Shown: piece after piece, positions 1 through 64,000 of the stretch
Numbering within the stretch: position 1 is the stretch's first letter
Layout of the letters: every line of letters starts with the position of its first letter
NCBI RefSeq assembly: GCF_018141525.1
Contig: NZ_CP064655.1
Coordinates: forward strand, 1-64,000
Length of the DNA stretch: 64,000 nucleotides
Source of the DNA: Miltoncostaea marina
GTDB lineage: Bacteria > Actinomycetota > Thermoleophilia > Miltoncostaeales > Miltoncostaeaceae
Direction of reading: 5' to 3'
The notes under the pieces: model-generated
What the model was told of the DNA's origin: nothing
The model's input: the letters and a program-made list of their open reading frames with translations, nothing else
Database searches by the model: none
Program-made: the position numbers and the translations under genes

Positions 1-21
1 CCGCCGACCCCGGAGACCGGA

Positions 22-1464
22 ATGCCGTCCAACACCGCCCCGGCCCACGAACGCGACGCCGTCTGGAAGGAGGTGCGCGAGCGGCTCCGCTCGACCCTCA
101 ACGGCCAGGTGTACAAGTTCGCGTTCGGCGGGGCGCGGCCGGTGGTGCTGGCCGACGACCGGATCGTGCTCGCGGTCGAGACCGAGCTCCTGCGCCAGTG
201 GATCCGCCAACGCTACCTGCCGCTGCTGCGCGACGCGCTCTTCGAGGTGCGCGGCACCGACCTCGAGGTGGAGATCACCGTCGAGGACCGGCCGGCCGAC
301 GAGGTCGCGCCCGGGGACGGCGCCGCGCCCGGGGGCGGGCGCTCGTCGTCGCCGGGCCCGCCGCCGGCGCCCCGGCCGGCGACCGCCGACGCGCCGCCGC
401 CGCCGGCGCGGGTGGTGCCGCGCCGGCCGACCGGCCTGCAGCCGCGCTTCACGTTCGAGGCCTTCGTCCAGGGGCCGTCGAACCGCTTCGCGGCCGCGGC
501 CGCCCTCACGGTGGCCGAGCAGCCGGCGCGCGCCTACAACCCGTTCTTCATCTACGGCGGCGTCGGCCTCGGCAAGACGCACCTGCTGCACGCCATCGGC
601 CACTTCGTCGCCGCCAACCACCCCGAGCTGGCGGTGACCTACGTCTCGGTCGAGACGTTCACCAACGAGTTCATCAACGCGCTGCGCGACGGGGGCATCC
701 GCTCCTTCAAGGACCGCTACCGCAGCACGGACATCCTCCTGATCGACGACATCCAGTCGCTCCAGGGCCGCGAGCAGACGCAGGAGGAGTTCTTCCACAC
801 CTTCAACGCGCTGCACGACAGCGGCAAGCAGATCGTCATCTCGTCGGACCGGCCGCCGAAGGCGATCGCCACCCTCGAGGACCGGCTGCGCAGCCGGTTC
901 GAGATGGGCCTCATCACCGACGTGCAGCCGCCCGACATCGAGACCCGCATCGCGATCCTGCAGAAGCGGGTGCGGGCAGACGGATACGAGATCCACGACC
1001 CCGAGGTGCTCCAGTTCATCGCCGGCCGGGTCGCGACCAACGTGCGCGCGCTCGAGGGCGCGCTCACCCGGGTGGTGGCCCACGCCTCCATCTCCGGCCG
1101 GCGCATCAACGTGGAGCTCGCCCACGAGATCCTCGAGGACCTCTTCCCGGCCGACGAGGGGGTGCTGTCGATCGAGGTCATCCAGAGCGAGGTCTGCCGC
1201 TACTACGGGGTGACGCTCCAGGAGCTGACCGGCGACAAGCGCACCCGCCGCATCGTGGGCCCCCGCCAGGTGGCGATGTACCTCTCGCGCGAGCTCACCG
1301 ACGCGTCGCTGCCCGCCATCGGGCGCGCGTTCGGCGGTCGCGACCACACCACGGTGATGTACGCGGTCCAGAAGGTGGGCGACCAGATGACCGGCGAGGG
1401 CGAGGTGCTCACCGCGGTGCAGACCCTGACCTCCCGGCTGACCGGGAAGCGCCCCGAGGCCTGA
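22..1464 (+). CDS. dnaA: Chromosomal replication initiator protein DnaA
   Basis: Binds DnaA boxes at the origin and, in its ATP form, opens the duplex and recruits the replicative helicase. The 480-residue protein has the usual four parts: an N-terminal interaction domain (about 1-85), a Pro/Ala/Gly-rich linker (about 90-140), an AAA+ domain with Walker A GGVGLGKT near residue 178 and Walker B LLIDDIQ near 238, and a C-terminal DNA-binding domain carrying the signature GRDHTTVMYA near 438. Length and order match the family. The ATG at 22 is the first in-frame start visible; only 21 bases of upstream DNA are in the window, so its promoter and any rpmH neighbour cannot be seen. It heads the classical dnaA-dnaN-recF-gyrB-gyrA order. 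Confidence 0.98.
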   Translation: MPSNTAPAHERDAVWKEVRERLRSTLNGQVYKFAFGGARPVVLADDRIVLAVETELLRQWIRQRYLPLLRDALFEVRGTDLEVEITVEDRPADEVAPGDGAAPGGGRSSSPGPPPAPRPATADAPPPPARVVPRRPTGLQPRFTFEAFVQGPSNRFAAAAALTVAEQPARAYNPFFIYGGVGLGKTHLLHAIGHFVAANHPELAVTYVSVETFTNEFINALRDGGIRSFKDRYRSTDILLIDDIQSLQGREQTQEEFFHTFNALHDSGKQIVISSDRPPKAIATLEDRLRSRFEMGLITDVQPPDIETRIAILQKRVRADGYEIHDPEVLQFIAGRVATNVRALEGALTRVVAHASISGRRINVELAHEILEDLFPADEGVLSIEVIQSEVCRYYGVTLQELTGDKRTRRIVGPRQVAMYLSRELTDASLPAIGRAFGGRDHTTVMYAVQKVGDQMTGEGEVLTAVQTLTSRLTGKRPEA

Positions 1465-1529
1465 CGGTGGAGGGGACCGGGGACGGGCGGCGCCGCGCCT
1501 CCCCACGCTCCACCGCCGCGCCCGTCCCC
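1465..1529 (+). terminator. Two interleaved inverted repeats just after dnaA
   Basis: Immediately after the dnaA stop, CGGTGGAG (1465-1472) is complementary to CTCCACCG (1508-1515), and GGGGACGGGCG (1479-1489) is complementary to CGCCCGTCCCC (1519-1529). The two stems interleave, so they are mutually exclusive in RNA or form a pseudoknot. No T-run follows. A transcription terminator is the simplest reading; an origin-associated structure is the alternative. Confidence 0.5.
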
Positions 1530-1766
1530 GCCCGACGGCCTGGGGACGGCTGGGGAGGCAGGGGGCCCCGGCGCGCGGTCCGCCCACGGGCGGGCGCACA
1601 GGGCGTTCGCCCCCGTATGCAGGCACGACGTAGACCATCCACCCAGTCGACAGGGCCTATGACCACTACGACCGAGAAGCGCTCTTTCCTTGTGTACCCA
1701 TGGGAGCCGCGCCCCACGCGGTGGATGACGGGCGGCGGGGCGGCTGCGGGCGTCCCCGCCAGCCGG
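1530..1766. other. dnaA-dnaN intergenic region, candidate oriC
   Basis: This spacer holds no gene. In many Actinomycetota the origin lies between dnaA and dnaN, and the most AT-rich stretch here (about 1615-1700) would suit that. I found no clear DnaA box. The nearest match to TGTGGATAA is GGTGGATGA near 1720 (7 of 9), and the match near 1624 is only 6 of 9. The origin may instead lie upstream of dnaA, outside the window. Confidence 0.3.
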
Positions 1767-1772
1767 TAGGGT
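1767..1772 (+). promoter_or_regulatory. Candidate -10 box for a leaderless dnaN mRNA
   Basis: TAGGGT ends six bases before the dnaN GTG, so transcription would start at or next to the start codon. No ribosome-binding site precedes the GTG, which fits a leaderless message. Confidence 0.5.
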
Positions 1773-1778
1773 CGCCCG

Positions 1779-2879
1779 GTGCGCCTCGTCTCGCCGAAGG
1801 AGGAGCTCGCGGGCAAGCTGGCGGTCGCCGGCCGCGCCGCCTCCGCCAAGAGCACCATCCAGATCCTCTCCCACGTGCTGCTGCGCGCCGAGGACGGCCG
1901 CTGCGAGCTGGCGGCGACCGACATGGAGTTGTCGCTGCGGGTGCCGCTGGAGGCCTCGCTCGAGTCGCCCGGCGCCGTGGTGCTGCCGCGCCTGACCGGC
2001 GACATCGTGCGGACCATGGCCGACGGGCCGGTGACGCTCGAGCACCGCACCGGGGAGGGGATCGTCTCCCTGACCGGTGGCGGCTCGTCGTTCACGCTCA
2101 ACTGCCTCCAGGCGAGCGACTTCCCGGAGCTGCCCGCCGACGAGGGCGCCGGCCTGTCGATGCCGGCCGCCGTGCTGGTGGAGGCGATCGACCGGGTGGC
2201 GCGCGCCGCCTCGCGCGACGAGACGCGCCCGGTGCTGACCGGCGTGCTCGTGCGGCTCGGCCCCGACGGCCTCACGATGGTCGCCACCGACTCGTACCGC
2301 CTCGCGGTGCGGCAGGCCCCGCTCGAGTCGCCGCCCGCCGACACGCGCGAGGCGATCGTGCCGGCGCGCGCGCTCAGCGAGGTGTCCCGCCTGGTCGGGG
2401 TGGCGAAGGCCGACGCCGTCGAGGTCGTGCTGGGCGAGAGCCAGGCCCTCTTCCGCATCGGCGACGTGCGCCTGACCAGCCGCATCATCGAGGGCCAGTT
2501 CCCGGACCACCGCCAGCTCGTGCCGGACACCTTCGAGCACGACGTCGCCTTCGACCGCGGCGAGCTGCTCGGCGTGCTGACGCGCATCGGCGTGCTGGCT
2601 CAGCGCAACACGCCGGTCAGGCTGGCGTTCGAGGACGGCTCGGTCACGATCTCGGCCACGAGCGACCAGGTCGGCGAGGGCCGCGAGTCGCTGCCGGCGG
2701 CGTTCTCCGGCGACCCCCTCGAGATCGGCTTCAACGTGGAGTTCCTGCGCGCGGGCGTGGAGAGCGTGGACGGCGACGAGGTGCGGCTCGGCCTCATCAG
2801 CCCGCTGCGGCCGGGCCTGCTGCGCGGGGCGGAGGATGACTACCGCTACCTCCTCATGCCGATCCGGCTCAACGCCTGA
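1779..2879 (+). CDS. dnaN: DNA polymerase III beta subunit (sliding clamp)
   Basis: The clamp encircles DNA as a homodimer and tethers polymerase and other repair proteins. The 366-residue product has the expected length for three clamp folds of about 120 residues each. It shows typical beta-clamp stretches such as RLTGDIVRT, VATDSYRLA near the middle and a C-terminal YRYLLMPIRL ending, which forms part of the partner-binding pocket. The GTG at 1779 is chosen because the protein aligns from its first residue and a TANNNT box lies six bases upstream. recF follows directly, as in most bacteria. Confidence 0.97.
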   Translation: MRLVSPKEELAGKLAVAGRAASAKSTIQILSHVLLRAEDGRCELAATDMELSLRVPLEASLESPGAVVLPRLTGDIVRTMADGPVTLEHRTGEGIVSLTGGGSSFTLNCLQASDFPELPADEGAGLSMPAAVLVEAIDRVARAASRDETRPVLTGVLVRLGPDGLTMVATDSYRLAVRQAPLESPPADTREAIVPARALSEVSRLVGVAKADAVEVVLGESQALFRIGDVRLTSRIIEGQFPDHRQLVPDTFEHDVAFDRGELLGVLTRIGVLAQRNTPVRLAFEDGSVTISATSDQVGEGRESLPAAFSGDPLEIGFNVEFLRAGVESVDGDEVRLGLISPLRPGLLRGAEDDYRYLLMPIRLNA

Positions 2880-4004
2880 GGCCACGGCCGGCCGCCCCGC
2901 CTGGGCGGCGCGGCGCCTGGAGGTCGCCGACCTCCGCCCCTGGCGCCGGGCGGCGCTCGACCTCCCCGCCGGGCTGGTGCTGCTGACCGGCCCGAACGGC
3001 GCCGGCAAGACGTCGCTCGTGGAGGCGATCGTGCTCGGCTGCCTGGGCGTCTCGCCGCGCACGGCGCGCGAGGCCGAGGCCGTGCGACGCGGCGCGCCGG
3101 CGCTGCACGTGGCCCTGGAGCTCGACGGCCCGGCCGGGCTGCACCGGCGCGAGATCGGCTTCGCGGCCGGCCGCGGCCGGCGGCTGCGCCTGGACGGCGA
3201 GCCCGTCCGCCGGCTGGCGGACTGGCGGGCCCGCGCGGTGCTGGTCTTCCTGCCCGACGAGCTGCGCGCGGTGAAGGGGCCGCCCGCCGCCCGCCGGCGC
3301 GCGCTGGACCGGGTGCTCGAGGCCGCCAGCCCGGGGTTCGCCGACGACCTGGCCGGCTACCAGCACGCGCTCGCGCAGCGCAACGCCCTGCTGCGCCGGG
3401 TGCGGGCCGGCGAGGCCTCGCGCGCCTCGCTGCCCGCCTGGGAGGCCCCGATGGCCCGGCTCGGTGCCCGGGTGGCGGCGGCCCGCCGCGCCGGGTGGCG
3501 GCGCTCGCCGGCCCGTTCGCCGGCTGGCTGGAGCGGCTCGGCGGCGGCGACGCCGGGCTCCTGCGCCTCGAGGCCTCGCCCGCCGAGCTGGCCGAGGTGC
3601 CCGACGACGACCTCGAGGCGGCCCTGGCCGGGTCGCTGGCCGCGCGCCGCGAGCGCGAGGTCGCCGCCGCGGGCACCTTCGCCGGCCCGCACCGCGACGA
3701 CCTGCTGATCGGGGCGGGACCCGCGGACCTGCGCCGCGAGGGCAGCCAGGGCGAGCAGCGCACGGCGGCGCTGGCCCTGCTGCTGGCGGCCCGCGACCAC
3801 CTGCGCGAGCGCGCCGCCCGGCCGATCCTGCTGCTGGACGACGTGCTGAGCGAGCTCGACCCGGTGCGCCGGCGGCTGCTGCTGGAGGCGGTGCGGGACG
3901 GCGGCCAGACGATCGTGACCACCGCCGACCCGGCGGCGGCCGACGCGCTCGACCAGCCCCCGGACGCCCTGGTGCGCATCGAGGCGGGGACCGTCCGTGG
4001 CTGA
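2836..4004 (+). pseudogene. recF: RecF recombination/repair ATPase, frameshifted
   Basis: RecF is an SMC-like ATPase that helps load RecA at gaps and restarts replication. The first part carries Walker A TGPNGAGKTS. The second part, in a different frame, carries the RecF signature SQGEQRTAAL, Walker B ILLLDDVLSELD and the end of the protein. The frame breaks at the GGG run at 3493-3495: one extra G restores a continuous reading (RRAGVAALAGPF) through to 4004. Either a base was lost in the assembly or the gene is disrupted. The start is also unclear: the only canonical in-frame start is ATG 2836, 44 bases inside dnaN, while family alignment suggests a start near CTG 2917, which would give about 362 residues, a normal RecF length. 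Confidence 0.85.
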
Positions 4005-4506
4005 GCGGCCGCGCCGTCGCCGTCGCCGCAAGGATCCGCTCAGCGCCGCCGACGTCGTGCGCCGGTACCGGCGCGGGCCGGCCGCCGGCGCGGGACCGGG
4101 CCCGGCGGGCGCGGCAGCCGCCGCCTGGGCCGAAGTGGTGGGCGCCGCCGCCGCGGCCCACAGCGCCCCCGTGCGCCGCAGCCGGGCCGGCGTGCTGACG
4201 GTGGCCTGCTCGAGCGCGGCCTGGGCCCACGAGCTCACCGCGCGCCGCGAGGAGCTGACCGCGCGGCTGGCGGCGACGTGCCCGGAGGCCGGGGTCGCGG
4301 GGCTGCGGTTCGCCGTCGCCGACCACGTGCCGGGGGCCGCCCCGCCCCCGCCCGCGCCGCCCACGCCGCCGCCCCCGCCGACCGCCGGCGACCGCGCCCA
4401 CGGGACCGTGGCGGCGGCGGGCGTGGAGGACCCCCGGCTGCGCGAGCTCGTGGCCCGCGCGGCGGCCGCCGCCGCCCGGCGCAGAAGGGCCGCCGAACAC
4501 GACTGA
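3997..4506 (+). CDS. DciA-like DUF721 protein
   Basis: Members of the DUF721/DciA family load the replicative helicase in bacteria lacking DnaC or DnaI. The 169-residue product begins with a basic Arg-rich stretch, then the conserved core (about 14-110) with SAADVVRRY and the typical W-x-x-VVG and SSAAWAHEL elements. A Pro-rich linker (about 112-125) and an Ala/Arg-rich tail follow. The GTG at 3997 overlaps the end of recF by eight bases, implying translational coupling, and the position between recF and gyrB is the standard one for this family in Actinomycetota. Confidence 0.85.
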   Translation: MAERPRRRRRRKDPLSAADVVRRYRRGPAAGAGPGPAGAAAAAWAEVVGAAAAAHSAPVRRSRAGVLTVACSSAAWAHELTARREELTARLAATCPEAGVAGLRFAVADHVPGAAPPPPAPPTPPPPPTAGDRAHGTVAAAGVEDPRLRELVARAAAAAARRRRAAEHD

Positions 4507-4556
4507 TTTCCCTGCAAAGCGCGCAGATCGGAGGGCGTTCCGGCCTCTGGGGGTGC

Positions 4557-4562
4557 TAGACT
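4557..4562 (+). promoter_or_regulatory. Candidate -10 box for gyrB
   Basis: TAGACT lies in the short gap after the DUF721 gene. Initiation about seven bases downstream would give a leader of some 23 bases that contains a strong ribosome-binding site, unlike the leaderless genes elsewhere in the window. Confidence 0.45.
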
Positions 4563-4579
4563 TCCTCGAATCCCCGTAG

Positions 4580-7009
<2,430 letters not shown>

Positions 7010-7021
7010 GAGCCGCGACTA

Positions 7022-9568
<2,547 letters not shown>

Positions 9569-9569
9569 C

Positions 9570-11540
9570 GTGGCCGAGGCCGCCCCGCCCGCCCCGCGCC
9601 GCGGCGCCTCCCCGGGGGAGCGCCGCGGGCCGCAGTGGCGGGTGGAGGGGGCCGACCCGCCGGAGCCGCCGGCGCGCGCGGGGCCGATGGGCCGCATGCC
9701 CGGCGGGATGCGCTTCTGGTGGATCCTGCTCGCGCTCTTCGCGCTCAACTGGTTCATCGTCTCGCAGTTCCCGGGCGAGCCGGAGCGGCTCGACGTGCCG
9801 TACACGCTCTTCCGGGAGCAGGTGACCGCCGGCAACGTCGCCGAGGTCACCTCGCGCGGCGACACCATCCAGGGCGTCTTCAAGCGCGAGGTGACGTACC
9901 CGCAGGGCTCCGACTCCTCGGACACCGAGTTCGCGACCGAGCGGCCGGCGTTCGCCGACGACGAGCTGATGCAGCTGCTCATCGACCGCGACGTCGAGGT
10001 CAACGCGCGGCCGGTCGAGGAGGGCCGCTCGCTGCTGTGGACCCTGCTGCTGTCGTTCGGCCCGGTCATCCTGATCGTGGCGCTGTTCGTGTGGCTCATG
10101 CGCCGCGCGGCCGGCGGGGCGGGCGGCGCGCTGTCCGGGCTCGGCCGCTCCCGGGCCAAGCGCTACGACGCCACGGCCCAGCGGGTCACCTTCGAGGACG
10201 TCGCGGGCATCGACGAGGCCGAGGACGAGCTCGTCGAGATCGTCGACTTCCTGAAGAACCCCGACCGCTACCGGCGCCTCGGGGCCGGCATCCCCCGCGG
10301 CGTGCTGCTCTCGGGCCCGCCCGGCACCGGCAAGACGCTGCTCGCCCGCGCGGTCGCCGGCGAGGCCGACGTGCCGTTCTTCTCGCTGTCGGCCTCCGAG
10401 TTCGTCGAGATGATCGTGGGCGTCGGCGCCAGCCGGGTGCGCGACCTGTTCGCCCAGGCGAAGGCGGCCGCCCCGGCGATCATCTTCATCGACGAGCTCG
10501 ACGCGATCGGCAGGGCGCGCGGCGGGTCGGCGTCGATCGGCGGCAACGACGAGCGCGAGCAGACGCTCAACCAGATCCTCACCGAGATGGACGGCTTCAG
10601 CGGCTCGGAGGGCGTCATCGTGCTCGCCGCCACCAACCGCGCCGAGATCCTCGACCAGGCCCTGCTGCGGCCGGGCCGCTTCGACCGCCGGGTGGTGGTC
10701 AACCCGCCCGACCGCGACGGCCGGGCCGCCATCCTGCGCGTGCACCTGCGCGGCGTGCCGCTGGCCGACGACGTCAGCGTGGAGCAGCTGGCCCAGTCGA
10801 CGCCGGGGATGGTCGGCGCCGACCTGCGCAACCTGATCAACGAGGCGGCGCTCACCGCGGCCCGGCGCGAGCACGAGCGGGTGCGGGCCGGCGACTTCAC
10901 CGACGCCCTCGAGCGCATCGTGCTGGGCGCCGAGCGGCGGATCATGATCTCCCCCGCCGAGCGCGAGCGCACGGCCTACCACGAGAGCGGCCACGCGCTG
11001 CTCGGCATGCTGCAGCCCGGCGCCGACCCGGTGCGCAAGATCTCGATCGTGCCCCGGGGCCGGGCGCTCGGCGTGACCTTCCAGGCGCCCGACGCCGACC
11101 GCTACGGCTACGGCGCCGAGTACCTGCGGGGGCGCATCATCGGCGCCCTCGGGGGGCGCGCCGCTGAGCGCGTCGTGTTCGGCGACATCACCACCGGGGC
11201 CGAGTCCGACCTCGAGCAGGTCACCAACATCGCCCGCCGCATGGTGGGCCGCTGGGGCATGTCGGAGGCGGTCGGGCCGGTGTCGGTGCTGCCGGGCCCC
11301 GACGACCAGCCCATGCTGTTCCCGGGCTCGCCCGGCACGGTGTCGCCCCGCACCCAGGAGCTGATCGACGCGGAGGTGCGCCGCATCGTGGAGGAGTGCG
11401 AGGACGAGGCCGTGCGCCAGCTCGTGGAGCACCGCGACCGCCTGGAGGCGCTGGCCCGGGCGCTGCTCGAGCGCGAGACGCTCGACGAGGCCGACGCCTA
11501 CGCGGTGGCCGGGATCACCCGGCCGGTCGCCCCGGGCTGA
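9570..11540 (+). CDS. ftsH: ATP-dependent zinc metalloprotease FtsH
   Basis: Membrane-anchored hexameric AAA+ protease that degrades misfolded and regulatory membrane and cytosolic proteins. The 656-residue product has a Pro/Arg-rich cytoplasmic head, a first membrane segment (about 49-67), an extracytoplasmic domain, a second segment (about 153-177), an AAA+ module with Walker A GPPGTGKT near 249, and the zinc site HESGH near 471. It starts at GTG one base after gyrA and is probably in the same transcript. Linkage of ftsH to gyrase genes is unusual; it more often sits near tilS-hpt or folE-folP. Confidence 0.95.
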
Positions 11541-11552
11541 CCCCGGCGGGCG

Positions 11553-12419
11553 TCAGGAGGCCTTGCGGGCCTCCTCGGCGCCCTCGGCCGCCTCGCCGGG
11601 GTCGCCGTCGCCCTCCCCGGCCGCGTCGCCGCCGCCCGCCGACGCGCCGCTCGCCTCGAGGCTGGCCTTGAGGGCGGCCATCAGGTCGATCACCGGCGCG
11701 GGCTGCTCCGCCTGCTCGGGCGCCGCCAGCTCCTGGCCGGCCGCCTTGGCCTGCAGGTAGTCGAGCAGCGCCGCGCGCGTCTCGTTGGGGTACTCCTCGG
11801 GCGCGAACGGCTTCGTGAGCCCGGCGACGAGCTGCTGGGCCATGCCGAGCTCCTCGTCGGAGACGTCCACGCCCTGCAGGCGGTCGCGGATCTCGCGCTG
11901 CTCGCGCACGCGCACGTCCTCGGGGTAGTAGAGCGTCTGCAGCGCGAGCATGCCGTCGGCCGCGCGCAGCAGCACCAGGTGCTCCTTCGTGGAGAGCACG
12001 AAGCGCCCGACCGCCGCGCGGCCCGACTCCTCCATCGCCCGGGTCAGCAGCGCGTACGGGCGCTCGGCGCGCTCCTGGGGCTCGAGCCAGTAGGCCTTCT
12101 CGAAGTAGACCGGGTCGACCTCGGCGATGTCGACGAACTGGAGGATGCGGATCGTCTTCTCCTGCTGGGCGGCGAAGCGCTCGAGCTCCTCGTCCTCCAC
12201 CGGCAGGTACTGGCCCTTCGACACCTCCCAGCCCTTGACCGTGTCGTCGGGGCCCACCTCGGCGTCGCGGGCGGGGTCCCAGCGCTTCTGCTTGACCGGC
12301 TGGTTGGTCGCGCGCGACAGCGTCCGGAAGCTGACGTCGTTGCGCTGCTGGGCGAGCCCGACCGACACCGGGATCGTGACCAGCCCGAACGAGATGAAGC
12401 CGTTCCAGATCGCGCGCAT
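11553..12419 (-). CDS. ku: Ku protein of bacterial non-homologous end joining
   Basis: The homodimeric Ku ring binds broken DNA ends and recruits LigD. The 288-residue protein opens with MRAIWNGFISFGLVTIPV, the highly conserved start of bacterial Ku, and carries the core beta-barrel to about residue 215. It ends in an acidic, Gly/Ala-rich tail. The ATG at 12419 is preceded by a G-rich ribosome-binding site. No ligD lies in the window. The gene faces ftsH and shares a direction with the slipin and NfeD genes upstream, though a 31-base gap separates them. Confidence 0.95.
   Translation of the reverse strand: MRAIWNGFISFGLVTIPVSVGLAQQRNDVSFRTLSRATNQPVKQKRWDPARDAEVGPDDTVKGWEVSKGQYLPVEDEELERFAAQQEKTIRILQFVDIAEVDPVYFEKAYWLEPQERAERPYALLTRAMEESGRAAVGRFVLSTKEHLVLLRAADGMLALQTLYYPEDVRVREQREIRDRLQGVDVSDEELGMAQQLVAGLTKPFAPEEYPNETRAALLDYLQAKAAGQELAAPEQAEQPAPVIDLMAALKASLEASGASAGGGDAAGEGDGDPGEAAEGAEEARKAS
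11555..11575 (+). terminator. Hairpin between convergent ftsH and Ku genes
   Basis: AGGAGGCC (11555-11562) pairs with GGCCTCCT (11568-11575) around a five-base loop, 14 bases after the ftsH stop. It overlaps the last codons of the convergent Ku gene. No T-run follows. Confidence 0.4.
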
Positions 12420-12450
12420 CGGTTCCCCCCGTTCCCCGTCCGCCGGCGGC

Positions 12451-13245
12451 CTAGACCCCCGCCGAGCCGGCGCCGTTGCCGGAGCCGCTCCGACCCGCGG
12501 CCCCCGAGAACATGTCCAGCATCTCCATCGGGAACGGCAGGATCAACGTGGTGGTGCGCTCGTTGGTGCCGATCTCGTTCATCGTCTGCAGGTAGCGCAG
12601 CTGCAGGGCGCCGGCGCTGCTGCTGATCACGGCGGCGGCCTGGGAGAGCTTCTCCGAGGCCTCGAACTCGCCGTCGGCGGCGATGATCTTGGCGCGCCGC
12701 TCGCGCTCGGCCTCGGCCTGGCGGGCGAGCGCCCGCTGCATCTGCTGGGGCAGCTCGACGTCCTTCACCTCGACCACCGACACCTTCACGCCCCAGGGGT
12801 GGGTCTGCTCGTCGATGATCGTCTGCAGGCGGTCGTTGATCTGGTCGCGCTCGGAGAGGAGCTGGTCGAGGTCGACCTGGCCCAGCACGCTGCGCAGCGT
12901 GGTCTGGGCGATCTGGGAGGTGGCGACGAGGTAGTTCTCCACCTGCACGATCGCCTTCGACGCGTCCACCACGCGGAAGTAGGCCACCGCGTTGACCTTC
13001 ACGGTGACGTTGTCCTTCGTGATCACCTCCTGCGGCGGCACGTTGAGCGTGATCGTGCGCAGGTCGACCTTCACGGCCTTGTCGATGAACGGGATCAGGA
13101 TGAAGAGTCCCGGGCCTTTGATCCCGATCAGCCGGCCCAGGCGGAAGACCACGCCGCGCTCGTACTCGCGCGCGACCTTCACGGCCGAGAACAGGAACAG
13201 CAGGCCGATGATCAGGATCACGATCACTGCATAGGCAGCGGCCAC
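12451..13245 (-). CDS. Slipin/stomatin-family SPFH membrane protein
   Basis: SPFH proteins form oligomeric membrane scaffolds and, as slipins, are partners of NfeD proteases. The 264-residue product has an N-terminal membrane helix (about 4-22), the SPFH domain starting with [15 protein letters not shown], and a C-terminal coiled-coil-prone region with [17 protein letters not shown]. The tail is Gly/Ser-rich. The GTG at 13245 lies five bases after the NfeD stop and follows GAGAGGGG, so the two genes are cotranscribed, which is the typical pairing. Confidence 0.93.
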
Positions 13246-13249
13246 GCGA

Positions 13250-14536
13250 TCACCCCTCTCCGGGTTCGACGGTCACGGTCAGGTCGTCCGGCTGGATGCT
13301 AACGACCCGCACGGGCGCGCCCGCCGGCAGCCGTGAGCCGTCGGCCGTCCGCGCGCTCCAGATCTCGCCGTTCACGCTCACGCGGCCCCCGTCCGGGCCG
13401 ATCGCACCACGCGCCACGCCCATCTCGCCCACCAGCTCCGCCCCGCCCGTGGCGGCCGGCCGGCGCCGGGCCCGCAGCACCAGCCGGGCCGCGCCGAGGA
13501 AGCCCGCCCCCACCACGGCCGCCATCAGGCCGACGATCCACGGCGACGAGACGAGCGCCGGGTCGTCGGAGTCGAACAGGAACGCCCCGCCCAGGCCCAG
13601 GGCCACGACCCCGCCGGCGGCGAGCGCGCCGAACCCGCCGACCTGGGTCTCGGCCACGAACAGGCCGACGCCGAGCGCGATGAGGGCGATGCCGACCCAG
13701 TCGACCGGCAGCACGGTCAGGCCGGCCAGCGCCAGCAGCAGGCTGATCGCGCCCACCACGCCGGGCACGATCGCGCCCGGGTTGTAGAGCTCGAAGCCGA
13801 TCCCGGCCAGGCCCAGCAGCAGCAGCAGGAACACCAGGTTGGGGTCGATCAGCGCCTCGAGCAGGCGCAGGTGCCACGGCATCGACTCGGCCTCCACGGG
13901 CGCGCCCGCCGTGCGGATCGGCCCGTCCGGTCCCGGCCGGCCGTCGAGCCAGGCGACGAACGAGCCGAGGTCCGGCTGCACGGTCTCGGCCACCTCGCGC
14001 TCGAGCGCCTCGCGCGCGGTCAGGTTGAGTGCGTCCACCACCATCGCGCGGAACGGCGCCGGGTCGCGCCCGCGGGCCTCGGCGAGCGCCGCGATGGAGG
14101 CCGCCGCGTCGTTGCGCACCTTCGCGTCGAGGTCCTCCCCGCCGCTGCCGATCGGCGTGGCGGAGCCGATGTTGGTGCCCGGCGCCATGCCCAGGTGGGC
14201 GGCGGCGGCGCTGATGAAGGCGCCCGCCGAGCCCGCGCGCGACCCCGCCGGACCCACCCAGACGGCCACCGGCAGCGGCGAGCGCTCCATCGCCGCCACG
14301 ATGTCGCGCATCGACGACACCAGGCCGCCCGGGGTGTCCATGCGGATCACCACGGCGGCGGCGCCGTCGTCGCGCGCCGCGTCCAGGCGGTCTTCCACCC
14401 AGCGCGCCGAGACGGGGTCGATGCCCCCGTCCAGCTCGATCACCCGCACGGGCGCCGGCGTGTCCTGCGCCACGGCCCCGTGCGCGGCCGCGAGGAGGGC
14501 GACGAGCGCGGCGAGGAGGGCGAGGGCGGGGCGCAT
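13250..14536 (-). CDS. NfeD-family membrane serine protease
   Basis: Long-form NfeD proteins couple a ClpP-class serine protease to membrane helices and an OB-fold C-terminus and cleave near slipin partners. The 428-residue protein has a signal peptide (cleavage near AVAQ, residue 24) and an extracytoplasmic protease domain with the likely nucleophile S103 in AGSAGAF. It then has a cluster of four or five membrane helices (about 215-340) and a soluble OB-like domain at the end. ATG 14536 is divergent from fabZ; the intergenic 80 bases hold a TANNNT box for each direction. Confidence 0.92.
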
Positions 14537-14548
14537 GCCGGTGCGGCG

Positions 14549-14554
14549 ACGATA
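14549..14554 (-). promoter_or_regulatory. Candidate -10 box for the nfeD-slipin unit
   Basis: TATCGT on the minus strand ends 12 bases before the ATG, so the leader would be only a few bases long. Confidence 0.4.
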
Positions 14555-14600
14555 GCAGCGGCCCGGCCGCCCGCCGGGATCCGCGCGGGCGGCGATGGGC

Positions 14601-14606
14601 TACGAT
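14601..14606 (+). promoter_or_regulatory. Candidate -10 box for the fab-acc operon
   Basis: TACGAT ends ten bases before the fabZ GTG, giving a nearly leaderless start for the whole fatty-acid block. No ribosome-binding site precedes the GTG. Confidence 0.45.
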
Positions 14607-14616
14607 CCCGCCGACC

Positions 14617-15063
14617 GTGGACGCGCGCCTTCCGGCACCGACGGATCTCCTTCCGCACCGCCCGCCCTTCCTCTTCGTCGACGAGATCCTCGATCTGGCG
14701 CCGGGGGAGTCCGCGCGGGCGCGCTGGCGCGTGGACCCGGAGGCCGCCTTCTTCGCCGGCCACTTCCCGGGCAACCCGATCCTGCCCGGCGTGCTGATCG
14801 TCGAGGCGCTGGCCCAGACCGGGGCCCTGGCGGCGCTGGCCGAGCCCGGCACGGCGGGCAAGCTCGCCCTCTTCGCCGGCATCGGCAAGGCCCGCTTCCG
14901 CCGGGTCGTGCGGCCCGGCGAGGACCTCGTGCTGGAGACCCGGCTCACCCGCCGCCGCGGCATGCTCGGCTCCGGCGAGGGCACGGCGTCCGTCGAGGGC
15001 GTGACCGCCTGTCAGACCGAGCTCTCGTTCGCGCTGGTCGACGCCGAGGGCGCCGGGGCGTGA
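14617..15063 (+). CDS. fabZ: 3-hydroxyacyl-ACP dehydratase FabZ
   Basis: Dehydrates 3-hydroxyacyl-ACP to trans-2-enoyl-ACP in each cycle of type II fatty-acid elongation. The 148-residue hot-dog protein has LPHRPPFLFVD at 12-22, the catalytic histidine H49 in HFPGNPILPG and the catalytic acid E63. Length and motifs are typical. The GTG start at 14617 matches family alignment and lies just after a TANNNT box. Its stop overlaps the fabH start as GTGA. It begins an operon reaching to accA. Confidence 0.96.
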   Translation: MDARLPAPTDLLPHRPPFLFVDEILDLAPGESARARWRVDPEAAFFAGHFPGNPILPGVLIVEALAQTGALAALAEPGTAGKLALFAGIGKARFRRVVRPGEDLVLETRLTRRRGMLGSGEGTASVEGVTACQTELSFALVDAEGAGA

Positions 15064-16097
15064 CGCCCGACCGCAGCGCCCCCCGCCGACGCGCCCGCCT
15101 GGCGGCGCTCGGCGGCTACGCGCCCGCGCGGGTGGTGACCAACGCCGAGATCGAGCGGCGTGTCGACACCACCGACGAGTGGATCCGCACGCGCACCGGC
15201 ATCCGCGAGCGGCGCTACGCGGCGCCCGACGAGACCACGGCCGACATGGCGGCGGTCGCCGCCGAGCGGGTGCTTGCGAGCGCGGGCCTGCCGTCCGCCG
15301 AGGTCGACATGGTGATCGTGCCGACGGCGACCCCCGACGCCCTCTTCCCGGCCACGGCGGCGATCGTCGCCGACCGGATCGGCGCGCGGCGGGCGGCCGC
15401 CTACGACCTGTCGGCCGCCTGCTCGGGCTTCGTCTACGCCCTGGCCCAGGCCACGGCGCTCGTTGAGGCGGGCATGGCGGGCAACGTGCTCGTCGTGGGC
15501 TCGGAGGTGCTCTCGCGGGTCACCGACCACGACGACCGCGCCACCTGCATCCTGTTCGCCGACGGCGCGGGCGGGGCGCTCGTCACGGCGGGCGACGCGG
15601 AGACGACCACGGGCTTCCTCGCCTTCGACCTGGGGGCGGACGGCTCAGGGGCCGACCAGCTCGTGCTGCCCGTGGGCGGCGACCGGCGCCTGGCGGCGGC
15701 CGGCGGCGCGCCGGCCGACGCGTGCATCCGCATGGACGGACCCGCGGTCTTCCGCTTCGCCACCCGCGTGATGGTCGAGTCGGCGCAGCGGCTGCTGGAC
15801 GGCCTGTCGATGGGCATCGCCGACATCGACCTGGTGGTGGCCCACCAGGCCAACTCGCGCATCATGGACCACGCCGCCGAGCGCCTCGGCATCCCTCCCG
15901 AGCGGCTCTTCAACAACCTGGAGCTGTTCGGCAACACGTCGTCGGCGTCCATCCCCATGGCGCTGGCGCAGGCGCGCGACGCCGGCCGCCTGTCGCCGGG
16001 CGACATGCTGCTGCTGGTCGGGTTCGGGGGCGGGCTCACGTGGGCATCGTCCGTGGTCCGTTACGAGCCGCTCGGAGAGGAGCACCAGTGGGCGTGA
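15060..16097 (+). CDS. fabH: 3-oxoacyl-ACP synthase III FabH
   Basis: Condenses acyl-CoA primer with malonyl-ACP to start fatty-acid synthesis and helps set straight- or branched-chain composition. The 345-residue protein has the full Cys-His-Asn triad: C121 in SAACSGFVYA, H262 in VVAHQANSRI and N292 in FGNTSSAS. The GTG at 15060 overlaps the fabZ stop by GTGA. A longer upstream reading exists but only shadows fabZ. The stop lies ten bases inside fabD. Confidence 0.96.
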   Translation: MTPDRSAPRRRARLAALGGYAPARVVTNAEIERRVDTTDEWIRTRTGIRERRYAAPDETTADMAAVAAERVLASAGLPSAEVDMVIVPTATPDALFPATAAIVADRIGARRAAAYDLSAACSGFVYALAQATALVEAGMAGNVLVVGSEVLSRVTDHDDRATCILFADGAGGALVTAGDAETTTGFLAFDLGADGSGADQLVLPVGGDRRLAAAGGAPADACIRMDGPAVFRFATRVMVESAQRLLDGLSMGIADIDLVVAHQANSRIMDHAAERLGIPPERLFNNLELFGNTSSASIPMALAQARDAGRLSPGDMLLLVGFGGGLTWASSVVRYEPLGEEHQWA

Positions 16098-16999
16098 CCG
16101 TCGCCATGTTCCCGGGCCAGGGCGCCCAGGCGGTCGGCATGGGCAAGGCGCTCGCCGAGGCCCACGAGGTCGCCCGGCGCACGTTCGAGGAGGCCGACGA
16201 CACGCTCGGCTACGCCATCTCGGAGGTCTGCTTCGCCGGCCCCATCGAGCGACTGACGGCGACCGACGTCTGCCAGCCCGCGCTCGTGGCCGCGTCGGTG
16301 GCCGCCTTCCGGGTGGCGCAGGAGGCCGGGCTGCGGCCGGGGCTGGTGATGGGCCACTCGCTGGGCGAGTACTCGGCGCTCGTCGCCTGCGGCGCGATGG
16401 GCTACGCGGAGGCCCTGCGGACGGTCGCCGAGCGCGGCGCCGCCATGCGGGCCGCCGCCCAGGAGTCGCCCGGCGCGATGGCCGCGCTGCTCGGGCCCGC
16501 CGACGACGAGGCCGAGGCGCTCGCCGCCGAGGCCGGCGAGGCCTGGCCGGCCAACTACAACTGCCCCGGGCAGGTCGTGGTCTCGGGCACGAGCGCGGGC
16601 ATCGACCGCCTGGTGGAGCTCGCCGAGGCGCGCGGCGTGCGCGCCACGCGGCTCGTGGTGGACGGGGCCTTCCACTCGCCGCTCATCGCGCCCGCCGCCG
16701 AGCGGCTGCGCCCCGCCCTCGAGGCCTGGGCCCCGGCGCCGGCCGACCCGCCCTTCCTCTCGACGACGACCTGCCTCGTCGAGCCCCCCGAGCGCATGCG
16801 CGGGGTGCTGCTCGACCAGCTCACCTCGCCGGTGCGGTTCGGCCACGCGGTCGAGGCCGCGCTCGAGCTGGGCGCGGACCGCTTCGTGGAGCTGGGCCCC
16901 GGCCGGGTGCTCTCCGGCCTCGTGCGCCGCGTGCGCCGTGACCTGCCGACCGCCCAGGTGGGCGAGCCGGCCGACCTCGACAAGCTGACGGTGGTGTAG
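16088..16999 (+). CDS. fabD: Malonyl-CoA:ACP transacylase FabD
   Basis: Moves malonyl from CoA to acyl carrier protein. The 303-residue product shows GQGAQ near its start, the nucleophile S91 in GHSLGEYSA and the catalytic H196 in GAFHSPL. GTG 16088 is chosen because GGAGAGGAG ends five bases before it; a second GTG at 16094 would also work and would form a GTGA overlap with fabH. fabG starts directly after its stop. Confidence 0.95.
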   Translation: MGVTVAMFPGQGAQAVGMGKALAEAHEVARRTFEEADDTLGYAISEVCFAGPIERLTATDVCQPALVAASVAAFRVAQEAGLRPGLVMGHSLGEYSALVACGAMGYAEALRTVAERGAAMRAAAQESPGAMAALLGPADDEAEALAAEAGEAWPANYNCPGQVVVSGTSAGIDRLVELAEARGVRATRLVVDGAFHSPLIAPAAERLRPALEAWAPAPADPPFLSTTTCLVEPPERMRGVLLDQLTSPVRFGHAVEAALELGADRFVELGPGRVLSGLVRRVRRDLPTAQVGEPADLDKLTVV

Positions 17000-17734
17000 A
17001 TGCCCGTTGCCCTGGTGACCGGCGCGAGCCGTGGGATCGGCGCCGCGTGCGCCCGCGCGCTGGCGGAGGCCGGCTACGACGTGGCGGTGGGGTACGCCCG
17101 CGACGCCGACGGCGCCGCGGCGACCGCCGCCGCCGTCGAGGCGGCCGGCCGGCGGGCCTCGACCCACGCCGCCGACGTCGCCGACGAGGCCCAGGCGGGG
17201 GCGATGGTCGAGGCCGCCGAGGAGGCCCTCGGGCCGCTCGACGCCCTCGTGCTGAACGCCGGCATCACCCGCGACGGCCTCGCCGTGCGGATGAGCGCCG
17301 AGGACTGGAACGCGGTCATCGACACCAACCTGAGCGGCGCCTTCTTCACGGCGCGCCCCGCGCTGCGCGGCATGCTGCGCCGCCGGGCCGGCAGCATCGT
17401 GGCGGTCTCGTCGGTGGTGGGCCTGACGGGCAACCCCGGCCAGGCCAACTACGCCGCGGCGAAGGCGGGCCTGATCGGCATGGTGCGGGCCCTCGCGCGC
17501 GAGGCCGGCGGGCGCGGCGTGCGGGTCAACGCGGTCGCGCCGGGCTACATCGCCACCGACATGACGGCCGAGCTCTCCGACGAGCAGCGCGCCGGCCTGC
17601 TCGCATCGACGCCGCTCGGCCGCCTCGGCACGCCCGAGGACGTCGCCGGCGCGGTCGCCTTCCTCTGCTCCCCGGCCGCCGCCTTCGTGACCGGGGCCGT
17701 CCTGTCGGTCGACGGCGGGCTGGCGATGGCATGA
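17000..17734 (+). CDS. fabG: 3-oxoacyl-ACP reductase FabG
   Basis: NADPH-dependent short-chain dehydrogenase reducing 3-oxoacyl-ACP. The 244-residue protein has the cofactor motif TGASRGIG near residue 7, NAG in VLNAGIT, and the catalytic pair Y151-x3-K155 in NYAAAKAG. ATG 17000 abuts the fabD stop and its own stop overlaps fabF as ATGA. In many bacteria acpP sits between fabG and fabF; here no ACP gene is present. Confidence 0.95.
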   Translation: MPVALVTGASRGIGAACARALAEAGYDVAVGYARDADGAAATAAAVEAAGRRASTHAADVADEAQAGAMVEAAEEALGPLDALVLNAGITRDGLAVRMSAEDWNAVIDTNLSGAFFTARPALRGMLRRRAGSIVAVSSVVGLTGNPGQANYAAAKAGLIGMVRALAREAGGRGVRVNAVAPGYIATDMTAELSDEQRAGLLASTPLGRLGTPEDVAGAVAFLCSPAAAFVTGAVLSVDGGLAMA

Positions 17735-18987
17735 GCGACCGCCCGCGCGTGGTGGTCACCGGCCTGGGGATGGTCACCTCCCTCGGCATCGGCTGGCGCG
17801 AGAACTGGGAGGCCGCGATCGCCGGGCGCAGCGGCGCCGGCCCGATCACGTGCTACGACCCGGTCGACACGCCCACGAAGATCGCCTGCGAGGTGACCGG
17901 CTTCGACCCGGTCGACTTCATGGACCGCAAGGTGGCCCGCCGCATGGACCGCTTCGCCCACCTGGCGGTGGCCGCGGGGCGGCTCGCCCTGGAGGACGCG
18001 GGGCTCGCCATCTCGTCCACAGCGGCCCCGCGCGCGGGTGCGGTGGTGGGCAGCGGCATCGGCGGCCTGCACACGTTCGTGCAGCAGACGCTGCTCGCCG
18101 AGGAGCGCGGCGCCGACCGGGTGTCGCCGTTCTTCATCCCGGCCGTGATCGCCAACATGGCCGCCGCGCAGGTGTCGATGGAGCTCGGCCTGCAGGGGCC
18201 GCTGTCGTGCGTCACCACCGCGTGCGCCTCGGGCAACCACGCGCTCGGCGATGCCACCGACGCCATCCGCGCCGGGCGCGCCGACGTGATGCTCGCGGGC
18301 GGCACCGAGGCCAGCGTCACCCGGGTGGGCATCGCCGCCTTCAACGCCATGCGGGCGCTCTCCACGCGCAACGACGACCCCGAGGGGGCCAGCCGGCCGT
18401 TCGACCGCGCCCGCGACGGCTTCGTGATGGGCGAGGCCGGCGCGATCGTCGTGCTCGAGCGACTCGAGCACGCGCTGGAGCGCGGCGCCGAGCCGATCTG
18501 CGAGGTGCTCGGCTACGGCCTCACCGGCGACGCCCACCACCTCACCGAGCCGGACCCCACCGGCAGGGCGCCCGCCGCGGCGGTCGCGATGGCGCTCGCC
18601 GACGCCGGCGTCGAGCCGTCGCAGGTCGACTACGTCAACGCGCACGCCACCTCGACGCCGGTGGGCGACACCAGCGAGATCCGGGCGCTGAAGCTCGCCC
18701 TGGGCGAGGACGTCGCCCGGCGGGTGATGGTCTCCTCGACGAAGTCGATGCACGGCCACTGCCTGGGCGCGGCCGGCGGGGTCGAGGGCGCGCTGACCGC
18801 CCTCGTGCTGCGCGAGGGGATCATCCCGCCGACGATCAACCTCGAGGACCTCGACCCCGACTGCGCGGGCGTCGACCACGTCGCCAACGAGGCCCGCCGC
18901 GCCGACGTGCGCGTCGCCGTGTCGAGCGCGTTCGGCTTCGGCGGCCACAACGCGATCATGGTGCTCGGCCGCGTGGAGGACCGGTAG
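17731..18987 (+). CDS. fabF: 3-oxoacyl-ACP synthase II FabF
   Basis: Elongating condensing enzyme of fatty-acid synthesis. The 418-residue KAS II has the Cys-His-His triad C165 (TTACASGNH), H305 (NAHATSTPVGD) and H341 (STKSMHGHCLGAAGG). The start is the ATG that overlaps the fabG stop. Length is normal for FabF. A phosphatase-like reading frame follows immediately, before accD. Confidence 0.96.
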   Translation: MSDRPRVVVTGLGMVTSLGIGWRENWEAAIAGRSGAGPITCYDPVDTPTKIACEVTGFDPVDFMDRKVARRMDRFAHLAVAAGRLALEDAGLAISSTAAPRAGAVVGSGIGGLHTFVQQTLLAEERGADRVSPFFIPAVIANMAAAQVSMELGLQGPLSCVTTACASGNHALGDATDAIRAGRADVMLAGGTEASVTRVGIAAFNAMRALSTRNDDPEGASRPFDRARDGFVMGEAGAIVVLERLEHALERGAEPICEVLGYGLTGDAHHLTEPDPTGRAPAAAVAMALADAGVEPSQVDYVNAHATSTPVGDTSEIRALKLALGEDVARRVMVSSTKSMHGHCLGAAGGVEGALTALVLREGIIPPTINLEDLDPDCAGVDHVANEARRADVRVAVSSAFGFGGHNAIMVLGRVEDR

Positions 18988-19007
18988 GCGCAGCGCCCCC
19001 AGGGCGG

Positions 19008-19550
19008 CTGCCCGGCTGGCGGGCGGTCCTCAACCGCGCGAGCACGCGCGTCTACGGGCCGCGCCGCGGCCTGGAGGGCTTCTCGTGGATCCCCGGCGAG
19101 CGGATCGCGATCGGCGCGGTCCCGGTGGGCGGCGCGGTCGCCCGGCTGCCCGAGCTCGGCGTGACCCACGTGGTCAACTGCCGCGCCCAGCTGCAGACCC
19201 GCATCTCGCAGGACCTCTGGGCCGAGCGGCGCGTGTTCGGCGCCGACCGGGTGGTGCACGCGCCCATGTGGGACCACGGGCGCCCCCAGCCGCCGGCGCT
19301 CTGGGCGCCCGCCGCCCGCTTCGCCGCCGCCGTGCTCGACGAGGAGCCCACCTCCGGCGTCCTCATCCACTGCCAGCAGGGCCGGCGCCGGTCGGCGATG
19401 GTCACCTACGCCGTGCTGCGGCTGCGCGGCCGCGACCCCGACGAGGCCGAGCGGATGATCCTCGAGGGCCGCACGCCGGCCAGCATCGTCCCGGCCTACC
19501 GTGAGAGCGTCGAGCGGTGGCTCGTCGCCGACGCCGGCCCCCTGACATAA
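19008..19550 (+). CDS. Tyrosine/dual-specificity phosphatase-like protein, start unresolved
   Basis: The C-terminal half has the CX5R active site of protein tyrosine or dual-specificity phosphatases: HCQQGRRRSAM, with cysteine and arginine six apart. The aspartate of HAPMWDHG may be the general acid. The product may act on phosphoproteins or phospho-sugars/lipids; substrate is unknown. No ATG, GTG or TTG lies between the fabF stop and GFSWIPGERIAIG, which looks like the true start of the fold. The first canonical start (GTG near 19122) would delete that segment. CTG 19008 is given as one possible start. It lies inside the fab-acc operon, an unusual place for a phosphatase. Confidence 0.72.
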   Translation: MPGWRAVLNRASTRVYGPRRGLEGFSWIPGERIAIGAVPVGGAVARLPELGVTHVVNCRAQLQTRISQDLWAERRVFGADRVVHAPMWDHGRPQPPALWAPAARFAAAVLDEEPTSGVLIHCQQGRRRSAMVTYAVLRLRGRDPDEAERMILEGRTPASIVPAYRESVERWLVADAGPLT

Positions 19551-19551
19551 T
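19546..19551 (+). promoter_or_regulatory. Possible -10 box for accDA
   Basis: CATAAT overlaps the phosphatase stop codon and ends ten bases before the accD GTG. It is one of the few AT-rich hexamers in the operon and may be an internal promoter. Confidence 0.35.
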
Positions 19552-19561
19552 CGCGGGCCAC

Positions 19562-20554
19562 GTGACCAGGCGTCCCATCACGGTGTCGGTCGACAAGCTG
19601 CGCCGCCGCCGCCCCGAGGAGCGGCCGCGCAAGCTGCCCGCCGACGAGCGCTCGTGCCCCCGCTGCCAGAGCCACTGGCGCGCGGAGGAGATGCAGCGCA
19701 ACCTGCGCGTCTGCGCGACGTGCGGGCACCACTTCCCCGTCGGCGCCCGCGAGCGGCTCGACCAGCTCGCCGAGGGGCGGCCGTGGCTCGAGCTGTGGCC
19801 GGAGATGCGCGCGAGCGACCCGCTCCAGTTCGTCGACCTCGAGCCCTACCCCGACCGGGTCGACAAGGCCGAGCGGGCGGGCGCCACCGAGGCCCTGGTG
19901 GTCGGCGAGCTCGCCGTCCGCGACCACCCCTGCGTGGTGGCCGTCATGGACTTCGGCTACCTCGGCGGCAGCATGGGCTCGGTGGTGGGCGAGAAGCTCG
20001 CCCGGGCCTGCGACCGCTGCGTGGAGCGCGGCCTGCCGCTCGTGTGCGTGACCGCCTCCGGCGGCGCCCGCATGCAGGAGGGCGTGATCGCCCTGATGCA
20101 GATGGCCAAGACGATCGTCGGCTTCGAGCTGCTGCGCGACGCCGAGCTGCCCACGATCGTGGTGCTGGCACACCCGACCACGGGCGGCGTGTGGGCCTCG
20201 TTCGCCTCGGTCGGCGACGTCACCTACGCCGAGCCGGGGGCGCTCATCGCCTTCTCGGGCCCGCGCGTCATCGAGCAGACCACCCGCGAGAAGCTGCCGC
20301 CCGAGTTCGGCCGGGCCGAGACCCAGCTCGCCAACGGGCAGGTCGACGCGGTCGTCGACCGGCGCGAGCTGGCCGGGCGCATCGGCAAGGTGCTCGGCAT
20401 CCTCGAGCGCCCGAGCGGCGTGGCGCCCGCGCCGGCGGTGACCTGGGCGCAGGAGAAGGCGGAGCGCGCCGCGACGGTCGCGCGCAACCTGCCGGAGCTG
20501 TCGCGCCGCTTCGTGTCGCGCGTACGGCGCCCCGACGAGGAGGACGACCGATGA
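19562..20554 (+). CDS. accD: Acetyl-CoA carboxylase carboxyltransferase subunit beta
   Basis: With AccA it transfers CO2 from carboxybiotin to acetyl-CoA, making malonyl-CoA. The 330-residue protein has the AccD zinc ribbon CPRCQSHW...CATCGHH (two CxxC pairs), then the crotonase-like core with ASGGARMQEG and the AVVDR element. GTG 19562 is preferred over GTG 19517 because the latter overlaps the phosphatase gene and adds only an Arg-rich stretch. The stop overlaps accA as ATGA. Confidence 0.95.
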   Translation: MTRRPITVSVDKLRRRRPEERPRKLPADERSCPRCQSHWRAEEMQRNLRVCATCGHHFPVGARERLDQLAEGRPWLELWPEMRASDPLQFVDLEPYPDRVDKAERAGATEALVVGELAVRDHPCVVAVMDFGYLGGSMGSVVGEKLARACDRCVERGLPLVCVTASGGARMQEGVIALMQMAKTIVGFELLRDAELPTIVVLAHPTTGGVWASFASVGDVTYAEPGALIAFSGPRVIEQTTREKLPPEFGRAETQLANGQVDAVVDRRELAGRIGKVLGILERPSGVAPAPAVTWAQEKAERAATVARNLPELSRRFVSRVRRPDEEDDR

Positions 20555-21456
20555 GCGTGGCCGCCCGGCGCGGCGGGCGCTTCGTGCGCCGCCTCGCGCA
20601 CCGCCTCGGCGGGGCGCCCGAGACCGGCTCGGCGATCTGGGACACCATCCAGCTCGCCCGCCACCAGGACCGGCCGTACCCGCTCGACTACATCACCCGC
20701 CTGTTCCCCGACTTCGAGGAGCTCCACGGCGACCGCCTCTACGGCGACGACCCGGCCATCGTGGCCGGCATCGGGCGCGGCGAGATGGGCCCCGTGGCCG
20801 TGATCGGGCACCAGAAGGGCCGCGACACCACCGAGCGGACCTACCGCAACTTCGGCATGCCGGGGCCCGAGGGCTACCGCAAGGCGATGCGGGTGATGGA
20901 CGTGGCCGACAAGCTCAACCTGCCGGTGATCACGCTCATCGACACCCCGGGCGCGTTCCCCGGCTCGGGGGCGGAGGAGCGCGGCCAGGGCGGCGCGATC
21001 GCGCGCAGCATGCAGACGATGCTGCGCCTGCGCGTGCCGTCGATCGCGGTGGTGATCGGCGAGGGCTCCTCGGGCGGCGCGCTCGCCCTGGGCGTGACCG
21101 ACCGCGTGATGATGCTCGAGAACGCCACCTACTCGGTGATCTCGCCCGAGGGCGGGGCGGCGATCCTGTGGCGCGACGCGGCGCGGGCGCGCGACGCCGC
21201 CGCCGCCTTCCAGCCGACCGCGGCCAACTGCTACCGCTGGGGCATCGCCGACGTCGTGGTCCCCGAGCCCGCCGGCGGCGCGCACCGCGACCACGACGAG
21301 GCCGCCCGGCTGCTCGGCGGGTACGTCGCGCGGTCGTTGCGCGAGCTCCACGCCCTCGCGCCCGCCGATCGCAAGCGCCAGCGCCGCGACCGCTATCGCC
21401 GCATCGGCGCGTACCGCGAGGTCGCCGCCGCCGTGGAGGGCGTCCCCCAGGGCTGA
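20551..21456 (+). CDS. accA: Acetyl-CoA carboxylase carboxyltransferase subunit alpha
   Basis: Partner of AccD in the A2D2 carboxyltransferase. The 301-residue product shows typical AccA elements: IWDTIQLARHQDRP, GHQKGRDTTER, the oxyanion-region IDTPGAFPGSGAEERGQ and EGSSGGALALGV, and VISPEGGAAILW. The ATG overlaps the accD stop. It ends the fatty-acid block, and a hairpin follows six bases after its stop. Separate AccA and AccD are notable because many actinobacteria use fused acyl-CoA carboxylase beta chains. Confidence 0.95.
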   Translation: MSVAARRGGRFVRRLAHRLGGAPETGSAIWDTIQLARHQDRPYPLDYITRLFPDFEELHGDRLYGDDPAIVAGIGRGEMGPVAVIGHQKGRDTTERTYRNFGMPGPEGYRKAMRVMDVADKLNLPVITLIDTPGAFPGSGAEERGQGGAIARSMQTMLRLRVPSIAVVIGEGSSGGALALGVTDRVMMLENATYSVISPEGGAAILWRDAARARDAAAAFQPTAANCYRWGIADVVVPEPAGGAHRDHDEAARLLGGYVARSLRELHALAPADRKRQRRDRYRRIGAYREVAAAVEGVPQG

Positions 21457-21461
21457 GCGAT

Positions 21462-21482
21462 CGGCGCCGCGCCGCGGCGCCG
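21462..21482 (+). terminator. Hairpin after accA
   Basis: A nine-base stem (21462-21470 with 21474-21482) closes a three-base loop just after the accA stop. There is no T-run; it is the likely end of the fab-acc transcript. Confidence 0.5.
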
Positions 21483-21524
21483 GCGCGGTGTGGTGGTCAA
21501 GGGCCGTCCTCGGAGGGTCGGCGA

Positions 21525-21780
21525 CGGACGGGGTCGCCCGGGGCCGATCCTGTGCGCGGGCGCGCGTCCGTCGGCGAGGTCGTCCGGGGACGGGGTCGGC
21601 GGGGGACGATCCACTGCGCGGGCGGGACCCGGCCCGTCCCGTGACGAGGGCGGCGACGCACCGGGCCGGCTGGGGCCGATCCATGGCGCGGGCGGGACCC
21701 GGCCCCCGCGTGACGAGGTCGTCGACGGACCGGGTCGGCTGGGGCCGATCCATGGCGCGGGCGGGACCCGGCCCTGCGGG
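21525..21780. repeat. Imperfect tandem repeats, about four copies of 62-70 bp
   Basis: The shared core GCGCGGGCG recurs at 21554, 21616, 21686 and 21755, that is with spacings of 62, 70 and 69 bases. Around it, GGGGCCGATCCATGGCGCGG is identical in the last two copies, and flanking CGTGACGAGG and CGACGGACCGGGTCGGC are also repeated. A spacing of 70 does not keep a reading frame and no ORF on either strand looks protein-like, so the block is probably noncoding. Confidence 0.7.
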
Positions 21781-21792
21781 CCGGCTCGCGCT

Positions 21793-22059
21793 GGGCACGG
21801 TGTCGACCGCCGTGCCCCTCACGCGGGGACCCGGCCTCTTTCGGGCCGGGTCACGCGGCAAATCGCCCCTGGCCGGGGCGATTTGCGGACCGGCGCACCG
21901 CCTTCGGCGGGGCGGGCGCCGGAAAGGGCACGCACGTGAGCGTCCGTGGTGCGCGTGGGGTGTGCCCGGCGCCGTCGTGGCCGGTGATCCCTCCCGCCTT
22001 CGGCGGTCGTGTCTCCCACCACGTCGGAGCTCGATCGCGTCGTCCGGGGCGGAGCCCCG
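21793..22059. other. Cluster of six hairpins in a gene-free stretch
   Basis: Perfect inverted repeats follow one another: 21793-21800/21810-21817; 21828-21836/21844-21852; 21858-21869/21875-21886 (12-base stem, loop TGGCC, with unusually AT-rich arms containing AAAT/ATTT); 21898-21902/21906-21910; 21994-21998/22002-22006; and 22045-22050/22054-22059. The fourth and fifth share the sequence CCGCCTTCGGCGG. The second hairpin's right arm GGGCCGGGTC is also complementary to GACCCGGCCC in three upstream tandem repeats (21626, 21696, 21765), so alternative pairings are possible. No gene is seen from 21457 to 22107. It could be a structured RNA, a regulatory or chromosome-organising site, or decayed repetitive DNA. 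Confidence 0.6.
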
Positions 22060-22107
22060 TAGCGAGCAAACGCCGTCCTTCGACGCCGGCAACGTCCAGG
22101 CGGAGCC

Positions 22108-22347
22108 CTACACGGCCGTCAGGGCGCGTTCCGTGCGGTCGATGGCGCGCTTCAGGCGGAGGGCGCCGTCGAGCAGCTCCTGGTTGGTCGCGGGCCGGCC
22201 CGGGGCGACGCCGACGGCGCCCGCGAGGTCGCGGTGCCAGCGGAGCATCTCTGCGGTGGGCCGGCGGTCCGGGTCGACCCGCACCATGTCCAGCACCAGC
22301 GCCATGAACCCCCGGAATGCGGCGGCGGGGGCGGGTCCCTGCGTCAT
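22108..22347 (-). CDS. Small protein of unknown function (79 residues)
   Basis: I do not recognise a family. A perfect AGGAGG lies seven bases before the ATG, which is rare in this window and strongly supports translation. The product is helical in appearance with amphipathic patterns (MALVLDMVRVDPDRR, LLDGALRLKRAIDRTERAL), has no membrane segment or signal and ends with TAV. The spacing and direction place it downstream of the lipid-kinase gene (54-base gap with a weak hairpin), so it may be a third member of that unit or stand alone. Confidence 0.7.
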   Translation of the reverse strand: MTQGPAPAAAFRGFMALVLDMVRVDPDRRPTAEMLRWHRDLAGAVGVAPGRPATNQELLDGALRLKRAIDRTERALTAV

Positions 22348-22377
22348 CGGCGAGCCTCCTTGCCCGATCGTTCCACG

Positions 22378-22395
22378 CGGGACGGTCCCGTCCCG
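22378..22395 (-). terminator. Weak hairpin after the lipid-kinase gene
   Basis: A seven-base stem (22378-22384 with 22389-22395) and a four-base loop lie between the lipid-kinase stop and the small unknown gene. It may attenuate read-through. Confidence 0.25.
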
Positions 22396-22401
22396 CCCCG
22401 A

Positions 22402-23373
22402 TCAGGTCGGCCGCGGCGGGTCCGACTTGAGGCGCGCGCCGCCGCGCGGGTCAACCACCCGCAGGGAGGGCCCGGGCGTGACGCGCAGCTCCGCGTGGCG
22501 CCCCAGGGGCTCGCCGTCGGCCTGCACGGCGACGGGCCCGTCGGCGCGCACGACGACCTCCGCGTGGGCGGCGCCGCCGCGCAGCGCGGGGCCCCCGAGG
22601 GGCAGGTCGCGCCCCCGCACGGCGCGCCCCATCACGGCGGCCAGGTCGGCGGGCCGGGCCCGCGTCAGCGCCACCCAGCCCAGGTGGCCGTCGAAGGCCG
22701 CGCCGGGCGCCAGGTCGAGCGGCCGCCGGCCCAGGTAGGTGTACGGCGTGCCGCAGGCGACGAGCACGGCGAGCGCGTCGTCGACCGGCGGGCCGCCGTC
22801 GGCCGCGACGCGCAGGCGCGGCTCGTGGCGGGCGCGCGCCGCGGCCACCAGCGCCCCGGCCGCGAAGCCCGCCTGGCGCAGCCGCCGCTTCGCCCGCGGG
22901 CGGGCCTCGATCCACTCCACGGTTGCGGCGTCGATGCCCATCCCCGCGTTGATCGTGAACACCACGTCCCGGTCGTCGGCGCGCAGGCGCCCCAGCGCCG
23001 CCGCGCGCACCCGACCCGCATCGAGCGCGGCGACGAGCAGCGGCACGGCGTCCGCCGGCCGCGCGGGCCAGCCGATCGCCCGGGCGAAGACGTTGGCGTT
23101 GCCGCCCGGCATCGGCGCGAGGGCGGTCGTGCCCCCCGCCAGGGCGCCGGCCGCGTCCGCGGCCGTGCCGTCACCGCCCAGGGTGACCACCGTCCGCGCC
23201 CCCTCGTCGGCGACCCGCCGCGCCAGGCGCCCGGCGTCGCCGGGCCCGCGCGTGGTGAGCGCCCACTCGAGGCCGGCCGGTCCCAGCGCCCGCGCGAGCT
23301 GCCCGCGCAGGCCGCGACCGGCGCGGGTGGCCACCGGGTTGACGATCAGCGCCACCGGCGCAAGGTCGCTCAC
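22402..23373 (-). CDS. Diacylglycerol kinase catalytic-domain protein (YegS/LCB5-like)
   Basis: Family members phosphorylate lipid alcohols such as diacylglycerol or sphingoid bases using ATP. The 323-residue product starts with VALIVNPVATRAGRG, has the nucleotide-binding TLGGDGTAADAAGAL and PMPGGNANVFAR, and continues into the two-layer C-terminal domain with QADGEPLG. The GTG at 23373 overlaps the hydrolase stop as GTGA, so the two are coupled. The exact lipid substrate cannot be told from sequence. Confidence 0.9.
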   Translation of the reverse strand: MSDLAPVALIVNPVATRAGRGLRGQLARALGPAGLEWALTTRGPGDAGRLARRVADEGARTVVTLGGDGTAADAAGALAGGTTALAPMPGGNANVFARAIGWPARPADAVPLLVAALDAGRVRAAALGRLRADDRDVVFTINAGMGIDAATVEWIEARPRAKRRLRQAGFAAGALVAAARARHEPRLRVAADGGPPVDDALAVLVACGTPYTYLGRRPLDLAPGAAFDGHLGWVALTRARPADLAAVMGRAVRGRDLPLGGPALRGGAAHAEVVVRADGPVAVQADGEPLGRHAELRVTPGPSLRVVDPRGGARLKSDPPRPT

Positions 23374-24077
23374 GCGCCGGTCAGGGTCAGCTCCAGCCGC
23401 GCCAGGAACGCCGCGACGAGCATCGCGAGCGTCGCGTCGAACTCGCCCATGGGCGTGTGACGCGCCCCGGGGATGAGCATCGTGCGCGCCATCGGCAGGG
23501 CGCGGCCGAGCTCCTCCGCGTACCGCGGCGGGGTGAACGGGTCGTCGTCGCCCACGATCACGAGGGCCGGGACGCCGATCGACGGCAGGGCGGCCGCGAG
23601 GTCCACGCTGCGGCACGCCCGGTAGTCGGCGAGCAGCGTGGCGGGGCCGCAGGCGTCGAGCGCCGCCCGGGCGGCCGCGGCGCCGGGCCCCGCCGGGTCG
23701 GCGAACGAGCCGGCGATCAGGCGCTCGCGCTCGGCGGCGAAGTCGGCCGCGGCCCGCTCCATCGCGCTGTCGGGCACCGGCAGGCGCGCCCCGGTGGCGA
23801 TCAGCACGAGGCCGTCCACCAGCTCCGGCCGCGTGCGTGCGACCTCCATGGCGACGGCCCCGCCCAGCGAGTGGCCGACCAGCGCGCGGGGGCCAGGGAC
23901 GGAGGCGATCGCCCCGCCCACGACCGCGCCCAGCTCGGCGAGCGAGGCGCGCGGGGCGCCGTCGGGGTGCCCTGGCAGGTCGAGCCCCACCGAGCCGCCG
24001 ACGCGCGCGCTGAGGCCCGCCCAGAGGCGGTGGTCGCCGCCGGAGCCGTGGATGAGGATCGGCCGGGGCGCGGACAC
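23370..24077 (-). CDS. Alpha/beta-hydrolase fold protein
   Basis: The 235-residue product has the oxyanion HGSGG near its start, the nucleophile elbow GHSLGG, the acid in VGDDDPFTPP and the histidine of ARHTPMGEF, giving a complete Ser-Asp-His set. It resembles small esterase/lipase or C-C hydrolase proteins; substrate unknown. The GTG at 24077 is chosen because TACGAT ends six bases upstream and because earlier starts only add unrelated residues. It precedes the lipid-kinase gene with a GTGA overlap, hinting at a lipid-related role. Confidence 0.88.
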   Translation of the reverse strand: MSAPRPILIHGSGGDHRLWAGLSARVGGSVGLDLPGHPDGAPRASLAELGAVVGGAIASVPGPRALVGHSLGGAVAMEVARTRPELVDGLVLIATGARLPVPDSAMERAAADFAAERERLIAGSFADPAGPGAAAARAALDACGPATLLADYRACRSVDLAAALPSIGVPALVIVGDDDPFTPPRYAEELGRALPMARTMLIPGARHTPMGEFDATLAMLVAAFLARLELTLTGA

Positions 24078-24083
24078 GTCGCG

Positions 24084-24089
24084 ATCGTA
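24084..24089 (-). promoter_or_regulatory. Candidate -10 box for the hydrolase unit
   Basis: TACGAT on the minus strand ends six bases before the GTG, indicating a leaderless message. It is divergent from the box for the HAD gene 34 bases away. Confidence 0.5.
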
Positions 24090-24122
24090 GTGCAGGGCGG
24101 GGGCCGGCCCGGGGCCCTCTGG

Positions 24123-24128
24123 TACCCT
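24123..24128 (+). promoter_or_regulatory. Candidate -10 box for the HAD phosphatase-ileS unit
   Basis: TACCCT ends seven bases before GTG 24136. This favours that GTG over the ATG two codons later. Confidence 0.5.
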
Positions 24129-24135
24129 CGGCCCG

Positions 24136-24798
24136 GTGGAGATGCTGCTCATCGCGTGCGATTTCGACGGGACGATCACCCGTCACGACACGCTCCACCT
24201 CATCGTCGAGACCTTCGGCGAGCGCGGCCTGTGGCAGGCCATCGAGCCGCGCCTGCGCGCGGGCGAGGTGACCCTCGAGCAGGCGATGCAGGAGGAGTTC
24301 GACACCGTCCGGGCCACGCCCGAGCAGGTGCGCGACCTCGTGCTGCGCGAGGCCGGCCTGCGCGACGGCTTCCCCGAGCTCGTGGCCTGGGCCCACGAGC
24401 GCGGCCACCGGCTGATCGTGTTCTCGTCCGGCTTCCGGTCGGTCATCGAGGCGGCCCTGGAGCACTGGGGCCTCGGCCACCTGCACGTCGAGAGCCACGA
24501 GGCGGTCTTCACCCCCGAGGGCTGCCGGCTGGTGTGGTCGGACCGCGGCGACCGCTGCGACGAGTGCGGCCGCCACTGCAAGCGCCACGACCTGCGCGCG
24601 CACGCGCGGCGCGGCGAGCGCCTGGTCTACATCGGCGACGGCGTCTCGGACCGCTGCGGCGCCGCCATGGCCGACGTCGTGTTCGCCCGCGCCCACCTCG
24701 CCCGCGACCTGGCCGAGGACGGCGTCCCCTTCCTGCCCTTCGAGGACTTCGTCGAGGTCCGCGAGCGCCTGGAGCGCGTCTCCACCCTGGCGGCATGA
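24136..24798 (+). CDS. HAD-family phosphatase, MtnX/SerB-like
   Basis: The 220-residue product has the HAD motifs in order: DFDGT near the start (nucleophile and acid aspartates), SSG in FSSGFRSV, and YIGDGVSDR near the end. Between them is a helical cap and an unusual Cys/His group CDECGRHCKRH that looks like a metal site. Similar proteins include 2-hydroxy-3-keto-5-methylthiopentenyl-1-phosphate phosphatase (MtnX) and phosphoserine phosphatase-like enzymes. No methionine-salvage genes lie nearby, so the substrate is open. The stop overlaps ileS as ATGA. Confidence 0.88.
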   Translation: MEMLLIACDFDGTITRHDTLHLIVETFGERGLWQAIEPRLRAGEVTLEQAMQEEFDTVRATPEQVRDLVLREAGLRDGFPELVAWAHERGHRLIVFSSGFRSVIEAALEHWGLGHLHVESHEAVFTPEGCRLVWSDRGDRCDECGRHCKRHDLRAHARRGERLVYIGDGVSDRCGAAMADVVFARAHLARDLAEDGVPFLPFEDFVEVRERLERVSTLAA

Positions 24799-27700
24799 GC
24801 GGCGGCCGCTGGCGCGAGGTGCCCCCGGCGTCGGCCTGGGGCGAGATGGAGGGGCGCGTGCTCGCCTTCTGGCGCGAGCGCAACGTGTTCGAGCGCAGCC
24901 TCGAGAACCGCCGCGGCGCCCAGCCGTGGCGCTTCTTCGAGGGCCCGCCCACCGCCAACGGCCGCCCGGGCTCGCACCACGTGCTCGCCCGCGTCTTCAA
25001 GGACATCTTCCCGCGCTTCCAGACGATGCGCGGCCGCTTCGTCGACCGTCGCGGCGGCTGGGACTGCCACGGCCTGCCGGTCGAGCTGGAGGTGGAGAAG
25101 CGGCTCGGCATCTCCGGCAAGCCGCAGATCGAGGCCTACGGCATCGCGGAGTTCAACGCCCTGTGCCGCGAGTCGGTGGTGGCGTACGTCGACGAGTGGG
25201 AGCGGCTCACCGAGCGCATCGGCTTCTGGGTGGACACGGGACGCGCCTACCGCACGATGGACACCGACTACATCGAGAGCGTCTGGTGGAGCCTCGCGCG
25301 GCTCTTCCGCGAGAACCGGCTCTACCGCAGCGGCAAGGTGGTGCCCTACTGCCCGCGCTGCGGCACCGCGCTGTCCAGCCACGAGGTGGCCCTCGGCTAC
25401 ATGGACGTGGAGGACCCGTCGGTCTTCGTGCGGCTGCCGCTGGCGGGGTCCGACGAGTCGCTGCTCGTCTGGACCACGACCCCCTGGACGCTGCCGGCCA
25501 ACCAGGCGGCCGCGGTCAACCCCGACGTCGTCTACGCCGCGGTCGAGCACGACGGCGAGACGCTCGTGCTGGCCGAGGCCCGCGTGGAGGCGGTGCTCGG
25601 CGAGGGCGCCCGGGTGATGCGGACCTTCCCGGCGTCCGAGCTGGTGGGGCGCGAGTACGCGCCGCCCTTCCCGTTCGTGCCGGGGGCCCACCGCGTGGTG
25701 CCGGCCGGCTTCGTCACCACGGACGACGGCACGGGGATCGTCCACATCGCCCCCGCCTTCGGCGAGGACGACATGGCGACCGGCCGCGAGCACGGGCTCG
25801 ACGCGCCCAATCCCGTCGGCCCCGACGGCCGCTATCTCGACGTGGTGGGGCCGTGGGCGGGCCGGGGCGTGAAGGAGGCCGACCCCGAGCTGGTCGCCGA
25901 CCTCGACGCGCGCGGCCTGCTGCTGCGCGCCGAGTCGTTCACCCACGCCTACCCGCACTGCTGGCGCTGCGGCACGCCGCTCATCTACTACGCCAAGCCC
26001 TCCTGGTACGTCCGCACCACCGAGGTGCGCGACCGCATGCTCGAGCTCAACGCGGGCATCGGGTGGCACCCCGAGCGGGTGCGCGACGGCCGCTTCGGCA
26101 AGTGGCTGGAGGGCAACGTCGACTGGGCGATCTCGCGCGACCGCTACTGGGGCACCCCGCTGCCGCTGTGGCGCTGCGGCGGCTGCGACGAGGTCGAGGC
26201 GATCGGCTCCTTCGCCGAGCTGCGCGAGCGGGCGGCCGCGCCGCTGCCCGAGCCGTTCGACCCGCACCGCCCGTTCGTCGACGACGTGGTGCTCGGCTGC
26301 GGCTCGTGCGGCGGCGAGATGCGCCGCGAGCCCGAGGTGATCGACGTCTGGTACGACAGCGGCGCGATGCCCTACGCCCAGGACCACCACCCGTTCGCGA
26401 CGGGGGGCGAGATCGGCGAGCGCGTCCCGGCCGACTACATCTGCGAGGCGCTCGACCAGACGCGCGGCTGGTTCTACTCGCTGCTCGCCGAGGCCGCGCT
26501 GCTGTTCGACGACACGGCCTACCGCAACGTCGTCTGCCTGGGCCTGATGCTCGACGCCGACGGCCAGAAGATGAGCAAGAGCCGGGGCAACGTGATCGAC
26601 CCCTGGACCGTGCTCGACCGCCAGGGGGCCGACGCCTTCCGCTGGTACCTGCTCACGGCGCAGAGCCCGTGGGAGTCGTTCCGCTTCAGCCTCGAGGCGG
26701 TCGACGAGGCGATGCGGCGCTTCCTGCTGACGCTCTGGAACACGCACTCGTTCCTCGTCACCTACGCGAGCCTGCCCGACGGCTGGGCCCCCGGCGGGCC
26801 GCCGCCCGCCCCCGGCGACCTGCGGCCGGTGGACCGCTGGATCCTGTCCCGCCTGGACGCGACCGTCGCGACCGTCACGGAGCGCCTCGACGGCTTCGAC
26901 GCCACCGGCGCCGGCCGCGCGATCGAGGGCTTCCTCGACGACCTCTCCAACTGGTACGTGCGCACCCAGCGGCGCCGCTTCTGGGGCGGCCGCGGCGGCG
27001 GCGCGGGCGCGGGCGCGCGCGCCGACGGCGACGCGGCGTTCGCCACCCTCCACGAGTGCCTGGCCACCCTGGCGCTGCTGGTGGCGCCGTTCTGCCCCTT
27101 CGTGGCGGAGGAGCTCCACGGCACCCTCGTGGCCGCGCACGACCCGGACGCGCCGGAGAGCGTGCACCTGGCCGACTGGCCGTCGCCGCGCGGCCGGCGC
27201 GACGAGGCGCTCGAGGCGGCGATGGCCGCCGCCCGCGAGGCGGTGGCGGTGGGCCGTGGCGCCCGGGCGGAGGCGAAGCTCAAGGTGCGCCAGCCGCTCG
27301 CCGAGGCCGTCGTCGCCTGCGCCCCGGCGCTCGCCGAGCGCATCGGCGGGCTCGTGGACCTGGTGGCCGAGGAGCTCAACGTGCGCGCCGTGCGGTTCGT
27401 GACCGACCCCGGCGAGCTCGTCGAGGTGAGCCTCAAGCCCAACTACCGGCGCCTCGGGCCGCGCTTCGGCAAGCGCATGCCGGCCGTCGCGGAGGCGGTG
27501 GCCGCGCTCGAGCCGGCCGCGGCCGCGCGGGCGCTCGACGCCGGCCAGCCGGTCGAGATCACGCTCGACGGCGTCGCCGAGCGGCTCGACGCCGACGACC
27601 TGCTGCGCGAGGCGCGCCCCAGCGAGGGCTACGCGGTGGGCCAGGACGCGGCGCTGGCCGTGGGCCTCGCCACCGCGATCACCGACGACCTGCGCCTGGA

Positions 27701-27980
27701 GGCGCTGGCCCGCGAGGTGGTGCACGCCGTGCAGGGCGCCCGCCGCGCGGCCGGCCTGCGCGTGGAGGAGCGCATCGCGCTGCACCTCGACGGCTCGGGG
27801 CTCGTGCGCGAGGCCATCGACCGCCACCGCGACGAGATCGCCGCCGAGACGCTCGCCACGAGCCTGTCGGTGTCCCACGGCGCGCCCTTCGCCGGGCTGC
27901 GCCACGAGGAGCTGATGGTCGACGGCGAGCCGCTCGCCCTGCGCCTGGAGCGCGCGGGCGAGGCGGCGCCGGCCGTCTAG
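24795..27980 (+). CDS. ileS: Isoleucyl-tRNA synthetase
   Basis: Attaches isoleucine to tRNA-Ile and edits valine. The 1061-residue protein has a HIGH-type motif in NGRPGSHH, the large CP1 editing domain with TTPWTLPANQA, KMSKS near 592 in QKMSKSRGN, and an anticodon-binding C-terminus with NWYVRTQRRRFW. The sequence style (GRPGSHH rather than GHIHIGH, and ELNVRAVRF near the end) resembles the eukaryote-like type 2 IleRS, a form associated with reduced mupirocin sensitivity; that is an inference. The ATG overlaps the HAD gene stop. Confidence 0.95.
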   Translation: MSGGRWREVPPASAWGEMEGRVLAFWRERNVFERSLENRRGAQPWRFFEGPPTANGRPGSHHVLARVFKDIFPRFQTMRGRFVDRRGGWDCHGLPVELEVEKRLGISGKPQIEAYGIAEFNALCRESVVAYVDEWERLTERIGFWVDTGRAYRTMDTDYIESVWWSLARLFRENRLYRSGKVVPYCPRCGTALSSHEVALGYMDVEDPSVFVRLPLAGSDESLLVWTTTPWTLPANQAAAVNPDVVYAAVEHDGETLVLAEARVEAVLGEGARVMRTFPASELVGREYAPPFPFVPGAHRVVPAGFVTTDDGTGIVHIAPAFGEDDMATGREHGLDAPNPVGPDGRYLDVVGPWAGRGVKEADPELVADLDARGLLLRAESFTHAYPHCWRCGTPLIYYAKPSWYVRTTEVRDRMLELNAGIGWHPERVRDGRFGKWLEGNVDWAISRDRYWGTPLPLWRCGGCDEVEAIGSFAELRERAAAPLPEPFDPHRPFVDDVVLGCGSCGGEMRREPEVIDVWYDSGAMPYAQDHHPFATGGEIGERVPADYICEALDQTRGWFYSLLAEAALLFDDTAYRNVVCLGLMLDADGQKMSKSRGNVIDPWTVLDRQGADAFRWYLLTAQSPWESFRFSLEAVDEAMRRFLLTLWNTHSFLVTYASLPDGWAPGGPPPAPGDLRPVDRWILSRLDATVATVTERLDGFDATGAGRAIEGFLDDLSNWYVRTQRRRFWGGRGGGAGAGARADGDAAFATLHECLATLALLVAPFCPFVAEELHGTLVAAHDPDAPESVHLADWPSPRGRRDEALEAAMAAAREAVAVGRGARAEAKLKVRQPLAEAVVACAPALAERIGGLVDLVAEELNVRAVRFVTDPGELVEVSLKPNYRRLGPRFGKRMPAVAEAVAALEPAAAARALDAGQPVEITLDGVAERLDADDLLREARPSEGYAVGQDAALAVGLATAITDDLRLEALAREVVHAVQGARRAAGLRVEERIALHLDGSGLVREAIDRHRDEIAAETLATSLSVSHGAPFAGLRHEELMVDGEPLALRLERAGEAAPAV

Positions 27981-27990
27981 CGCCCCCGGC

Positions 27991-28254
27991 TCAGGCCCCG
28001 CCGCCGCCCCAGGTCGCGGCCCGCGCGCCGAGCATCACGTCGTCGTCGGCGCGCAGGCGCGACCAGACCCGCTCCTCGTCGAGCCCCAGCCGCTCGATGA
28101 TGCCCGGCAGGTCGAGCACCCTGCGGGGCTCGTCGAGACGCAGGCCGACGACCTTGCCGTCGCCCTTGACGAGGGTGACGCCGTCCTCGACCCGCTCGGC
28201 CGACATGTCGGCGAAGGGCTGGACGTTCCCGAGGCGGAAGTAGATCGCGGGCAT
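27991..28254 (-). CDS. Small conserved-looking protein of unknown function (87 residues)
   Basis: I do not recognise the family. The product begins MPAIYFRLGNVQPF and alternates short hydrophobic and charged stretches (GVTLVKGDGKVVGLRLDE) suggesting a beta-rich fold, followed by a helical RVWSRLRADDDVML and a Gly-rich tail. No signal or membrane segment is seen. It starts six bases after the thioredoxin stop and is probably cotranscribed with the thioredoxin and L,D-transpeptidase genes. Confidence 0.65.
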   Translation of the reverse strand: MPAIYFRLGNVQPFADMSAERVEDGVTLVKGDGKVVGLRLDEPRRVLDLPGIIERLGLDEERVWSRLRADDDVMLGARAATWGGGGA

Positions 28255-28260
28255 GGATCC

Positions 28261-28605
28261 TCAGTCGGTCGGTGGCAGGTGTGCGGCGATGGCCCCCTGC
28301 AGCTTGCCAGGCTTCACCGCGCCGCTCAGGCGCGCGACCGGCTCGCCGGCGACGAACAGCAGGATGGTCGGCAGCGACAGGACGTCGTAGCGCGCCGCCA
28401 CCCCCGGCTCCTCGTCGACGTTGCAGGCGACCACGTCCAGGCGCCCCGCGTGGCGCTCGGCCAGCTCGCGGACGGCGGGCTCGAGCTTGACGCAGGGCGC
28501 GCACCACGGCGCCCAGAAGTCGACGAGCACCGGTCGCCCGCCGGCCAGCACGCGCTCGTCCCAGTCGGCGCCGGTCACCGGCGCGATCCCCGCGGGGGCG
28601 CTCAC
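28261..28605 (-). CDS. Thioredoxin
   Basis: Small cytoplasmic disulfide reductase. The 114-residue protein has the fold and active site WAPWCAPC, then NVDEEPGVAARYDVLSLPTI including the cis-proline. The central pair CAPC differs from the standard CGPC, which usually tunes redox potential. The GTG at 28605 overlaps the stop of the transpeptidase gene as GTGA. Coupling of thioredoxin to a cell-wall enzyme gene is unusual. Confidence 0.92.
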   Translation of the reverse strand: MSAPAGIAPVTGADWDERVLAGGRPVLVDFWAPWCAPCVKLEPAVRELAERHAGRLDVVACNVDEEPGVAARYDVLSLPTILLFVAGEPVARLSGAVKPGKLQGAIAAHLPPTD

Positions 28606-30209
28606 GGGCGGATCGACACCCGCATGCCGAGGGTGACCATCTCGTAGAGCTCCTCCACGTCCGGGATGTGCATCCGCATGCAGCCGTGGCTGGCCGCGGT
28701 GCCGATCGACGAGTCGGCGTACGTGCCGTGGATGCCGATCGCCGGCGCGGTGGTGCCGATCCAGCGGGTGCCGAGCGGGTTGCCGGGCCCCGGCGGGATG
28801 GTCGACAGTTCGGCCGCCCACGGCGAGTCGGGCGGGTACCAGGTCGGGTCGACCTGCTTGTCGTTGATCTCGTAGTCCCCGGTCGGCGTGGGGTGGGCCG
28901 GCTGCCCGACGGCGATGCGGTAGGTCTTCACGACCGTGCCGTGGCGGATCAGCCGCAGCTTGCGCTGGGTCAGGTTGACCACGATGCGGCCCACCATCGC
29001 CCGGCGCGTGCGCTCGTCGGCGACCCCGGTGCGCGGCAGGCCGTAGCGCTTCTGGTAGCGGCTGATCGACTTCGCGGTGACCGCGTCGATCACGCCGGTC
29101 AGCTTCGCCCGCTTCGGGTAGACCTTCGCCTCGCGCAGCCGCCGCTGCAGCTCCACGACGTCGTCCCCGCGCGCGCGGCGCCCCAGGTCGGCCGCGCCGA
29201 ACTCCTCGGTGCTGTCCACGTGCACGACCCGCGTGGCGCGGGCCCGGTTGCCCGCCCGGTCGCGCACGGTCACGGTGATCGCGTTGCGGCCCTGCGCCAG
29301 GGTGCCGACCGGCATCGCGAAGCGGGCGCCGTCGATCTCGAGCGCGGGGGTGGTGCCCGAGACCTCGCCGTAGCCGGCGGCGATCTCCTCGGGGGTGACG
29401 GCCTCGCGTCCCGTCACGCGCGCCACGACGGCGCCGTTGACGGACGCGGTGTACGTCAGCAGGCTCGGGTCGTCGGACGCGACCGAGCCGGTGAGCACCG
29501 GCTCGTCGGTCGCGGTGATCTGCTCGCCGGCGGCAGGCGCCGCCAGCGCGAGGTCCGGGGCGGTGGTGTCGACCGTCACCCGGCGCCGGCGCTCGGTGGT
29601 GTTGCCGGCGGCGTCGGTGGCCGTGACGGTGGTCGCCACGCGCCCCTCGGGCAGCCGGGCGACCAGCCTCCAGCGGCCGTCCTCGCCGGCCGCGGCGGCC
29701 GCCTCGCCGCCGGGGAAGCCCACGCTCACCCGCGCGCCGGCCTCGGCGCGGCCGGCGAACCGCACCGCGCGGCGGGCGACGAGGCCCCCACGCTCGGGCG
29801 CGGCCACGGCCAGCGCGGGGGGCCGGGTGTCGACGTCGAAGCTCCACGCGCGGCGCACGGTGCGGGCGAAGAGGTTGCCGCTCGAGAACCGCACGGCCAC
29901 CGCGTGCGACCCCTCCGCCAGGCGGGCGGGCGGGGTGAACTCGACCCGTCCGTCGCGGCCGCGCAGGTCGGCGGTGACGTCGCGCCCGTCGAGGGTCACG
30001 CGCAGGTCGCCGAGGCGGGCGCCGCCGGGCACCTCGAACGCGATGCGGGGGCGCCGGTCCGGCACGGCGCTGCCCGGCCCGGGCAGCGGGTCGTCCACCG
30101 AGGGCCGCTCGGCGAGCTGCCAGACGGCGAACGCCACCGCGGCGACGGCCGCCACGACGACGAGCGCGAGGGTGGCCCAGCCCCCCCGGCGCGAGCCCAA
30201 GACCTGCAC
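28602..30209 (-). CDS. L,D-transpeptidase with Ig-like repeats and a peptidoglycan-binding domain
   Basis: Forms 3-3 crosslinks in peptidoglycan or attaches proteins to it. The 535-residue product has an N-terminal membrane anchor (about 12-32). Two or three Ig-like/big domains follow (about 50-325), with repeats such as TVTATDAAGN and TVTVRDRAGN. A peptidoglycan-binding domain comes next (LQRRLREAKVY, about 345-405), then a YkuD catalytic domain ending in the motif SHGCMRM with nucleophile C510. GTG 30209 follows GGGAGGT by four bases. It leads a three-gene unit with thioredoxin and an 87-residue unknown. Confidence 0.92.
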   Translation of the reverse strand: MQVLGSRRGGWATLALVVVAAVAAVAFAVWQLAERPSVDDPLPGPGSAVPDRRPRIAFEVPGGARLGDLRVTLDGRDVTADLRGRDGRVEFTPPARLAEGSHAVAVRFSSGNLFARTVRRAWSFDVDTRPPALAVAAPERGGLVARRAVRFAGRAEAGARVSVGFPGGEAAAAAGEDGRWRLVARLPEGRVATTVTATDAAGNTTERRRRVTVDTTAPDLALAAPAAGEQITATDEPVLTGSVASDDPSLLTYTASVNGAVVARVTGREAVTPEEIAAGYGEVSGTTPALEIDGARFAMPVGTLAQGRNAITVTVRDRAGNRARATRVVHVDSTEEFGAADLGRRARGDDVVELQRRLREAKVYPKRAKLTGVIDAVTAKSISRYQKRYGLPRTGVADERTRRAMVGRIVVNLTQRKLRLIRHGTVVKTYRIAVGQPAHPTPTGDYEINDKQVDPTWYPPDSPWAAELSTIPPGPGNPLGTRWIGTTAPAIGIHGTYADSSIGTAASHGCMRMHIPDVEELYEMVTLGMRVSIRP

Positions 30210-30233
30210 GCGGACCTCCCGAGACCCCTCGAA

Positions 30234-30239
30234 ACCCTA
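30234..30239 (-). promoter_or_regulatory. Candidate -10 box for the L,D-transpeptidase unit
   Basis: TAGGGT on the minus strand would give a leader of about 18 bases containing GGGAGGT, so this unit is a leadered exception to the window's pattern. Confidence 0.4.
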
Positions 30240-30299
30240 GCAGCGACGCGCCTGATCCCAGTTCACCGGCGGCGACCACGATCCTCCACCCGACGGGCC

Positions 30300-30305
30300 T
30301 AGACT
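30300..30305 (+). promoter_or_regulatory. Candidate -10 box for polX
   Basis: TAGACT ends six bases before GTG 30312 with no ribosome-binding site, a leaderless arrangement. Confidence 0.5.
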
Positions 30306-30311
30306 GCCCCC

Positions 30312-32066
30312 GTGGCCGCCGAGCTGCCCAGCAACGCCGAGATCGCCGCCCGCCTGCAGCTGCTCGGCGACCTGCTCGAGCTGGAGGGGGCGGTGCGCCA
30401 CCGCGTGCTCGCCTACCGGCGCGGCGCGGCGCGCATCCGCTCCACCCCGGCGTCGGTGGCCCGCATGGCGCTCGAGGGCCGCGCCAACGACCTGCCGGAC
30501 ATCGGCGCCACCCTCCAGGCGAAGATCGTCGAGCTGTGCGAGACGGGCGAGATCGCCGCGCTCGCCGCCGCCCGCGAGCGCGTGCCCGAGGGCCTGGCGG
30601 CCGTGGCCTCGCTCGACGGCATCGGCCCCAAGCGCGCGGTGGCGCTGTGGGGGGAGCTCGGCGTACGCGACCTCGACGACCTTGCGGCGGCGGTCGCGGA
30701 CGGCCGCGTGGCGGGCGTGCCGGGCTTCGGCCCCGCGACCGTCGCGCGGGTCGCCGAGGCGCTGGCGGCGCGATCCGACTCCGACGCGGCGGCCGAGCGC
30801 GTCCCGCTGGGGCGGGCCCTGCCGCTCGCCCTCGAGATCGCCGGCGACCTGCGCGCCGCCGTCCCGGACGCCCGGGTGGAGGTGGCCGGCAGCCTGCGCC
30901 GGGGGCGGGAGTCGGCCCACGACATCGACCTCGTCGGCGCCGCCGGCGAGCCCGCCGCGCTGCTCGACGCCCTGGCGGCCCACCCGGCCACGCTGCGCGT
31001 GCTGGCCCGCGGCGAGGCGAGCGTCGCCGTGATGACCCAGGCGGGCGTGCGGGTGGAGCTGGCGGCCGGGCCGCCGGCCTCGTTCGGCAACCTCCTGCAG
31101 CACGCGACCGGGTCGGCGGCCCACAACGTGCGCCTGCGCGAGCTCGCCGTGCGGCGCGGCCTGTCGGTGTCGCAGCACGGCATCGCGGGCCCGGACGGCG
31201 TGGCCGTGCACGCCGACGAGGATGGGGTCTACGCGGCGCTCGGCCTGCACCCGGTCCCCCCCGAGCTGCGCGAGGACGCCGGCGAGATCGAAGCCGCCGC
31301 GCGCGGCCCGCTGCCCGGGCTGGTCACCCGGGAGGACCTGCGCGGCGAGCTCCACTGCCACACCACCTGGAGCGACGGGACCGTCTCGGTGGCGGCCATG
31401 GTCGAGGCCGCCCGGGCGCGCGGCTACGAGTACCTCGCGATCGCCGACCACTCGCGCAGCCTGGCGATGGCCGGCGGCCTCACCCCCGACCGCGTGCGGC
31501 GCCAGTGGGAGGAGATCCGCGAGGTCGACGCCCGTCATGACGACATCACCGTGCTGCGGGCGACGGAGGTCGACATCCTCGCCGACGGGCGCATCGACTT
31601 CGACGACGAGCTGCTCGCCGGCTTCGACTGGGTCACCGCGAGCATGCACTCGGCGCTCGGCCAGGACGCCGAGCGCATCACCGCCCGGGTGATCGCGGCG
31701 GTCGAGCACCCGTACGTCGACGCGATCGGCCACCCCACCGGGCGCATGCTCGGCCGGCGGGGCCACGCACCGGTCGATGTGGCGCGGGTCGCGGAGGCCG
31801 CGGCGCGCACCGGCACGTTCCTCGAGATCAACGCCCAGCCGCGCCGGCTGGATCTGGACGCCGACATGGCCCGCGTCGCGCTCGCCGCCGGCGCGCGCGT
31901 CACGATCGGCGCCGACGCCCACTCGCCGGAGGCCCTGGACTACGTCCGCTTCGGCGTGCTGGTGGCGCGCCGGGCGGGCGCGCAGCCCCGCGACGTGGGC
32001 AACGCCATGGGCTGGGAGGCCCTGGCCGCGGTCCGCGCCGCGCGCATCGCCGCGGCCGGCCGGTAG
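30312..32066 (+). CDS. polX: DNA polymerase/3'-5' exonuclease PolX
   Basis: Family X repair polymerase fused to a PHP phosphoesterase that provides 3'-end processing. The 584-residue protein has helix-hairpin-helix DNA-binding elements (LASLDGIGPKRA, VPGFGPATVARV), a nucleotidyltransferase domain with GSLRRGRESAHDID (D204, D206) and FGNLLQHATGSAAHN, and a PHP domain opening with ELHCHTTWSDG (H348, H350). The usual third catalytic aspartate (VDL in other PolX) is glutamate here, E249 in RVELAAG, which may lower or change polymerase activity. Genome-wide this enzyme could work with Ku in end joining. Confidence 0.94.
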   Translation: MAAELPSNAEIAARLQLLGDLLELEGAVRHRVLAYRRGAARIRSTPASVARMALEGRANDLPDIGATLQAKIVELCETGEIAALAAARERVPEGLAAVASLDGIGPKRAVALWGELGVRDLDDLAAAVADGRVAGVPGFGPATVARVAEALAARSDSDAAAERVPLGRALPLALEIAGDLRAAVPDARVEVAGSLRRGRESAHDIDLVGAAGEPAALLDALAAHPATLRVLARGEASVAVMTQAGVRVELAAGPPASFGNLLQHATGSAAHNVRLRELAVRRGLSVSQHGIAGPDGVAVHADEDGVYAALGLHPVPPELREDAGEIEAAARGPLPGLVTREDLRGELHCHTTWSDGTVSVAAMVEAARARGYEYLAIADHSRSLAMAGGLTPDRVRRQWEEIREVDARHDDITVLRATEVDILADGRIDFDDELLAGFDWVTASMHSALGQDAERITARVIAAVEHPYVDAIGHPTGRMLGRRGHAPVDVARVAEAAARTGTFLEINAQPRRLDLDADMARVALAAGARVTIGADAHSPEALDYVRFGVLVARRAGAQPRDVGNAMGWEALAAVRAARIAAAGR

Positions 32067-32076
32067 GCGCGTGCGC

Positions 32077-32880
32077 TCAGTCGCCCAGCCGGCGCACGAC
32101 GTGCAGCGCGCCGGGCGGCCCCGGCACCTCGATGTCGGCGGCCTCGCGCACCGCAGGGGGCACCTCGCCGCTCGCCACGGCCACGCCCAGCGCCACCTCG
32201 AGCGCCCCCTCCGACCGCATCGCCCGCAGGGCGCGCCAGGCGTCGGCGTCGGTGCGGTCGTCGCCGATGTAGACGGCCGCCCTGGCCCCGCTGCCGCGCA
32301 GCAGGGCGCGCACCGCGGTGCCCTTGTCGACCGCCACCGGCGGCCGCACCTCGAGCACCTCGCGGCCGGGCGTGGGCACCAGGCCGCGGTCGAGCGCCTC
32401 GGAGGCCACCTGCGCCAGCAGCAGCCGGGCCGCCTCGGGGTCGCGCGCGCCGCGCGCGTGGACGCTCAGCGTGGCGCCCTTCGGCTCCATGCGCAGGTCG
32501 CCCGGCGCGAGCCGCTCGGCCGGCCAGGCGGCGACGAACTCCGCGATCGCCTCGAGGTGCTCGGCGACGCCCTCGGCGAGCTCGGGCTCCGCGCCGGGGC
32601 GGTGCAGCTCCATGCCGTGGTTGCCGGCGTAGGCGCAGTCCTCCATGCCGACGATCCGCTCCAGGTCGGCGAGGCCGCGGCCGCTGACGAATCCGAGCAG
32701 CAGCGCGCGGTCGCGCAGGCGGGCGAGCGCCTCCCGCGCGCCGTCGGGCAGCCGCGCGAGCTCGGGCCGGGCCACGATGGGCGCGAGGGTGCCGTCCAGG
32801 TCGCAGAGGATCGCGGCCCGGTCCAGCCGCTCGCGGACCGGGGACAGCGCCTCCTCCAGGCGGGCATCGGGGGCGGCCAC
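32077..32880 (-). CDS. otsB: Trehalose-6-phosphate phosphatase
   Basis: HAD-type enzyme hydrolysing trehalose 6-phosphate to trehalose, a compatible solute. The 267-residue product has CDLDGTLAP (D27, D29), NHGMEL in YAGNHGMELHRP, the lysine of VDKGTAV, and YIGDDRTDADAW. GTG 32880 is chosen because TAGGGT ends eight bases upstream and the family aligns from there. No otsA lies nearby, so the partner synthase must be elsewhere. Confidence 0.92.
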   Translation of the reverse strand: MAAPDARLEEALSPVRERLDRAAILCDLDGTLAPIVARPELARLPDGAREALARLRDRALLLGFVSGRGLADLERIVGMEDCAYAGNHGMELHRPGAEPELAEGVAEHLEAIAEFVAAWPAERLAPGDLRMEPKGATLSVHARGARDPEAARLLLAQVASEALDRGLVPTPGREVLEVRPPVAVDKGTAVRALLRGSGARAAVYIGDDRTDADAWRALRAMRSEGALEVALGVAVASGEVPPAVREAADIEVPGPPGALHVVRRLGD

Positions 32881-32888
32881 GGGCCGCG

Positions 32889-32894
32889 ACCCTA
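32889..32894 (-). promoter_or_regulatory. Candidate -10 box for otsB
   Basis: TAGGGT on the minus strand ends eight bases before the GTG, a leaderless arrangement. Confidence 0.5.
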
Positions 32895-32923
32895 GCACCG
32901 CCCCGGCGGGCCCGGCCGCGCGC

Positions 32924-33271
32924 CTGCCGGCCCTCGCCACGATCGGCCTCGCCGCGGGCCTGTTCGCCTCGCTGTTCGGCGTGGGCGGCGGCATCGTGAT
33001 GGTGCCGCTGCTCATCGGCCTGCTCGCCTACGACGCGAAGGCGGCGACGGCGACCTCGCTCGCGGCCATCATCTTCACGGCGACCGTCGGCGCGGCCACC
33101 CACGGCGCGCTCGGCAACGTCCACTGGGGCACCGCGGCGCTCGTCGGCGTCCCCGCCATGGCCGGGCTGCTCGGCGGACTCGCCCTCAAGGAGCGCCTCT
33201 CGAGCCGCGCGCTGACGTACGCCTTCGCGGCGCTGCTGCTCGCCGTCGCCGTGCGGCTGGCGGTCGGCTGA
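32924..33271 (+). CDS. Half-length TauE/SafE membrane protein, first of a pair
   Basis: TauE/SafE proteins carry sulfite/organosulfonate-type anions and usually contain two repeats of about 120 residues. This product (115 residues from CTG 32924) is one such repeat, with LFGVGGGIVMVPLL near its start, SLAAIIFTATVG, and three or four hydrophobic segments. No ATG, GTG or TTG precedes the conserved part unless the gene runs far into otsB on the opposite strand, so CTG is proposed. The second half follows two bases after the stop. Confidence 0.72.
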   Translation: MPALATIGLAAGLFASLFGVGGGIVMVPLLIGLLAYDAKAATATSLAAIIFTATVGAATHGALGNVHWGTAALVGVPAMAGLLGGLALKERLSSRALTYAFAALLLAVAVRLAVG

Positions 33272-33273
33272 CC

Positions 33274-33648
33274 GTGCTGGACGCCGCCCTGGTCGTGCTG
33301 CTCGGCGCCGCCGCGGGGGCCCTCGCGGGCCTCTTCGGCGTGGGCGGCGGCATCATCTTCGTCCCCACGCTCACGCTGGTGCTCGGCCTGGGGCAGCTCG
33401 AGGCCGAGGCCACCTCCCTGCTCGCGATCGTGCCGGTGGCGGTGCTGGGGTCGTGGCGCCAAACGCGCGCGGGCACCGTGCGCTGGCGCGACGCGACCGC
33501 CATCGGCCTCGTGTCGGTCGGCACGGCGGTGGCCGGCGCGCTCATCGCCGACGCCGCGCCCGAGCGCGCCCTGCGGGTCGGGTTCGCGCTCGTGCTCGCG
33601 GGCACCGCCGTGCAGCTCGCGCTGCGCGCGCGGCGCTCCGGCGACTGA
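33274..33648 (+). CDS. Half-length TauE/SafE membrane protein, second of a pair
   Basis: The 124-residue product begins a new repeat with LFGVGGGIIFVPTL, then SLLAIVPVAVLGSWRQ, and ends RARRSGD after three or four membrane segments. Together with the preceding gene it makes up one normal two-repeat TauE/SafE transporter, so the two probably assemble as a heterodimer. GTG 33274 lies two bases after the first gene's stop. No frameshift is needed to explain the split, as the stop and new start are clean. Confidence 0.82.
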   Translation: MLDAALVVLLGAAAGALAGLFGVGGGIIFVPTLTLVLGLGQLEAEATSLLAIVPVAVLGSWRQTRAGTVRWRDATAIGLVSVGTAVAGALIADAAPERALRVGFALVLAGTAVQLALRARRSGD

Positions 33649-33656
33649 CCGGCGAA

Positions 33657-33669
33657 TTGTAAAAATGCG
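33657..33669 (+). promoter_or_regulatory. AT-rich promoter-like patch
   Basis: TTGTAAAAATG is exceptional in this GC-rich DNA. Read forward, TAAAAT could be a -10 box for the secreted protein at 33726 with a leader of about 50 bases; a second, weaker option is TAGGAA six bases before its GTG. Confidence 0.35.
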
Positions 33670-33725
33670 CTGGAAGGGCCGCGACCCCCTCCCCTCGTCG
33701 GGGGGCGCGGTGGTAGGAAGAGCAG

Positions 33726-34889
33726 GTGCCCGTCCGGACGCATCCCGCGCGCCGCTGGCCGCTCGCGCTCGTGCTCGCCCTCGTCGCGGCCCTCGCCGCG
33801 GCCCCCTCGGCGAGCGCGCTCGAGATCGGCGCGGTCGTGGCCGGCGTCGAGGTCGGCGTGTCCGTCGGCGAGCCGGAGGCCCCGATCGTGGCCGTGAGCG
33901 CGGCCCCGTCGCCCGCCCCCGCCGCCGCCCAGCCGGCCGAGCCCCCCGCCGTCCCGGCTCCCGCCGCCCCGGCGGCCGCCGGGGCGGCGCCGCAGCCCGC
34001 GGCGCCCTCGCCGGCGCCGGCCGCCGTCCCCGACGCCGCGCGCACCCCCGCGCCGGCGCGGCGGCCGTCGCCGGCACCGCTGCTCCGGGCGCCCGCGCCC
34101 TCGTCGCCGACCCCGGCCGCGTCCGGGCCGGCACCGGCCTCGCCGGCGCCGCGGGTCGTGCGGCCGGTGCTCGAGCCGGTGCTGGGGCTGGCCGACGCCG
34201 CGGCGCGACCCGTCACGGCGCTCGTGGCGCCGGTCCTGGGGGTCCCCGCGGGCGGCGCGCCGGATGGCCCCGGGCTGGCGGCGCTCACGCGCCCGCTGCT
34301 CGGGCTGCTCGACACGACCCTCTCGCCGGCGCTGCGCATCGTCGACGTCGTCCCGCCGGTCGCCGGCGTCCCCCTCGCGCCCTCCGCCTCGTCCCCGCCG
34401 GCCCCGGGCGCGCCCGGGGCCGGCCCCGGGCCGGCCGCCGCGGCGCCGAGCGGGCCCGCCGCCGACCCGGCCGCCGCCGGCGCCGCGGCCGGTCCCTCGT
34501 GGGCCCCCTCGTCCGACGCGCCCGCGGGCGCCGCCCCGGCCCCCGAAGCCCCAGGCCTCCTCGGCGCGACCGCCGGGCCCGCCGCCCGGGCGGCCGTCGC
34601 CGCGACCGCGCCGCCCGGCGCGACCGCGGCCGCGCCCGGGGGCGCCGTGCGCGCCGAGGCGGCCTCAGGCGCGCCCGCCCCGCCGCCACGTCCCGCGCCC
34701 GCCCCCGCGGCCGCCCTGGCCCAGGCCGGCGCCGCGCCCGGCGCCTCCACAGGTCTGCTCCTGCTCCTCGCCGGCGTGCTGGCGGCCGTGCTGCCGCCGC
34801 GGCCGCCCGCGGGCCGCTCCGTGCGGCGCCCGCCGACCGGGCCCTGGCCCGCGGCAGCGCCGTCCCGCGCCTTCGAACGACCGGGCTAG
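33726..34889 (+). CDS. Secreted Pro/Ala-rich protein with C-terminal membrane anchor
   Basis: No known family is recognised. The 387-residue product has a signal peptide (cleavage near ASALE, about residue 31), long Pro-Ala-Ser low-complexity stretches, a central part of helical motifs with a PVLGL theme (RPVLEPVLGLADAA, RPLLGLLDTTLSPALR), and a C-terminal hydrophobic segment (GLLLLLAGVLAAVLPP) followed by Arg-rich residues. This fits a surface protein anchored by its tail. The next gene encodes a secreted repeat protein with a related PVGTVTGLVG theme, so the two may form a surface pair. Confidence 0.75.
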   Translation: MPVRTHPARRWPLALVLALVAALAAAPSASALEIGAVVAGVEVGVSVGEPEAPIVAVSAAPSPAPAAAQPAEPPAVPAPAAPAAAGAAPQPAAPSPAPAAVPDAARTPAPARRPSPAPLLRAPAPSSPTPAASGPAPASPAPRVVRPVLEPVLGLADAAARPVTALVAPVLGVPAGGAPDGPGLAALTRPLLGLLDTTLSPALRIVDVVPPVAGVPLAPSASSPPAPGAPGAGPGPAAAAPSGPAADPAAAGAAAGPSWAPSSDAPAGAAPAPEAPGLLGATAGPAARAAVAATAPPGATAAAPGGAVRAEAASGAPAPPPRPAPAPAAALAQAGAAPGASTGLLLLLAGVLAAVLPPRPPAGRSVRRPPTGPWPAAAPSRAFERPG

Positions 34890-34972
34890 CCGCCCCGGGC
34901 GCCGTCCGCCGACCGGCGGGCCGCGCCCCCTGCGAGCTCTGTCCGTTCGTTCATCGAAGGAGAACCCATCAC

Positions 34973-36592
34973 ATGCGACGCCATCTCGTGGCGCTCGGGG
35001 TCAGCGCGTTCTGCCTGACCCTGGCACCCGCCGTGGCCATGGCCGAGGGCGATGCCCCCGCGCCGCCGGCCCCGGCGGTCAGCCAGAGCAACACCGCCGC
35101 CGCCCCCGCGGCGGCCGGCAACTCCAACAGCACGGCGCAGTCGGCCGGCGGCGCCTCGTCGCAGTCGGCGACGACGGCGCAGGTCCTGCCGATCGCGGTC
35201 GCCCCGGCGGTCGCCCCGCAGGTGCTGCCGGTCAACGTCAACCTGCCCGTCCGGGTGCTCAGCCCCGGCGACAACGGCTCGGTCGACCAGTCCAACACCG
35301 CCGAGGCGCCCGCCACGGCGGCCAACGGCAACGAGACGTCCCAGGCGGCGGCCGGCGGCGCGAAGAAGGGCGCCCCGGCGTCCTCGCAGTCGGCGACGAC
35401 GGCGCAAATCCTGCCGATCGCGGCCGCCCCGGCGGTCGCCCCGCAGGTGCTCCCGGTCAACGTCAACGCGCCGGTGCGCGTGGCGAGCCCGGGTGACAAC
35501 GGCGACGTGACCCAGTCGAACACGGCCGCGGCGCCCGCCGAGGCCGGCAACAGCAACACCACCTCGCAGGGCGCCGGCGGCGCCGGCTCGCAGTCGGCGA
35601 CGACGGCGCAGGTGCTGCCGATCGCGGTCGCCCCGGCGGTCGCCCCGCAGGTGCTGCCGGTCAACGTCAACCTGCCCGTCCGGGTGCTCAGCCCCGGCGA
35701 CAACGGCTCGGTCGACCAGTCCAACACCGCCGAGGCCCCGGCCACCGCGGTGAACGACAACGCGACCCGCCAGGGCGCCGGCGCCAAGGGCGGCGCGGCG
35801 GGCGGCTCGCAGTCGGCGACGACCGCGCAGGTGCTGCCGGTCGCGCTCGCCCCGGCGATCGCGCCGCAGGTGCTGCCGCTCAACGTCAACGCGCCGATCG
35901 GCCTCGTCGACCAGCTGCCGGCCCTGCCGGTGGACCCCTTCGCGGCGCTGGCCGACCCGGTCGGCACCGTGACCGGCCTCGTCGGCACCCTTCCGCTGCC
36001 GGCCCTGCCGGTGGACCCGCTCGCGGTCCTCGCCGACCCGGTCGGGACGGTCACCGGGACGCTGGCGGACCCGGTCGGCACCGTGACCGGCCTGGCCGCC
36101 GGCCTGCCGCTGCCGGCCCTGCCGGCGCTGCCGGTCGACCCGTTCGCGGTCCTCGCCGACCCGGTCGGCACCGTGACGGGCCTCGTCGGCACGGCCACCG
36201 GCCTGGCCGCCGGCCTGCCGCTGCCGGCCCTGCCGGCGCTGCCGGTCGACCCGTTCGCGGTCCTCGCCGACCCGGTCGGCACCGTGACGGGCCTCGTCGG
36301 CACGGCCACCGGCCTGGCCGCCGGCCTGCCGCTGCCGGCCCTGCCGGCGCTGCCGGTCGACCCGTTCGCGGTCCTCGCCGACCCGGTCGGCACCGTGACG
36401 GGCCTCGTCGGCACGGCCACCGGCCTGGCCGCCGGCCTGCCGCTGCCGGCCCTGCCGGCGCTGCCGGTCGACCCGTTCGCGGTCCTCGCCGACCCGGTCG
36501 GCACGGTCGCGGGCATCCTCGCGGACCCGGTCGGCACGGTGACCGGCGTCGTCGGGAGCCTCCCGGTCGGCCTGCCGGTCGGCCTGATCTAG
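34973..36592 (+). CDS. Secreted repeat protein, possible chaplin/rodlin-like surface fibre
   Basis: The 539-residue product has a signal peptide (cleavage after AMA, residue 24). Residues about 40-300 hold four modules of 68-75 residues, each with QSATTAQVLP, APQVLPVNVN and then SPGDNG-x-V-x-QSNTA ending in Asn/Gln/Thr-rich sequence. The C-terminal part is built of LPALPVDPFAVLADPVGTVTG units, including three exact 37-residue copies (378-488) and a partial fourth. Beta-prone, Asn/Gln-rich modules without cysteine recall chaplins, rodlins or curlin repeats, but this is only resemblance. ATG 34973 follows AAGGAG. No LPXTG is present. Confidence 0.8.
   Translation: MRRHLVALGVSAFCLTLAPAVAMAEGDAPAPPAPAVSQSNTAAAPAAAGNSNSTAQSAGGASSQSATTAQVLPIAVAPAVAPQVLPVNVNLPVRVLSPGDNGSVDQSNTAEAPATAANGNETSQAAAGGAKKGAPASSQSATTAQILPIAAAPAVAPQVLPVNVNAPVRVASPGDNGDVTQSNTAAAPAEAGNSNTTSQGAGGAGSQSATTAQVLPIAVAPAVAPQVLPVNVNLPVRVLSPGDNGSVDQSNTAEAPATAVNDNATRQGAGAKGGAAGGSQSATTAQVLPVALAPAIAPQVLPLNVNAPIGLVDQLPALPVDPFAALADPVGTVTGLVGTLPLPALPVDPLAVLADPVGTVTGTLADPVGTVTGLAAGLPLPALPALPVDPFAVLADPVGTVTGLVGTATGLAAGLPLPALPALPVDPFAVLADPVGTVTGLVGTATGLAAGLPLPALPALPVDPFAVLADPVGTVTGLVGTATGLAAGLPLPALPALPVDPFAVLADPVGTVAGILADPVGTVTGVVGSLPVGLPVGLI
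36104..36500 (+). repeat. Exact 111-bp tandem repeat inside the secreted repeat gene
   Basis: Copies at 36104-36214, 36215-36325 and 36326-36436 are identical base for base, and a partial fourth copy starts at 36437. Such DNA identity implies recent duplication or ongoing homogenisation, so copy number may differ between strains and may be collapsed in short-read assemblies. Confidence 0.95.
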
Positions 36593-36608
36593 CCACCACG
36601 TCCGGCAT

Positions 36609-36638
36609 CCGCCGCCGGCCCACCGGGGCCGGCGGCGG
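36609..36638. terminator. Strong bidirectional hairpin
   Basis: A perfect 13-base GC stem (36609-36621 with 36626-36638) around the loop ACCG lies between the convergent repeat-protein and Tim44-domain genes. It probably ends transcription from both sides. Confidence 0.7.
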
Positions 36639-36650
36639 TGTCGCCGGGGG

Positions 36651-38012
36651 TCAGGCGGCCGGACCGTCCCCCCGCGGCGGCGCCTCGCGCACCGCGGCGA
36701 TCCGCCAGGGCGCGTCGTCCGGCCCGTCCAGCGCGAGCGTCCACGTGCCGTCGAAGCGCACCCGCCGGTCGCGCGAGCCGGCGATCAGGGTGAGCGTGGC
36801 GCGATCCTCGATGTAGCGGACGCCCTCGATCCGCATCCGCACCGCGACCGTGGGCGGGACCGCGTCGGCGTCGACGTCGACCAGCGTCACCGACAGCACC
36901 TCGGGGGCGCGCACCACCAGGCGTCCGTCCGGCGCGGGCGCCGTGGGGTGGAGCAGGTCGGTGAGCAGGCCCGGCCGGGCGATGCGCGCGAAGGCGGCGT
37001 CGTCGCCGTCCACCGCCTCCGCCCATGCCGCGACGCCGCGCCGGACCGTGGCCTCGATCACGTCCGGGTCGAACCGCTGGTCGACGAGCGACAGGTCGCG
37101 CGCCCTCGCGAGGGCCGAGCGCGCGCCCTCGTCGTCGAGGTCCGCGTGCCCGACCCCGGCCGGCACGGCGTCCGCCACGGCGGCGGCGACCCGCTCGCGG
37201 TCGGTCATGCGGCGGTCCTCGCTGGGGTCGGCCTCGATCGGCGCGGCGAGGTGGTGCTCGCCCTCGGCGTCCTGCTCGATCGACAGCAGCACCCAGCGGC
37301 CGTCGCGCCGGCCGAGCGTCCAGTACTCCCGGAGGTGGGTCTCGCCGGCGGGGTTCCCGGTGTGGGGGATGCGCCGGCCGGCCCGGTCGACCACCACGTC
37401 GTCGAGCTCGGCCGACACGCGCACGACGACCCGGTCCTCGGCCTGGCCCGCGCGGTTGGTGATCCCGACGTACTCCACCTCGTGCTCGCGCACGCCGACC
37501 CTGTTGCGCCAGCCCTTCGCGGCGAAGTCCTCCAGGCGCAGGCGCCACTCGGCCATCAGGTCCGCGCCCACCATCGCCGCCAGCGCGTCGCGGTCGTCTC
37601 GGTCCCACGCGGCCTGGACCGCGGCGAACAGGGCGGCGGCCTCCGCCCGCACGCGGTCGGCGGCGAAGACGGGATCGTCCTCGGCCGCCACGAGCGAGCG
37701 GCGCTCGACGTCCTCGCGGCGCGCGCGGCGCCGCGCCGCGGTGGCGCGGTCGCGGGTGCGCGCGTAGGCCCGGCTCCAGGTCTTCGTGCGGCGCTCCTGC
37801 ACCGCGCCCACCAGCAGCAGCACCGCGAACGCCCCGCCGGCCACCAGGTAGCCGCCGAGCCCGAACTCCGCTCCGCCGCCCGAGCCGCCACCACCGCCGC
37901 CGAAGCCGCCACCACCACCACCACCGAAGCCGCCGCTGCCGCCGCCGGCGGCGCCGAGCGCGGCCGGCGCGGACAGCGCCAGGGTCAGCAGGGCCGCGAG
38001 CGGGGCGCGCAG
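36651..38012 (-). CDS. Secreted/membrane Tim44-like domain protein, probable CTG start
   Basis: The protein (about 453 residues) has a signal-like N-terminus (RAPLAALLTLALSAPAALG), a striking Gly-only stretch (GGFGGGGGGGFGGGG), one membrane segment (GGYLVAGGAFAVLLLVGA), a basic linker and then two similar soluble halves. The first carries LEDFAAKGWRNRV and REHEVEYVGITN, typical of bacterial Tim44-like domains. Role unknown. No ATG, GTG or TTG lies between the nuoN stop and the signal sequence; CTG 38012, five bases after the nuoN stop, is the best start. An ATG/GTG-type alternative at 38126 would overlap nuoN by about 110 bases. It is probably a 3' member of the nuo transcript. Confidence 0.82.
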   Translation of the reverse strand: MRAPLAALLTLALSAPAALGAAGGGSGGFGGGGGGGFGGGGGGSGGGAEFGLGGYLVAGGAFAVLLLVGAVQERRTKTWSRAYARTRDRATAARRRARREDVERRSLVAAEDDPVFAADRVRAEAAALFAAVQAAWDRDDRDALAAMVGADLMAEWRLRLEDFAAKGWRNRVGVREHEVEYVGITNRAGQAEDRVVVRVSAELDDVVVDRAGRRIPHTGNPAGETHLREYWTLGRRDGRWVLLSIEQDAEGEHHLAAPIEADPSEDRRMTDRERVAAAVADAVPAGVGHADLDDEGARSALARARDLSLVDQRFDPDVIEATVRRGVAAWAEAVDGDDAAFARIARPGLLTDLLHPTAPAPDGRLVVRAPEVLSVTLVDVDADAVPPTVAVRMRIEGVRYIEDRATLTLIAGSRDRRVRFDGTWTLALDGPDDAPWRIAAVREAPPRGDGPAA

Positions 38013-38016
38013 CCCG

Positions 38017-39468
38017 CTACGGGGCGAGCAGGGCCTCCGCGGCGCCACGGCAGGCGTCCAGGACCGGCGAAGCGAGCAGGGTGAGCGCGATGACCGCGAC
38101 CGCCGAGCCGACTGTGGCCAGGCCAACCGGCCCCGGCACGGCGAACGTCCGGCGCGCGGCCCCGTCGAGGGGCGGCGCCCAGGTCACCCAGACCACCCGC
38201 AGGTAGTAGCCGAGGCTGATCATGCTGCCGACGGCGCCGACGATCGCCAGCCAGGTCAGGTCGGCCTCCACGGCCGAGCCGAACAGCAGGAACTTGCCCA
38301 CGAACCCGGACAGCGGCGGGAAGCCGGCCAGCGAGAGCATGGCCACGGTCATCACCACGCCCAGCACGGGACGGGCGCGGCCGTAGCCGGTGAGCGCCGC
38401 CACCGTGTCGCCGTCCTCCACCTCGCGCTCCCGGATGATGACCACGGCGAAGGCCGCGAGGGTCATGGCCGCGTACGCGAGCAGGTAGTAGAGGGTGGCC
38501 TCGGCGCCGGCGATGCCGCCCGTGGCGACGCCGATCAGCAGGTAGCCGGCCTGGGCGATGCTCGAGTAGGCGAGCAGGCGCTTCATGTTCGACTGCACGA
38601 GCGCCGCGATGTTGCCGACCGCCATGCTCGCCACGGCGACGACCGCGATCACGACCGACCAGTCGTCCTGCAGGTCGGGCATCACGCCCGAGAAGACGCG
38701 CAGGAAGGCCGCCAGGGCCGCGGCCTTGACCGCGGTCGACATGAAGGCGGTGACGGTCGTCGGCGCGCCCTCGTAGACGTCGGGCGTCCACATGTGGAAC
38801 GGCACGGCGGAGGCCTTGAACGCGAGGCCCGCGGCGATCAGCACCATCGCCGCCAGCACCAGCGGCTCGCCGGTGAACGAGGTCCCCTCGAGCTCGCGGC
38901 CGATGTCGGCGAGCCGGATCGAGCCGGTGGCGCCGAACAGCAGGGTGAGCCCGTAGAGCAGGATCGCCGCCCCGACGCTGCCGACGATGAGGTACTTGAG
39001 GCCGCTCTCCAGCGAGCGCTCGCGCCACACCTCGAGCGCGCAGAGCACGTACAGGGCCACCGAGAGGATCTCGATGCCCAGGAAGATCATGATCAGGTCG
39101 CCCGCGCCGGCCACGAGCATCATGCCGGTGGCCGAGATCAGGATCAGGCCGACGTACTCCCCGCGCCGGTCCACTGCGGCCGGCTCGCGCCAGGCGAGCA
39201 GGATCGTGACGGCCGCGGCCGCCAGGAAGAGGATGTTGAGCAGCAGGCTGAAGCGGTCGGCCCGCAGTCCGCCGCCGAGCGAGTCCTGGCGCTCGCCCCA
39301 CAGCAGCAGCGACATGACGATCGCCGCGGTGATGCCGGCCATGCCGACGAGCGCGGGGCCGTGGCGGCGCGCGAGGCGACCGGGCCACAGTCCGGCGCCG
39401 AGGGCCAGCGTGGCCGCGCCCGCGGTGATCATGACCGGGGTCGCCGCGACGACGTTCAGCGCGCTCAG
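38017..39468 (-). CDS. nuoN: NADH-quinone oxidoreductase subunit N, probable CTG start
   Basis: Antiporter-like proton-pumping subunit of the membrane arm of complex I. The product has about 14 membrane helices. Conserved elements include FKASAVPFHMWTPDVYEG, NMKRLLAYSSIAQAGY and FPPLSGFVGK. CTG 39468 overlaps the nuoM stop as CTGA, exactly parallel to the ATGA and GTGA overlaps elsewhere in the operon, and gives 483 residues. ATG 39432 gives 471 but leaves a 32-base gap to nuoM's stop and trims the first helix region. Confidence 0.94.
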   Translation of the reverse strand: MSALNVVAATPVMITAGAATLALGAGLWPGRLARRHGPALVGMAGITAAIVMSLLLWGERQDSLGGGLRADRFSLLLNILFLAAAAVTILLAWREPAAVDRRGEYVGLILISATGMMLVAGAGDLIMIFLGIEILSVALYVLCALEVWRERSLESGLKYLIVGSVGAAILLYGLTLLFGATGSIRLADIGRELEGTSFTGEPLVLAAMVLIAAGLAFKASAVPFHMWTPDVYEGAPTTVTAFMSTAVKAAALAAFLRVFSGVMPDLQDDWSVVIAVVAVASMAVGNIAALVQSNMKRLLAYSSIAQAGYLLIGVATGGIAGAEATLYYLLAYAAMTLAAFAVVIIREREVEDGDTVAALTGYGRARPVLGVVMTVAMLSLAGFPPLSGFVGKFLLFGSAVEADLTWLAIVGAVGSMISLGYYLRVVWVTWAPPLDGAARRTFAVPGPVGLATVGSAVAVIALTLLASPVLDACRGAAEALLAP

Positions 39469-41048
39469 GGGGTCACCTCCGCCTCGTCGCCGGGCAGGGG
39501 CAGCGCCTCGGCCGGCGGGTTCTGGGCCGGCGTCGCCCGGATCTGGTCGGCCGGGCGGCCGGCGGCCACCTGGGCCGGCGCCACGGCGCGCTCGATGCTG
39601 CGGGTGGTGGCGTCCACGATGCCCCGCGGCCAGAGCGCGATGACCAGCATCGCCGCGACCAGCGGGAGCAGGATCGCCAGGTCGCGCCCGCGCAGCTCGG
39701 CGCGCCGCCCGTCGTCGGCGCCGCCGGGCACCGGGCCGTTCATCGTGGTCTGGTACATGCGCAGCATGTAGACGGCGGCGTAGGCGATGCCGAGGCAGGC
39801 GAGGGCCGCCAGCCAGACGTGCTGGCGGAAGACGCCGGTCAGGATGAGGAACTCGCCGGCGAAGGAGTTGGAGCCCGGGATCGCCAGGGAGGCCATCGCC
39901 ACGATCAGGAAGACGCCCGCCAGGCGCGGCGCGCCGGCGGCGAGGCCGCCGAGCCCGTCCATGCGGTCGTCGGGCGCGACGCGGTTGATGACCGCAACCA
40001 CGCCGAAGAGGGCGGCCACCACCACGCCGTGGTTGATCATCTGCAGCACGGCGCCCTGCGAGGCCTGGACGTCGATGGCCACGATCCCCAGGGCGATGAA
40101 CCCCAGGTGGGCGACGCTCGAGTAGGCCACCAGCAGGCGCATCGTCGGCGCGCGCCAGGCGAGCAGCGAGCCGTAGACGATGCCCGCCACCGCGAGCGCG
40201 CCCAGCGGCACGGCGAGGCGGTGGGCGCCCTCCGGGAAGACCGGCAGGCCCACGCGGATGAAGCCGTAGACGCCGGCCTTGCTCATCACCGCGCCGAGCA
40301 GCGCGGTCACGAGGATCGGGGCGGCCACGTAGGTGCGCGGCAGCCAGGCGTGGAACGGCCACAGCGGCAGCTTGATGGCGAAGGCGAGCGCGAAGCCGAG
40401 GAACAGCCAGGTGCTCTGGGTGTCGGTGAACGCGACGCCCTCGAGGTCGCGGATGAGGAAGGTGAACTGCCCGGTCGCGTCGCGGGCGACGAACGCCGTG
40501 GCGATGATCGCGACCAGCATCAGGAGGCTGCCGACCATCGTGTAGATCACGAAGGTCGCGGTGGCCCGCCGCCGCCCCTCGCCGCCCCACATGGCGATGA
40601 GGAAGAAGAACGGGACGAGCATCGCCTCCCAGAAGACGTAGAAGAGCACCAGGTGGCCGGCGGCGAACAGGCCCAGCAGCCCGGTCTCGGCCAGGAGCAG
40701 CAGCGCCAGGAAGCCGCGCGGGCGCTCCGGCAGGCGCCAGCAGGCCGCGCCGACGCCGAGCGCGAACAGCGCCGAGGTGAGCACGATCAGCCACAGCGAG
40801 ATGCCGTCGACGCCGACGTCCCAGGACAGGCCGACCTGCTCGGCCCACCCGGCGTGGTCGATGTGCTGCAGGCCGGCGACGTCCTGGTCGAACTCCACGA
40901 CGAGGACGACCGTGAGCACGAGGGTGCCGAGCGCGGCGACCAGCGCGTGGATGCGCGCCTGCACCGCGCCGGCGCCGCCGGGCGGCACGGCCAGCAGCGA
41001 CAGGGCGCCGACGAGCGGCAGCAGGACGATGGCGGAGACCCAGGGCAT
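39465..41048 (-). CDS. nuoM: NADH-quinone oxidoreductase subunit M
   Basis: Proton-pumping antiporter-like subunit of complex I. The 527-residue protein has about 14 membrane helices, the conserved glutamate region FYVFWEAMLVPFFFLI, the lysine-bearing KLPLWPFHAWLPRTYV, and VAYSSVAHLGFIALG. The C-terminal tail (about 490-527) is polar and acidic. ATG 41048 overlaps the nuoL stop as ATGA. Confidence 0.96.
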   Translation of the reverse strand: MPWVSAIVLLPLVGALSLLAVPPGGAGAVQARIHALVAALGTLVLTVVLVVEFDQDVAGLQHIDHAGWAEQVGLSWDVGVDGISLWLIVLTSALFALGVGAACWRLPERPRGFLALLLLAETGLLGLFAAGHLVLFYVFWEAMLVPFFFLIAMWGGEGRRRATATFVIYTMVGSLLMLVAIIATAFVARDATGQFTFLIRDLEGVAFTDTQSTWLFLGFALAFAIKLPLWPFHAWLPRTYVAAPILVTALLGAVMSKAGVYGFIRVGLPVFPEGAHRLAVPLGALAVAGIVYGSLLAWRAPTMRLLVAYSSVAHLGFIALGIVAIDVQASQGAVLQMINHGVVVAALFGVVAVINRVAPDDRMDGLGGLAAGAPRLAGVFLIVAMASLAIPGSNSFAGEFLILTGVFRQHVWLAALACLGIAYAAVYMLRMYQTTMNGPVPGGADDGRRAELRGRDLAILLPLVAAMLVIALWPRGIVDATTRSIERAVAPAQVAAGRPADQIRATPAQNPPAEALPLPGDEAEVTP

Positions 41049-42943
41049 CAGCGCACCGCCACCGCGAGCACCGCGCCGAGCACCGCGACGCCCGCCACCA
41101 TCGCGAAGGCGTAGGAGCGCACGAGGCCGCTCTGCAGCACGGAGAGCCCGCGGGCCGTCCCGATCAGGCTGCGCACCGTGCCCTCCACGGCGCCCTGCAC
41201 GCCGACGCGCTCGACGTCGCGCGTGAGCGTGTCGCCCAGGTCGCGCCCGGGCTGCACGACGGCCTCCTCGAAGACCTCGTCGAAGCGGTACTGGTCGGCC
41301 AGCAGGCCGCGCAGGGCCGGGGCCGGCAGCAGGCGGGTGCGCCGCGCCGGGTCGGCCACGAACACCCACCAGGCGAGGGCGATGCCGGCCGCGGCGAGCA
41401 GCACGCTCACCACGCTCACCACGACCTCGCCGGTGACGCTCGGCTCGAGGCCCGGGTCGGCGAGCAGGGCCGGCTCGAGCCAGCCGTCGAGCGGGTGCCA
41501 GGCGCCGGGCACCTGCAGCAGGCCGCCGACGGCCGCGAGCACCGCCAGCACCACCACCGGCGCCGACATCACCCACGAGGGCGCGTGCGGGGCGTGCGCG
41601 TAGCCGCCCTGCGGCTCGGGGCCCCAGAAGGCCCGGAAGAGCAGGCGGAACATGTAGAACGCGGTCAGGCCGGCGCCCACGAGGCCGACGATCGCCAGCA
41701 CCACGCCGAGCGGCCCGGCGTCGAGCGCGGTGGCGAGGATCTCGTCCTTCGAGAAGAAGCCCGAGAAGGGCGGGATGCCGGCGATCGCGAGGCACCCGAC
41801 CAGCACGGCCACGTGGGTCAGGCGCAGGTGGCGGCGCAGGCCGCCCATCCGGTCGAGGCTCTGCTCGCCGGCCAGCGCGTGGATGGCGATGCCGACGGCC
41901 AGGAAGAGCAGCGCCTTGAAGAAGGCGTGCGTCAGGAAGTGGAACATCGACGACCCGTACGCGCCGAGCCCCGCGCCCATGATCATGTAGCCGATCTGGC
42001 TGACGGTGCTCCAGGCGAGCACGCGCTTGATGTCCTCCTGCACCAGGGCGATGGTCGCGGCGACGAAGAGGGTCAGCGCGCCGACGATCGCCACCAGGTC
42101 GCCGGCGTACGGCGCGAGCTCGTAGAGCACGTTGCTGCGCACGATCATGTAGACGCCGGCGGTCACCATCGTCGCCGCGTGGATCAGGGCGCTGACCGGG
42201 GTCGGGCCCTCCATGGCGTCGGGCAGCCAGGTGTGCAGCGGGATCTGGGCGCTCTTGGCCGCGGCGCCGACGAACAGCAGCAGCGCGACGGCCTCCGCCA
42301 CGCCCGTGCCCTGGCCGAGGCCCTCCGGCGCGGCGGCGAAGACGCCGGCGTAGTCCAGCGTGCCCAGCTCGCGCACCAGCAGGAAGGCGGCGAGGATCAT
42401 CCCGATGTCGCCGATCACGTTGATCACGAACGCCTTCTTGGCGGCCGCGACGGCGCTCGGGCGGTCGTGGTAGTAGCCGATGAGCAGGTACGAGGCGAGG
42501 CCCACGAGGCCCCAGCCCACGATGAGGAAGAAGAAGTTGGCCGCCTCGACCAGGAGCAGCATCGCGAAGAGGAAGAAGTTCATCTCCGCGAAGAAGCGGC
42601 GGTAGTCGCGGTCGTGCTCCATGTACTCGGCCGAGTAGAGGACGATCAGCGAGCCGACGCCGGTCACCACCAGCATCATCAGCACCGACAGCGGGTCGAC
42701 GAGCAGCGCCAGGTCGATGTCGAGGCCGTCGGAGCGCACCCAGCCCCACAGGGTGGTGACGTGGTCGCGGTCCCCGGCGTCGCGGCCGAGCAGGATGCCG
42801 AAGATCACCAGCGTCAGCGCGAAGCCGATCGCCGGCAGGCCGACGCCCACGACGCGGGTGACGCGGCGGTCGGGCTCGCCCGGCCACAGCGACAGCACCA
42901 GGCAGGCGAGCAGGGGCAGGCCCAGCACGAGCCACGCGAGCAC
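41048..42943 (-). CDS. nuoL: NADH-quinone oxidoreductase subunit L
   Basis: The largest antiporter-like subunit of complex I, with the long lateral helix at its C-terminal part. The 631-residue product shows EMNFFLFAMLLLVEAANFFFL type sequence in the first half, KSAQIPLHTWLPDAMEGPTP, and WSTVSQIGYMIMGAGLG. GTG 42943 lies 22 bases after the nuoK stop. Confidence 0.96.
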   Translation of the reverse strand: MLAWLVLGLPLLACLVLSLWPGEPDRRVTRVVGVGLPAIGFALTLVIFGILLGRDAGDRDHVTTLWGWVRSDGLDIDLALLVDPLSVLMMLVVTGVGSLIVLYSAEYMEHDRDYRRFFAEMNFFLFAMLLLVEAANFFFLIVGWGLVGLASYLLIGYYHDRPSAVAAAKKAFVINVIGDIGMILAAFLLVRELGTLDYAGVFAAAPEGLGQGTGVAEAVALLLFVGAAAKSAQIPLHTWLPDAMEGPTPVSALIHAATMVTAGVYMIVRSNVLYELAPYAGDLVAIVGALTLFVAATIALVQEDIKRVLAWSTVSQIGYMIMGAGLGAYGSSMFHFLTHAFFKALLFLAVGIAIHALAGEQSLDRMGGLRRHLRLTHVAVLVGCLAIAGIPPFSGFFSKDEILATALDAGPLGVVLAIVGLVGAGLTAFYMFRLLFRAFWGPEPQGGYAHAPHAPSWVMSAPVVVLAVLAAVGGLLQVPGAWHPLDGWLEPALLADPGLEPSVTGEVVVSVVSVLLAAAGIALAWWVFVADPARRTRLLPAPALRGLLADQYRFDEVFEEAVVQPGRDLGDTLTRDVERVGVQGAVEGTVRSLIGTARGLSVLQSGLVRSYAFAMVAGVAVLGAVLAVAVR

Positions 42944-42965
42944 GGAGATGGTCAGGGTGCCGCCC

Positions 42966-43289
42966 TCAGCCCTTCATCGACGACAGCTGATCGAGGTCCA
43001 GCGCCAGGCGCTGGCGGAACACCGCCACCACGAGCCCGAGGCCGATCACGACCTCCGCCGCGGCGACGACCATGACCACGAGCGCGAAGACGTGCCCGTC
43101 GGTGGTGTCCCAGTACCGGCTGAACCCCACGAGCGCGAGGTTGGCCGAGTTGAGCATCAGCTCGACGGCCAGCAGCAGCAGCAAGGGGTTGCGCCGGATC
43201 ATCACGCCGAGCAGCCCGAGCAGGAACAGGGCGCCCGACACGGCGAGGTAGAGCGCGAGGGGCACGCCCTCCACGGTGGCCTGCATCAT
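42966..43289 (-). CDS. nuoK: NADH-quinone oxidoreductase subunit K
   Basis: Small three-helix membrane subunit near the quinone-coupling channel. The 107-residue protein carries the conserved glutamates in VELMLNSANLALVGF and VVAAAEVVIGLGLVVA. ATG 43289 overlaps the nuoJ stop as ATGA. Length is normal. Confidence 0.96.
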   Translation of the reverse strand: MMQATVEGVPLALYLAVSGALFLLGLLGVMIRRNPLLLLLAVELMLNSANLALVGFSRYWDTTDGHVFALVVMVVAAAEVVIGLGLVVAVFRQRLALDLDQLSSMKG

Positions 43290-43810
43290 CGGCCGCCCTC
43301 CGCCCGGATCGCGCGCTTGGCGAGCATCACGGCGCCCACCGCCGCCACGAGCAGCGCCAGCGAGGTGGCCTCGAAGGCGACGATGTTGTCGTCGATGAAC
43401 GAGCGGCCGATCGCCTCGGGGCTGCCGATGTCGCCCGTCGGGCGCGGGTCGTCGCGCATGCCGGGCAGGTCGGTCGTGGCGAGCACGACGACGCCCTGGA
43501 TGCCCAGGCCGATCACCGCGAGCCAGGCGAACGCCTGGTAGCGCACGAGCCGGTCGCCGGGCTCCACCTGCGGCCGCTCGCCGAGGTAGGCGATCACGAA
43601 CAGGAAGAGCACCACGATGGCGCCCGCGTAGACGATCACCTGGATCGCCGCGACGAACGGGGCCATCAGCAGCACGAACATCACGGCCACCGACAGCAGC
43701 GTCCCGATGAGGGCCACGGTGGCCCGGAACGGCGCCTTCTGGGTGATCACGAGGATCCCGCAGGCGATGGCGGAGGCGGCCGCGACGGTGAAGACGATGC
43801 GCTCACCCAC
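43286..43810 (-). CDS. nuoJ: NADH-quinone oxidoreductase subunit J
   Basis: Five-helix membrane subunit of complex I. The 174-residue protein contains VIVYAGAIVVLFLFVIAYLG, the conserved helix that bears the pi-bulge in structures. GTG 43810 follows a 33-base gap after nuoI, the widest after nuoA-N's start, and a TANNNT box lies eight bases upstream, so the membrane-arm genes may also have their own promoter. Confidence 0.95.
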   Translation of the reverse strand: MGERIVFTVAAASAIACGILVITQKAPFRATVALIGTLLSVAVMFVLLMAPFVAAIQVIVYAGAIVVLFLFVIAYLGERPQVEPGDRLVRYQAFAWLAVIGLGIQGVVVLATTDLPGMRDDPRPTGDIGSPEAIGRSFIDDNIVAFEATSLALLVAAVGAVMLAKRAIRAEGGR

Positions 43811-43818
43811 GGCGGACC

Positions 43819-43824
43819 ACCCTA
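43819..43824 (-). promoter_or_regulatory. Candidate internal -10 box before nuoJ
   Basis: TAGGGT on the minus strand ends eight bases before the nuoJ GTG, the same spacing as the leaderless genes in this window. It would permit separate expression of nuoJ-N. Confidence 0.4.
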
Positions 43825-43843
43825 GTGGACTGGGGCGACACGC

Positions 43844-44296
43844 TCAGGGCGCCTCGCGCAGCGGCACGGGCTTGGGGTGCGGCTCGAGCAGCATGTCCTT
43901 CGTGTAGAGCAGCTCCTGGCGGGAGCGCTCCGACAGCTCGTACTCGTGCTCGAGGGTGATGGCGTCGAACGGGCACGCCACCTCGCAGTAGCCGCAGAAG
44001 ATGCAGCGCGCCATGTTGATCTCGTAGATGCGGGCGTAGCGCTCGCCGGCCGACACGCGGTGCTCGGGCGTGTTCTCCTCGGCCACCACGCGGATGCAGT
44101 CGGCCGGGCAGGCGGCCACGCACAGCTCGCAGCCGACGCACTTCTCCAGGCCGTTGTCGTGCCGCCACAGCCGGTGGCGGCCCCGCCAGCGCGGGAACAC
44201 CGGCGTCTTGCGCTCCGGGTAGCCGATCGTCTCCGGCTTGGTGAGCATGTGCCGGAAGGTGACCGCGAAGCCCTTCAGCTGGTCGTCGAGTCCCAT
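43844..44296 (-). CDS. nuoI: NADH-quinone oxidoreductase subunit I
   Basis: Peripheral-arm subunit carrying two [4Fe-4S] clusters that pass electrons toward the quinone site. The 150-residue protein has both motifs: CVGCELCVAACPADC and CIFCGYCEVACPFDAI. ATG 44296 lies 16 bases after the nuoH stop. Length is normal for short-form NuoI. Confidence 0.96.
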   Translation of the reverse strand: MGLDDQLKGFAVTFRHMLTKPETIGYPERKTPVFPRWRGRHRLWRHDNGLEKCVGCELCVAACPADCIRVVAEENTPEHRVSAGERYARIYEINMARCIFCGYCEVACPFDAITLEHEYELSERSRQELLYTKDMLLEPHPKPVPLREAP

Positions 44297-44312
44297 GGGT
44301 CGTCGATCTCCG

Positions 44313-45308
44313 TCAGTTCGCGAATCCGAGCGCCACGACGATGGCCGTCACGACGAGGTTCAGGGTCGCCAGCGGCAGCAGCACCTTCCAGCCGAGCTGC
44401 ATCAGCCGGTCGTAGCGCAGGCGGGGCAGCGTGGCGCGCAGCCAGATGAAGCCGAACAGCAGCACGCCGACCTTGATGGCGAGCCACACCCAGCCCCACA
44501 GGAACGGGCCGGAGAAGCCGCCCAGGAAGAGCGTCGCCCCCAGCGCCGAGATGATGATCATGTTGATGTACTCGGCCAGGAAGAACATCGCGAACTTCAG
44601 GCCGCCGTACTCGGTGTGGTAGCCGGCCACGAGCTCCGACTCCGCCTCGGGCAGGTCGAACGGCGCGCGGTTGGTCTCGGCCACTGCGGCGACCAGGAAG
44701 ATCGCGAAGCCCACCGGCTGGGCCAGCACGTACCAGAAGGTGTCCCGCTGGGCGTTGACGATGTCCACCAGCGAGAGGCTCTGGGCCATCATCACCACGC
44801 CGACGATGGACAGGCCCATCGCCACCTCGTACGAGACGAGCTGGGCGGCGGTGCGGGCGGCCCCGAGCAGGCTGTACTTGTTGCCGCTCGCCCAGCCGCC
44901 CAGGATGAGGCCGTAGAAGCCCAGCCCGGAGAGGGCGAACAGGAACAGCACGCCGATGTCGAGGTCGGCGCCCACCAGGGCCACGTCGTGGCCGAACACC
45001 TCGATGGGGTCGCCGTACGGGATCACGGCCACCGCGGCCACGGCGGCGAACGCCGAGATCATGGGTGCGAGCTGGAAGAGGATCCGGTTGGCCCCCTGGG
45101 GGACGAAGTCCTCCTTGAAGATCAGCTTCACCACGTCGGCGAGCGGCTGCAGGTAGCCGACCGGGCCGGTGCGGTTGGGGCCGTAGCGCACCTGGAAGCG
45201 GCCGATCAGCTTGCGCTCCCAGAGCATCACGTAGGCGAAGACGGTCACGAGGATGAAGACGACGACCGCCGCCTTCACCAGCATGACGAGGAACGGCTCG
45301 TCGATCAC
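44313..45308 (-). CDS. nuoH: NADH-quinone oxidoreductase subunit H
   Basis: Eight-helix subunit forming much of the quinone cavity. The 331-residue protein has ERKLIGRFQVRYGPNRTGP, GGWASGNKYSLLGAARTAAQ and the loop AETNRAPFDLPEAESELVAGY. GTG 45308 overlaps the nuoG stop as GTGA. Confidence 0.96.
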   Translation of the reverse strand: MIDEPFLVMLVKAAVVVFILVTVFAYVMLWERKLIGRFQVRYGPNRTGPVGYLQPLADVVKLIFKEDFVPQGANRILFQLAPMISAFAAVAAVAVIPYGDPIEVFGHDVALVGADLDIGVLFLFALSGLGFYGLILGGWASGNKYSLLGAARTAAQLVSYEVAMGLSIVGVVMMAQSLSLVDIVNAQRDTFWYVLAQPVGFAIFLVAAVAETNRAPFDLPEAESELVAGYHTEYGGLKFAMFFLAEYINMIIISALGATLFLGGFSGPFLWGWVWLAIKVGVLLFGFIWLRATLPRLRYDRLMQLGWKVLLPLATLNLVVTAIVVALGFAN

Positions 45309-47599
45309 CCGACGACCTCGATCTCGACCCGCACCGGGCCGCGGTCGGCCGGCAGCAGGCGCTCGACGCCCGCCTCCGGGACCCCGGTGGTGGCGAAGGC
45401 GGCCCCCGCCGGGTGCGCCGGGTCGAGCCGCACCGGCAGCGCGCACTCGCCGAACGGCGAGCGCAGGCGGGCCCGCGCGCCGTCGGCCAGGCCCAGGCGG
45501 GCGCCCTCGGCCGGGTTGAGCACCAGCTCGGCGCCGGTGCGCACCCACGCGAGCGCCTCGGCGCGGTATGCGTCGGCCCCGCCGAACATGCGGGTGGTCG
45601 TCACGAGCGGCAGGCCGGTGCCGGCGGGCTCGCGGGGGCCGTTGACACCGTTGGGCGAGACCGGTGCGACGCCGGCCACCGGCGCGCCGAGCACGCCGAG
45701 CGCGTCGTAGTCAAGCCCCGCGAGCGCCGGCCGCGCGGCGGCGGCCGCGGCGAAGGTCGCGGCGGCCGTCCGGTACGGCGGCGGGGCGCCCAGTCGGTGC
45801 ATGAGGGCGATGAGGATCTCCCAGCCGGGGGCGGAGGCCTCCGGGCCGGCCGTGACCGGGCGCAGGCGCTGGGCCCGCCCGTTCATCGAGACGTAGACGC
45901 CCTCGGTCTCGTAGTGCGTCGAGGCCGGGATCGTGACGGTCGAGCTCTCGGTGAGCGTGGAGGCGAACGAGGCGATCGCCACCCGCGCCCGCACGCGGCC
46001 GAGGGCCCAGCCCCACTCGGGGCCGCCGGGGCCGTCGAGCGGGTCGGCGTGGATCGTCAGCAGGGTGTCGATCTCGCCCCGGCGGGCCGCGTCGAGCACC
46101 TCGGTGGCGCCCATGCCCAGCGCGCGCAGGCCGGCGCCGTTGACGTCGAGCCCCAGCTCGATCTGGCGGGCCCCGCGCTCGCCGGCCAGGCGGGCCAGCG
46201 CGCCCGCGGCGTCCGGCTCGGCGGCCAGGTCGGCCTCGTCCCACAGCACGATCATCCGCTCGGCGGCCGGCAGCTCGAGCGCCTCGAGCGCGGCGGCCAG
46301 GCGGCCCGGCTCGCTGCGCACGGCCGTGCCGAGCCCCTCGAGGCCGTGCGGCCGGGGGCCCACGGTGACCACGGTCGCCCCGCGGCGGCGCGCCTTGCGC
46401 ACCCGCAGCTCCACGATGCCCTGCTGCTCGCCCGGGTCGCCGCCGACGACCACCACCAGGTCGGCGCCGTCGATGTCGCCGAGCTGGGCGGCGGGCTGGG
46501 AGCGGATCGCCTCGAGGCCGGCGCCCGGGATGCCGAGGCGCTGCACGAGGGCGCCGGGCAGCGCGGCGCGTGCCAGCTCCTGGGCGAGGAAGCCCTCCTC
46601 CACGGTCGCCCGCGGGCCGACGAGGATCCCCACCTTCCCGCCCCGGCCCAGCACGAGCGCCGCGGCGTCGACCGCCTCGTCGAGCTGCGCCTCCTTCACG
46701 CGGCCCTCGTCGCGGATCGCCGGCGCGCGCAGGCGGTCCGGGCCGTCGTTGCCCGCGTACGCGAAGCGGCACAGGTCCGACAGCCAGCCCTCCTCGACCG
46801 CGTAGTTCGGGTCGGGCCGCCCGGTGACGCGCTGCACGGCCCCCTCGCGCTCGGTGAGCTCCACGTTGCAGCCGCAGGGGCAGTGGCCGCACACCGACGG
46901 GGTGTTGCGGATGTCCCAGGGGCGGGCGCGGAAGCGGTACGGGATGGAGGTGAGCGCCCCCACCGGGCACAGGTCGATGACGTTGCCGGTGAAGCGCCCC
47001 ACGTACTGGTCGCCGGTCAGCGTGGCCACCACCGAGCCCGCGCCGCGGTCCTCCATCACCAGCAGCTTGTCCTCGGCCACGTCCTGGCTGAAGCGCACGC
47101 AGCGCCAGCACTGGATGCAGCGCTCGCGGTCGATCGCGATCAGCGACGACAGGTCGAGGGGCTTCGGGAAGTGGCGCTTTGGCTCGACGAAGCGGGTTTT
47201 GCCGGGACCGAAGCGGAAGGTGCGGTCCTGCAGCGGGCACTCGCCGCCCTTGTCGCACACCGGGCAGTCCAGCGGGTGGTTCTCGAGCAGGAACTCGAGC
47301 ACGCCGTCCTGGCCGTCCTTCGCAAGCTCCGAGGTGGTCCGCACCACCATGTCCGGCTGCACGGGGGTGCTGCAGGCGGTCTGCAGGCCGCGCATGCCCT
47401 CGACCTCCACGAGGCACATGCGGCACGCGCCCACGGGCGGCCCGAGGCGCGGCTCGTAGCAGAAGATCGGCACCTCGACGCCGTGCGCGAACGCGGCATC
47501 GACCAGCATCGTCCCGGCCGGCGCGGTCACCTTGCGGCCGTTGAGCTCGAACTCGACCTGGCCCTCGGCGGTCAGGTCGACGGGCGCGTAGTCAGCCAC
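45305..47599 (-). CDS. nuoG: NADH-quinone oxidoreductase subunit G
   Basis: Large iron-sulfur subunit of the peripheral arm. The 764-residue product has an N-terminal [2Fe-2S] ferredoxin domain (CRMCLVEVEG), the His-Cys3 cluster region (ENHPLDCPVCDKGGECPLQD), CIQCWRCVRFSQDVA, a CGHCPCGCNVEL cluster motif, and then molybdopterin-oxidoreductase-like domains that bind no cofactor. GTG 47599 lies eight bases inside nuoF. Confidence 0.95.
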   Translation of the reverse strand: MADYAPVDLTAEGQVEFELNGRKVTAPAGTMLVDAAFAHGVEVPIFCYEPRLGPPVGACRMCLVEVEGMRGLQTACSTPVQPDMVVRTTSELAKDGQDGVLEFLLENHPLDCPVCDKGGECPLQDRTFRFGPGKTRFVEPKRHFPKPLDLSSLIAIDRERCIQCWRCVRFSQDVAEDKLLVMEDRGAGSVVATLTGDQYVGRFTGNVIDLCPVGALTSIPYRFRARPWDIRNTPSVCGHCPCGCNVELTEREGAVQRVTGRPDPNYAVEEGWLSDLCRFAYAGNDGPDRLRAPAIRDEGRVKEAQLDEAVDAAALVLGRGGKVGILVGPRATVEEGFLAQELARAALPGALVQRLGIPGAGLEAIRSQPAAQLGDIDGADLVVVVGGDPGEQQGIVELRVRKARRRGATVVTVGPRPHGLEGLGTAVRSEPGRLAAALEALELPAAERMIVLWDEADLAAEPDAAGALARLAGERGARQIELGLDVNGAGLRALGMGATEVLDAARRGEIDTLLTIHADPLDGPGGPEWGWALGRVRARVAIASFASTLTESSTVTIPASTHYETEGVYVSMNGRAQRLRPVTAGPEASAPGWEILIALMHRLGAPPPYRTAAATFAAAAAARPALAGLDYDALGVLGAPVAGVAPVSPNGVNGPREPAGTGLPLVTTTRMFGGADAYRAEALAWVRTGAELVLNPAEGARLGLADGARARLRSPFGECALPVRLDPAHPAGAAFATTGVPEAGVERLLPADRGPVRVEIEVVG

Positions 47600-48896
47600 C
47601 GACGGCCACCTCCATCATCGGCTCGGGTCGCGGCTCGCCGCCGTTCTCGATCGAGCGCACGAACTCGTCGCGGAAGCGCCGGATCGCGCTGCGCACCGGC
47701 AGGATGCCGGTGTCGGCCAGGGCGCAGAGCACCCGGCCGCCCATGCGGCCGGCGAGCGACTCGATCAGCTCGAGGTCCTCCATGCGGCCCTCGCCGTCGA
47801 CGATCCGCTGCAGGATCTTGTCGAGCCAGATCATGCCCTCGCGGCACGGCGTGCACTTGCCGCACGACTCGTGGCGGTAGAACCTCGCCAGCCGCAGGGT
47901 CGAGTGCACGATGGAGCCGGAGTCGTCCATCACGATGCAGCCGGCCGAGCCCAGCGAGCTGCCGGCCTCGGCCAGCGCCTCGTAGTCGAGCGGGGTGTCG
48001 AGGGCCTCCTCGCCCACCACGTTGACGCTCGAGCCGCCCACCCAGGCCGCCTTGAAGCGGCGCCCGGGGCGGAGGCCGCCCGCGATGTCGAAGATCAGCT
48101 CCCGCAGCGTGGTGTCGTGCAGCACGATCTCGTAGTTGCCGGGCCGCATCACGTGGCCCGAGATCGAGAACACCTTCGTGCCCGTGCTCTTCTCGGTGCC
48201 CATCGAGGCGTACCAGTCGGGGCCGTGCTCGATGATCGGCGGCAGCGCCGAGAGCGTCTCGACGTTGTTGATGAGCGTCGGCGACGCGTAGAGCCCGGCG
48301 ACCGCCGGGAAGGGCGGCTTGAGGCGCGGCTGGCCGCGCTTGCCCTCGAGGCTCTCGAGCAGCGCCGTCTCCTCGCCGCAGATGTAGGCGCCGGCGCCGC
48401 GGTAGAGCGTGATGTCGAACGCGAAGCCCGACCCGAGCACGCTGTCGCCCAGCATGCCGGCCGCGCGCGCCTGGGCGATCGCGGCGTCGAGCACGCGCGC
48501 CTGGTGCTCGTACTCGCCGCGGATGTAGATGTAGCCGCGCACCGCGCCGATCGCGTAGCCGGCGATCGTGATCCCCTCCAGCAGCTGGAAGGGGTTGGTC
48601 TCGATCAGCTCGCGGTCCTTGAACGTGCCGGGCTCGCTCTCGTCCGCGTTGCAGACGACGTACGCCGGCAGCGGCGAGTCCTTGGGGATGAAGCTGGCCT
48701 TGCGCCCCATGGGGAAGCCGGCGCCGCCGCGCCCGCGCAGGCCCGAGCGCACGAACGCGTAGACGGCCTCGTCGCGGTCCATGGTGGTCAGCACGGTGCG
48801 GAGCGACTCGTAGCCGCCGGCCCGCCGGTAGTCCGACAGGTCCGTGAGCGGCCCACCCGCCTCGCGTTGGCGGTAGATGACGTTGCGCTGGGGCAT
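47592..48896 (-). CDS. nuoF: NADH-quinone oxidoreductase subunit F
   Basis: Contains the NADH and FMN sites and one [4Fe-4S] cluster. The 434-residue protein shows RGRGGAGFPMGRK (FMN/NADH glycine-rich loop), CNADESEPGTFKDRE, ICGEETALLESLEGKRGQPR and the cluster motif ESCGKCTPCREG. ATG 48896 follows the nuoE stop closely. Confidence 0.96.
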   Translation of the reverse strand: MPQRNVIYRQREAGGPLTDLSDYRRAGGYESLRTVLTTMDRDEAVYAFVRSGLRGRGGAGFPMGRKASFIPKDSPLPAYVVCNADESEPGTFKDRELIETNPFQLLEGITIAGYAIGAVRGYIYIRGEYEHQARVLDAAIAQARAAGMLGDSVLGSGFAFDITLYRGAGAYICGEETALLESLEGKRGQPRLKPPFPAVAGLYASPTLINNVETLSALPPIIEHGPDWYASMGTEKSTGTKVFSISGHVMRPGNYEIVLHDTTLRELIFDIAGGLRPGRRFKAAWVGGSSVNVVGEEALDTPLDYEALAEAGSSLGSAGCIVMDDSGSIVHSTLRLARFYRHESCGKCTPCREGMIWLDKILQRIVDGEGRMEDLELIESLAGRMGGRVLCALADTGILPVRSAIRRFRDEFVRSIENGGEPRPEPMMEVAVGG

Positions 48897-48899
48897 CCC

Positions 48900-49400
48900 T
48901 TATCTCCAGAGACGCTCGGGGCGGGGGCTGGAGCGCAGCTCCTCGAGCAGGGCGTCCGCGTCGTCGAGGCTGAGCGGGCCGCGCGTCTCCTCGGCGTCCA
49001 CCTGCACGCACGGGGCGCGGTCGCAGTAGCCCAGGCACTGGACCTCCTGCACGGTGATGCGGCCGTCCTCGCTGGTGCCGCCGTCGTGGGGCAGGCCCTC
49101 GCGCTCGCAGACGTGCTCGAGCAGTTCGTCGGCGCCGCGCAGCATGCACGACAGCGTCACGCACACCGACACCACCCGCTCGCCGGTGGGGCGCAGGTAG
49201 AGGCGGTCGTAGAACGAGGCCACGCTCTCGACGTAGGCGGCCGAGAAGCCGGTCGCCTCGCCGACCGCCTCGAGGTCCTCGCGGGTGAGGTGGCCCTTCT
49301 CGGTCTGGGCGAACTTCAGCGCCGGCAGGATCAGCGACCGCGCCTCGGCGAACTCGTGCCGGATCGGGTCGATGTGGGCGCGGATCTCCTCGACGGTCAT
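48900..49400 (-). CDS. nuoE: NADH-quinone oxidoreductase subunit E
   Basis: Carries the [2Fe-2S] cluster next to FMN. The 166-residue product has the four ligand cysteines in VTLSCMLRG (CVTLSC pattern) and CLGYCDRAPC. ATG 49400 overlaps the stop of an 11-codon mini-ORF as ATGA; that mini-ORF lies between nuoD and nuoE because of a 32-bp duplication. A start at 49442 is possible but would read through the duplicated segment. Confidence 0.94.
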   Translation of the reverse strand: MTVEEIRAHIDPIRHEFAEARSLILPALKFAQTEKGHLTREDLEAVGEATGFSAAYVESVASFYDRLYLRPTGERVVSVCVTLSCMLRGADELLEHVCEREGLPHDGGTSEDGRITVQEVQCLGYCDRAPCVQVDAEETRGPLSLDDADALLEELRSSPRPERLWR

Positions 49401-49459
49401 CGGTCGACACCGCCCATCACGTCGTCCGTCATCGGTCGACACCGCCCATCACGTTGTCC
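49396..49459. repeat. 32-bp tandem duplication at the nuoD-nuoE junction
   Basis: 49396-49427 and 49428-49459 differ at one base in 32. The unit holds the last codons of nuoD and the overlapping ATGA. On the minus strand this produces the reading MTDDVMGGVDR (49432 down to 49397), which starts with an ATGA overlap on the nuoD stop and ends with an ATGA overlap on the nuoE start. Confidence 0.95.
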
Positions 49460-50778
49460 AGCGACCCGATCATCGTGATCAGGTCGGCCAGGTACGAGCC
49501 GCGGGCCATCGGCCGCAGCGCCTGCAGGTTGACGAAGGAGGGGTCGCGCATGTGCACGCGGCGCGGCTTCGGCGAGCCGTCGGCCACCACGTAGCAGCCG
49601 AGCTCGCCGCGCGGGCTCTCCACGCTGTAGTAGGCCTCGCCCTCGGGCACGCGGAAGCCCTCCGTGACCAGCTTGAAGTGGTGGATCAGCGCCTCCATCG
49701 AGGTCGCGAGCTCGCCGCGCGGCGGCAGCACCACCTTGCGGTCGTCGGCGATGTGGCCGCCCTCGGGCATGCCGTCCAGCGCCTGGCCGATGATCCGCAC
49801 CGACTCGCGCATCTCGCGGATGCGCACCGTGTAGCGGTCGTAGGCGTCGCCGCGGGTGCCGAGCGGCACGTTGAAGTCGAAGTGCTCGTAGCCCGAGTAC
49901 GGCGTGGTCTTGCGCAGGTCGAGGTCGACGCCGGCCGCGCGCAGCGCCGGGCCGGTCACGCCGAGATCGATGAGCTGCTCGGCCGGCAGCACGCCCACGT
50001 TCTTCGTGCGGTCCACCCAGATCGGGTTCTCGGTGAGCAGGCCCTCGTACTCGTCGATGCGCGCCGGCATCTCGTCGATGAACGCGCGCAGCCGCTGCTC
50101 GAAGCCGGGCGGCATGTCGTCCGAGCACCCGCCGACCTGGAAGTAGCGGTAGTTCATCCGCTCGCCCGAGATCATCTCGCACAGGTCGAGGGCCTTCTCG
50201 CGCTCGCGGTAGGTGTAGAACATCACCGTCAGCGCGCCGAGCTCGAGGCCGCTCGTGCCGAGCCAGACCAGGTGGCTCGCGATGCGGTTGAGCTCGCTCA
50301 TGATCACGCGGATGTACTCGGCGCGCTCGGGGATCTCGAGCTCCAGCAGCCGCTCGACCGCCGCCGTGTAGGCGTGGATGTTGAAGAACGACGCCAGGTA
50401 GTCCATCCGCGTGACGAGCGTGATGGCCTGCCAGTACATCTTGTTCTCGCACTGCTTCTCGATGCCGGTGTGCAGGTAGCCGATCACCGGGTGGATGTCG
50501 CGGATCACCTCGCCGTCGAGCTCGGTGATCAGGCGCAGCACGCCGTGGGTCGAGGGGTGCTGCGGGCCGAGGTTGATGATCATCGGCTGGCGCGAGCCGG
50601 GCCGCGACTCGTGGGCCGCCTCCAGGGTGGCGACGGCCTCCTGCGGCGTCATGGCCTCGGCGCCGGCGATCGCCCGCTCGGTGTCGGTGAGCGGGCGCCC
50701 CTCCTTCTCGGCCAGGATGTGGGCCTCGCGCGCCTCCTCGGCGATCGGCAGGCCGCCCCCGCGCTCGACGCTGGTCAT
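49429..50778 (-). CDS. nuoD: NADH-quinone oxidoreductase subunit D
   Basis: The 49-kDa-type subunit lining the quinone site. The 449-residue protein has a polar N-terminal extension of about 60 residues, then NLGPQHPSTHGVLRL, GYLHTGIEKQCEN and, at the C-terminus, the conserved SLDNVMGGVDR. ATG 50778 lies 18 bases after the nuoC stop. NuoC and NuoD are separate, as in most actinobacteria. Confidence 0.96.
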   Translation of the reverse strand: MTSVERGGGLPIAEEAREAHILAEKEGRPLTDTERAIAGAEAMTPQEAVATLEAAHESRPGSRQPMIINLGPQHPSTHGVLRLITELDGEVIRDIHPVIGYLHTGIEKQCENKMYWQAITLVTRMDYLASFFNIHAYTAAVERLLELEIPERAEYIRVIMSELNRIASHLVWLGTSGLELGALTVMFYTYREREKALDLCEMISGERMNYRYFQVGGCSDDMPPGFEQRLRAFIDEMPARIDEYEGLLTENPIWVDRTKNVGVLPAEQLIDLGVTGPALRAAGVDLDLRKTTPYSGYEHFDFNVPLGTRGDAYDRYTVRIREMRESVRIIGQALDGMPEGGHIADDRKVVLPPRGELATSMEALIHHFKLVTEGFRVPEGEAYYSVESPRGELGCYVVADGSPKPRRVHMRDPSFVNLQALRPMARGSYLADLITMIGSLDNVMGGVDR

Positions 50779-50796
50779 CGGGCGCCCTCCGTCCGG

Positions 50797-51270
50797 CTAC
50801 ACCGCATCGGTGAACTGCACCTCCTCGCCGCCGAGCGGGTAGTCCCGCCGCAGCGGGTGCCCCTCCCAGTCGAGCGGCATCATGATGCGGGTCAGGTCCG
50901 GGTGGTTGCGGAACCGCACCCCGAACAGGTCGTAGACCTCCCGCTCGTGCCAGTTGGCCGTGGGCCAGACGCTCGTCACCGACTCCACCTCGGGCGCGTC
51001 GGCGCCGGCCCACACGCGCAGGCGCAGGCGGTTGCCGCTCGCGAGCGACAGCAGGTGGTACGCCACCCGGAAGCGGCCGGGCCGCTCGGGGAAGTCGGCG
51101 CAGGTCACGTCCGACAGCAGGGCGAACGACAGCGGCGGCCCCTTCAGGAAGCGCGCCACCTCGAGCAGGCGCTCCTTGGCGACCCCGATCGTGAGCTCGC
51201 CGGCGTGCAGCACCTCCTCGGTGACCGAGCCGCGCACCGCGGCCTCGATCGTGGCGGCGACCTCGCTCAC
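50797..51270 (-). CDS. nuoC: NADH-quinone oxidoreductase subunit C
   Basis: 30-kDa-type peripheral-arm subunit. The 157-residue product shows the family signature [20 protein letters not shown] and the ending [18 protein letters not shown] 51270 overlaps the nuoB stop as GTGA; longer upstream readings only shadow nuoB. Confidence 0.95.
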
Positions 51271-51863
51271 CGGCCCGCGGGCTCCCGCCGGCCCTCGCGG
51301 CGCAGGTCGGCCGAGCTCTTCAGGCCCTTCGAGCCCACGGTGTTGTGCAGCACGAGGATGCCCTCGATGAGGCTCTCCGGCCGCGGCGGGCAGCCGGGCA
51401 CGTAGACGTCGACCGGCACCACCTTGTCGACGCCCTGCACCAGCGCGTAGTTGTTGAAGACGCCGCCGGTCGAGGCGCAGGCGCCCATCGAGATCACCCA
51501 CTTGGGCTCGAGCATCTGGTCGTAGATGCGCCGCAGCACCGGGGCCATCTTCTGGGCGACCCGCCCCGACACGATCATCAGGTCGGCCTGGCGCGGCGAG
51601 GCGCGGAACACCTCGGCGCCGAAGCGGGCGATGTCATAGCGCGGCGTGGCCGTGTGCATCATCTCGATCGCGCAGCAGGCCAGGCCGAAGGTGGCCGGCC
51701 ACATGGAGCTGGAGCGCGCCCACGAGAGCGCCTTGTCGAGCGTCGTCAGCAGCAGGCTCTTCTCGAACTCGCGCTCCTCGGCCTCGCGCAGGTCGCGGTC
51801 GATCTGCGGGTCGGTCCGCGGCGCGCGCTCGATCGGGCTGCCGGGCGGTGGGATCAGCGCCAT
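51267..51863 (-). CDS. nuoB: NADH-quinone oxidoreductase subunit B
   Basis: Holds the terminal [4Fe-4S] cluster N2, which passes electrons to quinone. The 198-residue protein has the tandem-cysteine motif [10 protein letters not shown], then [22 protein letters not shown] and [12 protein letters not shown] 51863 lies ten bases inside nuoA. Confidence 0.96.
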
Positions 51864-52210
51864 TCGAGCGCCCCCTTCTTCCAGATGTAGACGAGCGCCT
51901 CGATCACCGTGAAGACGAAGACGAGCAGCACCACCAGCCCCAGCAGGCCGTCGTCGCGCAGCGTGACGGCGACCGGGTAGAGGAAGGCCAGCTCGATGTC
52001 GAAGACGATGAACAGCATCGCCGTGAGGTAGAAGTCGATCGAGAACCGCTGGCGCACCGGCGCCGCCGGCAGGATGCCGCTCTCGTACGGCAGCGCCTTC
52101 ATCGGGTTGGGCCGCGGGCGCACCAGCTTGCTCAGCGCGAAGATCGCGCCGGCCACGGCGAGGCCGGCAGCGAAATAGATCAGGATCGGCAGGTAGTCGG
52201 AGAGCTCCAC
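51854..52210 (-). CDS. nuoA: NADH-quinone oxidoreductase subunit A
   Basis: Three-helix membrane subunit and first gene of the complete nuoA-N operon. The 118-residue product has PYESGILP (cysteine of the usual PYECG is serine here), [25 protein letters not shown] and a C-terminal helix. GTG 52210 follows GAGAGG. The operon runs on the minus strand to nuoN and probably to the Tim44-domain gene. Confidence 0.95.
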
Positions 52211-52270
52211 GCGCCTCTCGGACGTCGGGCCGGCCTCGAATGGCGCGGCCGGCGGGGGTTCCGGGGCTGC

Positions 52271-52276
52271 ACGCTA
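52271..52276 (-). promoter_or_regulatory. Candidate -10 box for the nuo operon
   Basis: TAGCGT on the minus strand would start a leader of roughly 54 bases ending in GAGAGG before the nuoA GTG. A TTGTCG at a spacing of 21 is too distant to be a convincing -35. Confidence 0.4.
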
Positions 52277-52367
52277 GCAACGGGCCCCCTCGGGTCGCGA
52301 CAATGTGACGATCGCAACGGTCCGTATCTGCCCCGGGGCCGGCCGGACCACGCATCGGCGGCCGGTG

Positions 52368-52373
52368 TAGCGT
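52368..52373 (+). promoter_or_regulatory. Candidate -10 box for the TPR-permease pair
   Basis: TAGCGT ends eight bases before GTG 52382, a leaderless arrangement divergent from the nuo promoter. Confidence 0.5.
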
Positions 52374-52381
52374 GGCGGGTC

Positions 52382-52687
52382 GTGGACCGCCTGGAGTACT
52401 TCGCGCGCCTCGTGGAGGAGGACCCCTCGGTGGCCCGGGCGCGCTTCGCCTACGCCAACGAGCTGCTGCACGCCGAGCGCTGGGAGGAGGCCGTGCGCGA
52501 GCTGCGGGCCTACCTCGAGCTGGCCGAGGACGAGGGCAACGCCTGGGGCCGGCTCGCCGAGGCGCTGACGGCGCTCGGGCGCATCGACGAGGCCGCCGAC
52601 GCCTACCTGGCGGGCATCGACCAGAGCCTCAAGCACGGCCACACCGGCATGGCGGACGACTTCGGGGCCGCGCTCGACGCCCTGTGA
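52382..52687 (+). CDS. Small TPR-repeat protein
   Basis: The 101-residue product consists of about two and a half tetratricopeptide repeats ([38 protein letters not shown]), suited to protein-protein contacts. No signal or membrane segment is seen. Partner unknown. Its stop overlaps the permease gene as GTGA, suggesting a shared role. Confidence 0.82.
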
Positions 52688-53478
52688 GCGCGGCCGCCCG
52701 CGTGCGCGCGGCGTACGCCTTCCGGCCCCGCGGGGCGCTGCGCATGTGGCAGCGCAACGCCACGGTGGGCCGCTCCACCCTCCTCACCACGCTCACGCCG
52801 CGCTTCCTCGAGGCGATCGCCTACCTGGCGATCATGGGCCTCGGCCTCGGCACGTACCTCACCACCGTGGAGGGCGTGGACTACGTCGACTTCATCGCCC
52901 CCGGGGTCGCCGCCTCCACCGTGATGTTCGGGGCGATCATCGAGACCACCTACAACTCGTTCGTCCGCATCCACGTCCGCAAGGTGGTGGAGGCCGTCGT
53001 GACCACGCCGCTGTCGCTCGCCGACGTGGTGGTGGGCGAGTACCTCTGGGCGGCCACCCGGGCGGTCGTCTACGGGGTGGTGTTCCTCGTGGTCATGGCC
53101 GCCTTCGGCCTGGTGCACACGCCGATGGCGCTGCTGCTGCCGCCGGTGTTCGCGATCGGGGCCCTCACGTTCGCGGTGCTCGGGATGATGTACACGAGCC
53201 TCGTCTCGAACATCGAGCACTTCAACATCCTCTTCACCGGCCTGCTGACGCCGATGTTCCTGTTCGGCGGCGTCTTCTTCCCGTTCTCCGGGCTGCCCGA
53301 CTGGGCACAGGCGGTGGGCTGGTGCCTGCCGCTGTCGCACCTCGTGGCCGCCACCCGCGACCTCACGCTGGGCGGCGCCGACGCGGCCACCCTCGCCCAC
53401 GTGGGCGCGCTGCTCGCGGTGCTGCTGGCCGTGTTCCCCTGGCCCGCCGCCCGCCTCAGGCGGACCCTGCTCCGCTGA
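52684..53478 (+). CDS. ABC-2 type transporter permease
   Basis: The 264-residue product has six membrane segments and typical ABC-2 features: VVTTPLSLADVVVGEYLWA, GMMYTSLVSNIEHFN, and GGVFFPFSGLPDWAQ before the last two helices, as in NodJ/DrrB-like permeases. No ATPase gene is adjacent; the only neighbour in the unit is a TPR protein, so the ATPase must be encoded elsewhere. Its 3' end overlaps the convergent DUF3054-like gene by 23 bases. Confidence 0.88.
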   Translation: MSAAARVRAAYAFRPRGALRMWQRNATVGRSTLLTTLTPRFLEAIAYLAIMGLGLGTYLTTVEGVDYVDFIAPGVAASTVMFGAIIETTYNSFVRIHVRKVVEAVVTTPLSLADVVVGEYLWAATRAVVYGVVFLVVMAAFGLVHTPMALLLPPVFAIGALTFAVLGMMYTSLVSNIEHFNILFTGLLTPMFLFGGVFFPFSGLPDWAQAVGWCLPLSHLVAATRDLTLGGADAATLAHVGALLAVLLAVFPWPAARLRRTLLR

Positions 53479-53827
53479 CGCGCCGGGCGCGCAGCCGCCA
53501 GGCGGCGCGCCAGCCCAGCAGCAGCAGGCCCAGCACGATCGCGGTCACCACCACGAACGAGGGCGCGGTGCCCCGGTCCCAGGCCAGGTTGCGCAGCGCC
53601 ATGCCCACCACGAGGGCGCCGGCCCAGACGGCCGCGCCCGCCGCGGGGTCGAGCGGCCGCCGCCAGGCCCGCCCGAGCGCCCACCCGGCGGCGCCCCCGA
53701 TGAGGAAGGGCGCCGCCGTGGCGAGCGTCCCGCCGAGGGCCGACCCCTCGTCGTGGCTGGCCCGCCCCATCGCCGCGAACGCCACGATGCACGCGGCGTC
53801 GGCGACGGCTGCGAGGCGGGCGGTCAC
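53456..53827 (-). CDS. DUF3054-like integral membrane protein
   Basis: The 123-residue product has four hydrophobic segments and conserved-looking ADAACIVAFAAMGRASHDEG near the start, WALGRAWRRPLDP, and LRNLAWDRGTAPSFVVVT, a pattern I associate with DUF3054 membrane proteins common in actinobacteria. Function unknown. GTG 53827 lies six bases after TACCCT, supporting this start. Confidence 0.78.
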   Translation of the reverse strand: MTARLAAVADAACIVAFAAMGRASHDEGSALGGTLATAAPFLIGGAAGWALGRAWRRPLDPAAGAAVWAGALVVGMALRNLAWDRGTAPSFVVVTAIVLGLLLLGWRAAWRLRARRVSGAGSA

Positions 53828-53833
53828 GCACCC

Positions 53834-53839
53834 AGGGTA
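53834..53839 (-). promoter_or_regulatory. Candidate -10 box for the DUF3054-like gene
   Basis: TACCCT on the minus strand ends six bases before the GTG; a leaderless arrangement. Confidence 0.5.
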
Positions 53840-53849
53840 GCCGCCGCCG

Positions 53850-54146
53850 CTACGCGCCGGTCTCGCCCACCGGCTCCAGCTCGATCGTCTCCGGCGGCCC
53901 GGCGAGGCCGGCCTCCGCCATGATGCGCCGCGTCTCCGGGTCCTCCATGAAGCGCCGGTAGTCCTCCGCGGACCACTCGAAGAGCACGACGATCTCGGTC
54001 GGCCGGTCGACGTCCCGGAACACGCGCGCTCCGGCCGAGCCGTGCGCGCGCCGGTGGTCGGCGCCGGCCTTCGTGAACGTCGCCCAGAACCGGTCGAAGT
54101 CGCCGATCGTCACCCGTGCCAGGAGCATCTCGCCGAACCCCCTCAC
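53850..54146 (-). CDS. ABM-like dimeric alpha/beta-barrel protein
   Basis: The product (98 residues from GTG 54146, or 92 from ATG 54128) has the ferredoxin-like pattern of antibiotic-biosynthesis-monooxygenase or related stress-response barrels: MLLARVTIGDFDRFWATF, then VFRDVDRPTEIVVLFEW and DYRRFMEDPETRRIM. No catalytic assignment is possible. The ATG start has a G-rich site upstream; a TAGGCT box lies 16 bases before the GTG. Confidence 0.75.
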   Translation of the reverse strand: MRGFGEMLLARVTIGDFDRFWATFTKAGADHRRAHGSAGARVFRDVDRPTEIVVLFEWSAEDYRRFMEDPETRRIMAEAGLAGPPETIELEPVGETGA

Positions 54147-54162
54147 CAGCCGCGGGGCCGCG

Positions 54163-54168
54163 AGCCTA
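54163..54168 (-). promoter_or_regulatory. Candidate -10 box for the ABM-like gene
   Basis: TAGGCT on the minus strand would give a leader of about 10 bases to GTG 54146 or about 28 to ATG 54128. Confidence 0.35.
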
Positions 54169-54257
54169 CGACCGCGGCGGGCGGCGGGCCAGCGGGAGGG
54201 GCGACCGGCGCCGCCCGCCGGCGCGCGGGCCGGCGGGCGGACGGGCGACCGGGACCG

Positions 54258-55682
54258 TCAGACGGTCGCGGGGGCCGACGCGCCGACGCGCGCGACGCCC
54301 GTGCGCTCGGCCGCCGCGCGCACCGCCGCGGCGACGTTCGGCACCAGGCGGGCGCTGAAGATCGAGGGCACCACGTTGACCGGCGACAGCTCCGCGTCCT
54401 CGGCCGCGGTGGCGGCGATCGCCTGCGCGGCGGCCAGGGTCATCTCCTGGGTGACCTCCGTCGCGCGGCAGTCGAGCGCGCCGCGCCAGATGCCCGGCGA
54501 GGCCAGGCCCGAGTTGATCTGGTTCGGCACGTCCGGGCGGCCGGTCGCGTAGACCCGGGCGACGCCGGCGGCGTCGGCGGGCAGCAGCTCGGGGTCGGGC
54601 ATCGCCAGGGCGAGCACCACCGGGTCGGCCGCCATCGCGCGCACGTCGTCGGCCGACAGGATGCCGGGCGCCGAGAGGCCCACGAACGCGTCGGCGCCGC
54701 GCACCAGCTCGCGGACCCCGCCGGTGCGGCGCTCGGGGTTGGTGTGCTCCGCGATCCAGGCCAGGCCCTCGTCGTCGGTGCCCTCGCGGCCCGCGTGGAC
54801 GGCCCCGCGGCTGTCGCAGGCGATCACCGAGCCGACGCCGGCGGCGACCAGCAGGCGCACCACCGCCTGCCCGCCCGGGCCGAGGCCCGCGACGACGACG
54901 GTCGCGTCGGCCGGCGCGGTGCCGGCCACCGTCAGGCCGTTGGTCAGCGCGGCGAGCACGGCCGCGGCGGTGCCCTCCTGGTCCTCGTGGAAGACGGGCA
55001 CGTCCACCCGCTCGGCGATCAGCCGCTGCACCTCGAAGCAGCGCGGCGCGGCGATGTCCGAGAGGTGGATCCCCGCGAACACGGAGGAGATCAGCACCAC
55101 GGCCTCGGCGATCTCGGCCGGGTCGCGCAGGTCCACCGGCAGCGGGAAGGCGTCGATGCCGGCCAGCTTCTGCAGCAGCGCGGCCTTGCCCTCGAGCGCG
55201 GGCAGCGAGGCGATGGCGCCGAGGTCCCCCTGGCCCACCACCGAGCTGCCGTCGCTCACGACCATGACGCTGTTGCCCTTGATCGTGTAGTCCCAGGCCG
55301 CGTCGGGGTCGTCGTGGATCGCCATGCAGACGCGCGCGACGCCGGGGGTGTAGGCCATCGAGAGGTCGTCGCGGGTCGCCACCGGCACCCGGTTGCGCAT
55401 GCCGATCTTGCCGCCCGCGTGCGACATGAAGACGCGGTCGATGGTCGACTCCACCACGACGCCCTCGACGGCCTCCACCGCGCGGCTGATCGTGGCGGCG
55501 TGCGCCTCGTCGCGGGCGTAGACCGTGATGTCGCGGGTGATCGCGTCCGTCGTCGAGCGCGCGATGTCGACCCCGCCCACCTGGCCGCCGGCCTCGCCGA
55601 TCGCGGCCATCACGCGGCCGAGCATCCCTACGCGCGCCGGGATGGCGGCGCGGATGGTCAGCGAGTAGTTGGCGTTCGACAT
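54258..55682 (-). CDS. NAD(P)-dependent malic enzyme with N-terminal ACT domain
   Basis: Oxidatively decarboxylates malate to pyruvate. The 474-residue product begins with an ACT regulatory domain (about 5-80, RAAIPARVGMLGRVMAAIGE), then the malic domain with AYTPGVARVCMAI, DYTIKGNSVMVVSDGSSV and VFHEDQEGTAA, and an NAD-binding domain with VVAGLGPGGQA. The ACT domain suggests control by a small ligand, perhaps an amino acid. ATG 55682 is well placed and the preceding gene on this strand ends 43 bases upstream. Confidence 0.94.
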   Translation of the reverse strand: MSNANYSLTIRAAIPARVGMLGRVMAAIGEAGGQVGGVDIARSTTDAITRDITVYARDEAHAATISRAVEAVEGVVVESTIDRVFMSHAGGKIGMRNRVPVATRDDLSMAYTPGVARVCMAIHDDPDAAWDYTIKGNSVMVVSDGSSVVGQGDLGAIASLPALEGKAALLQKLAGIDAFPLPVDLRDPAEIAEAVVLISSVFAGIHLSDIAAPRCFEVQRLIAERVDVPVFHEDQEGTAAAVLAALTNGLTVAGTAPADATVVVAGLGPGGQAVVRLLVAAGVGSVIACDSRGAVHAGREGTDDEGLAWIAEHTNPERRTGGVRELVRGADAFVGLSAPGILSADDVRAMAADPVVLALAMPDPELLPADAAGVARVYATGRPDVPNQINSGLASPGIWRGALDCRATEVTQEMTLAAAQAIAATAAEDAELSPVNVVPSIFSARLVPNVAAAVRAAAERTGVARVGASAPATV

Positions 55683-55724
55683 GCGATCGGGCCTCTGTTC
55701 CGGGATCGGGCTGAGCCGGGAATG

Positions 55725-56966
55725 CTATCCCGCGGCGCGCGCGCGCGGCGCGCCGGGGGTCGCGGCCATCAGGCCGTCGACCGCCGCGTCGAGGCCGTCG
55801 ACCGACAGCTCGTGCATGGGGAAGAGCGACGCGACGGCCGCGAGCGTCGGCGCGCCGTGGACGTGGGCCCACCAGCTGCGGGGCACCGGGTTGAGCCAGG
55901 CGCGGGCCGGGAAGCGGCCGGCGAGGCGCCCCAGCCAGGTCCAGCCCGGCTCGTCGTTGCGCTGCCCGTAGTCGATCGCCCCGCCGGCCATCGTCAGCTC
56001 GCTGGGGGCCATGCAGGCGTCGCCCACCACCACGAGCTTGTGCGCGGGCGTCGTGCGGGCGAGCAGCTCGAGGGTGGGCTCGGCGCGCGAGGGCAGCATG
56101 CGGGCGGTCTCGTAGAGCCGGTCGTAGACGCAGTTGTGGAAGTAGCGCACGGTCAGCTCGCGGAAGCGCGCCGCGCCGTGCACCGCCGAGAAGAGCCGGT
56201 CGACCAGCGCGGCGTGCTCGTCCATGGAGCCGCCCACGTCCAGCAGCAGCACCACCCGCACCGCGTTGCGCCGGGGCCGGCGGTGCACCAGCCGCAGCGA
56301 GCCGCCGGCGTCGGCGGTCGCGTCGATCGTCCCCTCCAGGTCGAGCTCGGTGGCCGGGCCCTCCAGGCGGCTGGTCAGGCGGCGCAGGCGGCGCAGGGCC
56401 ACGCCCATCTCGCGCACGCCGAGCGTCTCGTCGGTGCGGTGCTCGCGGAAGCGCCGCTCCGCGGCGACCTGGGCGGCGGTGCGGTGCCGCCCCGCCCCGC
56501 CGATCCGCACGCCGCCCGGGTGCCACCCGCCGTGGCCGAGCGGCGACGTGCCGCCGGTGCCGATGTGCCGGGAGCCGCCGTGGTGGGCCTCGCGCTGCTC
56601 GCGCATGCGCTCCTCCAGCCGCCGCCGCAGGGCCTCGAGGTCGACGCGCGACATCGCCCGCTCCAGGGCGGCGCGCTGCTCGGCGGTCGGCTCGAGCGGC
56701 CGCGGGTGGCCGGCCAGCCACTCCCACACGCGGTCGGCGATCGCGTCGTCGGCCGGCTCGAGGCCCGACAGGTACTCGGCGAAGGCCAGGTCGTAGTCGT
56801 CGTAGTGGCGCTCCGACTTCACCAGCAGCGCCCGGGCGAGCAGGTAGAAGCGCGACAGGCTCGAGTCGGCCAGGCCGCGCGCCAGCGCGTCCTGCAGCCC
56901 CAGCCACTCGTCCATCGCCACCGGCACGCCGCGGGCGCGCAGGGCGTGGAAGAGCCCCTCGAACAC
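55725..56966 (-). CDS. VWA-domain protein, CoxE-like
   Basis: The 413-residue product has a helical N-terminal half (DEWLGLQDALARGL, YDDYDLAFAEYLSG), a Gly/His-rich linker (about 128-160) and a C-terminal von Willebrand A domain with the metal-site motif LDVGGSMDE. Such proteins act with MoxR-type AAA+ ATPases as chaperone pairs that insert metals or activate enzymes. The MoxR partner lies directly upstream, 13 bases away. The client enzyme is not evident. Confidence 0.9.
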   Translation of the reverse strand: MFEGLFHALRARGVPVAMDEWLGLQDALARGLADSSLSRFYLLARALLVKSERHYDDYDLAFAEYLSGLEPADDAIADRVWEWLAGHPRPLEPTAEQRAALERAMSRVDLEALRRRLEERMREQREAHHGGSRHIGTGGTSPLGHGGWHPGGVRIGGAGRHRTAAQVAAERRFREHRTDETLGVREMGVALRRLRRLTSRLEGPATELDLEGTIDATADAGGSLRLVHRRPRRNAVRVVLLLDVGGSMDEHAALVDRLFSAVHGAARFRELTVRYFHNCVYDRLYETARMLPSRAEPTLELLARTTPAHKLVVVGDACMAPSELTMAGGAIDYGQRNDEPGWTWLGRLAGRFPARAWLNPVPRSWWAHVHGAPTLAAVASLFPMHELSVDGLDAAVDGLMAATPGAPRARAAG

Positions 56967-56979
56967 CCCGGCTCCGGCG

Positions 56980-57804
56980 CTACCCGGCCCGGGCGCGCAC
57001 GGCGAGGTGGCGGCGGGCCATCTCGACGTCCTGCGGCGTCTTCAGCACGACGCCGAGGAAGGGCAGCTCGGCCACCACCCGCTCGGCGGGCACGCCGGCC
57101 ACCACCAGCGCCTGCACCCAGTCGATCAGCTCGCTCGTGGTGGGCCGCTTCTGCAGCCCCTCGAACGAACGCAGCAGGTAGAAGGCCTCCAGCGCGCCGC
57201 CCAGCTGCGCGTCCTCCAGGTCCGGGTGGTGCACCCGCACGATCCGCTCCATCTCGTCCGGGTCGGGGAACGCGATGTAGTGGAAGACGCACCGGCGCAG
57301 GAAGGCGTCGGGCAGCTCCTTCTCGGCGTTGGAGGTCACGATCACCACCGGCCGGTGGGCCGCCGCGATCGTCTGGCCGGTCTCCGGGATGTGGAAGCTC
57401 ATGCGGTCGAGCTCCCAGAGCAGGTCGTTGGGGAACTCGAGGTCGGCCTTGTCGATCTCGTCGATCAGCAGCACGGTGCGCCGCGGCGCGGCGAAGGCCT
57501 CGCCCAGGCGCCCCAGCCGGATGTAGCGGGCGATGTCCGCCGGGTCGCCGTCGCCGAACTGGCTGTCGTAGAGGCGCTGGACGGTGTCGTAGACGTAGAG
57601 CCCGTCCTGGGCGCGTGTGGTGGACTTGACCCCCCACACCAGCAGCTCCATGCCGAGCGACTCCGCGACCGCCTCGGCCAGCAGCGTCTTGCCCGTGCCC
57701 GGCTCGCCGCGCACCAGCAGCGGCCGCTCGAGCGCCAGCGCCACATCGACCGAGGCCCGGAGCTCGTCGTTCGCGATGTAGCCGGCGGTGCCCCCGAACC
57801 TCAC
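56980..57804 (-). CDS. MoxR-type AAA+ ATPase
   Basis: The 274-residue product has Walker [15 protein letters not shown], Walker B VLLIDEIDKAD, the sensor VIVTSNAEKELPDAFLRRC and a helical lid domain. Together with the following VWA gene it forms the usual MoxR-VWA pair. GTG 57804 overlaps the stop of the lipoprotein gene as GTGA, so three genes are coupled. Confidence 0.93.
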   Translation of the reverse strand: MRFGGTAGYIANDELRASVDVALALERPLLVRGEPGTGKTLLAEAVAESLGMELLVWGVKSTTRAQDGLYVYDTVQRLYDSQFGDGDPADIARYIRLGRLGEAFAAPRRTVLLIDEIDKADLEFPNDLLWELDRMSFHIPETGQTIAAAHRPVVIVTSNAEKELPDAFLRRCVFHYIAFPDPDEMERIVRVHHPDLEDAQLGGALEAFYLLRSFEGLQKRPTTSELIDWVQALVVAGVPAERVVAELPFLGVVLKTPQDVEMARRHLAVRARAG

Positions 57805-58229
57805 CGGCGCGCGCGCCGCACCACGGTGCTGCCCACGCCGGCCAGCACGAGCGCGCCGGCGAGCCCGGTCAGGGCCAGCAGCGGCCACGGCGGCTGGTCG
57901 CCCGGCGCCTGCGGCTCCGGCAGCTCCAGGCCCGAGGCGCCGCCGGCGCCCGAGGGCCCGTCGTCGGACAGGCCGAGGATGTCGCGGTCGAACACGCGCT
58001 GCACGGCGCGCTCGAAGTCGCGGTAGGCGGCGTCGCCGCCGGTGCGCTCCAGCGCCGCGCGCAGCTCGCCCGCGCTGTACGCGCCGTCGATGCTGCGGTC
58101 CTGGGCGTAGTCGAGGAAGACGCGGTCGACGTCGCTGGCCGCCGACTGGGCGGTCGCGGCCCCCGCGCCGCAGGCCGCGAGGGCCAGGGCGAGCAGGCAG
58201 AGCCGCAGGATCCGGGACACGGAGCTCAC
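57801..58229 (-). CDS. Putative lipoprotein with C-terminal membrane segment
   Basis: No named family is recognised. The 142-residue product has a signal peptide ending in lipobox LAAC (ALALAAC), a helical acidic domain (VDRVFLDYAQDRSIDG, FERAVQRVFDRDIL), a Pro-rich linker and a C-terminal hydrophobic segment followed by RRARR. It would be attached outside the cell membrane at both ends. It leads the MoxR-VWA unit, so it may be a client or anchor of that pair. GTG 58229 is six bases after a TACCCT box. Confidence 0.75.
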   Translation of the reverse strand: MSSVSRILRLCLLALALAACGAGAATAQSAASDVDRVFLDYAQDRSIDGAYSAGELRAALERTGGDAAYRDFERAVQRVFDRDILGLSDDGPSGAGGASGLELPEPQAPGDQPPWPLLALTGLAGALVLAGVGSTVVRRARR

Positions 58230-58235
58230 CGGGGG

Positions 58236-58241
58236 AGGGTA
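58236..58241 (-). promoter_or_regulatory. Candidate -10 box for the lipoprotein-MoxR-VWA unit
   Basis: TACCCT on the minus strand ends six bases before the GTG; a leaderless arrangement. Confidence 0.5.
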
Positions 58242-58242
58242 G

Positions 58243-61048
<2,806 letters not shown>

Positions 61049-61070
<22 letters not shown>

Positions 61071-62311
61071 CGCGCCGTGGCGCCCGCGTCCGGGGCGGCG
61101 ACCGGGGCCAGCGCCCACGAGCCCGACAGGTCGACCGGGCCCTGCCCGGTCACCCGCTGGAAGACGCTGAACTCCAGCCACCGGTCGAGCCAGTGGTACA
61201 CGACGGACTCGTCGTGCGACGCGACGGCCAGGCTGACCGCGAACCGGCCCTCGTGCAGCGCGAGCCGCGGGATCGTGAACGTGACCCGCGCGCGACCGTC
61301 GAGGTCGGCGACGGGCAGGGCGTCCATGCGCGTGTTCGTCGCGTAGAGCAGCACGCCGTCGATGGTGTGGATCGAGATGCCGAAGTTCGGCGTCTCGACC
61401 CGCCGCCGCGCCTCGACGTCGATCGCCACCGTCAGCGGGTCCCCGGCGGAGAAGCGGTCGGTCGGCCCGTCGGGCCCGCGGAGCTCGCACGAGGCGATCC
61501 GCACCTCGCCGCTGCCCCAGGAGCGACCGTCCCTCTCGCCCGCGCCGGAGCCGTCCGGGGCCGGCCCGCCCGAGCCCGCGAGCAGGCGGTGGTACTCGGC
61601 GAGCACCGTGACGGGGTCGCCGTCGGCGGCCACCCGCCCGTCGGCCAGCAGCAGCGCCCGGTCGCAGACCCGCTCCACCGCCGCCGGGTCGTGCGACACG
61701 AACACGAGCGTGCCGCCGTTGCGGCGGAACTCCGCGATGCGCCCGAAGCACTTGCGCTGGAAGGCCTCGTCGCCGACGGCGAGCACCTCGTCGAGCAGCA
61801 GGACGTCCGGCTCGACGTGCGCGGCGATGGAGAACGCGAGGCGCATCGCCATGCCGCTCGAGTAGGTGCGCACCGGCATGTCGATGAAGTCGCCGAGCTC
61901 GGCGAAGTCGACGATCGCGTCGAAGCGCTGCGCCACTTGGCGCTCCGAGAGGCCCTGGATCGTCCCGTTCATGACGACGTTCTCCCGCCCGGTGAAGTCG
62001 GGGTGGAAGCCCGCGCCGAGCTCCAGCAGCGACGCGACCGTGCCCCCGATCTCCACCGTGCCGGCGTGCGGCGGCACGATGCCCGCCAGGAGCTTGAGCA
62101 GCGTGCTCTTGCCGGAGCCGTTCTCACCCACGATGCCGACCGACTGGCCCGGCGCGACGTCGAGGTGGACCTCGCGCACGACCCAGCGCTCCTCGTACGC
62201 CGCCCGCCGCCGGCGCAGCAGGGTCTCCTTCAGGGTCTGGTTGCGCTCGTGGAAGACCCGGAAGCTGCGCGAGACGCCGCGCAGCCGGATGGCGCCGCGC
62301 TCGGCCGCCAT
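61049..62311 (-). CDS. wzt: Polysaccharide export ABC ATPase (Wzt-like) with C-terminal domain
   Basis: Energises export of a completed polysaccharide (O-antigen or teichoic-acid type). The 420-residue product has the nucleotide-binding domain (Walker A VGENGSGKSTLL, signature TYSSGMAMRLAFS, Walker B VLLLDEVLAVGDEAF, switch FVSHD) to about residue 245. A C-terminal beta-sandwich follows (about 270-400) like the glycan-recognition domain of Wzt. ATG 62311 overlaps the permease stop as ATGA. The domain implies that the exported chain carries a specific cap. Confidence 0.92.
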
Positions 62312-63099
62312 CAGAGCTCCACCGCCATCTCGGGCTCCAGGCGCCGGAACGCCGCCCAGCCCGCGGCGAGCGCGAGCAGCCCCGCGACGGCGCAGTAGGC
62401 GAGGTCGCCGGCGGCGGGCCACTCGCCCCAGAAGAGCGCGTCCTGGATCGCGATCACGAAGGGGGCGATGGGGTTGGCGTAGTGCAGGAGGTCGAGCGCC
62501 CAGCCGCGGCCCTCGAGCCCCGGGACGGCGTCGAACGAGTAGAAGATCGGCGTCAGGAAGATCCACGGCATGCTCACCGCCGCCACGATGTGCTCCACGT
62601 CGCGGAAGTAGACGTTGAGCCCGGCCACCAGCAGGCCGAAGCCCACCGTGAAGGCGCCCAGCAGCACGACGAGCAGCGGCAGGCTCACCAGCGGCAGCGG
62701 CGAGCCCTCCGTGAGCCAGGCGCAGAGCGGCAGCGCCACGGCGAGCATGGCCCCGGCGGTGAAGCCGTTGCCCGCGATGGCGGCGAGGGGCACGATCTGG
62801 CGCGGGAAGCGCACCTTCGTGACGAGGCTCGCGTTCGCGACCAGGCTGCGCGAGGCGACCTGGGCGCCGCCCATGAAGAACGTCCAGACGGTCAGGCCCA
62901 CGAACAGGAACAGGGCGTAGTTCGGGATGTCCAGGCGCAGCAGGAACTTGAAGACGACCGAGTAGGCCCCGACCATGATCGCCGGCGTGATGAGGGCCCA
63001 GGCGAGCCCGAGCACCGAGCCCTTGTACCGCTGGCGCACCTCCCGCCGGGCGAGGTTGCGGAACAGCGGCGCGTGGCGCGCGAGCGCGGATGCCGTCAT
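62311..63099 (-). CDS. wzm: Polysaccharide export ABC permease (Wzm-like)
   Basis: Membrane subunit of the exporter. The 262-residue product has six hydrophobic segments; the N-terminal amphipathic start FRNLARREVRQRYKGSVLG and WALITPAIM are typical of Wzm/TagG. ATG 63099 overlaps the glycosyltransferase stop as ATGA. A longer reading upstream exists but shadows the glycosyltransferase. A TACACT box seven bases upstream could allow separate expression. Confidence 0.92.
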   Translation of the reverse strand: MTASALARHAPLFRNLARREVRQRYKGSVLGLAWALITPAIMVGAYSVVFKFLLRLDIPNYALFLFVGLTVWTFFMGGAQVASRSLVANASLVTKVRFPRQIVPLAAIAGNGFTAGAMLAVALPLCAWLTEGSPLPLVSLPLLVVLLGAFTVGFGLLVAGLNVYFRDVEHIVAAVSMPWIFLTPIFYSFDAVPGLEGRGWALDLLHYANPIAPFVIAIQDALFWGEWPAAGDLAYCAVAGLLALAAGWAAFRRLEPEMAVEL

Positions 63100-64000
63100 C
63101 GCGCCGAGTGTAGCCCGGCCTCGCCGGCGGCCCCGGCCGCCTCCCGGAGGGCGTCGAGCCAGGCGGCCCGCACCCGCTCCCAGCTGCACTCGCGGCGCAC
63201 GAACCGGCGGCCCTGCCGCCCGATCGCCGCCGCCAGCGGCCGGGCGCGCGCGAGCAGGTCCAGCATGACCGCGTACTCGTCGTCGCCGGCGTACCAGAGC
63301 CCGCCGCCCGAGCGGCGCGACTGGCCGGCGAGCACCGGCGAGGCCGCGTTGGCCAGCGTCGGCCGGCCGTGACTCCACGCCTCGAGCTGGCTGAAGGAGA
63401 GGCTCTCGTACGGCGACGGCACCACCACCACGGCGGCGCCCGCCAGGGCGTCGTGCTTGACCTCCTCGCCCACGAACCCGGTGCGGTGCAGCCACGGGTG
63501 CGACGGCAGGTCGAGCGCCCCGCCGCCCATCAGCACGAGGTCGAGCCCATCGGGGCGGGCGCGACGGTAGCGCGCGTGGGCCGCGACGAGCTCGGGCACG
63601 CCCTTCGAGCCGTCCATCCGGCCGACGTAGAGGGCGTAGGGCCGGCCGCCGGCCGACGCGGCGAACCGGGCCGGCCGGGCGGCCGGCGGCGGGTCGAGGC
63701 CCGCGCCGACCACGCGGGCGCGGTCGGCGGCCACGCCGAAGCGGCGCCCGGCGAACTCGGCCTCCTCGGGGGTGCTGAACAGCAGCAGCCGGGCGGCGTC
63801 GAAGACCTCGTCGAACACGGCGAGCCGCGCGGGCGGCTCGTCGTGGAGGGTCGGGGCGAGCACCGCGCGGTCGCGGACGAGGCCGATCGCCTCGGCGGTC
63901 GTCGCGTAGAGGTAGGTCACGAAGGCGACGGCGTCGTAGCCCCCGTCCGCGAGGTGGTCGAGGAGCCCCGGCGCCACCGGCCCCTGGGCGCGCAGCCAGC
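63096..64000 (-). CDS. Group 4-type glycosyltransferase, 5' end beyond the window
   Basis: The visible 301 residues include the donor-binding half of a GT-B enzyme: YALYVGRMDGSKGVPEL, the acidic motif of VVVPSPYESLSFSQLEAW, and a C-terminal helix. The reading frame stays open through the window edge upstream of GTG 63977 (WLRAQGP...), which resembles the middle of GT4 proteins, so the start is missing here. It is the first visible gene of the exporter unit and likely builds the glycan that Wzm/Wzt exports. Confidence 0.88.
   Translation of the reverse strand, partial: WLRAQGPVAPGLLDHLADGGYDAVAFVTYLYATTAEAIGLVRDRAVLAPTLHDEPPARLAVFDEVFDAARLLLFSTPEEAEFAGRRFGVAADRARVVGAGLDPPPAARPARFAASAGGRPYALYVGRMDGSKGVPELVAAHARYRRARPDGLDLVLMGGGALDLPSHPWLHRTGFVGEEVKHDALAGAAVVVVPSPYESLSFSQLEAWSHGRPTLANAASPVLAGQSRRSGGGLWYAGDDEYAVMLDLLARARPLAAAIGRQGRRFVRRECSWERVRAAWLDALREAAGAAGEAGLHSAR
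63107..63112 (-). promoter_or_regulatory. Possible internal -10 box before wzm
   Basis: TACACT on the minus strand ends seven bases before the ATG, inside the 3' end of the glycosyltransferase gene. It may be chance. Confidence 0.25.

Follow-up and report, generated by a model that had tools for sequence, protein, structure and literature searches.

Does this very GC-rich bacterial genome truly hold conserved genes with no canonical start codon (ATG, GTG or TTG) and, if so, at which codons would their translation begin? For the 64,000-nucleotide stretch of DNA analysed here (the window), the original prediction claimed several conserved genes with no such codon at the expected place. This was borne out for gyrB, nuoN, a phosphatase-like gene and the first half of a TauE/SafE exporter, so that four of the five genes named there stand; the fifth, a Tim44-domain gene, is ordinary as judged from its sequence.

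The cases fall into different kinds: in gyrB and bioY, ATC follows a strong Shine-Dalgarno sequence, and nuoN and the phosphatase-like gene overlap the stop codon of the upstream gene. We consider it probable that in this lineage some conserved genes, though a minority, are truly devoid of ATG, GTG and TTG starts and that other codons initiate through the ordinary fMet-tRNA (anticodon CAU) in two settings. In the first, a strong Shine-Dalgarno sequence just ahead of AUC would direct initiation (gyrB and bioY). In the second, the ribosome ending the upstream gene would re-initiate at a codon overlapping its stop or close after it (nuoN, the phosphatase-like gene and probably hemC), the codon going with the stop: CUG with UGA in nuoN, and GUA or AUA with UAG or UAA in the phosphatase-like gene. 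What the sequences show directly is that canonical codons are absent, that the position or register is conserved, and that gyrB and bioY keep their Shine-Dalgarno sequence. The unusual codons would be decoded as fMet, reinitiation would be the route at the overlaps, and IF3 may keep expression down, as in Streptomyces sigR.

Genomes and gene finding

The genome of this window (G000) was compared with three others of its genus (G001, G002 and G003). The search for homologues covered 31 genomes from its genus, family and class; for the phosphatase-like gene, it took in 42 genomes of the family. A codon-usage gene finder called 439 genes in 464 kb of G000 and 363 in 400 kb of G001, and a gene was flagged when no canonical codon was present from -20 to +10 codons about its coding boundary; such raw flags include gene-finder errors. 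An ortholog survey with extended ends was left out of the counts because its alignments entered the overlapping upstream gene.

Proposed ATC starts behind a conserved Shine-Dalgarno sequence

4580..4585, + strand: AGGAGG, Shine-Dalgarno sequence of gyrB
4592..7009, + strand: gyrB (Pfam gyrase B domains), ATC start, with an in-frame TAG at 4577-4579
L069:9100-9738 (G000:C1:253100): bioY (Pfam BioY), ATC start

In G000, there is no ATG, GTG or TTG between the in-frame TAG at 4577 and the conserved coding region of gyrB, as had been predicted, and the first canonical codon is ATG 4688, 32 codons past ATC 4592. The arrangement AGGAGG, 6 nt, ATC precedes gyrB in all four genus genomes. A gyrB motif was located in 22 of the 30 gyrB loci given: four are from the genus, 17 have a canonical codon within a printed stretch of 27 codons, and the remaining one, G008, has none there. 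A nearby canonical start is excluded only in G000 and G001, since G002 and G003 carry a GTG nine codons past the ATC. Among 80 distant gyrB loci used as a control, the motif was found in 27, and all of these have a canonical codon in the 60 codons upstream. A further gyrB-like gene of G001, more distant, is found on a different contig (G001:C2:426169-427074).

For bioY, outside the window, all four genus genomes have GGAGG and, 4-5 nt further on, ATC; the 8 other loci printed have ATG. In G001 and G003, a GTG is found 10-11 codons upstream of the ATC.

Translation might instead begin at canonical codons further inside these genes, the conserved upstream region being untranslated. We regard this as unlikely; in gyrB of G000 it would cost 31 residues. 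It is weighed further below against hemC and the phosphatase-like gene.

Starts of this sort have precedents. According to the accessible text of one study, infC starts with ATT in E. coli, its Streptomyces counterpart starts with ATC, and IF3 represses Streptomyces sigR, whose GTC start is to the authors' knowledge the first on record (PMC5472188). As in infC (PMC5472188, as far as accessible), an ATH start is proposed here in an essential gene; unlike there, the AUC genes would be gyrB and bioY, and infC itself has TTG in G000. The likeness to sigR, as described in the same accessible text, is an NTC start in an actinobacterial gene, kept across species, with a strong ribosome-binding site (AGGAGGTG) in the case of sigR (PMC5472188). 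A non-canonical start behind a strong ribosome-binding site, as in these systems, is seen in gyrB (AGGAGG, 6 nt, ATC) and bioY (GGAGG, 4/5 nt, ATC). The start of sigR was established by experiment, according to that text, whereas the starts here are proposed from comparison only and concern other genes: gyrB, bioY, hemC, nuoN and the phosphatase-like gene (PMC5472188). A full-text search of the open-licence literature returned no paper on gyrB with an ATC start codon.

Proposed starts overlapping the stop codon of the upstream gene

38017..39468, - strand: nuoN, with CTG start at 39468-39466 over the nuoM stop TGA at 39467-39465
18975..18979, + strand: GGAGG in the closing part of fabF, with 4 nt between it and GTA
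18984..18987, + strand: GTAG, proposed phosphatase start GTA over the fabF stop TAG (18985-18987)
18984..19550, + strand: dual-specificity-phosphatase-like gene (Pfam DSPc, E 9.8e-5, 22.6 bits)

The nuoM stop TGA is preceded by C, so that the -4 overlap reads CTGA. The opening codons of nuoN are CTG AGC GCG CTG AAC, and no canonical codon follows until an ATG 12 codons past CTG 39468, which agrees with the original prediction that nuoN lacks a canonical start. The start column holds CTG in G000, G005 and G014, GTG in G001, and ATG in G002 and G003. G005 has a GTG six codons after its CTG, and G008 has a different overlap with a GTG slightly upstream.

The score of 22.6 bits for DSPc (PF00782) is below the curated cut-off of 33.5, so we call the second gene phosphatase-like only. 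It had been placed at about 19008 without a canonical start. The lack of a canonical codon nearby holds, the first one downstream being GTG 19125, 47 codons past GTA 18984; the position does not, since the frame is kept from the fabF overlap at 18984, 24 nt further upstream. A match was found in 40 family genomes, and 34 junctions were examined (19 at first, then 15 more). In all 34, the phosphatase frame is in the -4 register to the fabF stop. In the first 19 junctions, the linker separating the overlap codon from a conserved tyrosine had ten lengths between 45 and 105 nt, all multiples of 3. This constant phase with varying length implies that the linker is translated.

The overlap codon was ATG in 4 of the 34 junctions, GTG in 7, TTG in 1, CTG followed by ATG in 9, CTG alone in 1, GTA in 7 and ATA in 5. 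Thus 21/34 had ATG, GTG, TTG or CTG-ATG, 1/34 had CTG, and 12/34 had GTA or ATA (GTA in G000). For six of these 12 genomes (G000, G001, G002, G003, G007 and G014), no canonical codon was present before the tyrosine. In G001 and G007, the sole near-cognate codon among the first ten is the overlap ATA or GTA.

These results bear on the possibility of internal starts. Downstream canonical codons do exist, 8-19 codons on in the other 6 of the 12 GTA/ATA genomes, as internal initiation would need. Against it, an internal start in G000 would cost 47 codons including the conserved tyrosine block, and the linker varies in length by multiples of 3 only.

Alternatively, the phosphatase-like protein and NuoN could be made as fusions through -1 frameshifting where the upstream gene ends. 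The -4 register corresponds to the -1 frame and is conserved, as this would demand. We nevertheless consider such fusions very improbable: a canonical start is present at 21/34 phosphatase junctions, which points to independent initiation as the usual mode, and no conserved slippery sequence was seen by eye in the printed junctions. The frame of hemC relative to the upstream stop also varies, as described below.

Independent initiation at the overlap codon remains our reading of these junctions. More specifically, we lean slightly towards the view that ribosomes of this family initiate at GUA or AUA overlapping UAG or UAA (NTAR -4 overlaps) and that the start codon tracks the stop, NTG going with TGA and NTA with TAG or TAA. 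No description of an NTAR -4 start-stop signal was found in the open-licence literature as far as its text was accessible, and a full-text search of that literature returned no paper on a GUA start codon in bacteria.

Two possible refinements were rejected. In the first 19 junctions, GGAGG appeared to compensate for GTA or ATA (9/12 non-canonical vs 1/7 canonical), but this was lost with all 34 junctions, where GGAGG near the overlap was not significantly commoner with non-canonical codons (9/13 vs 9/21, p = 0.17). NTAG as a general start signal was ruled out because TAG junctions in general had no preference for the -4 register in G000, G001, G006 and G025.

Coupling of termination and reinitiation at -4 overlaps is described for ATGA or GTGA in the accessible part of one source (PMC10666635). 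The genes here resemble those pairs (PMC10666635, as far as accessible) in the 4-nt overlap of start and stop and in the conserved register, seen in the phosphatase-like gene (34/34) and in nuoN of G000 and its relatives; they differ in the overlaps themselves, which are CTGA in nuoN and GTAG, GTAA, ATAG and ATAA in the phosphatase-like gene. The overlaps may work like such pairs, yet they are not such pairs as described. A search for CTGA with translational coupling in the open-licence literature gave matches that look unrelated from the text accessible, and a system of reinitiation at non-canonical codons described in the accessible part of another source is eukaryotic (PMC4648390).

Genes outside the window

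L069:343-1230 (G000:C1:244343): hemC (Pfam Porphobil_deam), GTC at the conserved column
near 336252: FAD-dependent oxidoreductase (glpD-like), CTG in CTGA, single-genome case
near 402556: glucose-6-phosphate dehydrogenase, CTG behind a Shine-Dalgarno sequence, single-genome case
near 240045: ABC ATPase, GTA in GTAG, single-genome case
L332:13158-14219 (G025, other family): RecF/SMC-like gene, CTG in a CTGA overlap

In hemC of G000, an in-frame TAG lies four codons before GTC, the next canonical codon is 60 codons downstream, and the Porphobil_deam domain starts at residue 7. An internal start would cost those 60 codons including the ATRxSPLA motif. A hemC motif was located in 14/30 loci, 12 of them in the family, where the column holds GTC in 6 genomes, GTG in 2, ATG in 1 and ATC in 1, two lacking a clear assignment. 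The ATC belongs to G004, which has a TTG two codons further. Near the GTC of G002 and G009, there is no CTG or ATH codon that could take its place. The frame of hemC and its distance to the upstream stop vary among genomes, which argues against a frameshift.

The proposed codon, GTC, is the codon of sigR as given in the accessible text, and unlike sigR with its strong ribosome-binding site, hemC has no evident Shine-Dalgarno sequence in G000 (PMC5472188). No paper on hemC with a noncanonical start codon was returned by a full-text search of the open-licence literature.

Another flagged gene of G000, at 173884, was dropped because a GTG there gives a plausible start. In G025, CTGA overlaps without canonical codons were also found, for example before the RecF/SMC-like gene and an RmlD-like gene.

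Start codons lost to sequencing or assembly errors would give the same appearance, and an error might lie behind a single-genome case, the CTG genes among them. For the conserved cases, four separate genus genomes agree (gyrB, bioY and the phosphatase-like gene) and the frames are intact, so that we regard errors as an extremely improbable explanation.

Frequency in the window and in other genomes

The original prediction held that such genes were more than usually dense in the window, which was not upheld. Raw flags were raised for 32/439 genes in 464 kb of G000 and 29/363 in 400 kb of G001, and they were not denser in the window (4/61 genes) than in the adjacent 400 kb (28/378; Fisher p = 1.0). 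For genes of at least 100 amino acids, the raw rates were 29/398 (7.3%) in G000, 25/338 (7.4%) in G001 of the same genus, 12/254 (4.7%) in G006 of the same family, and 36/374 (9.6%) in G025 of another family. The raw rates in G000 thus resemble those of the adjacent 400 kb and of the three comparison genomes.

Of the genes that lack a canonical codon, 5/113 in G000, 3/92 in G001, 0/52 in G006 and 1/87 in G025 have CTG or ATH at Shine-Dalgarno spacing, with no significant enrichment in the genus (8/205 vs 1/139, p = 0.09). Codon usage alone predicts about three cases among the 16 such genes of G000, so the count of near-cognate codons by itself proves nothing.

The unusual starts could be real but merely tolerated, a class-wide product of drift in GC-rich genomes dense in overlaps, with no regulatory role. 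On this we are almost evenly divided, leaning slightly against. The similar raw flag rates in the comparison genomes, one of them from another family, and the CTGA overlaps without canonical codons in G025 are as expected from drift. The Shine-Dalgarno sequence with ATC kept genus-wide in gyrB and bioY, and GTC kept across genera in hemC, argue against it. Tolerated drift is compatible with our preferred explanation, initiation at non-canonical codons by the ordinary initiator, in all except control by IF3.

Changes of start codon are on record among close relatives. The accessible text of one survey reports AUG, GUG and UUG starts switching to CUG or AUU, very rarely (ancestral AUG to CUG 2/61,358, to AUU 1), and its start-switch records, as far as accessible, hold no AUC, GUC or NTA starts of the kind proposed here (PMC5622118). 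Non-canonical starts would be a known kind found in new genes; GTA and ATA on TAG or TAA stops would be the unusual and new part.

Callers limited to ATG, GTG and TTG would begin gyrB 32, nuoN 12 and the phosphatase-like gene 47 codons after the proposed starts, as the original prediction implied in saying that they would truncate such genes. If our explanation is correct, they would mis-start conserved genes such as gyrB, nuoN and hemC in this lineage, and -4 gene overlaps would extend beyond TGA stops. Homologues with ATG, GTG, TTG, CTG, ATC, GTC, GTA and ATA at one column would then form a natural test set for the evolution of start codons and could probe how far IF3 tolerates mismatches.

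Initiation machinery

A survey of tRNA genes gave 47 Rfam hits in G000. ARAGORN was run on 45 loci, three of them without result; four hits, at 1834331, 1834431, 575079 and 1508123, are outside the typed set. One typed tRNA (L322) looks like an initiator by eye, with anticodon CAU and a GGG/CCC anticodon stem typical of initiators. An odd initiator tRNA was looked for among the typed tRNAs and not found, the sole initiator-like one having CAU. Loss of IF3 was also ruled out: IF3_C was found in 30/31 genomes, the miss being G016, which is 80% complete. With an ordinary CAU initiator and IF3 present, the unusual codons would require the standard initiator to pair with a mismatch. ARAGORN also reported a tRNA-Ala (cgc) at 3388-3479, absent from the Rfam tRNA hits and probably spurious.

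The TauE/SafE and Tim44-domain genes

32878..32880, - strand: likely GTG start of otsB (Pfam Trehalose_PPase), divergent from the first TauE/SafE half
32924..33271, + strand: TauE/SafE half 1 (Pfam), CTG 32924 favoured as start
33274..33648, + strand: TauE/SafE half 2 (Pfam), canonical GTG present
36651..38048, - strand: Tim44-domain gene (Pfam), GTG start at 38048

The claim that the first TauE/SafE half has no canonical start at 32924 was confirmed in both G000 and G001. In G000, its frame has no ATG, GTG or TTG between GTG 32789 (antisense, in otsB) and GTG 32981, which lies in the conserved GVGGG motif. From codon 32942 on, all five codons changed between the two genomes are synonymous; the six codons at 32924-32941, like the 15 that precede them, are ambiguous. 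The start column is shared with G001 only, and it is CTG in both, for which reason CTG 32924 is our best guess for the start; ATC 32942 or an upstream codon may also serve. As it diverges from otsB, this half has no upstream gene after which ribosomes could re-initiate. The exporter at 32924-33648 is split between two neighbouring genes of half size, which share one open frame in G010, G011 and G014.

The divergent otsB has TAGGGT at 32894-32889, 8 nt upstream of its GTG. It looks leaderless (TANNNT, 8 nt, GTG or ATG), by eye also in G001, G011 and G016.

For the Tim44-domain gene, the original prediction of a missing start at CTG 38012 had overlooked GTG 38048, which is in frame, open and 12 codons upstream. 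Reading from it gives VAPRRPCSPRSG and then the hydrophobic LRAPLAALLTLALSAPAALG, which by eye is a normal signal peptide. In six relatives (L026-L031), an ATG or GTG is present 7-14 codons ahead of the aligned stretch. A neighbouring gene at 34985-36592 encodes a long repetitive protein with tandem repeats of the DPFAVLADPVGTVTGLVGTATG type.

What the first reader, a model, noticed from the sequence alone, without database searches (positions are those of the whole stretch)
33726..36592. Adjacent pair of secreted low-complexity proteins, one a possible functional-amyloid-like fibre
The second protein has a signal peptide, four 68-75-residue modules rich in V-x-V-N and QSNTA/Asn-Gln sequence, and a tail of Leu/Pro/Val repeats. 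The first has a signal peptide, Pro/Ala-rich region, a related PVLGL theme and a C-terminal membrane anchor. The modules recall chaplin, rodlin or curlin repeats but lack cysteines. A two-component surface coat, with one anchored and one polymerising, is a testable idea.
Basis: partly seen in the sequence, partly recalled or inferred. Interest (0 to 1): 0.62.

Follow-up and report, generated by a model that had tools for sequence, protein, structure and literature searches.

The report
Anchored-and-polymer surface fibre gene pair
Two neighbouring genes belong to an unannotated gene pair scattered through one class of actinobacteria (Thermoleophilia): one makes a membrane-tethered protein and the next a secreted repeat protein whose Asn/Gln-ladder modules look built to stack into an amyloid-like surface fibre.

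Summary
p1 (33726-34889) and p2 (34973-36592) are adjacent secreted low-complexity proteins. p1 has a Pro/Ala-rich region and a C-terminal anchor. p2 has four 68-75-residue modules and a Leu/Pro/Val repeat tail.

The p2 module belongs to an undescribed family patchy in Thermoleophilia (22 of 399 class genomes sampled), with no Pfam or NCBIfam model. Relatives carry up to 13 modules. In 18 relative loci the repeat gene directly follows, same strand, a protein ending in hydrophobic segment, basic residues and usually (E/D)xPG-stop; the gap is 60-131 nt with a Shine-Dalgarno site and a stem-loop. Most anchored partners carry copies of the same module; the window's p1 does not.

Within modules, conservation alternates strictly i,i+2 over two long stretches, with Asn/Gln/Ala on one face. 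AlphaFold2 gives an all-beta repeat; Pseudomonas FapC amyloid is the top Foldseek match but not a significant one.

Best explanation: an anchored nucleator or tether plus a secreted beta-solenoid, amyloid-like polymer. It works like chaplins, CsgB/CsgA or FapB/FapC, but matched no chaplin or curlin profile. Polymerisation and amyloid character are inferred, not shown.

The parts
33726..34889 (+). p1, anchored partner: signal peptide (about 33726-33818), Pro/Ala-rich stalk with PVLGL/PVTALVAP stretch, C-terminal hydrophobic segment, basic residues, ERPG-stop
   Evidence: Translation, composition, hydropathy and C-terminus, same gene order in 18 relative loci
34752..34793 (+). C-terminal hydrophobic (membrane) segment of p1
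   Evidence: Mean hydropathy 2.19 over 18 residues, 49 residues from the end
34875..34889 (+). ERPG-stop terminus of p1, shared with anchored partners of relatives
   Evidence: C-terminal alignment; in the own genome the only one of three ERPG-stop matches in a long ORF
34890..34972 (+). 83-nt gap between p1 and p2 with stem-loop (about 34891-34934) and Shine-Dalgarno AAGGAG (34957-34962)
   Evidence: Folding z -2.6, no T tract; 16 pair gaps mean z -2.03 against -0.23 for random windows; gap lengths
34973..36592 (+). p2, secreted repeat protein without anchor
   Evidence: Translation, start and Shine-Dalgarno, family HMM E = 1.8e-59, leave-window-out HMM E = 7e-49
35078..35233 (+). Module 1 of p2 (partial, lacks the leading N-x-N-x-x-V-R-V arm)
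   Evidence: HMM domains
35234..35455 (+). Module 2 of p2
   Evidence: HMM domain 68.8 bits
35459..35659 (+). Module 3 of p2
   Evidence: HMM domain 54.7 bits
35663..35878 (+). Module 4 of p2
   Evidence: HMM domain 62.4 bits
35915..36589 (+). Hydrophobic Leu/Pro/Val tail of p2, six LP(ALP)VDP repeats; 36074-36504 is a 111-bp tandem array, 3.9 copies at 99% match
   Evidence: Tandem Repeats Finder, repeat positions

Best explanation
p1 and p2 are a lineage-specific two-gene surface-fibre system. p1 is exported and held in the membrane by its C-terminal segment and (E/D)xPG tail, and shows a Pro/Ala-rich stalk outside. p2 is exported without an anchor; each ~73-residue module folds into one layer of a beta-solenoid with an Asn/Gln/Ala ladder on the conserved face, and modules within and between molecules stack into an amyloid-like fibre or coat. 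In most relatives the anchored partner carries copies of the same module, so it would template or tether the fibre at the cell surface, as CsgB and FapB do for CsgA and FapC, or as long chaplins are proposed to do for short ones. In this species p1 has no detectable module and may act through its hydrophobic stretch, perhaps with p2's hydrophobic tail. Shown: the module family, the conserved adjacent pair, the shared modules in partners, the conserved terminus, the alternating ladder. Inferred: polymerisation, amyloid character, nucleation, and any role of the stem-loop in setting subunit ratios.
For: Module family found by profile in distant families of the class and confirmed with the window left out. 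Anchored ORF directly upstream of the repeat ORF in 18 relative loci, gap 60-131 nt, window 83. Same module in most anchored partners, E about 1e-7 to 1e-72. (E/D)xPG terminus that is not a general tail: one long ORF with ERPG-stop in the own genome, p1. Strict i,i+2 conservation with N/Q/A on one face, 0 of 20000 shuffles as extreme. AlphaFold2 all-beta repeats, pLDDT 76.3 and 73.2; FapC amyloid top Foldseek match for two models, E about 0.02, not significant. Literature logic: FapC repeats as single cross-beta layers held by conserved Asn/Gln (PMC12392863).
Against: No experiment. Only one of five AlphaFold2 models was confident in each run and the alignments held 9-10 rows. Fold matches are in the range the tool calls middling, and the SufD beta-helix scores above FapC. 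p1 of the window has no module. The window's modules have diverged and proline-rich second halves. Two repeat loci lack the partner (L114, L115).
Confidence: 0.6

Rival explanations
1. The repeat protein is a non-amyloid beta-solenoid adhesin or wall coat: each chain folds alone into a rod, held near the cell by the anchored partner, and does not polymerise end to end.
For: VIA-align ranks ordinary beta-helices (SufD) above FapC and also lists adhesins and ice-binding solenoids at lower Z. Downstream Ig/Fn3-like secreted protein in seven relatives suits an adhesive surface cluster.
Against: Modules repeat with nearly free copy number (4 to 13) and no obvious capping domain; the anchored partner usually carries the same module, which fits templating better than ordinary binding.
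Confidence: 0.25
2. The two proteins are disordered Pro/Ala- and Asn/Gln-rich wall-spanning spacers whose repeats drift under weak selection; adjacency reflects shared regulation only.
For: Low complexity, high Pro/Ala in p1, patchy distribution, window modules partly degenerate.
Against: Twelve invariant columns across 32 modules of distant families and strict alternation; all-beta prediction; shared modules in the partner.
Confidence: 0.1
3. One or both ORFs are spurious frames of a 75% GC genome.
For: GC is 75% and long overlapping ORFs fill other frames.
Against: Protein-level homology across families, conserved gene order, Shine-Dalgarno sites, signal peptides, third-position GC of 96-99% in the frames.
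Confidence: 0.01

Closest known systems
FapB/FapC functional amyloid of Pseudomonas
   Same: Imperfect repeats each forming one cross-beta layer with conserved Asn/Gln and linkers between layers (PMC12392863); nucleator and polymer share the repeat (PMC7582709); top Foldseek match of both models, not significant
   Different: Outer-membrane export in a diderm; here an actinobacterial pair with a membrane-anchored partner, a ~73-residue module and no significant match; Fap sequences were not compared directly
CsgB/CsgA curli
   Same: Nucleator and polymer with related repeats; conserved Gln/Asn ladder; CsgA fibrils among the VIA matches (Z 4.4-5.0)
   Different: Curlin repeats are short; no Pfam match to curlin in p2 or in seven relatives; no csg export genes seen in the loci read
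Chaplins of Streptomyces (long ChpA-C, short ChpD-H; PF03777)
   Same: Actinobacterial division into anchored proteins with a few domains and secreted ones, with tethering by co-assembly proposed (PMC5618241)
   Different: Anchored chaplins use a sortase signal; no PF03777 match over cut-off in the genome and none in the relatives; the modules are longer and mostly lack Cys
Rodlins RdlA/RdlB of Streptomyces
   Same: Pair of secreted actinobacterial proteins that form a fibrous outer layer
   Different: The two rodlins are over 90% similar to each other (PMC5618241); p1 and p2 are unlike each other and p1 is anchored

Membership tests
Thermoleophilia module family (defined here) | Tandem ~73-residue modules with the N-x-N...V-R-V-L-S-P-G..G-x-V-x-Q-x-N...N-x-N-x-x-x-Q pattern | tested here: met
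   Leave-window-out HMM E = 7e-49; 12 invariant columns over 32 modules
Thermoleophilia module family (defined here) | Repeat gene directly preceded on the same strand by an anchored secreted protein ending in PG | tested here: met
   Window p1 plus 18 relative loci
Thermoleophilia module family (defined here) | Anchored partner carries copies of the module | tested here: not met
   No module in window p1 even with all HMMER filters off; also none in the partners of L072, L117, L118. Common but not universal
Chaplins (PF03777) | ChpA-C domain | tested here: not met
   No match over cut-off in the own genome; no Pfam match in p2 or relatives
Chaplins (PF03777) | Sortase signal on the anchored members | tested here: not met
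   p1 and its counterparts end in hydrophobic segment plus (E/D)xPG; no LPxTG-like motif seen on reading the C-termini
Curli (curlin repeat) | Curlin repeat profile match | tested here: not met
   No Pfam match to a curlin family in p2 or in seven relatives at E up to 1
Curli (curlin repeat) | CsgA-like beta-solenoid fold | tested here: inconclusive
   VIA Z 4.4 (window) and 5.0 (L077) to 8enq, below unrelated beta-helices
Fap amyloid | FapBC repeat sequence | not tested
   No Fap alignment was built; only general Pfam/NCBIfam scans were run
Fap amyloid | FapC fold | tested here: inconclusive
   Top Foldseek match of both models at E about 0.02; VIA Z 5.5 and 2.2
Functional amyloid (as a class) | Cross-beta fibre formation and dye binding | not testable with these tools
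   Needs purified protein

The most novel reading that the evidence does not exclude
Thermoleophilia have their own functional-amyloid system, unrelated in sequence to chaplins and curli, in which each ~73-residue module is one cross-beta layer and a dedicated anchored partner with a conserved (E/D)xPG tail nucleates or tethers the fibre; the window holds a divergent subtype with a module-free anchor and a hydrophobic tail on the polymer.
Probability: 0.45. Interest if true: 0.85.

Novelty: new variant of a known kind. Interest (0 to 1): 0.72.

Why it matters
The surface of Thermoleophilia is little studied; searches of the open library found no amyloid or fibre work on them. If right, this is a separate anchored-plus-polymer coat system that can be tested directly, and a natural comparison with FapB/FapC and CsgB/CsgA for how imperfect repeats become cross-beta layers. 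The dedicated (E/D)xPG terminus also raises the question of what recognises it.

Tried and rejected
tblastn of p2 and its modules against 40 relatives and a GTDB contig scan found no true homologue; the profile search succeeded. Sub-threshold hits (E about 0.02) were unrelated frames. tblastn with composition correction off gave only noise in this GC-rich DNA. The site beyond the Tim44 gene in two congeners holds unrelated genes, so genus synteny does not help. I first read the genus-g34 proteins as p1-p2 fusions; wider loci show a second repeat gene directly downstream, so they are anchored partners with more modules. ERPG-stop as a general sorting signal was rejected: in the own genome and in G227 only the pair's ORF is long among the ERPG-stop matches. 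The Ig/Fn3-like third gene of seven relatives is absent next to the window pair and its domain has several weak matches elsewhere in the genome. A p1 search in relatives failed once and was not repeated, as p1 is too low in complexity. No PDB sequence match to the module profile.

Full report
Observation. p2 has a signal peptide, four modules of 68-75 residues (the other three 69-79% identical to the reference copy) and a Leu/Pro/Val tail with a 111-bp tandem array at 99% match. p1 is 31% Ala and 22% Pro, with a signal peptide and a C-terminal hydrophobic segment. Neither reached the cut-off of a Pfam family, and NCBIfam gave no match.

Relatives. The genome is one 3.37-Mb contig with a single copy. 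tblastn found nothing in 40 relatives or in a GTDB contig scan, but a profile of the four modules found multi-module ORFs in distant families of the class. Named contigs identify the class as Thermoleophilia (Gaiella, Solirubrobacteraceae, Thermoleophilaceae). A 32-module profile hits 22 of 399 class genomes, the own genome included, in 15 of 128 genera, one genome besides the own in a 396-genome phylum sample, and only the own genome among 42 of its family. So the distribution is patchy, and the window's copy is isolated in its family, by horizontal transfer or by loss elsewhere. A profile built without the window scores p2 at E = 7e-49, so membership is not circular.

The pair. In 18 relative loci (L072, L075-L081, L113, L116-L119, L121, L122, L124-L126) the repeat gene is directly preceded on the same strand by an ORF with a C-terminal hydrophobic segment, usually a net basic stretch, and a terminus ending in PG (the segment is weaker in L077). 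The gap from stop to start is 60-131 nt, 83 in the window, with a Shine-Dalgarno site and a similar signal peptide. Several loci are from the same genus, so these are not 18 independent events. Most partners contain the same module, from one to about eight copies. Window p1 does not, nor do the partners in L072, L117 and L118, which have AP-V-T-rich stretches that resemble the PVLGL/PVTALVAP stretch of p1 by eye. Partners were partly recognised by their PG end, so its invariance is in part selected; the adjacency is not. The exceptions are L114 and L115, paralogous repeat loci without such a neighbour.

The terminus. ERPG-stop is rare. In the own genome three pattern matches end in a stop and only p1 is a long ORF; in G227 three matches, only the pair's ORF is long; in the congener G001, which lacks the pair, three matches, none long. 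The tail looks dedicated to this system rather than a general sorting signal, though only four genomes were checked and only for the exact letters ERPG.

The gap. The p1-p2 gap folds into a stem-loop without a T tract. Over 16 pairs the mean z is -2.03 against -0.23 for random windows of the same loci, p = 4e-7. The random windows are mostly coding, so the control is imperfect. A role in message stability or subunit ratio is inference.

Architecture. Over 32 aligned modules, entropy alternates strictly between neighbouring positions in columns 17-43 and 52-72 (0.71 against 2.66 bits, 0.90 against 2.86; none of 20000 shuffles as extreme). The conserved face reads V-Q-N-x-A-A-A-N-N-T-Q-A-Q-Q and Q-A-Q-A-N-Q-A-A-A-A-Q. 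That is the pattern of two long beta-strands with an Asn/Gln/Ala ladder, joined by a Gly-rich variable loop, after an N-x-N-x-x-V-R-V-L-S-P-G-D-D-G arm. AlphaFold2 gave all-beta repeats for the window (pLDDT 76.3, pTM 0.72) and for L077 (73.2, 0.60; strands of about 27, 24 and 9 residues per module). Only the best of five models was confident in each run, on 9-10 aligned rows. Foldseek ranks FapC amyloid first for both, at E about 0.02, not significant. VIA-align puts FapC at Z 5.5 for the window model, the SufD beta-helix at 6.7, and CsgA at 4.4-5.0, all middling. I read this as support for a beta-solenoid and as compatible with, not proof of, an amyloid.

Function. FapC shows the logic: each imperfect repeat forms one cross-beta layer held by conserved Asn and Gln (PMC12392863), with CsgB or FapB as nucleators (PMC7582709); in Streptomyces, long chaplins with a C-terminal wall anchor are proposed to tether short chaplins by co-assembly (PMC5618241). 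The Thermoleophilia pair shows the same division: an anchored protein with few modules, a secreted one with many. I favour an anchored nucleator or tether plus a polymer (0.6). The main rival is a non-polymerising solenoid adhesin or coat (0.25). The window's pair is a divergent subtype, with a module-free anchor and a hydrophobic tail on the polymer.

Novelty. No chaplin or curlin match, no Pfam or NCBIfam family, no PDB sequence match, and no paper on amyloids in this class found in the open library. The kind, an anchored plus polymerising surface fibre, is known; the family, its module and its terminus appear undescribed as far as these libraries reach.

Noticed in passing
32645-33648 (+): Two adjacent ORFs each match half of TauE/SafE (PF01925): the first matches profile positions 119-237, the second 2-112, so a TauE-type exporter is split into two half-length genes in swapped order.
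   Followed up: no
L076:8725-10665, L077:6939-8954, L078:8205-9845, L080:7103-9328, L081:8335-9501, L113:5013-6773, L116 oriented 5939-7633: A third secreted Ig/Fn3-like gene with a YYNVQLF-type C-terminal domain lies just downstream of the repeat gene in seven relatives; absent next to the window pair.
   Followed up: partly
L067/L124, L069/L126 and L122, second repeat genes: Cys-containing repeats with QNAVNANVPVSIAGG cores, which look chaplin-like by eye but matched no chaplin family where scanned (L067).
   Followed up: partly
Anchored partners in L075-L080, L121, L123: Many anchored partners hold Trp-alternating stretches such as WTWTW and NWNWNW between the module cores and the stalk; unexplained.
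   Followed up: no
L114:4813-7083 (+), L115 oriented 4320-7496: Paralogous very Asn/Gln/Ser-rich repeat genes with 10-13 domain hits and no (E/D)xPG partner upstream, in the same genus that also has a standard pair.
   Followed up: partly
36651-38126 (-): Tim44-domain protein next to nuo-like genes; conserved at 67-68% identity in two congeners while the DNA beyond it differs in each, so the edge next to p2 is a variable site.
   Followed up: partly
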